From assembly GCA_026391255.1 (NCBI GenBank), contig JAPLDU010000045.1:1-35617 (forward strand): a stretch of DNA of 35,617 nucleotides, read 5' to 3'. Origin of the DNA: Bacteroidia bacterium (GTDB taxonomy: Bacteria > Bacteroidota > Bacteroidia > Bacteroidales > JAPLDU01). Positions 1 through 35,617 of this stretch are shown here, in pieces; positions within the stretch are counted from its first letter, which is position 1; every line of letters begins with the position of its first letter. The notes beneath the pieces are model-generated. The model did not search any database. It had not been told where the DNA came from and was given only the letters and a program-made list of their open reading frames with translations. Made by a program: the position numbers and the translations under genes.

Positions 1-1284
1 AAGATCAGGGGAGAATTGTCGGAAGGAATGATCTGTGCTGAAGATGAGATAGGAACGGGTACTTCACACGAAGGGATCATTGTTTTGGAAAAACATGCAA
101 AAACCGGTACTCCGGCTAAGGAATATTTCAATGTTGAGACAGATACCGTTTTTGAAATAGGTCTGACACCCAACAGGATTGATGCTGCCTCCCATTTTGG
201 TGTTGCACGCGACCTGGCAGCATCTCTTGGCCAGAACCAGAAAACAAAATTGAAAAAACCAGCTGTAGATGATTTTAAGATAGATAACGACAGCTATCAT
301 ATTGATGTGGACATATACAACAAAGAAGCCTGCAAAAGGTATTCAGGAATAACCATTTCAGGTATACATATCAAAGAATCACCTGCCTGGCTGAAAAACA
401 GATTATTGTCCATTGACTTAAAACCTATCAATAATATTGTGGATGTCACCAATTTTGTACTTCATGAAATTGGACAACCCCTGCATGCTTTTGATGCTGA
501 CCGTATTACCGGTAAAAAAGTGATCATAAAAACTTTGGCCGATGGCACCAGGTTCAGGACTCTTGACGATGTTGAACGCAGCCTGACTGCGAGCGACCTG
601 ATGATATGCAACGCTGCCGAAGGTATGTGTATTGCCGGTGTTTTCGGAGGTACTGATTCAGGCATTAAAGATTCAACAGTAAATGTATTTCTTGAAAGCG
701 CCTGCTTTAATCCGCGTTATATCAGGACTACGTCAAGACATCACCAGCTATTCACTGATTCATCATTCCGTTTTGAACGCGGGTCGGATCCGAACATTAC
801 CATTTATGCCCTGAAAAGAGCTGCAATGATGATAAAGCAACTTGCCGGCGGTCTTATCAGTTCAGAAATAGTTGATGTATATCCTGAACCTGTCACTTTA
901 TTCCCTGTAGAATTGAATTTCTCCCAGCTTGACAGGCTCACAGGTAATGTGATTGACCGTGACCTGGTAAGGAATATCCTTTCAATGCTTGATATACGTA
1001 TCGCTTATGAAAAGGACGGCAAGCTGAATCTTCAGGTACCAACTTACCGGACCGATGTTCTGCGTGAGGCAGATGTAATTGAGGAAATACTCAGGATTTA
1101 CGGATTCAATTTTATTTATACCAATAATCAGATCAGTATGCCTGCCGTTCATTCTGCACGGCCTGATGAGCATAAGGTGAAGAGCATGATTGCAAATATG
1201 CTGGTAGCAGATGGCTATTTCGAAATCATGTCAAATTCCATCACAAATGCAATATATTATACGTCAGGCTTATCAATCCGTTAA
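1..1284 (+). CDS. pheT: Phenylalanyl-tRNA synthetase beta subunit, N-terminal/central fragment (partial, frame-disrupted)
   Basis: Beta subunit of the alpha2-beta2 enzyme that charges tRNA-Phe in the cytoplasm. The reading frame is open from base 1 (KIRGELSEGMICAEDEIGTG), so the true start lies left of the window. Visible parts are the end of the tRNA-binding-like region, the family motif LTPNRIDAASHFGVARDLAA, the B3/B4 region (PINNIVDVTNFVLHEIGQPL, HAFDAD) and the B5 region (IVDVYPEP to RTDVLREADVIEEILRIYGF). The frame ends at 1284 after NAIYYTSGLSIR; the last residues no longer match the family. The homologous continuation is in the -1 frame from about 1263 (next entry). Identity is certain; whether the gene is really broken is not. 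Confidence 0.93.
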   Translation, partial: KIRGELSEGMICAEDEIGTGTSHEGIIVLEKHAKTGTPAKEYFNVETDTVFEIGLTPNRIDAASHFGVARDLAASLGQNQKTKLKKPAVDDFKIDNDSYHIDVDIYNKEACKRYSGITISGIHIKESPAWLKNRLLSIDLKPINNIVDVTNFVLHEIGQPLHAFDADRITGKKVIIKTLADGTRFRTLDDVERSLTASDLMICNAAEGMCIAGVFGGTDSGIKDSTVNVFLESACFNPRYIRTTSRHHQLFTDSSFRFERGSDPNITIYALKRAAMMIKQLAGGLISSEIVDVYPEPVTLFPVELNFSQLDRLTGNVIDRDLVRNILSMLDIRIAYEKDGKLNLQVPTYRTDVLREADVIEEILRIYGFNFIYTNNQISMPAVHSARPDEHKVKSMIANMLVADGYFEIMSNSITNAIYYTSGLSIR

Positions 1285-2078
1285 GTTCCGACCTTAGTGT
1301 CATGAGGCAAAGCCTGTTGTTTGGGGGATTAGAAGCAATTGTTCATAATAGCAACCGCAAATCCTCTGACCTGCTCCTGTTTGAAACTGGTAACTGTTAT
1401 TTTCATTATCCAGAGATTAAAAATAAAGAACCTCTGGATAATTATCATGAAGAGCAGCACCTGTCGCTGTTTCTGACCGGTAATAAGAATGAAGTCAATT
1501 GGATGACAGAACAGGAAACTGTAAATTTCTACCATATCAAATCAACCGTTGAAAAAATCCTTTTGCGGCTGGGCATTAATCCGGATCAGGCAGATGTTAA
1601 TGATGTGAAAAATGAGATATTCAGTTATGGACTTAATTATAAATTCAATAATGAATCTGTAGTTGATTTTGGTGCCATAAGTAAAAAAATCAAAAAAATA
1701 TTTGATCTGGACGCTGAAATATTCTACGCTGATTTTCAATGGAAACCCTTGTTTTCATTGGCCAAATCAGGGAAAGTCAGTTATGTGAACCTGCCCCGGT
1801 TCCCTGAAGTCAGGCGTGACCTTGCTTTATTGATTGACAAAAATATTAGCTTTGGACAGATAAAAAAATCAGCCTTTAAAACAGAAAAGAAACTGCTGAC
1901 AAGGATCAGCATCTTTGATATTTACGAAGGTGAAAAACTGGGAGAAAACAAAAAATCATATGCCATTACATTTTTCCTTCAGGATAATGAAAAAACAATG
2001 ACAGATTTCCTGATTGACAACATCATGAATAACCTGATCAAGGCATTTGAAAAAGAACTGGGCGCTACAATCAGGTGA
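1263..2078 (+). CDS. pheT: Phenylalanyl-tRNA synthetase beta subunit, C-terminal fragment (frame-disrupted)
   Basis: Continuation of the preceding pheT fragment in the -1 frame. Family-like sequence starts at about 1263 (VRLINPLSSDLSVMRQSLLF); the first ATG in this frame is at 1302. The remaining B6/B7 catalytic-core-like region follows (LFGGLEAIVHNSNRK, LLLFETGNCYF). A C-terminal ferredoxin-fold anticodon-binding domain (FDX-ACB) is clear: LPRFPEVRRDLALLIDK, then a tail ending KAFEKELGATIR. From memory of homologues, about 10-12 residues between the YY of the first fragment and VRLINP are absent, so the lesion looks like a short out-of-frame deletion rather than a single-base slip. The ATG at 1302 is probably not a genuine start. 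Confidence 0.9.
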   Translation, partial: VRLINPLSSDLSVMRQSLLFGGLEAIVHNSNRKSSDLLLFETGNCYFHYPEIKNKEPLDNYHEEQHLSLFLTGNKNEVNWMTEQETVNFYHIKSTVEKILLRLGINPDQADVNDVKNEIFSYGLNYKFNNESVVDFGAISKKIKKIFDLDAEIFYADFQWKPLFSLAKSGKVSYVNLPRFPEVRRDLALLIDKNISFGQIKKSAFKTEKKLLTRISIFDIYEGEKLGENKKSYAITFFLQDNEKTMTDFLIDNIMNNLIKAFEKELGATIR

Positions 2079-2090
2079 ATTTATGAATAA

Positions 2091-2135
2091 ACATTCGAAC
2101 AGTCGAACATACGAACAATCGAACATACGAACAAG
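2091..2135. repeat. CGAACA-word tract downstream of pheT
   Basis: Short degenerate direct repeat in which CGAACA recurs about every 8-10 bases (tcgaacagtcgaacatacga, then caatcgaacatacgaacaa). It starts 12 bases after the pheT stop and leads into the octamer array at 2153. No hairpin terminator is seen here. Confidence 0.7.
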
Positions 2136-2152
2136 TGAAATAATTAGTTTAA

Positions 2153-2216
2153 TCACATTATCACATTATCACATTATCACATTATCACATTAACACATTA
2201 TCACATTATCACATTA
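2153..2216. repeat. Octamer tandem array TCACATTA x8
   Basis: Eight consecutive 8-base units; seven are exactly TCACATTA and the fifth (2193-2200) is ACACATTA. It ends 10 bases before the start codon of the lipoprotein gene at 2227, so it occupies the region where that gene's upstream signals would be expected. Confidence 0.95.
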
Positions 2217-2226
2217 TTGTAATCAT

Positions 2227-2937
2227 ATGAAATATCTGAAATTTATCATCCTGATTTTTATATTTGGATGTAACGGAGATATATATTTCAGTGAACCACA
2301 GCCGTCATTTGCCAGTAACCTTAAAGAATTTCCAAAATCAATCACAGGGTTTTATTTCTCAGTAAATGATTCCGGTTATTTACAAATCACAACAAAACAT
2401 ATAATTGAATATACACCTGTTAAAATAAATGAGGATTCTGTTAAAAGTGATACCATTGAGAAATCCAGACATAATAAGTATGTATTACAAATGATTGATG
2501 GGAAAAAAATTATCTGTGCGGTTGATACTGAACTCCATCTCGATACTGATGTAATTGCCCGAAAGTCTGGTAAAACCATATATATCAATTCAGGATTTCA
2601 TCATTACTTATGGCAGGTATATCGGTTAAAGATACTAAGCATAGACAGTATTGAAACAGGGACAATTGATCCGAAAAAAGAACTGAAAGATTTTAAATCT
2701 ATCACCTCTGTAAAAATGATCACAGGTCAGAATCTGAAGGAAATTCTGGCAAATGATTCGTCCGATAAATATAGGTTGATTTCAGTAAATGATTCATTGT
2801 TAAGCAATAATGATACAATTTTTATACTTAAACCTACCAAACGAGAATTCAGGAAGATCAACAAGGGAAAGTTTTTCACCAATAAAGAAAAATTCATTAA
2901 AGTTCTCCCTCCGGGAAAAATTTTGAAGCTTAAATAA
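2227..2937 (+). CDS. Hypothetical lipoprotein, 236 aa
   Basis: Not recognised as a known family. The N-terminus is a lipoprotein signal: MKY, a hydrophobic stretch (LKFIILIFIF) and a lipobox-like GC with Cys at residue 15, followed by NGD. The mature protein is therefore probably lipid-anchored in the envelope. The rest is polar, rich in Lys, Ser, Asp and Ile, with no catalytic motif that I can identify. It has no further transmembrane segment. It stands alone between the octamer array (2153-2216) and a dispersed 85-base repeat (2963-3046). Lipoprotein export is inferred from sequence; the function is unknown. Confidence 0.75.
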   Translation: MKYLKFIILIFIFGCNGDIYFSEPQPSFASNLKEFPKSITGFYFSVNDSGYLQITTKHIIEYTPVKINEDSVKSDTIEKSRHNKYVLQMIDGKKIICAVDTELHLDTDVIARKSGKTIYINSGFHHYLWQVYRLKILSIDSIETGTIDPKKELKDFKSITSVKMITGQNLKEILANDSSDKYRLISVNDSLLSNNDTIFILKPTKREFRKINKGKFFTNKEKFIKVLPPGKILKLK

Positions 2938-2962
2938 TAGCAGTGCATTCCGGCTGAAAAAT

Positions 2963-3046
2963 ATTACATTAATCTTGTTTAATCCACTAAATTTCATTCG
3001 ATTGTATTCGTAAATCGTACTTCGTAATTCTTAAATTAATATAATG
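2963..3046. repeat. Dispersed ~85-base repeat, copy 1
   Basis: AT-rich segment with a clear second copy in the same orientation at 5822-5907. Shared blocks are ATTACAT, GTTTAA..CACTAAAT.TCATT, ATTG.ATTC and TTCGTAATTC, then a common AAATTAATAT ending just before an ATG. In this copy that ATG is the start codon (3044) of the SGNH-like gene. It carries no coding potential. Confidence 0.75.
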
Positions 3047-3814
3047 CCCGGAAATCTGAAAGACAATATCAGGCTTGGATTCATTGGTGGCTGTATCAAC
3101 TTCCCTAAGGGTATTGACACGAATTTTTCATATCACAGATTATTAAAACAATCCTGTCAGGAAGCTGAAATTCATCTGGCAAAGTACGAAGCTTATTCTC
3201 AACTTATTCAATCATCAAAACAATTCATTGAAAAAAATAACCTGGATATTTTTTTTGTATTTGTCAGGCATTTCCCATATATGGTTCTGAATAAGCCTCT
3301 GATCAGAAAAGTAAATCAAAATTTAAAATCTGAACACTGCCTGCATCCTGCCCTGATAAACAGAAAACTGAAAAATTGGCCGGTCAGATTAGATAAATTT
3401 ATCGGATTAAACGGTGATCAGCCCGTCCCGCACAGAAAAAGATTTGGTCTGAGAGATATCAATTCCATGATTGGAAAAATCCTGGGTTTACATCAATGGG
3501 CAATCCGGTACGTTTCTGGCTTGCTGACAGAGTTGAAAGTTATCTGCAACGAACTTCATTGCAAACTGGTTGTGATTGGTCCGGTAAAAAACCCGGAAAC
3601 CTATATGGGGAATATTATAAGTACTAACCTGAACAATAAGTTGGTAAAATTCACAAATTTACATCACATTAATTTTATTGATATTAACATTTTAAAGGAT
3701 AGTAAGAGAAATAATATTTTTCAGGAAGATAAAATCCATTTAAATCAATACGGACACAATCTACTTTATGAAAAGATTAAAGACCACCTTATCGCTTATT
3801 GGAATAAAGAATGA
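3044..3814 (+). CDS. SGNH/GDSL-like protein with Cys at the nucleophile position, 256 aa
   Basis: Looks like a divergent SGNH hydrolase. Block I near the N-terminus reads LGFIGGCIN, so GDS is replaced by G15-G16-C17. A hydrophobic strand (DIFFVFVRHFP) and a second one with a block-like GP (KLVVIGPVKN) follow. Near the C-terminus a canonical block V DxxHLxxxGH is present (DKIHLNQYGH; Asp229, His232). SGNH enzymes use Ser-His-Asp to hydrolyse or transfer acyl groups; here Asp and His are kept but Ser would be Cys. No signal peptide is visible, so it is probably cytoplasmic. It stands alone with no operon partner. Family membership is inferred from block I and V and the overall size; the substrate is unknown. 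Confidence 0.65.
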   Translation: MPGNLKDNIRLGFIGGCINFPKGIDTNFSYHRLLKQSCQEAEIHLAKYEAYSQLIQSSKQFIEKNNLDIFFVFVRHFPYMVLNKPLIRKVNQNLKSEHCLHPALINRKLKNWPVRLDKFIGLNGDQPVPHRKRFGLRDINSMIGKILGLHQWAIRYVSGLLTELKVICNELHCKLVVIGPVKNPETYMGNIISTNLNNKLVKFTNLHHINFIDINILKDSKRNNIFQEDKIHLNQYGHNLLYEKIKDHLIAYWNKE

Positions 3815-3903
3815 TTTATAATTATTCAGGTCGTTCAGACTAAAGACTGATAGTATTTTATTTCTGAAATCTTGACGCTTTTTGGCAAAAAATTCCAAAA
3901 AAT

Positions 3904-4023
3904 AAATCACAAAAAACAAATAATAAACAATATTATAATTTCAAATACGAAACAAACTACTTTGAATTTGTCATTTTGTTTATTGATATTTATTTGTTAT
4001 TTGTATTTTGAGATTTGTGATTT
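3904..4023. repeat. Imperfect long inverted repeat (AT-rich)
   Basis: The gap 3815-4073 holds no convincing gene. Its centre is an imperfect palindrome: outer arms AAATCACAAA (3904-3913) and TTTGTGATTT (4014-4023) match exactly, and related CAAATAA / TTATTTG words fill the arms. It lies between convergent genes (SGNH-like, plus; tsaC, minus), so a role as a two-way transcription terminator is possible but unproven. Confidence 0.55.
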
Positions 4024-4073
4024 CTTATGGGTTCTGGCTTGTTCAGGAAATGTAAATAGGCTGATGTCGGCGA

Positions 4074-4682
4074 TCAGATAATGCCGGCCCCTTGTCTTAT
4101 TATTTCTATTTCGCCGGATGTGCAGTCAACGATAGTAGAAGCGATGTTGGTTCCATATCCGCCGTCAATCACCAGATCAACAATATCTTCATATTTCTCG
4201 TGTATGAGTTCCGGATCTGTAATGTATTCTATCACCTCGTCGTTGTCATGGACAGAGGTTGACATGATCGGGTTCCCGAGTTCACGTACGATTGCCCTGG
4301 CAATTTCATTATCCGGAATACGTATTCCGACAGTTTTTTTATTACTTTGAAACAGCCTTGGAACCTTGTTATTTGCTTTCAGAATATAGGTAAACGGACC
4401 GGGAAGTGTTCTTCTCATCAGTTTGTATACATCATTATTTACAGGACTGGTAAAGTCGGATAAATGGCTCAGGTCGTAACAGATAAAAGAAAAATTTGCT
4501 TTTTCAGGCTTCACTCCTTTTATCCGTGCCACTCTTTCCACAGCTTTCTGATTATTTATATCACAACCAATCCCATACACAGTGTCAGTGGGATATATAA
4601 TAACACCGCCTCTGCGCAATATATCCACCACCTTTTCAATGTCTTTTGCATTGGGGTTTTCAGGATAGATTCTGATCAGCAT
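4074..4682 (-). CDS. tsaC: L-threonylcarbamoyladenylate synthase (YrdC/Sua5 family), 202 aa
   Basis: Makes threonylcarbamoyl-AMP from threonine, bicarbonate and ATP, the first step of t6A37 modification of ANN-decoding tRNAs in the cytoplasm. The whole protein is one YrdC domain: GGVIIYPTDTVYGIGCDI near the N-terminus, the RIKGVKPEKANFSFIC nucleotide-binding stretch, LPGPFTYILKA, VGIRIPDN, and PIMSTSVHDND. The length matches the short TsaC form without the Sua5 C-terminal domain. It starts at ATG 4682. A heptamer array lies directly upstream (4711-4820), so no clear promoter is visible. The downstream neighbour is convergent. Confidence 0.92.
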   Translation of the reverse strand: MLIRIYPENPNAKDIEKVVDILRRGGVIIYPTDTVYGIGCDINNQKAVERVARIKGVKPEKANFSFICYDLSHLSDFTSPVNNDVYKLMRRTLPGPFTYILKANNKVPRLFQSNKKTVGIRIPDNEIARAIVRELGNPIMSTSVHDNDEVIEYITDPELIHEKYEDIVDLVIDGGYGTNIASTIVDCTSGEIEIIRQGAGII

Positions 4683-4710
4683 AAGTCAGTCGTTATTCGT
4701 AAGTACCAGT

Positions 4711-4820
4711 GATGAGTGATGAGTGATGAGTTATGAGTTATGAGTTATGAGTTATGAGTTATGAGTTATGAGTTATGAGTTATGAGTTATGAGTTATGAG
4801 TTATGAGTTATGAGTTATGA
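4711..4820. repeat. Heptamer tandem array (GATGAGT x3, TATGAGT x12)
   Basis: Fifteen perfectly phased 7-base units (4711-4815) plus a partial unit, with only one base differing between the two unit versions. Because 7 is not a multiple of 3, TGA appears in every forward frame and TAA in every reverse frame, so the array is closed to translation in all six frames. It lies between fsa and tsaC. Confidence 0.97.
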
Positions 4821-4842
4821 ATATTGACTAGCTTCATTTCGT

Positions 4843-4882
4843 TCGCCTCGTCGCTTTGTCCCTTCGTCTCTCAGTCACTTCG
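4843..4882. repeat. Octamer word array, copy 1 (TCGCCTCG-type)
   Basis: Five consecutive 8-base words: TCGCCTCG, TCGCTTTG, TCCCTTCG, TCTCTCAG, TCACTTCG. The same word series, diverged, occurs at 10774-10830. TGCCTG words follow up to the 3' end of the transaldolase gene (stop at 4912). Confidence 0.75.
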
Positions 4883-4911
4883 TCATCATTCCACTTATGC
4901 CTGCTGCCTGA

Positions 4912-5568
4912 TTACTGGCAGGATTTTTTGTAGTCAGACATGAATTTTTCGATACCTGAATCGGTAAGCGGATGGTTGAGCAGACCGAGTATTGGAGCTA
5001 ATGGAGAAGTGATGACATCGGCCCCTGCTTCAACGCATTGCAAAATATGCATGGTGTGACGTATTGAAGCAGCAAGTACCAGGGTTTCATAACCATAATA
5101 ATTGTACATATCAGAAATTTTGGCAATCAGTTCAATACCATCAGATGCAATATCATCTAACCTGCCGATAAAAGAGGAAACATAGGTAGCTCCTGCCTTG
5201 GCAGCAAGTAAGGCCTGACCGGGTGAGAATACCAGTGTGCAGTTGGTTTTAATGCCTTTTCCCGATAGGTATTTTATAGCTTTAATCCCGTCTTTTGTAC
5301 AGGGGACTTTTACCACAATTTGTGGATGCAACGCTGAAAGCTTCTCCCCTTCCCTGATCATTCCGTCAAAATTCAATGATATCACCTCGGCGCTTACATC
5401 TCCTTGAACGATTTCACATATCTTTTTATAATGATCCAGAATGTTCTGTTCACCTCTGATGCCTTCTTTTGCCATTAAAGACGGATTGGTGGTCACACCA
5501 TCAAGAATGCCAAGATCCTGTGCTTCCTTTATCTGGTCAATATTGGCTGTGTCAATGAAGAATTTCAT
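4912..5568 (-). CDS. fsa: Fructose-6-phosphate aldolase / transaldolase-like protein, 218 aa
   Basis: Class I aldolase of the small transaldolase (TalC/FSA) subfamily. It either transfers dihydroxyacetone units in the pentose phosphate pathway or cleaves fructose-6-phosphate. The motif order is FFIDTAN (Asp6), GVTTNPSLMAKEG, the Schiff-base lysine in VVKVPCT (Lys87), NCTLVFSPGQALLAAKAGA, SSFIGRLDD, and ITSPLAPILGLLNHPLTDSG. Its length of about 220 residues is that of the single-domain decamer-forming subfamily. It starts at ATG 5568; a Bacteroidetes -7 box lies about 24-31 bases upstream. The gene ends at a TGCCTG repeat tract. Sequence alone does not separate transaldolase from F6P aldolase activity. 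Confidence 0.92.
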   Translation of the reverse strand: MKFFIDTANIDQIKEAQDLGILDGVTTNPSLMAKEGIRGEQNILDHYKKICEIVQGDVSAEVISLNFDGMIREGEKLSALHPQIVVKVPCTKDGIKAIKYLSGKGIKTNCTLVFSPGQALLAAKAGATYVSSFIGRLDDIASDGIELIAKISDMYNYYGYETLVLAASIRHTMHILQCVEAGADVITSPLAPILGLLNHPLTDSGIEKFMSDYKKSCQ

Positions 5569-5591
5569 GATTGCTGATTATTAAAAACAGG

Positions 5592-5599
5592 CAAAAATA
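5592..5599 (-). promoter_or_regulatory. Predicted -7 box for fsa
   Basis: The minus strand reads TATTTTTG followed by C, matching the Bacteroidetes -7 consensus TAnnTTTGY. It lies about 25 bases upstream of the fsa start codon. A weak TTG is present about 22 bases further upstream. Prediction from motif only. Confidence 0.5.
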
Positions 5600-5646
5600 A
5601 TCATTTGGATTGAGATAATTTCAATGTCTATCTGGCAAAATAAAAA

Positions 5647-5744
5647 GGGTAAGCACATTACATCGCACCGCTCAACCGCTTGCCCTTGCTTCCTTCCAGA
5701 CCTGGGGGAGTTCGGCGGGAGCTGGTCGTATAAGGCTTACCCCC
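5647..5744 (-). ncRNA. ffs: Small signal recognition particle RNA (4.5S type)
   Basis: RNA component of the SRP, which binds Ffh and targets nascent membrane and exported proteins. On the minus strand the molecule runs GGGGTAAGCC to GTGCTTACCC, so its ends pair into a closing stem. The centre has the universal helix-8 sequence CAGGTCTGGAAGGAAGCA, with the GGAA tetraloop and the Ffh-binding internal loop. The length of about 98 bases fits the bacterial small SRP RNA. A T-rich run follows the 3' end (5641-5646 on the complementary strand). It has its own promoter immediately upstream (5747-5776). Ends are accurate to a few bases. Confidence 0.95.
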
Positions 5745-5746
5745 TG

Positions 5747-5776
5747 CAAAAATACTAAAAAACTGATTCTTCCAAA
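5747..5776 (-). promoter_or_regulatory. Promoter of the SRP RNA gene
   Basis: On the minus strand, TTTG (5773-5776), an 18-base spacer, then TATTTTTG (5747-5754) followed by C. This is close to the Bacteroidetes consensus TTTG-N19-TAnnTTTGY. The -7 box ends 2-3 bases before the RNA's predicted 5' end at 5744, the geometry expected if transcription starts at the mature RNA. Confidence 0.7.
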
Positions 5777-5821
5777 GTAAATTTCTGGCAAACACAAATT
5801 ATATTAGACCGAAATTAATTT

Positions 5822-5907
5822 ATTACATGATAATTTGTTTAACACACTAAATATCATTATATTGCATTCTGAATTCGTAATTCATAATTCTAAAATTAAT
5901 ATTAATG
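5822..5907. repeat. Dispersed ~85-base repeat, copy 2
   Basis: Second copy of the element at 2963-3046, same orientation: ATTACAT, TTGTTTAA..CACTAAAT.TCATT, ATTGCATTC, TTCGTAATTC, AAATTAATATTAATG. Here the terminal ATG does not start the next gene; DUF4199 starts 42 bases further on. The element lies between the SRP RNA promoter and the DUF4199 gene. Confidence 0.75.
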
Positions 5908-5923
5908 GCATTTGAAAAAAATT

Positions 5924-5932
5924 ATCTTTGTC
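5924..5932 (+). promoter_or_regulatory. Predicted -7 box for the DUF4199 gene
   Basis: TATCTTTG followed by T (5924-5931) matches TAnnTTTGY and lies 17 bases upstream of the ATG at 5949. No good -33 TTTG is found at the expected spacing. Prediction from motif only. Confidence 0.45.
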
Positions 5933-5948
5933 GTTAAAATTTATTTAT

Positions 5949-6524
5949 ATGGAAAACGAAAAAACCCCTGTATGGAAAAGCGCTATGAATTACGGCGCAA
6001 TCATTGGTGTTGTGTTTGTTATTTACACTCTTGTTATTTATCTGTTCAATATTTATCCAACAAGCTTTTTATCCGGCGGCCTCATGACCCTGGTTAATAT
6101 TGTCCTGTTGGTGTTGGGTCTGGTATATTCCACCAAACATTACCGCACGCATATGCTTGGCGGTAAAATTAGTTATGCACAATCCCTTCTTTTCGGCACT
6201 CTCATCTGTCTTTTCTCATCTATCATTACCGGTTTTTTCAGTTACCTGCTGAATGCCGTGATTGATCCTGAGTACCAGGTGAGAATGGCGAAAGCAATAC
6301 AGGATTCCATGGTCGAATATATGACAAACATGGGGGTTTCGGATAGCCAGATTCAGGATGCCATTGACAAAATGAACGGAAAGATGCCATCAGCATTATC
6401 TTCCGGTTTTAACATGGTTCTCTGGGGAACCATTGGCGGGTTCATAGTCAGCCTGATCACTTCTGCATTCTTAAAAAAAGAAGGCGATCCCTTTGCTGAT
6501 CTTGACCAGGCAGAAAATATTTAA
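5949..6524 (+). CDS. DUF4199 family integral membrane protein, 191 aa
   Basis: Inner-membrane protein of unknown function in a family largely confined to Bacteroidota. Four hydrophobic segments are visible: around residues 8-27 (YGAIIGVVFVIYTLVIYLFN), 35-55, 69-98 and 148-167. A polar helical loop lies between the third and fourth (PEYQVRMAKAIQDSMVEYM, then DAIDKMNGKMP). I chose ATG 5949 (MENEKTP) over an upstream TTG because the -7 promoter box at 5924-5931 overlaps that TTG. The next gene is a glycosyltransferase in the same direction, an arrangement I recall from other Bacteroidales; the two may act together in envelope building, but that is inference. Confidence 0.85.
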   Translation: MENEKTPVWKSAMNYGAIIGVVFVIYTLVIYLFNIYPTSFLSGGLMTLVNIVLLVLGLVYSTKHYRTHMLGGKISYAQSLLFGTLICLFSSIITGFFSYLLNAVIDPEYQVRMAKAIQDSMVEYMTNMGVSDSQIQDAIDKMNGKMPSALSSGFNMVLWGTIGGFIVSLITSAFLKKEGDPFADLDQAENI

Positions 6525-6554
6525 TTTTAAATCAATCAGACAGGCATATTATTG

Positions 6555-6624
6555 GAGTTACGAGTTACGAATTACGAATTACGAATTATGACTTATGACT
6601 TATGACTTATGACTTATGACTTTT
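6555..6624. repeat. Heptamer array, ten phased units (GAGTTAC / GAATTAC / GACTTAT)
   Basis: Ten consecutive 7-base units without a phase break: GAGTTAC x2, GAATTAC x2, GAATTAT, GACTTAT x4, GACTTTT. The unit drifts stepwise along the array. It occupies most of the gap between DUF4199 and the first glycosyltransferase. Confidence 0.95.
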
Positions 6625-6664
6625 AATTCATATTACTTTTAATTATCAATCATAACTGAAAAAC

Positions 6665-7627
6665 ATGGATTTATCCATCATCATTCCTTTATACAACGAA
6701 GTAGAATCTCTCAATGAGCTGTATCAATGGATAGTCAAATCATTGCAAGATCAATCGTACCAGTATGAAATGATTTTTGTTGATGATGGAAGTTCAGACG
6801 GATCATGGGATGAAGTAAGTAAGTTAAGTAACTCTGATCCACGTGTCAGTGGGATTAAATTCCGCAGAAATTATGGCAAATCGGCGGCACTTTTCTGTGG
6901 ATTCGAGGCAGCTTCCGGAAATGTGGTCATCACCATGGATGCTGACCTGCAGGACAGTCCGGAGGAAATTCCTTCGCTTTACAAAATGATTACTGAAGAA
7001 AAATACGATATGGTCGCCGGTTGGAAGAAGATAAGGCATGACCCCTTTTCCAAAACCTTTCCGAGCAAATTGTGGAATTATACAGCCCGTAAGGTTTCCG
7101 GCCTCAAACTGCATGATTTTAACTGCGGACTGAAAGCTTACAGGCTTGATGTTGTTAAAAGTATTGAAGTATATGGTGAAATGCACCGGTATATTCCTAT
7201 CATTGCAAGCAGAGCCGGCTTCCGGAAAATCGGAGAGAAAATAGTAGTTCACCAGGAAAGGAAATATGGCAAGTCAAAATTCGGAGTCGAACGTATCATC
7301 AAAGGGTTTCTCGATCTTTTATCGCTCAACTTCATTTCAAAATTCAGTAAAAGGCCCATGCATCTTTTCGGAACCCTTGGAATAATCATGTTCCTGTCAG
7401 GTGGTATTGTGTCTGCCTGGATCATTGCAAAAAAAATATACCAGTTGTACCATCACTTACCTATCAGGGAAGTGACCGAACAACCCCTCTTTTATCTTGC
7501 ACTGGTAGCGGTAATTCTGGGAGTACAGCTTTTTGTTGCCGGTTTCCTGGGAGAACTGATCTCCCGTAATTCAACCGAAAGAAATAAATATCACGTTCAA
7601 AGCCGACTGAATATCTCCGGTAAATGA
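6665..7627 (+). CDS. Glycosyltransferase family 2, dolichol-phosphate-mannose-synthase-like, 320 aa
   Basis: Probably transfers a sugar from a nucleotide donor to a polyprenyl phosphate on the cytoplasmic face of the membrane, as in the GtrB/DPM1/ArnC group. The GT-A fold is complete: LSIIIPLYNEVESL at the N-terminus, VDDGSSDGSW (Asp40-Asp41), the metal-binding DADLQD (Asp92-Asp94), then HDFNCGLKAYR, and the basic HQERKYGKSKFG. Two C-terminal membrane segments lie at about residues 236-258 and 277-298. The ATG at 6665 is the natural start. It overlaps the next gene by 4 bases (ATGA), so the two are translationally coupled. The substrate cannot be told from sequence. Confidence 0.9.
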   Translation: MDLSIIIPLYNEVESLNELYQWIVKSLQDQSYQYEMIFVDDGSSDGSWDEVSKLSNSDPRVSGIKFRRNYGKSAALFCGFEAASGNVVITMDADLQDSPEEIPSLYKMITEEKYDMVAGWKKIRHDPFSKTFPSKLWNYTARKVSGLKLHDFNCGLKAYRLDVVKSIEVYGEMHRYIPIIASRAGFRKIGEKIVVHQERKYGKSKFGVERIIKGFLDLLSLNFISKFSKRPMHLFGTLGIIMFLSGGIVSAWIIAKKIYQLYHHLPIREVTEQPLFYLALVAVILGVQLFVAGFLGELISRNSTERNKYHVQSRLNISGK

Positions 7628-8619
7628 TCAGCTTATCCATTGTTGTCCCTGTATTTAACAGGCCTGAGGAAGTCAGGGAATTACTCGAAAGTCTTTCACT
7701 TCAGAAAATGAAAGATTTTGAAGTTATTATCGTGGAGGACGGATCGACCGACAGTTCCGAACAAATAAGCAAATCTTTCAGTAAGAAATTACATCTGAAA
7801 TATTTTTACAAGAGTAATTCAGGCCCCGGCATGTCAAGAAATTATGGGGCTGAAAGATCAGGTGGTGATTACATTATTTTCTTTGATTCAGACTGTATCA
7901 TCCCTGAGGATTATACCCAAACTGTGACGAATGTATTAAATCAGAATTACACAGATGCCTACGGCGGGCCCGACAAGGCTCATCCTTCCTTTTCAAATAT
8001 CCAGAAAGCCATAAATTATTCCATGGTATCGTTTTTAACTACCGGTGGAATCAGGGGTGGTAAGAAATCATTGGATAAGTTTTTTCCGCGTAGTTTCAAC
8101 ATGGGCATTTCCCGCCGTGTGTTTGAAACAACCGGAGGTTTTTCTTCTATGCGGTTCGGTGAAGATATTGATTTCAGCCTGCGTATCCTGCAGGCCGGAT
8201 TTCAGACTGCTCTTATCCCGGAAGCCTTTGTTTACCATAAAAGAAGATCGGATTTCAGATCATTTTTCAAACAGGTATTCAATTCAGGTGTGGCAAGAAT
8301 AAACCTGTTCAGGCGTCACCCCGGATCATTAAAGATAGTACATGTTTTTCCTTCATTATTCATTGCCGGCACTTTACTGCTGGTCATTATTTCTTTTATT
8401 GCAGGAGCTGTCTTCCTGTTACCGGTATTTCTGTATTGCCTGCTGTTGTTTATTGATTCATGGTTCAGAAACAGGAATTTTACTGTGGCCGCATTATCAG
8501 TAATCGCCGGGATTGAACAGGTATTTGCTTACGGACTGGGGTTTATTTTAGCTGCCTGGAAACGACTGGTTCTGAAACAGGGTGAGTTTCATGCTTACCG
8601 GAAGAACTTTTATAAATAA
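7624..8619 (+). CDS. Glycosyltransferase family 2, 331 aa
   Basis: Inverting GT-A glycosyltransferase. It shows LSIVVPVFNRPEEVRELLES at the N-terminus, VEDGSTDSSE, the metal-binding DSD (Asp88-Asp90 in IIFFDSDCIIP), an acceptor-region GGF followed by RFGEDIDFSLRILQAGF (the GED motif typical of this group), and a hydrophobic C-terminal region (about residues 240-285) that should anchor it in the membrane. It starts inside the last codons of the preceding glycosyltransferase (ATGA overlap) and ends 6 bases before the next one, so all three probably form one transcription unit for a surface glycan. Donor and acceptor are unknown. Confidence 0.9.
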   Translation: MISLSIVVPVFNRPEEVRELLESLSLQKMKDFEVIIVEDGSTDSSEQISKSFSKKLHLKYFYKSNSGPGMSRNYGAERSGGDYIIFFDSDCIIPEDYTQTVTNVLNQNYTDAYGGPDKAHPSFSNIQKAINYSMVSFLTTGGIRGGKKSLDKFFPRSFNMGISRRVFETTGGFSSMRFGEDIDFSLRILQAGFQTALIPEAFVYHKRRSDFRSFFKQVFNSGVARINLFRRHPGSLKIVHVFPSLFIAGTLLLVIISFIAGAVFLLPVFLYCLLLFIDSWFRNRNFTVAALSVIAGIEQVFAYGLGFILAAWKRLVLKQGEFHAYRKNFYK

Positions 8620-8625
8620 GCAGAA

Positions 8626-9534
8626 ATGAAATTATCCGTAATCATCTGCACATACAACCGGGCTATATTCCTTCCGGATGCACTCGAAAGTATTGCATCT
8701 CAAGACATTGAACAATCTCAGTTTGAACTTATCCTTATAGATAACAATTCAACAGATAACACCAGGGAAGTATGCCAGGTTTTCGAGACTAACCATCCTG
8801 GTCTTATTTTCAAGTATTTTAAAGAAACAAAACAAGGACTGTCGTTTGCCAGAAACAGGGGAATAGCCGAATCAAAAGGCGACCTGATTGCATTTATCGA
8901 TGATGATGCCGTGGCAGAAACAAGTTATGTCCGTAATATTATCAAGGCATTTGCTCTTCATCCGGAATGTGATGCCGTTGGCGGGAAAGTGCTTCCTGTT
9001 TACCCGGGTAATGCTGAACCTCCGTGGATGTCAAAATATATTGAAGGAGTGGTTTCAAAAGTTGACTATGGAAATGAAGCATCAGAATTTTTCAGGAAAA
9101 AATACCCGGTTGGCTGTAATATGATCTTCCGTAAAGAAATATTTGCCGAACTGGGTGGATTTAATGAGGATCTGAAGTTCCGGAGCGATGATAAATTTAT
9201 TTTTCTGAAACTCAGGGAACACAGGAAAAGGATACTGTACTCGCCTGATATTGTTGTTCATCATGTGATTGATGCATCACGGCTGACTTTTGAATTCATC
9301 AGGAAACTTTGCCACCAGATTGGCGGAACTGAGCGTATCAGGCTAAAAGACAGCATTCCGGGACTTTTCTCCAAATTATGTGAATATGTCTGGAAAATGC
9401 TGGCCGCATTTGTTCTTGCTCTCATTTTTATTATGAAAGGTCAAAAGGGAAAAGCCAGCTATATCCTGTTAGTCAGGTGGTTTATTCTCACCGGTTTCTT
9501 CAGAAGTGTCCGCTACATCAGGCAGAAATACTGA
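8626..9534 (+). CDS. Glycosyltransferase family 2 (WcaA-like), 302 aa
   Basis: Third GT-A enzyme of the cluster. Motifs are LSVIICTYNRAIFLPDALES, LIDNNSTDNTREV, GLSFARNRGI, the metal-binding DDD (Asp92-Asp94 in AFIDDDAV), VGCNMIFRKEIFAELGGFNE and the following RSDDKFIFLKLREH. A hydrophobic stretch at about residues 250-267 (MLAAFVLALIFIMKG) suggests membrane association. It runs 66 bases into the oppositely oriented recF gene, so the two overlap tail to tail with no room for a terminator between them. The last residues (about 281-302) are encoded entirely within the overlap. Confidence 0.9.
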   Translation: MKLSVIICTYNRAIFLPDALESIASQDIEQSQFELILIDNNSTDNTREVCQVFETNHPGLIFKYFKETKQGLSFARNRGIAESKGDLIAFIDDDAVAETSYVRNIIKAFALHPECDAVGGKVLPVYPGNAEPPWMSKYIEGVVSKVDYGNEASEFFRKKYPVGCNMIFRKEIFAELGGFNEDLKFRSDDKFIFLKLREHRKRILYSPDIVVHHVIDASRLTFEFIRKLCHQIGGTERIRLKDSIPGLFSKLCEYVWKMLAAFVLALIFIMKGQKGKASYILLVRWFILTGFFRSVRYIRQKY

Positions 9535-10638
9535 TTCCTGTCCGGCCAGTTGCCCATAATCAATGGTAAAAATTAGGTTGTCACTGTGAATATCATGGAG
9601 TATCTCATGTAACCTGGCAGGATTGGTATCAGTGATAAATATCTGTCCGAAATTATTCTCTGCCACTAATTTTACAATTTGCTTCACCCGTGAACGGTCT
9701 AATTTATCGAAAATATCATCTAATAAAAGAATAGGTTTGAACCCGTTCACTTCACTGATAAAATTAAACTGGGCCAGCTTAAGCGCTACCAGGAAAGTCT
9801 TCTGCTGACCTTGTGAGCCGGTTAGTTTGATGGGATGTCCTTTTATCCTGAAGTCAAGATCATCTTTGTGTATGCCCTGGGATGTATATTGCAGGGCAAG
9901 ATCCCTTGACAATGAATTATCGAGCAGTGTTCTGAAATCATTCCCGACAAGTTGCGAATTATAATTGATCTGAACATCTTCCAGTCCTGATGAAATCAGT
10001 TGATAAAAATCTCTGAAAACAGGAAGAAATCGTTCACTAAACCTCATTCTTTTTTCCTTGATGGGCTCACCAAACATGACAAGTTGTTCATTCCAGAGAT
10101 CAATGGCATCTTTATCATTATTGCCAGTTGATGTCATTTGTTTAAGCAGGATATTCCTCTGTTGCAGGGCACGGTTATACCTGATCAGATCCTCGAGGTA
10201 CTTTTTGTCATACTGGGAAATAACATTGTTGATGAATTTGCGTCTTTCCTCGCTTCCTTCGGATATTAGAGCGATATCGGCAGGTGAAATCATAACCAGC
10301 GGAATAAAACCGATATGATCGGATAGTTTGTCATATTCCACCTTGTTTCGCCTGAATTGCTTATGCTGATTCCTGCGTATACCACAGTAAATATTCTCAG
10401 TGGCTCCATCCCGGTCAAACCCGCCCTGGATCAGGAAAAAATTTTCTTCGTGATGAATGTTATGACTGTCAACCGGATCAAAATAACTCTTACAAAACGA
10501 CAGATAATAAATAGCATCGAGCAAATTTGTCTTCCCCACCCCATTGTAACCGACAAAGCAATTGATCTTTGGGGAAAATTCAAGTTGTATATTCCTGTAA
10601 TTTTTAAAATTAATCAGCGATAAGTTCCGGAGATGCAT
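9469..10638 (-). CDS. recF: DNA replication and repair protein RecF, 389 aa
   Basis: SMC-like ATPase that binds gapped DNA and, with RecO and RecR, helps load RecA. The ABC-type head is clear: MHLRNLSLINFKNYRNI, Walker A GYNGVGKTN (residues 30-38), the signature region LTGSQGQQKTFLVALKLAQF, and Walker B ILLLDDIFDKLD with the D-loop. The protein is slightly longer than the usual 360-370 residues; the extra part is a polar tail (after ESVFLPDV), most of it encoded in the 66-base overlap with the glycosyltransferase gene. It starts at ATG 10638 with a -7 box about 20 bases upstream. Confidence 0.95.
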   Translation of the reverse strand: MHLRNLSLINFKNYRNIQLEFSPKINCFVGYNGVGKTNLLDAIYYLSFCKSYFDPVDSHNIHHEENFFLIQGGFDRDGATENIYCGIRRNQHKQFRRNKVEYDKLSDHIGFIPLVMISPADIALISEGSEERRKFINNVISQYDKKYLEDLIRYNRALQQRNILLKQMTSTGNNDKDAIDLWNEQLVMFGEPIKEKRMRFSERFLPVFRDFYQLISSGLEDVQINYNSQLVGNDFRTLLDNSLSRDLALQYTSQGIHKDDLDFRIKGHPIKLTGSQGQQKTFLVALKLAQFNFISEVNGFKPILLLDDIFDKLDRSRVKQIVKLVAENNFGQIFITDTNPARLHEILHDIHSDNLIFTIDYGQLAGQESVFLPDVADTSEETGENKPPD

Positions 10639-10658
10639 GTTATAAATCTTTGAAACGG

Positions 10659-10666
10659 CAAATGTA
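10659..10666 (-). promoter_or_regulatory. Predicted -7 box for recF
   Basis: The minus strand reads TACATTTG followed by C, a full match to TAnnTTTGY, 20 bases upstream of the recF ATG. No clear -33 element. Prediction from motif only. Confidence 0.5.
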
Positions 10667-10692
10667 AATCAATTGCTTTTGAAAATTATCAG

Positions 10693-10764
10693 TTCATAAA
10701 GCTTGTAAAGTTCGTAAAGTTCATAAAATTCATAAAGTTTGTAAAGTTCATAAAGTTCATAAAG
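10693..10764. repeat. Nonamer tandem array (TTCATAAAG type), eight units
   Basis: Eight phased 9-base units: TTCATAAAG, CTTGTAAAG, TTCGTAAAG, TTCATAAAA, TTCATAAAG, TTTGTAAAG, TTCATAAAG, TTCATAAAG. The same nonamer occurs in at least seven other gaps of this window on both strands. It lies in the 307-base gap between recF and the TPR gene, with the octamer array after it. Confidence 0.95.
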
Positions 10765-10773
10765 TTATAACCA

Positions 10774-10865
10774 TCGCCTACTCGCTTAGTTCGCCTGGTC
10801 GCTTAGTCCCTCAGTCTCTTAGTCTCTCAGTCTCTTGTTCTCCTATTGCCTAGTGCCTGTTGCCT
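10774..10865. repeat. Octamer/heptamer word array, copy 2 (TCGCTTAG-type)
   Basis: Words in order: TCGCCTAC, TCGCTTAG, TCGCCTGG, TCGCTTAG, TCCCTCAG, TCTCTTAG, TCTCTCAG, then heptamers ending in ATTGCCT, AGTGCCT, GTTGCCT. The octamer series matches the one at 4843-4882. GC content is higher than in the flanks. It is not coding. Confidence 0.8.
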
Positions 10866-10891
10866 GTTTCAAAAAATATATTCATTGAAAT

Positions 10892-10923
10892 TTTGATTTC
10901 TTGGACAAATTTTTTAATTTTGC
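10892..10923 (+). promoter_or_regulatory. Promoter of the TPR gene
   Basis: TTTG (10892-10895), a 19-base spacer, then TAATTTTG (10915-10922) followed by C. This is a full match to the Bacteroidetes primary sigma consensus TTTG-N19-21-TAnnTTTGY, 23 bases upstream of the ATG at 10946. Confidence 0.75.
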
Positions 10924-10945
10924 GCAAATTTTGTAAAAATATCTG

Positions 10946-11632
10946 ATGTCAAAGAGTAAAAAAGAAACCAAAGACGAAGGGTTAGAACTGGTTGAAGGTG
11001 CGCTTTCCAAAGGGGAAAGATTTATTGAAGAAAACCAGAAAACCATTACGATTGTAATTGTCGCGATAGTAGCCGTTGTTGCTATTTACCTGGCTTTTAA
11101 TCGTTTTTATGTAAAACCGAAAGAAGACGAAGCCCGTAAACAGATGTTTGTTGCAGAACAATATTTTGAACGGGACTCCTTTAAACTTGCCATAAACGGT
11201 GATGGAAACTACCTTGGTTTCCAGGATATCATCAAGGAATATGGAATAACTAAATCAGCCAACCTGGCTCATTATTATTTAGGAATTTCTTATCTCAAGA
11301 TGGGTAAATATGATAATGCCATTGAGCAATTGAAGAAATTTAGCGGCGATAAAAAAATGCTGGGACCGGAAGCAAAAGGTGCCATCGGTGATGCATTGAT
11401 GGAATTGAACAAGACTGATGAAGCTATTGACTATTACCTGAAAGCAGCAGTGGAAGATAATGAATTTCTGGCTCCTTATTATTTAATGAAAGCAGGATTA
11501 GCTTATGAAGAAAAAGGAGAATTTAAAAAAGCCCTTGGTCTCTATGACAAAATAAATACCGATTATAAAAAATCAAATGAAGGTAGATATATTGATAAGT
11601 ATATCCAGAGGGCAAAACTTAAGATCAAATAA
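10946..11632 (+). CDS. Membrane-anchored tetratricopeptide-repeat protein, 228 aa
   Basis: A short charged N-terminus (MSKSKKETKDEG) is followed by one transmembrane helix at about residues 34-52 (ITIVIVAIVAVVAIYLAF). The rest of the protein is TPR-like: HYYLGISYLKMGKYDNAIEQ, then GDALMELNKTDEAIDYYLKA and KAGLAYEEKGEFKKALGLYD. The topology resembles YfgM-type proteins that hold a TPR domain in the periplasm and interact with export machinery, but that role is inference. Its position between recF and ribH is one I recall as common in Bacteroidetes. The stop codon runs straight into a nonamer repeat (GTTCATAAAG). Confidence 0.88.
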   Translation: MSKSKKETKDEGLELVEGALSKGERFIEENQKTITIVIVAIVAVVAIYLAFNRFYVKPKEDEARKQMFVAEQYFERDSFKLAINGDGNYLGFQDIIKEYGITKSANLAHYYLGISYLKMGKYDNAIEQLKKFSGDKKMLGPEAKGAIGDALMELNKTDEAIDYYLKAAVEDNEFLAPYYLMKAGLAYEEKGEFKKALGLYDKINTDYKKSNEGRYIDKYIQRAKLKIK

Positions 11633-11716
11633 GTTCATAAAGTTTATAAAGTCTTCATTTTTAAGTGGTCGGACATAACTCATTCCGCCTTAGGCGGATC
11701 ATAACTCATAACTCAA
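11633..11716. repeat. Nonamer and heptamer words with an embedded GC hairpin
   Basis: Nonamers TTCATAAAG and TTTATAAAG directly follow the TPR stop codon. After an unrelated stretch come CATAACT heptamers interrupted by a perfect hairpin TCCGCC-TTA-GGCGGA (11684-11698). No T-run follows the hairpin, so it is not a standard intrinsic terminator. The tract lies between the TPR gene and ribH. Confidence 0.75.
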
Positions 11717-11734
11717 AGTTATTAATCGTTGCTT

Positions 11735-12223
11735 ATGTCTTCTAAAAAGAAGAATCTTTCAGAGTACGATTTGGAAAATGTTCCGGGTGCCGAAAATATG
11801 AAGATGGGCATTGTGGTATCGGAATGGCATCCTGAAGTAACCGGCGCCCTGCTTGAAGGTGCTGTTTCCACCCTGAAAAAACATGGTTGCAGTGATGATA
11901 ATATTATCATCCGTTGGGTACCGGGAAGTTTTGAACTTACCCTCGCTGCAAAATTCTTTGCCGATCATACATTTGTTGATGCCGTGATAGTACTGTGCTG
12001 TGTAATACAGGGTGAGACCAGGCATTTTAATTATATATGCCAGAGTATTATCCAGGGAATTACCCAACTGAACCTGAAATATGGCATGCCTTTTACTTTC
12101 GGGGTGCTTACTACTGACACACTGCAACAGGCAATCGACCGGTCAGGTGGAAAATATGGTAATAAGGGCATTGAGACCGCCATTGCCGCCATCAAAATGG
12201 TGGCCCTGCAAAACAGTTTCTGA
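11735..12223 (+). CDS. ribH: 6,7-dimethyl-8-ribityllumazine synthase, 162 aa
   Basis: Penultimate step of riboflavin synthesis: condenses 5-amino-6-ribitylaminouracil with 3,4-dihydroxy-2-butanone-4-phosphate. The motifs are in family order: VVSEWHPEVTGALLEGA (aromatic stacking residue Trp), WVPGSFELTLAA, VIQGETRHFNYIC with the catalytic His, FGVLTTDTLQQAIDRSGG and the C-terminal NKGIETAIAAIKM. The length is typical for the icosahedral/pentameric enzyme. I chose ATG 11735 (MSSKKKN) rather than an upstream TTG two codons earlier. No FMN riboswitch is visible upstream. The gene converges on the next one with an 8-base gap. Confidence 0.97.
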   Translation: MSSKKKNLSEYDLENVPGAENMKMGIVVSEWHPEVTGALLEGAVSTLKKHGCSDDNIIIRWVPGSFELTLAAKFFADHTFVDAVIVLCCVIQGETRHFNYICQSIIQGITQLNLKYGMPFTFGVLTTDTLQQAIDRSGGKYGNKGIETAIAAIKMVALQNSF

Positions 12224-12231
12224 TAAATCTT

Positions 12232-12873
12232 CTACTTGCTGTTTAAATCGCCATTAAATAAAGCCTTGAAGAATTGCGCCCAGGCAATGGGATTGAATAT
12301 ATTGTAGGTTGGAATCTGACCCCACGAATACATCTGGTTGTATCTTTGCTGCATAGTATATTTGTAGTTCAAATCTGCATCAACAGGATACTCACCTTTA
12401 TTATAACCGGATATGATCATTTTCTGTAAGGATTCCAGGTTTTTATTTGCTCTTGTCATATCATCATCCGGAGGATTGTAAGCGGCCACATCGGCGACAA
12501 ATGTCTGGTAACTGATCCAGGAATACACAGTAGCTTCCTTAAGCAGAATAGTATCCCTTATCATCCTGATATCCTGCCATAAAAACTGGTTCTCGTTGCC
12601 GGAAGGAATAACAAAGCGCTTCCGTTTATAACCAATACACGAAAAAACAAGGGTATCGCTTTCACGGGCAACAATGGAATAAAATCCGGATTTATCACTC
12701 ACTGTACCACGGCGGGAATTTTTAACAATTATGTGGATATATGAGAGATATTCTGTACTGTCGTTACTAATCAAACCATATACCTGTATCACTTTACGTT
12801 CCTGGGCATGACATGAAATGACCGGGAATAAAGAAACCAAAATTATAACGGCCAGGTAGACTTTCCTAATCAC
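12232..12873 (-). CDS. Exported protein with CarboxypepD_reg-like domain, 213 aa
   Basis: N-terminal signal peptide (RKVYLAVIILVSLFPVISC, then HAQE), with cleavage likely after CHA, or after the Cys if lipidated. A beta-sandwich CarboxypepD_reg-like domain follows (IQVYGLISNDSTEYLSYIHI, KNSRRGTVSDKSGFYSIV, DTLVFSCIGYKRKRF). This is the module found at the N-terminus of TonB-dependent outer-membrane receptors, here without the barrel. The C-terminal half has no recognised motif. The start codon is GTG; no in-frame ATG lies close upstream. Function unknown. It is convergent with ribH. Confidence 0.8.
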   Translation of the reverse strand: MIRKVYLAVIILVSLFPVISCHAQERKVIQVYGLISNDSTEYLSYIHIIVKNSRRGTVSDKSGFYSIVARESDTLVFSCIGYKRKRFVIPSGNENQFLWQDIRMIRDTILLKEATVYSWISYQTFVADVAAYNPPDDDMTRANKNLESLQKMIISGYNKGEYPVDADLNYKYTMQQRYNQMYSWGQIPTYNIFNPIAWAQFFKALFNGDLNSK

Positions 12874-12946
12874 AATGAATAAACGGATAAAGAGTGCAAA
12901 TAGTGCTGACGTATGACAATGGCAAACAGATACAGGAATGTTTAAT

Positions 12947-13492
12947 TCAGACCAGGTATTTTTTTTTTGTAGTGATCTCAGTCTGGGATAGCTTTAGCAA
13001 AGTGATTACCTTGTCAGCATTGAAATTCAGAACATTAATGTTTTTTGCATCCCGGTAAGTACTAATCGCCTGATTGTAAAATTCCCTTTCACTAACCGAC
13101 ATCTTAAATTTTTTGAATAAATCATAGCCATGATCAGCAACAAAACTGCTTCTGCACAGGTTTCCGATGTCTTTTATTTCCATTTCCTGAAGTACCTGAT
13201 TGGAAGCCTCTTTTGAAATCAGATCGGTCAATCTGTACGCCTGTGCCAACAACTGTATTTTCTTTAGCAACATTTCCAGTTCTTTCATTCCAAAAAAAGT
13301 AACTGAACCTTTTACTTTGTGTGCAATTTCTGCCAGCTTCATCCATTCCTTTGACACAAGGTATTTTTGTAAAAGACTTATGAATTCATCTACCTGGTTA
13401 ATATAAATATCTATAATCAAATGTATCAATTCATTATCCAGACCAAGGCTCCTGGTAAAATCAAGATCAATGATTTCATTATCTCTTTTCAT
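12947..13492 (-). CDS. HPt-domain protein (stand-alone), 181 aa
   Basis: N-terminal two thirds fit a histidine phosphotransfer four-helix bundle: helices around DNELIHLIIDIYINQVDEFI and LQKYLVSKEWMKLAEIAHKV, with the phospho-accepting His58 in the AHKVKGSVTFFG motif, then ELEMLLKKIQLLAQ. In phosphorelays such domains pass phosphate between response-regulator receivers. About 90 further residues form a helical, Lys/Asn-rich tail with no motif that I recognise. There is no histidine kinase or response regulator in this window, so its partner must be elsewhere. The start is ATG 13492. Confidence 0.8.
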   Translation of the reverse strand: MKRDNEIIDLDFTRSLGLDNELIHLIIDIYINQVDEFISLLQKYLVSKEWMKLAEIAHKVKGSVTFFGMKELEMLLKKIQLLAQAYRLTDLISKEASNQVLQEMEIKDIGNLCRSSFVADHGYDLFKKFKMSVSEREFYNQAISTYRDAKNINVLNFNADKVITLLKLSQTEITTKKKYLV

Positions 13493-13699
13493 AATAAAAG
13501 TCTTAAACCTTCTGTCATTTGCAGAATAAAAAATCTGTTCCTCAGCAGAATAATAATTAACCGATTAATAATGCTGATTTAATTTTGTCTTTTCACAGGT
13601 CAATATTTCCAGAATAATAAGCAGTCAAACTTACTTAATTTATTTGACAAATATGACGAGTAACATATTACATCAACAGACCAGGATAGCATTTATAGC

Positions 13700-13708
13700 T
13701 ATATTTGT
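13700..13708 (+). promoter_or_regulatory. Predicted -7 box for gcvT
   Basis: TATATTTGT matches TAnnTTTGY and lies 29 bases upstream of the gcvT ATG at 13738. No convincing -33 TTTG. The rest of the gap 13493-13699 contains nothing that I can identify; in particular there is no glycine-riboswitch core. Confidence 0.5.
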
Positions 13709-13737
13709 CAGATTCAAACGAATTAATTTTCAAAATA

Positions 13738-14844
13738 ATGAAAAATACCTCTTTTTACAATTTTCATATTGAAGCAGGTGCCAGGATGGCGCCATTTGCC
13801 GGTTATTATATGCCCATAGAGTACACCGGTGTGAATGATGAACATATTGCTGTAAGAAATGCACTTGGTGTTTTTGATGTTTCCCATATGGGTGAGATAT
13901 GGGTAAAAGGGCCAAAAGCATTTGATTTTGTACAATACATGACATCAAATGATGTTTCAGCATTATGGGATGGTAAAGTACAGTATTCATGTTTTCCGAA
14001 CGGAAAGGGAGGAATTGTGGATGATCTTTTAGTGTACCGTTTCAGCGCTGATGTTTATTTACTGGTAGTAAATGCTGCCAACATTGACAAGGATTGGGAA
14101 TGGTTATGCCTGAACGCTGAAAAGAAAGGACTTGTCATTGGAAAAGAACTTTATAATGCATCTGATGAAATATCGCAGCTTGCAATTCAAGGTCCCCTGG
14201 CATTGCAGGCAATGCTAAAACTTACAGATACTCCTATCCTGGATATGGAATATTACACTTTCAAAAAAATCGATTTTGCCGGAATCAAACAACTGATTTT
14301 TTCTACCACCGGTTATACTGGTGCAGGTGGTTGTGAGATTTATGTGGCAAATGAAGACGGTCCAAAATTATGGAAAGCGGTTTTTGAAGCCGGGAAAGAA
14401 TTTGGCATTAAACCTATTGGCCTGGCTGCCCGTGATACCCTGAGACTTGAAATGGGATTCTGCCTTTATGGTAACGATATTGATGATACAACATCACCGA
14501 TTGAAGCCGGATTAGGATGGATCACAAAATTCACTGATCAAAAGAACTTTATTGATAAAGAATTATTACTGAAACAAAAAAATGAAGGCGTCGTTCAAAA
14601 ACTGATCGGTTTTGAAATGATCGAACGTGGTATTCCACGTCACCACTACGAAATCGTCAATGAGAAGGACGAAATTATCGGACATGTAACATCCGGTACT
14701 ATGTCTCCCATGCTGCAAAAGGGAATCGGAATGGGTTATGTCCAGACTGCTTACGCAAAAACCGGTACTGAAATATTTATTAAAATAAGGAATAAGAACC
14801 TGAAGGCCAAAGTAGTAAAATTCCCATTCTACAAAAAGCAGTAA
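13738..14844 (+). CDS. gcvT: Aminomethyltransferase (glycine cleavage T protein), 368 aa
   Basis: Transfers the aminomethyl carbon of glycine from the H-protein lipoyl arm to tetrahydrofolate, releasing ammonia. Hallmarks are [16 protein letters not shown] near the start, [15 protein letters not shown], the catalytic Asp region [45 protein letters not shown], and the C-terminal [20 protein letters not shown]. Length and motif order are normal. I chose ATG 13738 (MKNTSFY) because the -7 promoter box lies just upstream. No other glycine cleavage gene is in the window, so the system is split across the chromosome. Confidence 0.96.
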
Positions 14845-14845
14845 A

Positions 14846-14920
14846 GGCATTAGGCACTAGGCACTAGTGACAAGACAATTTGAAAATGAGACAATTTGAA
14901 AATTTGAAAATGCTTTAAAT
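14846..14920. repeat. TAGGCAC and TTTGAAAAT word tract after gcvT
   Basis: Directly after the gcvT stop: ATTAGGCACTAGGCACTAG (period 7), then ACAATTTGAAAATGAG and ACAATTTGAAAATTTGAAAA (period about 9). The remaining bases to 15060 hold no gene that I can support. The TTTGAAAAT word also ends the dispersed element at 15061-15165 and recurs at 35540-35575. Confidence 0.75.
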
Positions 14921-15060
14921 TCAGGTTATTAATTTTGTTCAATGTTTAGTTTATGTTTCAATATTAAGTTGTCACTACACTAACAACAAATCTTTAGAAA
15001 TATATCGTTCTGATAATAGTTAGTAAAATATTATGTTCATCAAGTTATACAAAGTGCCTA

Positions 15061-15165
15061 GGTGCTTAAGACATCAAACTTACCAACATGTTGTCGCTAA
15101 TCTAATTCCAGTGAAACGGTTTAATTTTCAAATTTGCACATTTTCAAATTTTCAAATTAATTTAG
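15061..15165. repeat. Dispersed 105-base repeat, copy A (inverted partner at 19837-19942)
   Basis: Nearly identical on the opposite strand to 19837-19942. The conserved core is AACTTACCAACATGTTGTCG, then CTAATC, GTGAAACGG and a TTTTCAAATTTGCACATTTT tail. It contains the perfect palindrome CAACATGTTG. The end overlaps the last codon region of the SpoIID-like gene; its stop codon (15162-15164) lies inside the element. Confidence 0.9.
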
Positions 15166-16286
15166 TGCTTTATGATCTTTACGTTTGTATAGTAGAAACT
15201 GATAATGTCAACATAACTTTTCCCTTTTTCTGCCATTACCATGGCACCTTCCTGGCACAATCCGGCGCCATGACCATACCCCCTCCCTTTAAAGACCAAA
15301 GTGCTGTCAGTATTCGTAATGGAAAAAAAAGTCGATCTGAGTTCCCAGTCGTTCCTGATTTTTTTAAGTGGAACTGAATCGTTGCCAATGGAATAGTACT
15401 GCTTTCTCCTTGGCTGGTTAAAGCATAGCTGGCAGGGCTTCAGAGTTTCGGTATTCCTGAAACCATTATCCCTGAGATAACTAATCCATTTTCTAACTGT
15501 GATTGTTTTATCCCAGACAGCATGCGGTGATTTTAAGCAAAAACTATCACAAACTGATACCAGGTATGGTTTTGGCAAAGACCATACATCTTCGGAATTA
15601 ACTGTGTAACCACCGCAATTGGAATGAAAAGCAGCGGTGACCAGTTTATTATCCTGATCAACAATGACAAGACCTGAAGTGATCTTTGTAGCTTCTTTTA
15701 TTTCAGGCCTGAAAAAGCTCATCCCCAGGTAAACCTGGCAATGTATTCCATCGCACAACTGAAACCCTTCGTTTAAGTGACGGTCGAAATGTGCAAGCGC
15801 ATAAGTTCTGCATATGATTGCCTGGGTTTTGTAGTATTCCATGGCTGATTTTTCTCCTCCCTCCGATTCCACAACACCAGCAATGTATTCATCAATATCT
15901 GCCACATTAACAATCAGCAATTTATTTCCAAGTAAACTAATTTTAAACTCTCCTTTGTACCTTCTTGGTTCGAGAGACGGAAATACTGGTTTGATTTTCA
16001 TGCAACCGGTAGAATCAGTTTCCCTGAAATCCAAACGATCAAAATTTCCTTTCGGGATTGAATTTACTGAAACTGAAATTCTTCCGGACTTATCACTGAC
16101 AGTTACAAGATCGTTTTTTTTGATGGATATACTTTTATCATTTCCGGTAAATAATTTATATTCTCCTGAATAAATGGAAAATATTGCAGATTTTAGGTTG
16201 GAATCATTGAAAAGGCTGATGCTGACTTTCTGGGCATAAACAGAAATTGAATGATAAATAAATAAGAATATTATAATATATCTCAC
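15162..16286 (-). CDS. SpoIID/LytB-domain protein, exported, 374 aa
   Basis: Probably a periplasmic lytic transglycosylase-like protein acting on peptidoglycan. A signal peptide is visible (IIIFLFIYHSISVYA before QKV). The SpoIID domain follows: DIDEYIAGVVESEGGEKSA with the acidic residue expected to be catalytic, YYKTQAIICRTYALAH, CQVYLGM, AAFHSNCGGYTVNSEDVW, and the C-terminal GRGYGHGAGLCQEGAMVMA. Originally described in sporulators, the domain is widespread in Bacteroidetes, where its role is less clear. The start is GTG 16286, two bases after the lpxB stop, so the genes are probably co-transcribed. Its stop codon lies in a dispersed repeat. Confidence 0.9.
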   Translation of the reverse strand: MRYIIIFLFIYHSISVYAQKVSISLFNDSNLKSAIFSIYSGEYKLFTGNDKSISIKKNDLVTVSDKSGRISVSVNSIPKGNFDRLDFRETDSTGCMKIKPVFPSLEPRRYKGEFKISLLGNKLLIVNVADIDEYIAGVVESEGGEKSAMEYYKTQAIICRTYALAHFDRHLNEGFQLCDGIHCQVYLGMSFFRPEIKEATKITSGLVIVDQDNKLVTAAFHSNCGGYTVNSEDVWSLPKPYLVSVCDSFCLKSPHAVWDKTITVRKWISYLRDNGFRNTETLKPCQLCFNQPRRKQYYSIGNDSVPLKKIRNDWELRSTFFSITNTDSTLVFKGRGYGHGAGLCQEGAMVMAEKGKSYVDIISFYYTNVKIIKH

Positions 16287-16288
16287 TT

Positions 16289-16735
16289 TCAGGTTCTTAA
16301 TGAATTCACAATTTTTTCTGCAATTCTATGGGAAGCACCCGGTCCGCCTAACATGGTATATAATATTGAATAGTCATGTAAAATTTTGAGACGATAATCG
16401 CTGTCATTCAGTATTTTATCTAATTCCACCCTGATATTTTCATAGGTCATATCATTCTGGAACAATTCTTTCACCACTTCTTTTTCCATGATAAGGTTAA
16501 CCAAGGACATGAACCTGATATGGATTAAAAACCTGGCGATAAATAAACTGAGACGACCTATCCGGTAACAGACTATTTCAGGTGTTCCGAGCAAGGCTGT
16601 TTCAAGAGTGGCCGTACCCGAAGTGACCAATGCAGCCGATGAAAATTCAAGTAGCGGGTATGTTTGATTGAATATGATTTTCACCCCGGAACCGGCAATA
16701 TATTTATTATACAGGTTTTGGTCAATTGAAGTCAA
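16289..16735 (-). CDS. lpxB: Lipid-A-disaccharide synthase, C-terminal fragment (frame-disrupted)
   Basis: C-terminal half of LpxB in the +1 frame relative to the N-terminal fragment upstream. It reads TSIDQNLYNKYIAGSGVKII, then FNQTYPLLEFSSAALVTSGT, ATLETALLGTPEIVCYRIG and the terminal LGGPGASHRIAEKIVNSL, all family-typical. The first possible start in this frame is TTG 16735, but homology seems to extend a few codons further upstream. From family knowledge, 20-25 residues of the loop joining the two Rossmann-like halves are missing. Confidence 0.9.
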   Translation of the reverse strand: MTSIDQNLYNKYIAGSGVKIIFNQTYPLLEFSSAALVTSGTATLETALLGTPEIVCYRIGRLSLFIARFLIHIRFMSLVNLIMEKEVVKELFQNDMTYENIRVELDKILNDSDYRLKILHDYSILYTMLGGPGASHRIAEKIVNSLRT

Positions 16736-17348
16736 CCCAGTTGATCTCCTGTTGCCTGCTGCCAGGTAATATCACAATCATTGGTTTATCAGGCAGATGA
16801 TTGTTTTGAAGAAACTCTGCTTTTGATCCTTTATGTTCATGGTAGAATTTCATGGCATCAAGAAGAGGATGACCTTCAAATTCAGCCTCATAGCCATGTT
16901 TTTTGTAAAATACCTTTTCGAAAGGCAATATAACAAACAGTTTATCGGTGTATTTCCTGATGATATCGATCCTTGATTTATGCCAGGCCCAGACTGTCGG
17001 TGAAATATAATAATACACCCTGATGCCGGCTTTTTTAGCCAGTTTAGCTATTCTCAGGTTAAATCCGGGATAGTCAATGAGTATGAGCACATTTGGGTCA
17101 AAGGATTTAATATCATCAATGCAATAACGGATATTCCTGAAGATTGACCTGAGATTCCGGGCAACTGCAAAAAAGCCCATGAAAGCATGATCCCTGTAAT
17201 GTTTTATTAAGCTTCCACCCTGAGCAAGCATCAGGTCACCACCCCAGAACCGGAATTCAGCCTGAGAATCCAGGTTCTTTAATTCCTTCATCAGATTGGA
17301 ACCATGAAGATCGCCCGATGCTTCACCGGCAACAAGGTAATATTTCAT
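16722..17348 (-). CDS. lpxB: Lipid-A-disaccharide synthase, N-terminal fragment (frame-disrupted)
   Basis: LpxB (GT19) joins UDP-2,3-diacylglucosamine and lipid X to form the lipid A disaccharide at the inner membrane. The N-terminal half is intact: MKYYLVAGEASGDLHGSNLM, FWGGDLM, IDYPGFNLRIAKLAKKAGI, YYISPTVWAWHKSRI, ILPFEKVFYKKHGYEAEFEG and MIVILPGSRQQEI. It then runs into NWVDFN and a TGA. The homologous remainder is in the +1 frame (16289-16735). Intact LpxB is about 370-380 residues; the two pieces together give about 350. It lies downstream of surE and a small membrane gene, in the same direction. Confidence 0.92.
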   Translation of the reverse strand: MKYYLVAGEASGDLHGSNLMKELKNLDSQAEFRFWGGDLMLAQGGSLIKHYRDHAFMGFFAVARNLRSIFRNIRYCIDDIKSFDPNVLILIDYPGFNLRIAKLAKKAGIRVYYYISPTVWAWHKSRIDIIRKYTDKLFVILPFEKVFYKKHGYEAEFEGHPLLDAMKFYHEHKGSKAEFLQNNHLPDKPMIVILPGSRQQEINWVDFN

Positions 17349-17377
17349 TCTCAGAGATCATTAGCAGGTAAAAACAG

Positions 17378-17677
17378 CTACAGCCTGCTTTTAACCAGCA
17401 TTATAACAATTACTGCAGTGTAAAGAAATGTTGTAATAAGCACACCTCTTGCTGAATAGAGATAATTTCTCCAGATAAATAAAAAAAATGCCAAAATATT
17501 CCCGGCCACACTGAGACTCATCAGTTGTGTGTACTTATTTACCTTAATGGTTATTTTAATAAATTCAGCAAATGATAAAGTTTTAAAATTGAACTTATAA
17601 TAAATATAGCAGGTGAGTAAAGGGAAAAGAACACCTACCACTAGTCCAACCCAGACATAATCAAACTTTGACCTCAT
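17378..17677 (-). CDS. Small integral membrane protein, 99 aa
   Basis: Three or four hydrophobic segments (VWVGLVVGVLFPLLTCYIYY, MSLSVAGNILAFFLFIW, GVLITTFLYTAVIVIMLV) and a basic C-terminus. I do not recognise a functional family. I chose ATG 17677 (MRSKFDY), which overlaps the surE 3' end by 17 bases; an alternative ATG at 17707 would overlap by 47. Its tight placement between surE and lpxB suggests co-transcription. I recall a similarly placed small membrane protein in other Bacteroidales. Function unknown. Confidence 0.75.
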   Translation of the reverse strand: MRSKFDYVWVGLVVGVLFPLLTCYIYYKFNFKTLSFAEFIKITIKVNKYTQLMSLSVAGNILAFFLFIWRNYLYSARGVLITTFLYTAVIVIMLVKSRL

Positions 17678-18446
17678 ATTCAAACATTTTAATGGAATTA
17701 ATGGCATGATGTGCCGTAAAGTCTATTTCAACGGGCACTATTGAAATATAATTGTGACGCATTGCCCAGTCATCCGTATCAACAGCATCGGGTTCAAAAT
17801 TGTAAAAATCTCCGGCAAGAATAAAATATATACCATGTTCATCTTCACTAAAATCAAATTTTTCGACCCATTTCGATGAGGCCTGCCGGCATATTTTTAT
17901 CCCTTTCACTTCATGAGCCTGAATAAGCGGGAAATTTACATTCAGGCAAACACCGTGAGGTAAGCCATTGGAAATAAGTTTATCAATAATTTTTTTGGTG
18001 AAATCGGAAACCATGGTAAAATCAGCATCCGGATGATGATCATCCAGAGAAAACCCGGCCGAAGGAATCCCGTGAATGCAGCCTTCCATCACAGCTCCCA
18101 TTGTGCCGGAATACGCAATGCTGATGGCAGCATTTGTTCCATGATTGATACCTGCCAGTATAAAATCAGGAACTTGATCGTTCAACTCATTCAGTGCAAA
18201 TTTCACGCAATCTACCGAGGTTCCTGAACATTGATAAATGATGAGCCCGGTCTCTTCTTTTATTTTACTGAAATAAACAGGTGTATTTACGGTGACAGTA
18301 TGTGAGGTTGCAGACCTGCCCCGGTCGGGAGCAACAACAAGTACATCACCAAACCGACGGGCAATCTGTATAAGTTGATCAATACCTTTTGCGTTGATAC
18401 CATCGTCGTTGGTAACCAGGATTAATGGTTTATTATCTTTAATCAA
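17661..18446 (-). CDS. surE: 5'/3'-nucleotidase SurE, 261 aa
   Basis: Metal-dependent phosphatase that removes phosphate from nucleoside monophosphates. The family N-terminus is clear: PLILVTNDDGINAKGI with the metal-binding Asp pair (Asp14-Asp15), then VVAPDRGRSATSHTVTV with the metal-ligand Ser, and PDFILAGINHGTNAAISIAY with the metal-binding Asn. YSGTMGAVMEGCIHGIPSAG is also typical. The start codon is TTG 18446: there is no in-frame ATG between an upstream stop and the conserved first strand. A heptamer array begins 5 bases upstream. It heads a run with the small membrane gene, lpxB and the SpoIID-like gene. Confidence 0.95.
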   Translation of the reverse strand: MIKDNKPLILVTNDDGINAKGIDQLIQIARRFGDVLVVAPDRGRSATSHTVTVNTPVYFSKIKEETGLIIYQCSGTSVDCVKFALNELNDQVPDFILAGINHGTNAAISIAYSGTMGAVMEGCIHGIPSAGFSLDDHHPDADFTMVSDFTKKIIDKLISNGLPHGVCLNVNFPLIQAHEVKGIKICRQASSKWVEKFDFSEDEHGIYFILAGDFYNFEPDAVDTDDWAMRHNYISIVPVEIDFTAHHAINSIKMFEYEVKV

Positions 18447-18450
18447 AGTA

Positions 18451-18565
18451 TATGAGATATGAGTTATAAGTTATAAGTTATTAGTCATAAGTTATAAGTA
18501 ATGAACTACTTATACTGTCTACTGCCTTATGTCTTATGCCTTTTGCCTAATGCCTAATGCCTGTC
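18451..18565. repeat. Heptamer arrays (TATGAGT/TATAAGT and GCCTAAT types)
   Basis: First array 18451-18506: TATGAGA, TATGAGT, TATAAGT x2, TATTAGT, CATAAGT, TATAAGT, AATGAAC, all in phase. Second array 18524-18565: GCCTTAT, GTCTTAT, GCCTTTT, GCCTAAT x2, GCCTGTC. The stop codon of the DUF1015 gene (18564-18566) overlaps the last unit. The arrays fill the gap between DUF1015 and surE. Confidence 0.93.
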
Positions 18566-19808
18566 AGTCAAGAGTATGAACAACCAGTCCGCTTCTCAAT
18601 TTTGGTTCGAACCAGGTGGTTTTAGGTGGCATGATATTTCCGTTGTCGGCAATGTTCATCAACTGATCCATTGAAACCGGGTAAAGGGCAAATGCGACCT
18701 TCATTTCACCACTATCAACCCGTTTTTTCAACTCACCAAGACCACGGATACCTCCCACGAAATCTATTCTTTTGGAAGTTCTGAGATCTTTAATACCGAG
18801 AATTGCATCAAGAACCAGGTTTGATAATATCGTCACATCCAGAATTCCGATTGGATCATCATCATGATAAGTACCCGGCCTGGCAGTAAGAGAATACCAT
18901 TTACCATCGAGGTACATGCCGAAATTATGCAGTCGTTCGGGTTTATAAATATCACTCCCCTTTTGCTCAATTGTGAATACCTTACCGAGTTCTTCAATAA
19001 ACTGATTGATTTCCATGCCATTTAAATCTTTCACCAACCTGTTGTAATCGATAATGGTCAGTTGAGAAGCCGGAAAATGAACGGCAAGGAAAAAGTTATA
19101 TTCTTCTTTTCCTGTATAAGAAAGGTTGTTAGCTCTTTTTTCTTTGCCAACGAGTGCAGCGGCAGCAGTACGATGGTGTCCGTCGGCCACATAAGTATTC
19201 GGGATTTTGGAGAATAACTCAATGATTTCTGAAATTATTCTTTGATCTCTGATCACCCAGAAATGATGTCCAACACCATCAGGGGCAATAAAATCATATT
19301 CAGGTGTTGCTTTCACCGCCTCAGAAATGATGGTATCAATTTCCGGCACATCACGGAATGTAAAGAAGACTGGTTCCATGTTGGCATTGGTAATTCTTAC
19401 ATGCTTCATTCTGTCCTCTTCCTTGTCTTTCCTGGTAAGTTCGTGTTTCAGTATGACATTGTTCATGTAATCGTCAACTCCTGCACAGCCAACAATTCCA
19501 TACTGAGTTTTTCCAAACATGGTCTGGGCATAAATGTACAGGTAGTTGTCAGGATCCTGCACCAACCATCCCTTTTTTCTGAATTCATTAAAATTTGATT
19601 TTGCTTTTTCGTACACCCGTGGTTCATGTTCATCAGTCCCCACAGGAAGGTCAATTTCAGGTTTAATGATATGAAGCAGGGAATATTGATTTCCTTCGGC
19701 TTCTTTACGTGCTTCAGCAGAACTGAGTACGTCATAGGGTCGTGAAGCCAGGTCCCGGGCAATTACCGCAGGCGGCCTCAAACCTTTAAAAGCTTTTAAA
19801 ATAGCCAT
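18564..19808 (-). CDS. DUF1015 family protein, 414 aa
   Basis: Uncharacterised conserved cytoplasmic protein. Family-typical motifs are ILKAFKGLRPPAVIARDLAS and SRPYDVLSSAEARKEAEGN at the N-terminus, the PRVYEKAKSNFNEFRKKGWL stretch, YGIVGCAGVDDY, ILKHELTRKDKEEDRMKH, the conserved YVADGHHRTAAAALV, and RIDFVGGIRGLGELKKRVDS near the end. The order serC, serA, DUF1015 in one direction is one I recall from Bacteroidales and suggests a link to serine metabolism, but no activity is established. The start is ATG 19808. A dispersed repeat lies 29 bases upstream. Confidence 0.92.
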   Translation of the reverse strand: MAILKAFKGLRPPAVIARDLASRPYDVLSSAEARKEAEGNQYSLLHIIKPEIDLPVGTDEHEPRVYEKAKSNFNEFRKKGWLVQDPDNYLYIYAQTMFGKTQYGIVGCAGVDDYMNNVILKHELTRKDKEEDRMKHVRITNANMEPVFFTFRDVPEIDTIISEAVKATPEYDFIAPDGVGHHFWVIRDQRIISEIIELFSKIPNTYVADGHHRTAAAALVGKEKRANNLSYTGKEEYNFFLAVHFPASQLTIIDYNRLVKDLNGMEINQFIEELGKVFTIEQKGSDIYKPERLHNFGMYLDGKWYSLTARPGTYHDDDPIGILDVTILSNLVLDAILGIKDLRTSKRIDFVGGIRGLGELKKRVDSGEMKVAFALYPVSMDQLMNIADNGNIMPPKTTWFEPKLRSGLVVHTLD

Positions 19809-19836
19809 AAAATTATGATGCTGTATTTATTAAATC

Positions 19837-19942
19837 CTAAATTAATTTGAAAATTTGAAAATGTGCAAATTTGAAAATTAAATCCGTTTCACGGGAATAA
19901 GATTAGCGACAACATGTTGGTAAGTTTTGTTTCCTAAGCATC
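19837..19942. repeat. Dispersed 105-base repeat, copy B (inverted relative to 15061-15165)
   Basis: The reverse complement matches copy A along its whole length with few differences, including the CAACATGTTG palindrome and the TTTGAAAATGTGCAAATTTG tail. It lies between the serA stop and the DUF1015 start. The rest of the gap (19943-20084) shows no gene or motif that I can name. Confidence 0.9.
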
Positions 19943-20084
19943 TAACTATAAAACCCATGTTCCGAAATTTTGGGGTTTTGAAAATTAAATTTCACGAATA
20001 AAAAACCACTAAATCAAAGACTGCAAAATTAACATCCGGGCAGAGATTACAAACCGGAGCTTTGACTTAGTGGCAATTTATTTT

Positions 20085-21008
20085 CTATTTGTTTACCTGG
20101 TATGTTTTATCTCCCTTTTCAAAGAAATCAACAATTTGAACAGCAGCAGCAATACCTGCATTGATATTGGCTTCGGCTGTCTGAGCACCCATTTTCTTTG
20201 CTGTAAATAAATACCTTCCGGGAAATTTCCCAATCACTTCGGCTTTACAATCGGGTTCGACATCGGAAAGATATTTAAAATCAGGACGTTCAGTAAACAT
20301 CCTGAGCAAAGATGCTTCATCAATCACTTCTTTACGCGCAGTATTGATAAGAGTCGCTCCTTTGGGCATCTTTGACAGAAGATCGAAATTGATTGATTTT
20401 TTTGTTTCGTTGTTTGCGGGAATGTGCAAAGAAACATACTGGCACTTACTGTATAATTCATCAGCGGTGCCAATCCATTTCAGGCCATCTCCCACAATTT
20501 GTTCTTTTGGAATATAAGGATCGAAGGCATAAATATCCATTCCGAATCCTTTGGCAATAAGGGCTAAATACTTACCAACGTTGCCATATGCATGAATTCC
20601 CAGTGATTTTCCGCGCAATTCAGAACCTGAACCACCGTTAAATGAATCACGTATTGCATAGATCATCAGGCCAAACGCAAGTTCAGCCACTGCATTGGAA
20701 TTCTGACCGGGTGTATTCATTGCAACAACGCCTTTTTCAGTGCAGGCGGCAAGATCAATATTATCATAGCCCGCTCCCGCACGAACGATGATCCTGAGAT
20801 TTTTACCGGCATTGATCACCTCTTTGTCGGCAATGTCACTGCGGATAATCATGGCGTCCACATTTGCCACAGCATCAAGCAGTTCCTGTTTAGTCGTATA
20901 TTTCTCGAGAAGAACCAGTTCATATCCGGCTTTTACAACGACCTCCCTGATTTTATCGACCGCAACTTTAGCGAAAGGCTTATCGGTCGCAACCAAAATT
21001 CTTTTCAT
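20085..21008 (-). CDS. serA: D-3-phosphoglycerate dehydrogenase (short, lysine type), 307 aa
   Basis: Oxidises 3-phosphoglycerate to 3-phosphohydroxypyruvate, the first step of serine synthesis. It has the two-domain 2-hydroxyacid dehydrogenase fold: VRAGAGYDNIDL, the nucleotide-binding region GIHAYGNVGKYLA, HIPANNETKKSIN, and LINTARKEVIDEASL with the substrate Arg. There is no C-terminal ACT/regulatory domain. Where most members have PHxG with a catalytic His, this protein reads AKKMGAQTAEAN, the lysine-type active site known from Bacteroides-like and Entamoeba enzymes. I chose ATG 21008 (MKRILVA) over an upstream TTG. It follows serC and a four-helix-bundle gene in the same direction. Confidence 0.93.
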   Translation of the reverse strand: MKRILVATDKPFAKVAVDKIREVVVKAGYELVLLEKYTTKQELLDAVANVDAMIIRSDIADKEVINAGKNLRIIVRAGAGYDNIDLAACTEKGVVAMNTPGQNSNAVAELAFGLMIYAIRDSFNGGSGSELRGKSLGIHAYGNVGKYLALIAKGFGMDIYAFDPYIPKEQIVGDGLKWIGTADELYSKCQYVSLHIPANNETKKSINFDLLSKMPKGATLINTARKEVIDEASLLRMFTERPDFKYLSDVEPDCKAEVIGKFPGRYLFTAKKMGAQTAEANINAGIAAAVQIVDFFEKGDKTYQVNK

Positions 21009-21024
21009 ATCATTCAATTTTTTA

Positions 21025-21101
21025 GAGTTATGAATTATGAGTGATGAGTGATGAGTGATGACTTTTGACTTATGACTTACGACTATTGACTATTGACTAT
21101 T
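21025..21101. repeat. Heptamer array, eleven phased GANNNNN units
   Basis: Eleven consecutive heptamers: GAGTTAT, GAATTAT, GAGTGAT x3, GACTTTT, GACTTAT, GACTTAC, GACTATT x3. The last GACTATT contains the stop codon (CTA, 21097-21099) of the four-helix-bundle gene read on the minus strand. The array fills the whole gap between that gene and serA. Confidence 0.95.
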
Positions 21102-21627
21102 GTAATTCCGTATTCTTCGAAAAATCCTCATCATGATCGGTATCGGTGCTATAATCACCAAAATCAGTATGAACATCTGTGTTGATATCGGCAGGTTGAT
21201 CAGAACCATGTTCGGCTAAAGAAGATGAATGGTAATCCTGGTGAGGACGGTTATTTCCTTTGCGGTTATGCAAAGAAGCAATGAAACCACTTAACATTTT
21301 TGATATTTCGAGTACTTTTACCCTCAGATCCTCTTCTTTCGCTTCATCAAGGTAATTCCTGCGCCTGGCAATAGTAGTAAAAACCAGGCAGCGCCTGATG
21401 GCATCCTTGGCATACTTAAGGTCGGAAATGAAGTCCAGCCTGCTTTTGCCTGAACCTTCAGCAATAAAAAGGGCAATGGATACAGATGAATTCCGGAAGT
21501 CAGTGACCAGCAGGTTCTCATTTTCAGGGAAATCCCTGGTACATTCAAAAACGAGATCTGAATAATCAAGAGTACGTTCATAAACCTTCAGTCCTTCAAA
21601 CCTTAGTTTTTCATTTTCAACGAACAT
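21097..21627 (-). CDS. Four-helix-bundle protein (23S rRNA intervening-sequence type) with acidic tail, 176 aa
   Basis: The first about 120 residues fit the four-helix-bundle family first seen as proteins encoded in 23S rRNA intervening sequences: LRFEGLKVYERTLDYSDLVF, SSVSIALFIAEGSGKSRLDF, SDLKYAKDAIRRCLVFTTIA and VLEISKMLSGFIASLHNRKG. After that comes a low-complexity, Asp/His/Ser-rich tail of about 50 residues (SSLAEHGSDQPADINTDVHT, then DTDHDEDFSKNTELQ). Such proteins are small and their role is unknown. Here the gene is not in an rRNA gene but between serC and serA, in the same direction. The stop codon lies in a heptamer repeat unit. The start is ATG 21627. Confidence 0.85.
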   Translation of the reverse strand: MFVENEKLRFEGLKVYERTLDYSDLVFECTRDFPENENLLVTDFRNSSVSIALFIAEGSGKSRLDFISDLKYAKDAIRRCLVFTTIARRRNYLDEAKEEDLRVKVLEISKMLSGFIASLHNRKGNNRPHQDYHSSSLAEHGSDQPADINTDVHTDFGDYSTDTDHDEDFSKNTELQ

Positions 21628-21700
21628 AGCTGTATAGTATTAATTAATAATTAGGAAAGACAGAAGCACCAATGAATGAATATATAATTTACAGGAATTA

Positions 21701-22768
21701 TCAGGCGTGCATTTTTTCAAATTCCTGCATACATTCAATAAGAGCTTTTACACTTTCCACAGGAAGTGCATTATAGGTAGATGCCCTGAAGCCGCCAACT
21801 GAACGATGTCCTTTGATTCCAACCATACCTTTGGAACTTGCAAATTTCTGAAATTCTTCTTCGAGTTGTTTGTATTTTTCTGTTAAGATAAAGCAAATAT
21901 TCATGATTGACCTGGCAACAGGCTCGCAAGTTCCGGTAAACAAACTGTTTCTGTCAATTTCATCATATAATAGCTGAGCCTTACTATTGTTGATCTCACT
22001 CATTTTCTCAAGGCCACCGATAGATTTCAGCCATTTCAGTGTTTCTTTTACAGCGAAAATGGCAAAACACGGCGGGGTATTATACAATGAATTTTCCTTG
22101 ACATGAGTACGGTAGTCAAGCATCGTCGGAATTTTCCGTTCAATTTTTCCAAGAATATCTTCACGAACAATGACAACTGTAACACCGGCAGGACCAATAT
22201 TTTTCTGAGCTCCGGCATAGATCAGACCGTAACGGGATACATCCACAGGCCGGCTCAGGATATCAGATGACATATCAGCAACCAGGGTGACCGGGCTGAC
22301 AATGTCATGCCTTATTTCTGTACCGTACAGGGTATTATTCGTGGTGATATGAAAATAATCAACATCTGTTGGAATATTAAATTTCGGAATATAGGTAAAG
22401 TTTTTATCTGCTGAAGAAGCAACAACATTCACCTCACCAAAGAACTTTGCTTCCTTGATTGCTTTCTGGGCCCATCCGCCGGTTTCAAGATATGCAGCCT
22501 TTTTATTCAGCAGGTTAAAAGGTACCATGCAGAACTGAAGACTGGCTCCTCCGCCAAGAAATAAAACATGATAACCTTCCGGTATCTTCATCAATTCTTT
22601 AAATAAAGAAACTGCCTCATTAACTACTGCTTCAAAATCCTTACTGCGGTGTGAAATTTCGAGGATTGACAGGCCAGTTCCTTCCAGTTCCAAGACTGCT
22701 TTTGCAGTATTTTCAACGGCTATCCGGGGTAAAATACTGGGACCCGGATTAAAATTATGCTTTTTCAT
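21701..22768 (-). CDS. serC: Phosphoserine aminotransferase, 355 aa
   Basis: PLP enzyme that transfers an amino group from glutamate to 3-phosphohydroxypyruvate (and acts in pyridoxal phosphate synthesis in some bacteria). Typical sequence throughout: [91 protein letters not shown], then the PLP-lysine in [20 protein letters not shown] and the C-terminal [20 protein letters not shown]. Length is normal. The start is ATG 22768; a -7 box lies about 43 bases upstream, so this is probably the head of the ser transcription unit with the four-helix protein, serA and perhaps DUF1015. Confidence 0.97.
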
Positions 22769-22810
22769 TTTCGATAAATTAAGGTTTTGTCATTTGAATA
22801 ATTACGATTA

Positions 22811-22818
22811 CAAATTTA
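22811..22818 (-). promoter_or_regulatory. Predicted -7 box for serC
   Basis: The minus strand reads TAAATTTG followed by T, matching TAnnTTTGY, 43 bases upstream of the serC ATG. No clear -33 element. Prediction from motif only. Confidence 0.45.
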
Positions 22819-22919
22819 ATGTATTCGTATTAATATTTTGCCTGATACAGCTTAAATCCATAATAAATTATCATGAAAATATAAATATGTACCTGAGTAT
22901 CAAAATTTATTGATCCCGT

Positions 22920-24053
22920 TTACTTGTCATCAGGATGTTTAAGAACAGCATCTAAATGGCTCTCAAGTACCATTAATATAAAAGCATCCGGTTTTTCGTC
23001 GATGACTATATTTTTATTCAGCTGATATTCCCAGTTATCCCAGATACTGACTGTTTCCGAAAACCCAACTGAAAGAAACGGGATCACTTTATTACCAAAT
23101 GAATCTCTGATAATTAATAATTTTGGTTTAGTGTGATCATACGTGGTCTTTACCACACAATACTCCCAGGGATATGGGAAATCCTTGTCTGGCTTGTACT
23201 TACGGCCAGAACCATCAAAAACTTCAGATCTCTGAGGATTCATCCTGATGTCAATATCTTTAAAATATGTTCCAAGGCCAAGCAATTCTGCCAGATTACC
23301 TCCGGTAACAGTTCTGTTTCCCAGTTGATAATTAACCATTGGATTTATCTTCAGATCAGGGAAATCTTCTTTCATTCTGTTGGCAATGGCACTGGAAGCA
23401 TAGTATGCACCGATATCGTTCCAGTGATTGTCATTTTTACAATACAGCTTCATATTTCCCTTTTTTTCTATCAAAGCCTTCCGAAGGTCAATTACTTTGA
23501 TGTCAGTGTGTTGTTCAAGATACTTGAGTAATTGGTCAGTCCTGGTGAAAGGATTTTTAATCTGCAAATAATCAGGTAATTCATCAAAATACACGCTTTG
23601 CTTTACCGGTGCAATCACAAAGTAAAATTTACAGTGTATTGAATCAAGATACTTTTCCCTTTCAGATAAAATGATGGCAAACTTTTTAAGTTCATCCCCC
23701 GTAAACATTCCTTTCCCTTCGTATACATCCTGTTCATCTTCAGACCTGAAAAGCCACCCGTTATTTCCGGTAATCACTGTTGATGAAAAACTAGATTTCT
23801 TTAATATGAAATACGATATATAATTGTACATCCTAAGCAGGTTGTTGCGTATACTTATATTATCGTTATAATAATTTTCAAACTTACCGGGGTATTCATC
23901 AAGTTTATTAATATTCAAAACCGGAAAAACAGCCAGCAGTCTGTTTTCATTATTGGGAAGCAGGGGAAGCACATGTATAAATTTATTGATCAATGGAAAC
24001 AGCAATATCAAAAAAAACAGGACAGGCAATATAGTTGCTTTCTGGTCTCTCAT
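22920..24053 (-). CDS. AlgJ/AlgX-like SGNH acetyltransferase, membrane-anchored, 377 aa
   Basis: Probably the periplasmic partner of the AlgI-like protein encoded just upstream, moving acetyl groups onto an exported polysaccharide. An N-terminal membrane segment (ATILPVLFFLILLFPLINKF) leaves the rest outside. The SGNH-type active site is visible: DxH in KNDNHWNDIGAYY and the nucleophile Ser in LLIIRDSFGNKVIPFL. GNNGWLFRSEDE near the N-terminus is typical of the AlgX/AlgJ domain. I chose ATG 24053 (MRDQKAT): it is preceded by GGAGAT, an unusually good Shine-Dalgarno for this genome, 7 bases after the AlgI-like stop. An upstream start would overlap that gene. Confidence 0.85.
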   Translation of the reverse strand: MRDQKATILPVLFFLILLFPLINKFIHVLPLLPNNENRLLAVFPVLNINKLDEYPGKFENYYNDNISIRNNLLRMYNYISYFILKKSSFSSTVITGNNGWLFRSEDEQDVYEGKGMFTGDELKKFAIILSEREKYLDSIHCKFYFVIAPVKQSVYFDELPDYLQIKNPFTRTDQLLKYLEQHTDIKVIDLRKALIEKKGNMKLYCKNDNHWNDIGAYYASSAIANRMKEDFPDLKINPMVNYQLGNRTVTGGNLAELLGLGTYFKDIDIRMNPQRSEVFDGSGRKYKPDKDFPYPWEYCVVKTTYDHTKPKLLIIRDSFGNKVIPFLSVGFSETVSIWDNWEYQLNKNIVIDEKPDAFILMVLESHLDAVLKHPDDK

Positions 24054-24060
24054 ATCTCCG

Positions 24061-25551
24061 TCAGAATTTAAAGTAAATGAAAGGATTATACGTGTTGGCA
24101 ATCATGTAGAGGGTTGAAATAAACATGATAACAGTATAAAATAACAAAACCGAATAAGTCGAAAATTGAAATACAGATTTCTGAAGACCCGGAGAAAATA
24201 ATTCACATTTTGATCTCAGGAATTTACCAATATTCAGGAATAGCTTCGTGGATGATAATACAGCAATAACTGTTACGATCAATATTTCCGGGTTAAGGTA
24301 GTACCTTGCAATAAAATGAGAATCTTTAATAAAACTGAAGCTGAACATGACTTTATATAAGTGTGCCGCTTCGGTAAAATTAGCTGACCTGAATAGTACA
24401 AACCCGCAAATAATTACAAGCAAAGCATAAATATGCCGTAATGGGTTCCATATCTTTGATAAAAGTTTAGCTAAAAATGTTCTTTCAATGATCAGAAAAA
24501 GAGCCTGGTAAAGGCCCCAGGCAACGAAATTCCAGTTTGCGCCATGCCATAATCCGCAAATTAAAAAGGTAATGAGACTTGCTTCGGCGTATATCCAATA
24601 TTCTGTTTTAATATTCAGATATTTATCATCTTTCAGTCGTCGGGAAGAGGCATAGGCACGGGGCAAAAACAGGTAATCACGTAACCAGTTTGATAGCGTG
24701 ATATGCCATTTATTCCAGAAATCTTTCACAGAACGGGCAGTCAAAGGAAAATCGAAGTTTTCCGGACAAGTGATACCGCACATTTTACACAGGCCGATAG
24801 CTATATCGGAATATGCAGCAAAATCATGGTATATCTGCAATGTAAAAAAAATCATTGCCAGCCAGGCATTCAATGAAGTAAGCCGGTCACCGGAAATCTC
24901 AAGTATTTTTGAAGATACCAATGAAAGCTGATTGGCAATCAGCACCTTGCGGGCAAGCCCAAGAATGATTCTTTCAATACCTGCTGAGTATTTTGATCTG
25001 TTGAAATCCGACTTCCCTGCTTCAGCCGCAAAAGCTTTATATCTGATAATCGGACCAGCGGCAAGTACCGGGAAATATAGAATATAATGAAAATAATTAA
25101 TGAATCTGAGTTCAGGTTCAACATTTCTGCGATATACATCTACCAGGTAAGAAATGGATCTGAAGGTATAAAATGAAATTCCTAATGGTAGCAATATTTT
25201 CGGTAAGGTAAAGCCGGTACCGCCAAATAATTGCAATAATATATTCAGATTTCCCGTAATGAAGACAGCATATTTGAAAACAGCAAGAAACAGGATATTT
25301 ACAATGATTGAAATAATAAGATATTTACGTGAATCTGATGATTTTGGATTTTTACCTATCCACCTTCCGGCAAAGTAATTAAATGCGGAATTTCCAATAA
25401 TCACAAGCAGGTAACTAACACTTGCCCATCCTGCAAATATAAGGCTGCAGGCAATAATGTATGTTTTTCTCAGATCATTCCTGAAAATAAATAAACCTGC
25501 AATAAAAGCAGGAAGAAAAAGATAAATGAACACCAGGGAACTGAAAACCAT
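24061..25551 (-). CDS. MBOAT-family O-acyltransferase (AlgI/DltB-like), 496 aa
   Basis: Polytopic inner-membrane protein that passes acyl (probably acetyl) groups across the membrane for polysaccharide O-acetylation. About ten hydrophobic segments are spread over the protein. Family motifs: PLGISFYTFRSISYLVDVYR, YILYFPVLAAGPIIRYKAF, IYHDFAAYSDIAIGLCKMCG, DFWNKWHITLSNWLRDYLFL with a first conserved His, and the catalytic-His motif LICGLWHGANWNFVAWG. The length matches AlgI. It is followed after 7 bases by the AlgJ-like gene, so the pair is surely one operon. The target glycan may be made by glycosyltransferases elsewhere; the ones at 6665-9534 are not adjacent. Confidence 0.93.
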   Translation of the reverse strand: MVFSSLVFIYLFLPAFIAGLFIFRNDLRKTYIIACSLIFAGWASVSYLLVIIGNSAFNYFAGRWIGKNPKSSDSRKYLIISIIVNILFLAVFKYAVFITGNLNILLQLFGGTGFTLPKILLPLGISFYTFRSISYLVDVYRRNVEPELRFINYFHYILYFPVLAAGPIIRYKAFAAEAGKSDFNRSKYSAGIERIILGLARKVLIANQLSLVSSKILEISGDRLTSLNAWLAMIFFTLQIYHDFAAYSDIAIGLCKMCGITCPENFDFPLTARSVKDFWNKWHITLSNWLRDYLFLPRAYASSRRLKDDKYLNIKTEYWIYAEASLITFLICGLWHGANWNFVAWGLYQALFLIIERTFLAKLLSKIWNPLRHIYALLVIICGFVLFRSANFTEAAHLYKVMFSFSFIKDSHFIARYYLNPEILIVTVIAVLSSTKLFLNIGKFLRSKCELFSPGLQKSVFQFSTYSVLLFYTVIMFISTLYMIANTYNPFIYFKF

Positions 25552-25568
25552 TTACTTTAAGTCGTTAG

Positions 25569-25634
25569 TTCATAAAGTTTATAAAGTTTGTAAAGTTTAT
25601 TAAGGTACTTCTAATACCTAATGCCTAATGCCTA
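25569..25634. repeat. Nonamer array followed by CTAATGC heptamers
   Basis: Nonamers TTCATAAAG, TTTATAAAG, TTTGTAAAG, TTTATTAAG (25569-25604), then heptamers CTAATAC, CTAATGC x2 and CTA (25611-25634). The final CTA is the stop codon (TAG on the minus strand) of the ComB-like gene. The tract lies between that gene and the AlgI-like gene. Confidence 0.93.
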
Positions 25635-26339
25635 TTCCGGGTAAATGATCCCGTTTTTTATCACCGGTACTATGTTAAAGCGGGATCCGGACAAGCAGAA
25701 TTCAATATCCCTGCCGAGCAACTCTTTTTTAGATTGCAGCCTCGGGCTTTTATTCAAGACAAAACTCATCATGTCATTGCCGGAAGCCTGATAAAGACAT
25801 AAGGCAATATTAACAGCATCACTTCCTGCGACATAATCGCCGGTTTTCAGCAAATTCTCACATATCATTCCTGCCAGCAGTGTGTCCTCAATATTGACAC
25901 TGTTTTGCCATCCGGAACACAGGAATACTACATTCTTTCTTTGCTTTTGCAGCCATTGTAAAAGAGAACCGGCATTCACAAATGCACCAATGGCAGCAGC
26001 AATGGCATTCTTAGCAGTTTTAATTGCCTGCGTACCATTGGTTGTGGTCATTACAAGGGATTTACCTTTAATATCATCAGAAATAAAATCAAAAGGTGAG
26101 TTTCCGAAATCATAACCTTCAAGTTTGACACTGTTGCGTTCACCTGAGATCAGGTACCCTTTTTGCCTGTATGCCAATGCTTCTGATTCTTCCGCCACAG
26201 GAATAATTTTCGTAACCCCATTTGAAAAAGCAGTACAAATTGAGGTTGATGCCCTGATCACATCAACTATTACCACAGCCCAGCGGTCAAAATATTCCTG
26301 GTACAAAAGCGGTGATAAACATACATCCAGTTTCAGCAT
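25632..26339 (-). CDS. comB: ComB-like 2-phosphosulfolactate phosphatase, 235 aa
   Basis: In methanogens ComB removes phosphate from 2-phosphosulfolactate during coenzyme M synthesis. Homologues occur in many bacteria where that pathway is absent and their role is unclear. The family signature is visible: VVIVDVIRASTSICTAFSNG with the acidic metal-binding residue and Arg/Ser, LISGERNSVKLEGYDFGNSP, SLVMTTTNGTQAIKTAKNA and VVFLCSGWQNSVNIEDTLLA with GSDAVNIAL after it. The length is normal. No other coenzyme M or sulfolactate gene is nearby. The start is ATG 26339. The stop codon lies inside a CTAATGC repeat unit. Confidence 0.88.
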   Translation of the reverse strand: MLKLDVCLSPLLYQEYFDRWAVVIVDVIRASTSICTAFSNGVTKIIPVAEESEALAYRQKGYLISGERNSVKLEGYDFGNSPFDFISDDIKGKSLVMTTTNGTQAIKTAKNAIAAAIGAFVNAGSLLQWLQKQRKNVVFLCSGWQNSVNIEDTLLAGMICENLLKTGDYVAGSDAVNIALCLYQASGNDMMSFVLNKSPRLQSKKELLGRDIEFCLSGSRFNIVPVIKNGIIYPE

Positions 26340-26401
26340 GGCAATAGAATTAATGGGCGAATTAAGAAAATTATTTTTATAGTCGTCTGTTATATATGTC
26401 A

Positions 26402-26524
26402 GTTCATAAAGTTTGTAAAGTTTGTAAAGTTCATAAAGTCAGTCTCAGTTTCTTATTCATTATTTCTTATTATATTTCTTATTTCTTATTTCCTATTTCT
26501 TATTTCTTATTTCTTATTTCTTAT
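26402..26524. repeat. Nonamer array followed by TTTCTTA heptamer array
   Basis: Nonamers TTCATAAAG, TTTGTAAAG x2, TTCATAAAG, then more than ten TTTCTTA-type heptamers with variants TTTCCTA and TTCATTA. The tract fills most of the 210-base gap between the divergent ComB-like and MBL-fold genes, where both promoters should lie. A near-miss -7 box (CATATTTGC) follows at about 26525-26533. Confidence 0.93.
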
Positions 26525-26549
26525 CATATTTGCATGATAAATCTGAATA

Positions 26550-27320
26550 TTGATAATCACTTTTTTAGGCACCGGAACCTCCCAGGGCATTCCTGTAATT
26601 ACCTGTAAATGTAATGTCTGTAAATCGACTGATTTAAGAGATCACCGATTACGTTCATCTATAATGATTGAAAATAACGGTAAAACTTATGTAATTGATG
26701 CAGGTCCTGATTTCCGTTACCAGATGTTGAGGGAAGATGTGCAACATCTTGATGCCATTATCTTTACTCATGAACACAAAGATCACATTGCCGGTCTTGA
26801 TGATATACGTGCTTTTAACTTTGCCTCCGGCCGTCCCATGGATATTTATGCTGAATTCAGAGTTATTACCGCATTGAAAAAAGAATTTTCCTATGTTTTT
26901 GCAGAAGAACCATACCAGGGAATCCCAAAAATGAATTTACATATTATAGAAAATCAATATTTTGAAATAGAAGGAACGGGCTTTCTACCTGTCAGGGTCA
27001 TCCATTTGCAACTGCCGGTTTTTGGATACAGGATGGGAAATGTTGCTTATATCACCGATGCCAGTTTCATACCGGATGAGGAGAAAGAAAAATTATTCGG
27101 ACTGGATATGCTGATAATTAATGCATTACAAAGACAAAAACACATTTCCCATTTCAACCTGCAACAAGCGATACAATTGGTAGAAGAACTGAAACCCAAA
27201 AAGACATATCTTACACATATCAGCCATCTGATGGGCTTACACGAAGAAATTGAAAGGGATCTGCCCGGTAATATCAGGATGGCTTACGACAGACTTAAAC
27301 TGCAGATTGATCAGGCATGA
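26550..27320 (+). CDS. MBL-fold metallo-hydrolase (PhnP-like), 256 aa
   Basis: Metallo-beta-lactamase fold hydrolase, probably a phosphodiesterase-like cytoplasmic enzyme. It starts with the family sequence MIITFLGTGTSQGIPVITCK; a Cys pair (CKCNVC) fits the zinc site seen in PhnP. The metal-binding motif HxHxDH appears as FTHEHKDHIAGLDDIRAFNF; further ligands are in YITDASFI and the C-terminal THISHLMGLHEE. The start codon must be TTG 26550: an in-frame TGA lies at 26544-26546 and no ATG fits the conserved N-terminus. Substrate unknown. It converges on the VWA gene with a 7-base gap. Confidence 0.9.
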   Translation: MIITFLGTGTSQGIPVITCKCNVCKSTDLRDHRLRSSIMIENNGKTYVIDAGPDFRYQMLREDVQHLDAIIFTHEHKDHIAGLDDIRAFNFASGRPMDIYAEFRVITALKKEFSYVFAEEPYQGIPKMNLHIIENQYFEIEGTGFLPVRVIHLQLPVFGYRMGNVAYITDASFIPDEEKEKLFGLDMLIINALQRQKHISHFNLQQAIQLVEELKPKKTYLTHISHLMGLHEEIERDLPGNIRMAYDRLKLQIDQA

Positions 27321-27327
27321 ACAGGTT

Positions 27328-28707
27328 TCAGTAAAGCCTTACCTGTATTGAGCTTTCAGAACTGATTTTAAATGATTTGGATATGGTAAAAATGGTCTCC
27401 CTGGAATTTTTTGCCCTGAATGAAACCCAATATTTACCAGGCAATAATGTAACTGTTTCCTGTTGTTCCTGGGTGGTAAGATTGTAAATCCATTTCAAAC
27501 GGTTGTCTTCTTCAACATATACACTTCCGTAACCGGGGGCATTCATAAAAAAAGTAACCAGGCCGGGACTTGGAACTTCAACAGTGGTAGTATAGCTTTG
27601 GCTGATGTCAACATCATTCACATTTAATCTGGGCAGTGTAAGAATCTCTACGTCATATTTGCCCACCAGGTACTTTTCTTTTGAATTGATTTTTTGAACA
27701 TTCAATGTAATGCTTTCTGCTTTTTTCCTGATGATACATGGCAAGTCCCGAAACTGATTGCTTGAAGATTTGAGCTGAAGGTATCCTTGTGGCGCATCCA
27801 CTCCAATGATGGTATGCTTTCCGGGAGTCAGACGTATGCTATCGACTTTTACCGGCGGAATAGTGTGTACAGTCATGTTATAATTCACCAAAGGATCAAG
27901 AACCAGTGTATCAGGATTTCCTTTGCTGTTTAAGGTATGAACCAGGTTGTACTTCATTTTCCCGGAAAAGTTATCATATAAAGTCATGTTAACATTCGTT
28001 TCTGTGGGATTTCTGTTGATATCCAGCAGATTTATCTGGGCTGTTGTTGAGTTCAATACCTGGGAAATGACCACTCCAAGAGCTTCCTTGAATTTTGATT
28101 CATTGGCCGCATCGTAATAATTCCCTATGCAGTCAAATGATTTTTTAAAATTTATATCCATACCGATACCGATAATAAACGGTTTCAGGATAATCCCTTC
28201 TTTCTGGAGCATTTGTGAAACTGCACAGGGATCACCATCACAGGCTTCCAAACCGTCAGTGAACAATATAATAATATTCCGGCAATTATCACAATCGGTA
28301 AAATCTTTGGCTGCAAGTTCAAGGGAATGAGCTATTGGAGTTGTTCCCTTAGGTTGCACATATTTTAATTTTTGTTTGATTTTATCAGCTGTATTCAGGC
28401 CGATAGGAACTTCCAGCCGGGTATCATTACAATCCTGCGGAGGTACAACACTCTGGTGTCCATAAATCCTGAGTCCCATTTCAAGTCCGGGAATAAATTG
28501 CAGGCTGTCGACCGTTTTCAGTAGCAGTTTTCGGGCTATGTTAATTTTGCTGCTTGTCTCCCACCTTTCTGCCATACTTTCAGATGCATCCAAAATCAGC
28601 AGAATACGAGTTACCGGAGGTTTTATCTTTTCCTGACCGGTAATAATTCCCGGTAACAAAAAGCTAAACACGAACAATATTATAAACAAACGTCGGATTT
28701 GATTCAT
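27328..28707 (-). CDS. Exported von Willebrand factor A domain protein, 459 aa
   Basis: Signal peptide at the N-terminus (MNQIRRLFIILFVFSFLLPG, cleavage probably near GIITGQ). A VWA domain follows, with an intact metal-ion-dependent adhesion site: RILLILDASESMAERW (DxSxS), PKGTTPIAHSLELAAKDF with the Thr, and IIILFTDGLEACDGDPC with the Asp. The C-terminal half looks like beta-rich repeats (PGKHTIIGVDAPQGYLQL, LLPGKYWVSFRAKN) without a named family. It probably acts in the periplasm or on the cell surface in protein binding. I chose ATG 28707; the upstream TTG at 28737 would extend it by 10 residues. A -7 box lies about 48 bases upstream. Confidence 0.88.
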   Translation of the reverse strand: MNQIRRLFIILFVFSFLLPGIITGQEKIKPPVTRILLILDASESMAERWETSSKINIARKLLLKTVDSLQFIPGLEMGLRIYGHQSVVPPQDCNDTRLEVPIGLNTADKIKQKLKYVQPKGTTPIAHSLELAAKDFTDCDNCRNIIILFTDGLEACDGDPCAVSQMLQKEGIILKPFIIGIGMDINFKKSFDCIGNYYDAANESKFKEALGVVISQVLNSTTAQINLLDINRNPTETNVNMTLYDNFSGKMKYNLVHTLNSKGNPDTLVLDPLVNYNMTVHTIPPVKVDSIRLTPGKHTIIGVDAPQGYLQLKSSSNQFRDLPCIIRKKAESITLNVQKINSKEKYLVGKYDVEILTLPRLNVNDVDISQSYTTTVEVPSPGLVTFFMNAPGYGSVYVEEDNRLKWIYNLTTQEQQETVTLLPGKYWVSFRAKNSRETIFTISKSFKISSESSIQVRLY

Positions 28708-28754
28708 TATCTGTATAAATAACAGCCGATTAGACAAGTTGAATATTCTTCATG

Positions 28755-28762
28755 CAAAAGTA
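28755..28762 (-). promoter_or_regulatory. Predicted -7 box for the VWA gene
   Basis: The minus strand reads TACTTTTG followed by C, matching TAnnTTTGY, 47 bases upstream of the ATG at 28707. No clear -33 element. Prediction from motif only. Confidence 0.45.
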
Positions 28763-28806
28763 AAGAAATAAATTTATAAAATTTTAGAAAATGTGTGAAT
28801 ATCCTG

Positions 28807-28980
28807 AGTTTATAAAGTTAAAAGTAATAAAGTTTATAAAGTATTAAAATACAAATAATTACAAGCATTAACATATTTTAAACATCCTAATTATAAATGA
28901 TTGATTATTTGATCTTTGCCTATTGATATTTACTTTATGAACTTTATAAACTTTACAAACTTTACAAACTTTATGAACTT
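28807..28980. repeat. Palindromic nonamer element, copy 1 (~170 bases)
   Basis: Left arm AGTTTATAAAGTTAAAAGTA plus ATAAAGTTTATAAAG; right arm of the opposite orientation, ACTTTATGAACTTTATAAAC plus CTTTACAAAC repeats. The AT-rich centre includes GATTGATTATTTGATCTTTG. A second copy in the same orientation is at 32651-32810. The right arm ends against the stop codon of the TrmN6-like gene (28981-28983). Confidence 0.85.
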
Positions 28981-29706
28981 TTAACTATTTTGACTCCGGA
29001 AATACAGGTAATAACTACCGGTCAGATTTTTGTACTTTTCAGTATATTTGTGCCTGGTACCCGGACTAATGACCAGATCATCCTCAGCATAAACTGTTTT
29101 TTTACCTGAAAATTCGAGGAGCAGACGTTTGACCGGTTTACCGGGAACGGAAATAACATTGGTTTTCCTCAGGCAGAATAAGCCGAATGAAACTGCCATA
29201 GCAATGAAAACACTTCCTTCTTCATAAGGCAAGATTAATGCCAGCTTTCCACCTTCACTCAGCATAATTGACGAGCCTTGCAGGATATCTCCCGGGCTCA
29301 GCGTATCATTGTGCCTGGCTGCCGTTCTTGCCAAATCGGGCGCCTTAAGCGAGCCGGTAAAATAAGGAGGATTGGTAACGATCAGGTCATACTTCACTGA
29401 CTCTGTTGAATAATTCTGAAACGAAGAATGTATGATTTTTATTCTTTCTTTCCATGGAGATAATGCTACATTATCAGTTGCCTGAACGCAGGCGACCGGA
29501 TCAATTTCAACTGCATCGATGAATGCATTACATTTCTGGGCTATCATAAGCGCCAGCAAACCTGTGCCTGTACCAACATCAAGAATTCTGGCGGCTCCTT
29601 CACAATTTGTCCACGCTCCCAGCAATATACCATCAGTACCAACCTTCATGGCACATTTGTCCTGATTAATCGAAAACTGTTTGAACCTGAAGTAATTATT
29701 CGGCAT
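28981..29706 (-). CDS. trmN6: tRNA1(Val) adenine-37 N6-methyltransferase (TrmN6/YfiC-like), 241 aa
   Basis: SAM-dependent class I methyltransferase predicted to methylate N6 of A37 in tRNA1-Val. Family features: FRFKQFSINQDKCAMKVGTD at the N-terminus, the SAM-binding ILDVGTGTGLLALMIAQK, VEIDPVACVQATDNV, and the catalytic amino-methylating motif IVTNPPYF. GGKLALILPYEEG and the C-terminal YTEKYKNLTGSYYLYF are also typical. The start is ATG 29706. No promoter is evident; a decamer repeat array lies upstream. The 3' end abuts a palindromic nonamer element. Related RNA or protein N-methyltransferases share the NPPY motif, but the N-terminus fits TrmN6. Confidence 0.9.
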   Translation of the reverse strand: MPNNYFRFKQFSINQDKCAMKVGTDGILLGAWTNCEGAARILDVGTGTGLLALMIAQKCNAFIDAVEIDPVACVQATDNVALSPWKERIKIIHSSFQNYSTESVKYDLIVTNPPYFTGSLKAPDLARTAARHNDTLSPGDILQGSSIMLSEGGKLALILPYEEGSVFIAMAVSFGLFCLRKTNVISVPGKPVKRLLLEFSGKKTVYAEDDLVISPGTRHKYTEKYKNLTGSYYLYFRSQNS

Positions 29707-29752
29707 GCAATCAAAGAAAATGTAACTAAATTGTAATTCAAGTACTTATTTC

Positions 29753-29867
29753 AGAAATACAATAGAAATACAATAGAAATAAATAGAAATACAATAGAAA
29801 TAAATAGAAATAAATAGAAATAAATAGAAATAAATAGAAATATTATTGAAATAAATAGAAATAAATG
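29753..29867. repeat. Decamer tandem array (AATAGAAATA) flanked by a 10-base direct repeat
   Basis: About eleven degenerate copies of a 10-base unit (AATAGAAATA, with ACAATAGAAA and TATTGAAATA variants). The array is bracketed by an exact direct repeat TTGTAATTCA at 29731-29740 and 29869-29878. It lies in the 367-base gap between pepD and trmN6. The remainder of the gap (29880-30049) is AT-rich with TACGAATTACGAAGTA words and no gene. Confidence 0.9.
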
Positions 29868-30049
29868 GTTGTAATTCATTTCATTAAAATCAAGATACAT
29901 AAGAGAGAATGTCAGGTAATTTTGAAGTACGAATTACGAAGTAAGAAGTACGAATTCAAAAATCGTAAATCAAAAGACGAAAATACAATCATTATAATAA
30001 AAAAGATAAAATATCTTGAAGAAAATGTATAATAAAAAAATAAATATTT

Positions 30050-30077
30050 GACTAATGACTAATGACTAATGTCTCAT
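30050..30077. repeat. Short heptamer array at the pepD 3' end (GACTAAT x3, GTCTCAT)
   Basis: Four phased heptamers. The last, GTCTCAT, contains the pepD stop codon (TCA at 30074-30076, TGA on the minus strand). Confidence 0.9.
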
Positions 30078-31537
30078 TCAACCGGAATATTCTTCAATAC
30101 ATCAAGAAGCAGCAACCAGAATTTTGACACCGACCCAATATGAAGACGTTCCGAGGGTGTATGAACATCTTTCAGAGTAGGCCCGATTGAAATCATATCC
30201 ATGGTCGGGTATTTCTGAAGCAACAGGCCGCATTCGAGTCCGGCATGTATGGCTTTTACCTGTGGCTCAATCCCGAATAACTTTTTATAAGATGAGACTG
30301 TGATCCTTACAATTTCCGAATCAGGATTTGGTGCCCAGCCCGGATATCCCTGGGATTGTTGTACACCGGCACCGGCTGATTCAAAAACAATTTTAACCCG
30401 GTTAGCTATTTCCTGCAGGGAAGAATCCACAGAACTTCTCTGGCTTGTGGCTACTTCAATGGTATTGGCATTCGGTAATTTCACTGATGCCAGGTTAGTT
30501 GATGTTTCAACCAGCCCTGAAATGGCCCTGCTCATGGCTATTACACCATGGGGACAATCTTCAAGCGCCTGGATAAGCCTGTGGCAGACTGACCTGTCGA
30601 TTACTTCCGATGGTAAAGCTGCTTCTTCCAGTAATAAGGAAATGTTAGGATCAGTATTCTGAAAATCTTTCCGCACGACAGTCTTATAATATTCAAAATA
30701 ACTAAGTAATTTATCGACATTCACGGACGGAATTGTAAATATGGCAGATGCATTGCGGGGAATGGCATTTCTTTTGTCACCACCGGTAATAGAATGGATA
30801 TTCAGTTCAAAATTTCTAAAGGAATATGACAGGAAATTATTGAGTAATTTAATTGAGTTTGCACGCCCCTTGTTGATGTCATCACCCGAATGGCCTCCGG
30901 TAAGGCCGGTGATATCAATTTTAAAAGCCATGGAGCCTGTAGGAACTGATACAATCTTGCGGGTAAAACCTGCCAGTGTATCTTTACCACCGGCACAGCC
31001 AATGAATAATTCACCTTCATCTTCAGAGTCAAGATTGATAAGTATATTTCCGGTGAGTATATCCGAGGATAATCCGAAAGCGCCGGTCATGCCGGTTTCT
31101 TCGTCTACTGTAAAAAGGCATTCGACCGGACCGTGAGCAATATCATCAGAAACAAGCAATGCGATCTGGGCAGCAATGCCAATGCCATCATCGGCGCCAA
31201 GAGTGGTAGCTTTCTTTGACCTTACCCATTCACCCTGGATAACCGGATAGATCGGATCTTTCTCAAAATCATGAATTACTCCGGGGTCTGATTCACCAAC
31301 CATATCAACATGGCTCTGCAGAATCACTGTTTTCCTGTTTTCCATTCCCGGGGTTGCAGGTTTTGATATCAGTACGTTACCGGAATTATCAGTTACAAAT
31401 TTAAGCCCACGGCCGGTGGCAAATTTTGTCAGGTATTCAATAATCCTGGCCTCTTTTCTCGATGGTCTTGGCACGTGACAAATCTGTTCAAAATAATTCC
31501 ATAAAGGTTGAGGTTGTAAACTTTCCAGTTCTGCCAT
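30074..31537 (-). CDS. pepD: Aminoacyl-histidine dipeptidase (PepD-like, M20C), 487 aa
   Basis: Zinc peptidase that splits Xaa-His and other dipeptides in the cytoplasm. The M20 metal-binding motifs are in order: VILQSHVDMVGES (HxD), LGADDGIGIAAQIALLV (bridging Asp), LFTVDEETGMTGAFGLSSD (catalytic Glu pair), INLDSEDEGELFIGCAGG, then GLTGGHSGDDINKGRANSIK in the lid domain. The C-terminal KAIHAGLECGLLLQKYPTMD and SIGPTLKDVHTPSERLHIGS complete the second metal site. Length is normal. It starts at ATG 31537, about 15 bases from a nonamer array, so any promoter must lie in or before the repeats. Its stop codon lies in a GTCTCAT heptamer. Confidence 0.95.
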   Translation of the reverse strand: MAELESLQPQPLWNYFEQICHVPRPSRKEARIIEYLTKFATGRGLKFVTDNSGNVLISKPATPGMENRKTVILQSHVDMVGESDPGVIHDFEKDPIYPVIQGEWVRSKKATTLGADDGIGIAAQIALLVSDDIAHGPVECLFTVDEETGMTGAFGLSSDILTGNILINLDSEDEGELFIGCAGGKDTLAGFTRKIVSVPTGSMAFKIDITGLTGGHSGDDINKGRANSIKLLNNFLSYSFRNFELNIHSITGGDKRNAIPRNASAIFTIPSVNVDKLLSYFEYYKTVVRKDFQNTDPNISLLLEEAALPSEVIDRSVCHRLIQALEDCPHGVIAMSRAISGLVETSTNLASVKLPNANTIEVATSQRSSVDSSLQEIANRVKIVFESAGAGVQQSQGYPGWAPNPDSEIVRITVSSYKKLFGIEPQVKAIHAGLECGLLLQKYPTMDMISIGPTLKDVHTPSERLHIGSVSKFWLLLLDVLKNIPVE

Positions 31538-31550
31538 ATTATTAAGTTAA

Positions 31551-31650
31551 AAGTTCATAAAGTTCATAAAGTTATTTCTAATTTCTTATTTCCTATTTTC
31601 TAGTTCTAATTTCTTATTTCCTATTTCTAATTTCTTATTTCTTATTGCCT
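31551..31650. repeat. Nonamer plus TTTCTTA heptamer array between pepD and the M23 gene
   Basis: Nonamers TTCATAAAG x2 near 31552-31571, then heptamers of TTTCTAA, TTTCTTA, TTTCCTA and a GCCTGCCTG ending just before the M23 stop codon at 31656. The nonamer-then-TTTCTTA order is the same as at 26402-26524. Confidence 0.9.
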
Positions 31651-31655
31651 GCCTG

Positions 31656-32627
31656 TTAATCAAACGTCAGATTTGCATTCGATGAAATCTCAATCATCTT
31701 TTCATATTCTGCAGGAGTCAGGTCGCGGAAATAATAATCTTTGGGGTTTACCGGCACTCCGTTCCTGTGAACTTCATAATGTAGATGAGGGCTTGTTGAA
31801 AGTCCCGTACTGCCGATATACCCGATCACATCTCCACGTTTCACCTTATCACCTTCCTTTACTTTAAAACGGCTGAGATGGGCGTAAACCGTTTCATAAC
31901 CAAAGCCATGATTGATCCTGATAAAATTTCCCAATCCCACTATTGACCTGGTAACCTCCACTGCCGAGCCATCTCCCGTTGCATACACCGGTGTACCGGT
32001 AGCACCCATGAAATCCATTCCGTAATGAAATTTCCTGATTTTATAGATGGGATGAATACGCCAGCCCCAACCGGAAGCTACCTGTGTAAGATACTTATTT
32101 TTAATAGGCTGAATAGCAGGTATACAGGCTAACATCTTCTCTTTATTCCTGGCCATCTCAATAACCTCATCGAATGACTTTGACTGTATATAAAGTTGTT
32201 TGCTCAGGATATCCAGCCGCATGGCAGTTTCTTTGATAATGGCCGTATTCTTATATCCTTCCAGTTTGCTGTACCTGTTCACTCCTCCGAAACCTGCTCT
32301 CCTGACAGACATTGGAATAGGCTCAGCAGCAAAAATCGTCCGGTAAATATTATCATCCCGTTGTTGCAAGTCCTGTAAAACAGAGGTGACTTCGGACATT
32401 TGCCTGTTCATCAGATCATATTGATTGAGCAACAGATTAATTTCCCTTTTAAGCTGTTTTTCCTTGGGAGAATCAAAATAAAAAAGAAAAACAACAAAGA
32501 GTAAGACTGCCATTACAAAACTGACGGCAAAGTGCTGAAAAAATATAATAATCTTCTGTTTAAGAGTATGCTGTATTTTCTTAAAGCTAAGTGATTCGAT
32601 GTCAAAATGATATTTATGCTTTGCCAT
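31656..32627 (-). CDS. M23 family metallopeptidase, membrane-anchored, 323 aa
   Basis: Predicted peptidoglycan endopeptidase. A basic N-terminus is followed by one transmembrane helix (FAVSFVMAVLLFVVFLFYF, about residues 33-52), a periplasmic coiled-coil-like region (KREINLLLNQYDLMNRQMSE, then EVTSVLQDLQQRDD), and a LytM/M23 domain at about residues 180-305. The zinc motifs are intact: FHYGMDFMGATGTPVYATGD (HxxxD) and STSPHLHYEVHRNG (HxH). This layout resembles the cell-shape M23 proteins of Gram-negatives. It is divergent from alaS, an arrangement I recall in Bacteroidetes. The start is ATG 32627. Confidence 0.93.
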   Translation of the reverse strand: MAKHKYHFDIESLSFKKIQHTLKQKIIIFFQHFAVSFVMAVLLFVVFLFYFDSPKEKQLKREINLLLNQYDLMNRQMSEVTSVLQDLQQRDDNIYRTIFAAEPIPMSVRRAGFGGVNRYSKLEGYKNTAIIKETAMRLDILSKQLYIQSKSFDEVIEMARNKEKMLACIPAIQPIKNKYLTQVASGWGWRIHPIYKIRKFHYGMDFMGATGTPVYATGDGSAVEVTRSIVGLGNFIRINHGFGYETVYAHLSRFKVKEGDKVKRGDVIGYIGSTGLSTSPHLHYEVHRNGVPVNPKDYYFRDLTPAEYEKMIEISSNANLTFD

Positions 32628-32650
32628 GTGCTCAGGTCTGGTACTGTTTT

Positions 32651-32810
32651 AGTTTATAAAGTTAAAAGTTATAAAGTTTATAAAGTTTTAAAATACAAAA
32701 CTACGATTTCAAAATATTTAAGATATTAAAATCATAAGAGATTGATTATATGATTTTTGTATATGACTTTCTACTTTATGAACTTTACAAACTTTATGAA
32801 CTTTGAACTT
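32651..32810. repeat. Palindromic nonamer element, copy 2 (~160 bases)
   Basis: Same design and orientation as 28807-28980: AGTTTATAAAGTTAAAAGTT plus ATAAAGTTTATAAAG on the left; ACTTTATGAACTTTACAAAC plus TTTATGAACTTT on the right; and a shared GATTGATTATATGATTTTTG in the centre. It fills most of the divergent gap between the M23 gene and alaS, where both promoters are expected. Confidence 0.85.
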
Positions 32811-32845
32811 ATTAACGTATTAACCTACAAATCTAAGAAATAAAT

Positions 32846-32854
32846 TATTTTTGC
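32846..32854 (+). promoter_or_regulatory. Predicted -7 box for alaS
   Basis: TATTTTTGC matches TAnnTTTGY and lies 56 bases upstream of the alaS ATG at 32911. No good -33 element at the right spacing. Motif only. Its position implies that the ATG 60 bases into the open frame, not an earlier non-ATG codon, is the true start. Confidence 0.5.
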
Positions 32855-32910
32855 AAAAATCAGTCAGCCTAAGCCGGCTTCATTTAAGCATTTTTAACTC
32901 ATTTTATAAA

Positions 32911-35535
32911 ATGAATTCCAAAGACATAAGAAACGCATTTTTTGAGTTTTTCGCATCCAAAAATCACCATATTTTACCATCCGCCCCGATGGTGGTAAAG
33001 AATGACCCTACGCTGATGTTTACCAATGCAGGGATGAACCAGTTTAAGGACATTTTCCTGGGGAATACAGCCATTAAATATCCGCGGATCGCAAATACTC
33101 AAAAATGCCTGCGCGTTTCCGGCAAACACAATGATCTGGAAGAAGTCGGTCTTGACACTTACCATCATACAATGTTCGAAATGCTTGGCAACTGGTCATT
33201 CGGAGATTATTTCAAAGAAGAAGCCATTGGCTGGGCTTATGAATTTTTGGTGAAAGTGATGAAACTACCGGTTGACAGGTTATATTCCACCGTTTTTGAA
33301 GGAAGCAATGAAGATCAACTTAACGCTGATAATGAAGCTTTTGATATCTGGAAGAAATATTTTCCGGAACAAAAAATTTTATTCGGATCGAAAAAGGACA
33401 ACTTCTGGGAGATGGGAGAATCAGGACCCTGCGGACCATGTTCCGAAATTCATATTGATCTGAGAAATGAAAATGACCGGAAGAAAACGGACGGTAAGTT
33501 ACTTGTAAATACGGGACATCCTCTGGTTATTGAAATATGGAATCTTGTTTTCATACAGTATAACAGGAAATCAGACGGATCACTTGAACCATTGCCTCAT
33601 AAGCATGTTGACACAGGAATGGGCTTTGAACGCCTTTGCATGGCTGTACAGCATAAACAATCCAATTACGATACTGATATTTTCGTAGCTCTGACAACTG
33701 AAATATCAGCGCTGAGCGGCATGAAATATGGCAATGATAACCACACTGACATAGCCATGCGTGTGATTGCCGATCACCTGAGGGCTATCTCTTTTTCGAT
33801 TGCCGATGGTCAGTTGCCTTCCAACAATAAGGCTGGTTATGTGATCAGACGTATCTTACGCAGAGCGGTCCGGTATGGGTTTACCTTCCTGAACCAGAGC
33901 GAACCGTTTATTTATAAATTAGTGCCATCCCTCATTTCCGTTATGGGAGATACCTTTCCTGAACTGAAAGCTCAGCAGGAACTGATCGAAAAGGTGATCA
34001 TGGAGGAAGAACATGCCTTCCTGAGAACATTGGAAACCGGTATTAAAAGACTGAACCTGGCCATGAACAGGTTGAAAGAAGAAGGTCAGAATTTGATCAG
34101 CGGGAAAGAAGCTTTTGATTTATATGATACTTATGGATTCCCGGTTGATCTCACCGAACTGATCCTGAAAGAACAAGGTTTTATGATAGACAAGATTGCT
34201 TTTTCTGCTGAAATGGATATTCAGAAAAACCGTTCCAGGGCGGCCGGTGCATTAACTACCGACGACTGGGTCATTATCCGGGAAGCAGGCTCATCTGAAT
34301 TCACCGGCTACGATCGCTTTGAGGACAAATCGCTGATCACCCGTTACAGGAAAGTAATTTCAAAGGGACAGGTACAATTCCAGCTTGTCTTTGATCGTAC
34401 TCCTTTTTATGCAGAAAGCGGCGGCCAGGTTGGCGACTGCGGTGAAATCAGGAATGACGGTGAAACCATAGCAATTCTTGATACTAAAAAAGAAAATAAC
34501 CTGATAATACATATTAGCGGCGAACTACCGTCACATCCCGAAGATGAATTTACTGCCACTGTAAATAAAGAAGCAAGGCTCAGCATAATGAACAACCATA
34601 CTGCCACTCACCTGCTTCATTTTGCCCTGAGAAAGATACTCGGTACACATGTGGAACAGAAAGGATCATTGGTAGATGCCGAACATCTCCGTTTTGACTT
34701 CTCTCATTTTCAGAAACTCACCGACGAAGAACTTATCAAAACAGAACATATGGTCAATGAACTCATCCGGACTGACAATCGCCTGGAAGAATACCGTTCA
34801 ATACCCATCAGTAAAGCAAATGAAATGGGAGCCATGGCTTTGTTCGGAGAAAAATACGGCGATACAGTCCGGGTAATCAGGTTCGGCGAATCGGTAGAAT
34901 TATGCGGTGGTACTCATGTGCAGGCAACCGGCAGGATCGGGTATTTCAGGATTATTTCTGAAAGCGCCATTGCAACCGGTATCAGGCGGATTGAAGCTAT
35001 CACAGGTTTTGCAGCCGAACAGTATATGAATGATAAAATCAACCTGCTGAAAGAGATCGGAAACTTATTCAAAAATCCGCAAGACCTTAGAAAAAGCATT
35101 GAAAACCTGCTGGAAGAAAACAACGGGCTTATTAAACAGATCGAATTTTCAGGCAGGGAAAAAATAATGAATCTTAAGACTGTGCTTATTAGTAAAGTAC
35201 AGAAAATAAATGGCATGAATGTCATCATTGAAAAAGTGGATGCTGACGATGCAGACGGGGTAAAGGATCTAGCTTTCCGGCTGAGGAATGAACTGGCTGA
35301 TCTCTTCCTGGTCCTTGGCGCTGAAATAAACGGAAATGCACATCTCACGGTTATTATCTCCGACAACCTGGTATCTTCTCGCAATCTGCATGCAGGAAAA
35401 ATTGTGGGCGAGATAGCCGGGGAAGTGAACGGTCGTGGCGGCGGACAGGCTTTTTATGCCACTGCAGGAGGCAAAACACCGGATGGAATAAGAGCTGCTC
35501 TGAACAAAGCAATCGAAATCATTTCAAAACACTAA
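32911..35535 (+). CDS. alaS: Alanyl-tRNA synthetase, 874 aa
   Basis: Charges tRNA-Ala and clears mischarged Ser and Gly through its editing domain. All parts are visible: class II catalytic core with PTLMFTNAGMNQFKDIFLG, RVSGKHNDLEEVGLDTYHHT and GESGPCGPCSEIHIDL; the editing domain with zinc motif HTATHLLHFALRKILG (HxxxH) and ELCGGTH; and a C-terminal DHHA1 region (VNGRGGGQAFYATAGGK). Length is normal. I chose ATG 32911 (MNSKDIRNAF), the family start. Divergent from the M23 gene. The 3' gap (35536-35617) carries TTTGAAAAT repeat words and no terminator hairpin that I can see. Confidence 0.98.
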   Translation: MNSKDIRNAFFEFFASKNHHILPSAPMVVKNDPTLMFTNAGMNQFKDIFLGNTAIKYPRIANTQKCLRVSGKHNDLEEVGLDTYHHTMFEMLGNWSFGDYFKEEAIGWAYEFLVKVMKLPVDRLYSTVFEGSNEDQLNADNEAFDIWKKYFPEQKILFGSKKDNFWEMGESGPCGPCSEIHIDLRNENDRKKTDGKLLVNTGHPLVIEIWNLVFIQYNRKSDGSLEPLPHKHVDTGMGFERLCMAVQHKQSNYDTDIFVALTTEISALSGMKYGNDNHTDIAMRVIADHLRAISFSIADGQLPSNNKAGYVIRRILRRAVRYGFTFLNQSEPFIYKLVPSLISVMGDTFPELKAQQELIEKVIMEEEHAFLRTLETGIKRLNLAMNRLKEEGQNLISGKEAFDLYDTYGFPVDLTELILKEQGFMIDKIAFSAEMDIQKNRSRAAGALTTDDWVIIREAGSSEFTGYDRFEDKSLITRYRKVISKGQVQFQLVFDRTPFYAESGGQVGDCGEIRNDGETIAILDTKKENNLIIHISGELPSHPEDEFTATVNKEARLSIMNNHTATHLLHFALRKILGTHVEQKGSLVDAEHLRFDFSHFQKLTDEELIKTEHMVNELIRTDNRLEEYRSIPISKANEMGAMALFGEKYGDTVRVIRFGESVELCGGTHVQATGRIGYFRIISESAIATGIRRIEAITGFAAEQYMNDKINLLKEIGNLFKNPQDLRKSIENLLEENNGLIKQIEFSGREKIMNLKTVLISKVQKINGMNVIIEKVDADDADGVKDLAFRLRNELADLFLVLGAEINGNAHLTVIISDNLVSSRNLHAGKIVGEIAGEVNGRGGGQAFYATAGGKTPDGIRAALNKAIEIISKH

Positions 35536-35539
35536 TATC

Positions 35540-35575
35540 TGTGCAATTTGAAAATTTGAAAAATTGAAAATTTGA
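35540..35575. repeat. TTTGAAAAT word tract after alaS
   Basis: GTGCAATTTGAAAATTTGAA followed by AAATTGAAAATTTGAAG. The words match the tail of the dispersed element at 15061-15165 and 19837-19942 and the tract at 14877-14918. The window ends 42 bases later. Confidence 0.75.
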
Positions 35576-35617
35576 AGATAGAGTTCACTCCGGAAAGTTA
35601 ATTTTATAAAATATCCT

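Follow-up and report, generated by a model that had tools for sequence, protein, structure and literature searches.

The window analysed here, a 35,617-nt stretch (C117) of a draft Bacteroidales genome (G000; 4,082,173 bases in 161 contigs, 97.5% complete), carries two copies of a short, gene-free repeat in opposite orientations (Table 1). The first overlaps the end of the minus-strand ORF 15162-16286, presumably SpoIID-like as named in the first-pass annotation, and the TAA stop codon of this ORF is supplied by the terminal CTAAA of the element. The second stops 28 nt ahead of the ATG (19808) of the next ORF, which we take from the same source to be DUF1015. Both gene contacts had been pointed out in that annotation, as had the near identity of the inverted pair, and the alignment agreed: the copies share 93% identity across query bases 3-105 (40 of 272 candidates were scored in this search, its matches being a lower bound), and 19837-19882 is 100% complementary to 15120-15165. 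The positions first given stand except at the head, which is two bases longer and takes in a terminal TAG. Furthermore, CAACATGTTGTCGC with ≤2 mismatches had two matches, both exact (0.15 expected from shuffles), and CAAATTTGCACATTTTCAAATTTTCAAATT with ≤3 mismatches had three (0 expected).

Table 1 Features of the two element copies in the window
Feature	Position	Strand	Remark
Miniature element copy 1 (type A), head to tail	15059..15165	+	its 3' end is the left end in gene orientation
Copy 1 head, right end (RE) of gene-bearing element	15059..15102	+	terminal TAG-GTG-CTTAAG to CGCTAATC
Palindrome CAACATGTTG	15084..15093	.	varied forms recur in KA25, G222, M. riyadhense and L180 ends
Hairpin II	15108..15119	+	CCaGTGAAACGG in copy 1, imperfect; CCCGTGAAACGG in most copies
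Hairpin I, from AT-rich 8-mer repeat	15121..15160	-	single-strand DNA fold
Copy 1 left terminus CTAAA	15161..15165	-	TTTAG on +; source of the stop codon
Copy 1 target flank TGCTT	15166..15170	+	fits TAG-NNNCT
Miniature element copy 2	19837..19944	-	post-tail flank GATTT, no fit to CT at +4/+5
Copy 2 head (RE)	19901..19944	-	
Copy 2 left terminus CTAAA	19837..19841	+	ahead of downstream ATG

The repeat family in the draft genome

Genome-wide, a 20-nt core with ≤3 mismatches was found 59 times, against 0 for a reversed-pattern control, and a profile made from the copies scored above 60 bits at 62 places when run on 544,986 bases, which comprised 53 fetched stretches and the window. The search for further copies proposed in the first-pass annotation therefore yielded far more than two, with 62 full copies. 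Their consensus, built from 61 measured copies, is 109 nt long and runs from TTAG to TTTAG, with a median identity of 92% (range 81-100%). Because one copy (L070:1877) has no clear tail, all flank counts use 61 of the 62. The 62 copies are dispersed with unrelated flanks, and their ends, defined over 61, are sharp. A simple ORF caller put every one of the 62 in an intergenic position or at the edge of a gene; 59 gaps could be classified, comprising 42 co-directional, 10 divergent and 7 convergent ones, and the orientation of copies relative to co-directional genes was mixed (18 same, 24 opposite). Membership of a known RNA family, which according to the first-pass annotation would have refuted its reading, was not seen: no Rfam family matched the element at the gathering score. 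The sole Rfam match in the window was a Bacteroidales small SRP RNA (RF04183) on the minus strand at 5643-5749.

A longer sister, which we call type B, has the head of the elements described above (type A), a different inside and an end mostly like GGGCTTTTTTC...TGAAAAATTTAG. With a 121-nt query from composite copies it was found over at least 100 nt in at least 14 places in the draft genome, a lower bound as 40 of 137 candidates were scored. In at least four places (L081, L116, L095 and L070) it sits directly before a type A copy or head. In addition, 10 of the 62 type A copies (L075, L071, L083, L120, L095, L070, L103, L086, L112 and L114) have, in place of TT within their TTTTCAAA units, a nested 14-nt palindrome of the CCGCCTCAGGCGGA type, which also occurs in some type B copies; it is a second, tiny dispersed repeat.

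The tail exists apart from the head as well. Tail-only (TTTTCAAA)n-like arrays lie at 14877-14911 and 35545-35576 of the window, and the tail alone matched in 8 of 40 relatives from the order, from query base 50 onward among the matches listed, with up to 21 candidates scored per genome. Further intergenic arrays of 7-10-nt units (ATCACATT, AGTTATG, TTACGAA, AGTTCATAA, TTTCTTA and others) occur in the window at 2152-2217, 4708-4820, 6558-6622, 10691-10770, 26449-26524, 29753-29866 and 31572-31646, and several element copies are inserted beside arrays of this kind. A 7-nt repeat array adjoins the minus-strand ORF 21097-21627, which we take from its look to be a four-helix bundle of the 23S rRNA intervening-sequence type.

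Gene-bearing relatives and their ends

Among 84,980 named genomes, of which the draft genome itself is perhaps not one, the exact 20-nt core was present in one stretch only, a 5.8-kb contig of 'Bacteroidales bacterium isolate KA25', and this was the sole match at ≤3 mismatches in the KA25 genome. Here a 543-aa ORF has its stop codon directly before the head, and 42 of 45 bases agree with the consensus head. Since these 5.8 kb come from a draft genome derived from a metagenome, the host of the KA25 element is uncertain, which we count against the transposon reading proposed below. Another genome of the same order, G222, contains a full 1.75-kb element whose ORF is related to that of KA25 (55-58%) and whose right end matches the consensus head at 37 of 45 bases. 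The head is thus conserved in relatives, contrary to the outcome that the first-pass annotation had named as refuting. Its description of the repeat as a dispersed, gene-free element that, if mobile, depends on factors from elsewhere is supported, and mobility is probable. The draft genome itself yielded no gene-bearing copy and no protein homologue, either with a single protein or with a 15-row profile; this too counts against the transposon reading.

Relatives were also found on a plasmid and a viral contig. A Mycobacterium riyadhense plasmid has three related units that share a block from CTACG to TAG or near it and differ in the sequence outside; the proteins of two of these units are 97% alike. 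Two family members, 21-28% alike, are adjacent on this plasmid (L165 1236-2852 and 2995-4656). Another member with a recognizable right end is located at 4001-5650 of a 35-kb IMG/VR contig (L180), and phage-like DNA may therefore carry the protein family; the 20-nt core was not found in viral contigs. Searching with the head in nhmmer matched L121 (1.6e-10) and L153 (9.6e-7) and gave no match in L154, L165 or L180. A hand-written right-end pattern matched 3 of the 10 loci given and none of 20 single-base shuffles, and right ends outside these three were read by eye. Alignment with the KA25 end failed for L180 (8/43) and reached 30/45 with gaps for M. riyadhense, and the right-end resemblance of these two rests on the palindrome and the terminal bases.

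The gene-bearing relatives share a common design of their ends. At the right end, a CAACATGTTG-like palindrome occurs with a terminal AAGCGNCTA-like sequence, L180 included. The left end, in gene orientation, consists of CTACG (CTAAA in the draft genome), hairpin I of about 6-14 bp and hairpin II of 3-4 bp, and this arrangement was seen in KA25, G222, M. riyadhense, one type B copy and the type A consensus. Compared with shuffled sequences, the folds had z scores of -3.89 (KA25), -1.80 (G222), -5.25 (M. riyadhense), -1.18 (type B) and -2.89 (type A consensus), and the whole window copy had -1.56; with the weak values for G222, type B and the window copy, not every case is significant alone, which again counts against the transposon reading. 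The 105-mer retains the full-length design, namely the 5-nt terminus, two hairpins and the palindrome. Given this design, the (TTTTCAAA)n tail makes up the stem of hairpin I, and GTGAAACGG falls within hairpin II. The first-pass annotation had read the palindrome and GTGAAACGG together as a recognition site. For the palindrome this is likely, since it recurs with the terminal sequence at the right end of relatives. For GTGAAACGG as a core of its own it does not hold, as these bases belong to a small stem-loop (CCGTGAAACGG in the consensus) whose stem is imperfect in the window copy. No long terminal inverted repeat was found; the ends share only TAG, as direct repeats.

Homologues of the partner protein were detected in 11 of 393 genomes of the order, in 15 records out of 72,556 from plasmids (nine of Rhodococcus, two of Paraburkholderia and four of other origin), in two IMG/VR viral contigs and in none of 50,697 phage records. 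Those that carry an annotation in the plasmid records inspected are named hypothetical proteins or, once, an ArsR family regulator. Searches of Pfam, NCBIfam, PHROGs and PDB sequences with the KA25 protein gave nothing significant. When 15 members were scanned against Pfam and NCBIfam, the C-terminus matched winged-helix regulators and other matches were scattered and weak; no Y1_Tnp (HUH) match was found for the KA25 query or the 15 aligned proteins, and no DEDD/Tnp_20 match was listed for the partner proteins. All matches in a PDB profile search had E >0.06 and were mostly to MarR proteins. AlphaFold2 with a three-row alignment gave models of low confidence (mean pLDDT 50.6 for the whole protein and 40.9 for residues 1-395). 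In the first weak model, Foldseek and VIA-align matches fell mostly in the winged helix (residues 403-525), including the best VIA-align match listed (1stz_B, Z 11.7, rmsd 2.1 over 84 residues). Only the C-terminal winged helix, then, resembles known families. Invariant residues include N173, G174, Q252, E254, K331, Y333, K335, R341 and E343, and the motif K-x-Y-x-K...LR-x-E is found in 15 of 15 aligned proteins. The open-access literature, which does not cover ISfinder, where an entry is possible, contained no description of this protein or transposon family that we could find.

Junctions and target site

Of 61 copies, 43 have an exact TAG on the left and 42 on the right; only 32 have it on both sides, a further count against the transposon reading. 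Past the right TAG, C stands at +4 in 47 of 61 and T at +5 in 54 of 61; the two occur together as CT in 41 of 61 type A copies, compared with 90 of 1281 positions further out (7%). CT was also present in 8 of 10 type B junctions, once a spurious minus-strand regex row (L133) had been excluded and the L145 junction had been set one base ahead of where the regex cut. The flanks of KA25 (TAACT) and G222 (ATACT) fit the same target. CT is missing at window copy 2 and at the three M. riyadhense sites, and we count the latter against the transposon reading. The flanking duplications that the first-pass annotation proposed to look for gave no signal over 61 flank pairs, the best position pair having z 2.76 of about 1,500 tested, with no run.

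The G222 element interrupts a reading frame. Joining its flanks gives an uninterrupted frame of 261-262 aa, consistent with an overlap of either 0 or 3 nt; both preserve the frame, and the comparison is therefore blind to the choice between them. Inspection of the KA25 flanks by eye gave no reading as one gene. An empty site is seen in KA25 for the one of the two window sites that was examined: the gap leading to the last gene measures about 43 nt and lacks the element, compared with 276 nt in the window, and the neighbours are in the same order (genes that we take to be phosphoserine aminotransferase-like, phosphoglycerate dehydrogenase-like and DUF1015-like).

Proposed mode of movement and comparison with known systems

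With dispersed copies, the ends of a gene-bearing element and an empty site in a relative, the element is a MITE in the wide sense. A classical MITE was rejected, since there are no long terminal inverted repeats and no target duplication. It is well supported that the ends belong to the family of ~540-aa proteins and that the repeat is a non-autonomous transposable element. Our main reading, to which we assign a probability of roughly 0.8, sees in the 105-mer a miniature, non-autonomous copy from a transposon family encoding one protein of ~500-560 aa with a C-terminal winged helix. The miniature would have kept both ends, that is, TAG-GCG-CTTAAG followed by CAACATGTTG on the right, and the 5-nt CTAAA or CTACG, hairpin I and the small hairpin II on the left. 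The protein of a relative, lost from the draft genome or missed in its assembly, may have recognized the palindrome and the hairpin ends and cut beside TAG at both ends, and the element would then have been rejoined at TAG-NNNCT, overlapping by no more than ~3 nt.

For the chemistry of this transposition, our first choice, at about even odds, is a single-strand nickase, favoured by the unlike, hairpin-bearing ends and the conserved K-x-Y-x-K...LR-x-E motif. The same transposon family could instead encode a double-strand site-specific recombinase, with a circular junction whose RE (TAG-GCG-CTT) swaps strands with the target (TAG-NNN-CTT) in the common TAG core, as in IS110-like elements. The TAG at both ends, the resemblance of target to RE, the overlap of 0 or 3 nt and the type B copies placed exactly before type A heads would all suit such an enzyme; strong hairpins 5 nt from one end only would be needless for it, however, and no known recombinase family matches the protein, so that we regard this as possible but rather unlikely. 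Explanations outside the family fare worse. The draft genome has four Y1_Tnp genes, and REPs are hairpins that bear a short tag at one end (PMC3733652), which could suggest that one of these Y1 (RAYT-like) tyrosine transposases mobilizes the repeat as a REP-like element. However, the head is missing from the locus fetched (2.1-3.3 kb) for each of the four, one of which has a tail-only repeat nearby, and the head is the end of a different gene-bearing element in KA25 and G222; we thus consider this very improbable. Still less credible is a structural RNA or regulatory repeat held by selection and not mobile: the location of all copies between or at the edges of genes and their stem-loops would accord with it, but mixed orientation, sharp ends with unrelated flanks, the KA25 orthologous gap without the element, the lack of an Rfam family and a head common to a gene-bearing element all argue the other way. 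An integron attC site and a SINE-like 3' tail were considered only, and then set aside.

Returning to the transposon family, the large protein of the full-length relatives fits no known transposase family, and this kind of mobile DNA is therefore apparently undescribed; judged by the named profile libraries and the literature, ISfinder aside, the family appears to be so. The chances are evenly balanced that the ~540-aa proteins form a new prokaryotic class of transposases, found in Bacteroidota, Actinomycetota, Pseudomonadota and viral contigs, which insert at TAG-NNNCT via a hairpin-bearing end and have spread the miniature family of the window. If they are transposases, a mobile-element family of several phyla has been overlooked, one that is open to experiment with a defined substrate of 109 nt. 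Genome engineers would also take an interest in a target made of a 3-nt core and three free bases. In the window genome, the element accounts for about sixty intergenic repeats and the insertion-derived stop codon of one gene.

IS200/IS605 elements have subterminal hairpins, no long target duplication, a short fixed target and a transposase of ~150 aa. Our element shares the first three properties and differs in its partner protein, which has ~540 aa and lacks a Y1_Tnp domain. IS110-like elements have a short core common to both ends and target; unlike them, the element combines a 3-nt TAG core with a hairpin end and an unrelated protein. In Rep_trans/MOBT nickases, a catalytic Tyr is followed two residues on by a Lys and accompanied by acidic residues (D72, D177, Y252; PMC6499999). 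The partner protein has a similar spacing (D150, E254, Y333, with a Lys two residues past the Tyr), whereas its Arg-x-Glu follows the Tyr far more closely, and no profile-level similarity to six Rep proteins was detected, hhalign scores with these small alignments not exceeding column-shuffled controls. The sequences thus lend no support to a Rep_trans link beyond the motif. For REP elements with RAYT, a single-strand mechanism has been proposed (PMC3733652), and a hairpin that bears a short unpaired tag at one end is common to both; our element is longer (105-109 nt), has a long second end, carries its tag (CTAAA/CTACG) 5' of the hairpin in place of GTAG, and has a partner protein unrelated in size and sequence. 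Finally, BrickBuilt of Porphyromonas gingivalis (PMC4596501) is a MITE that is short, gene-free, intergenic and multi-copy with an internal tandem repeat, all of which holds for our element too. Unlike bacterial MITEs such as BrickBuilt, it has dissimilar ends and a putative mobilizer that belongs to no known transposase family.
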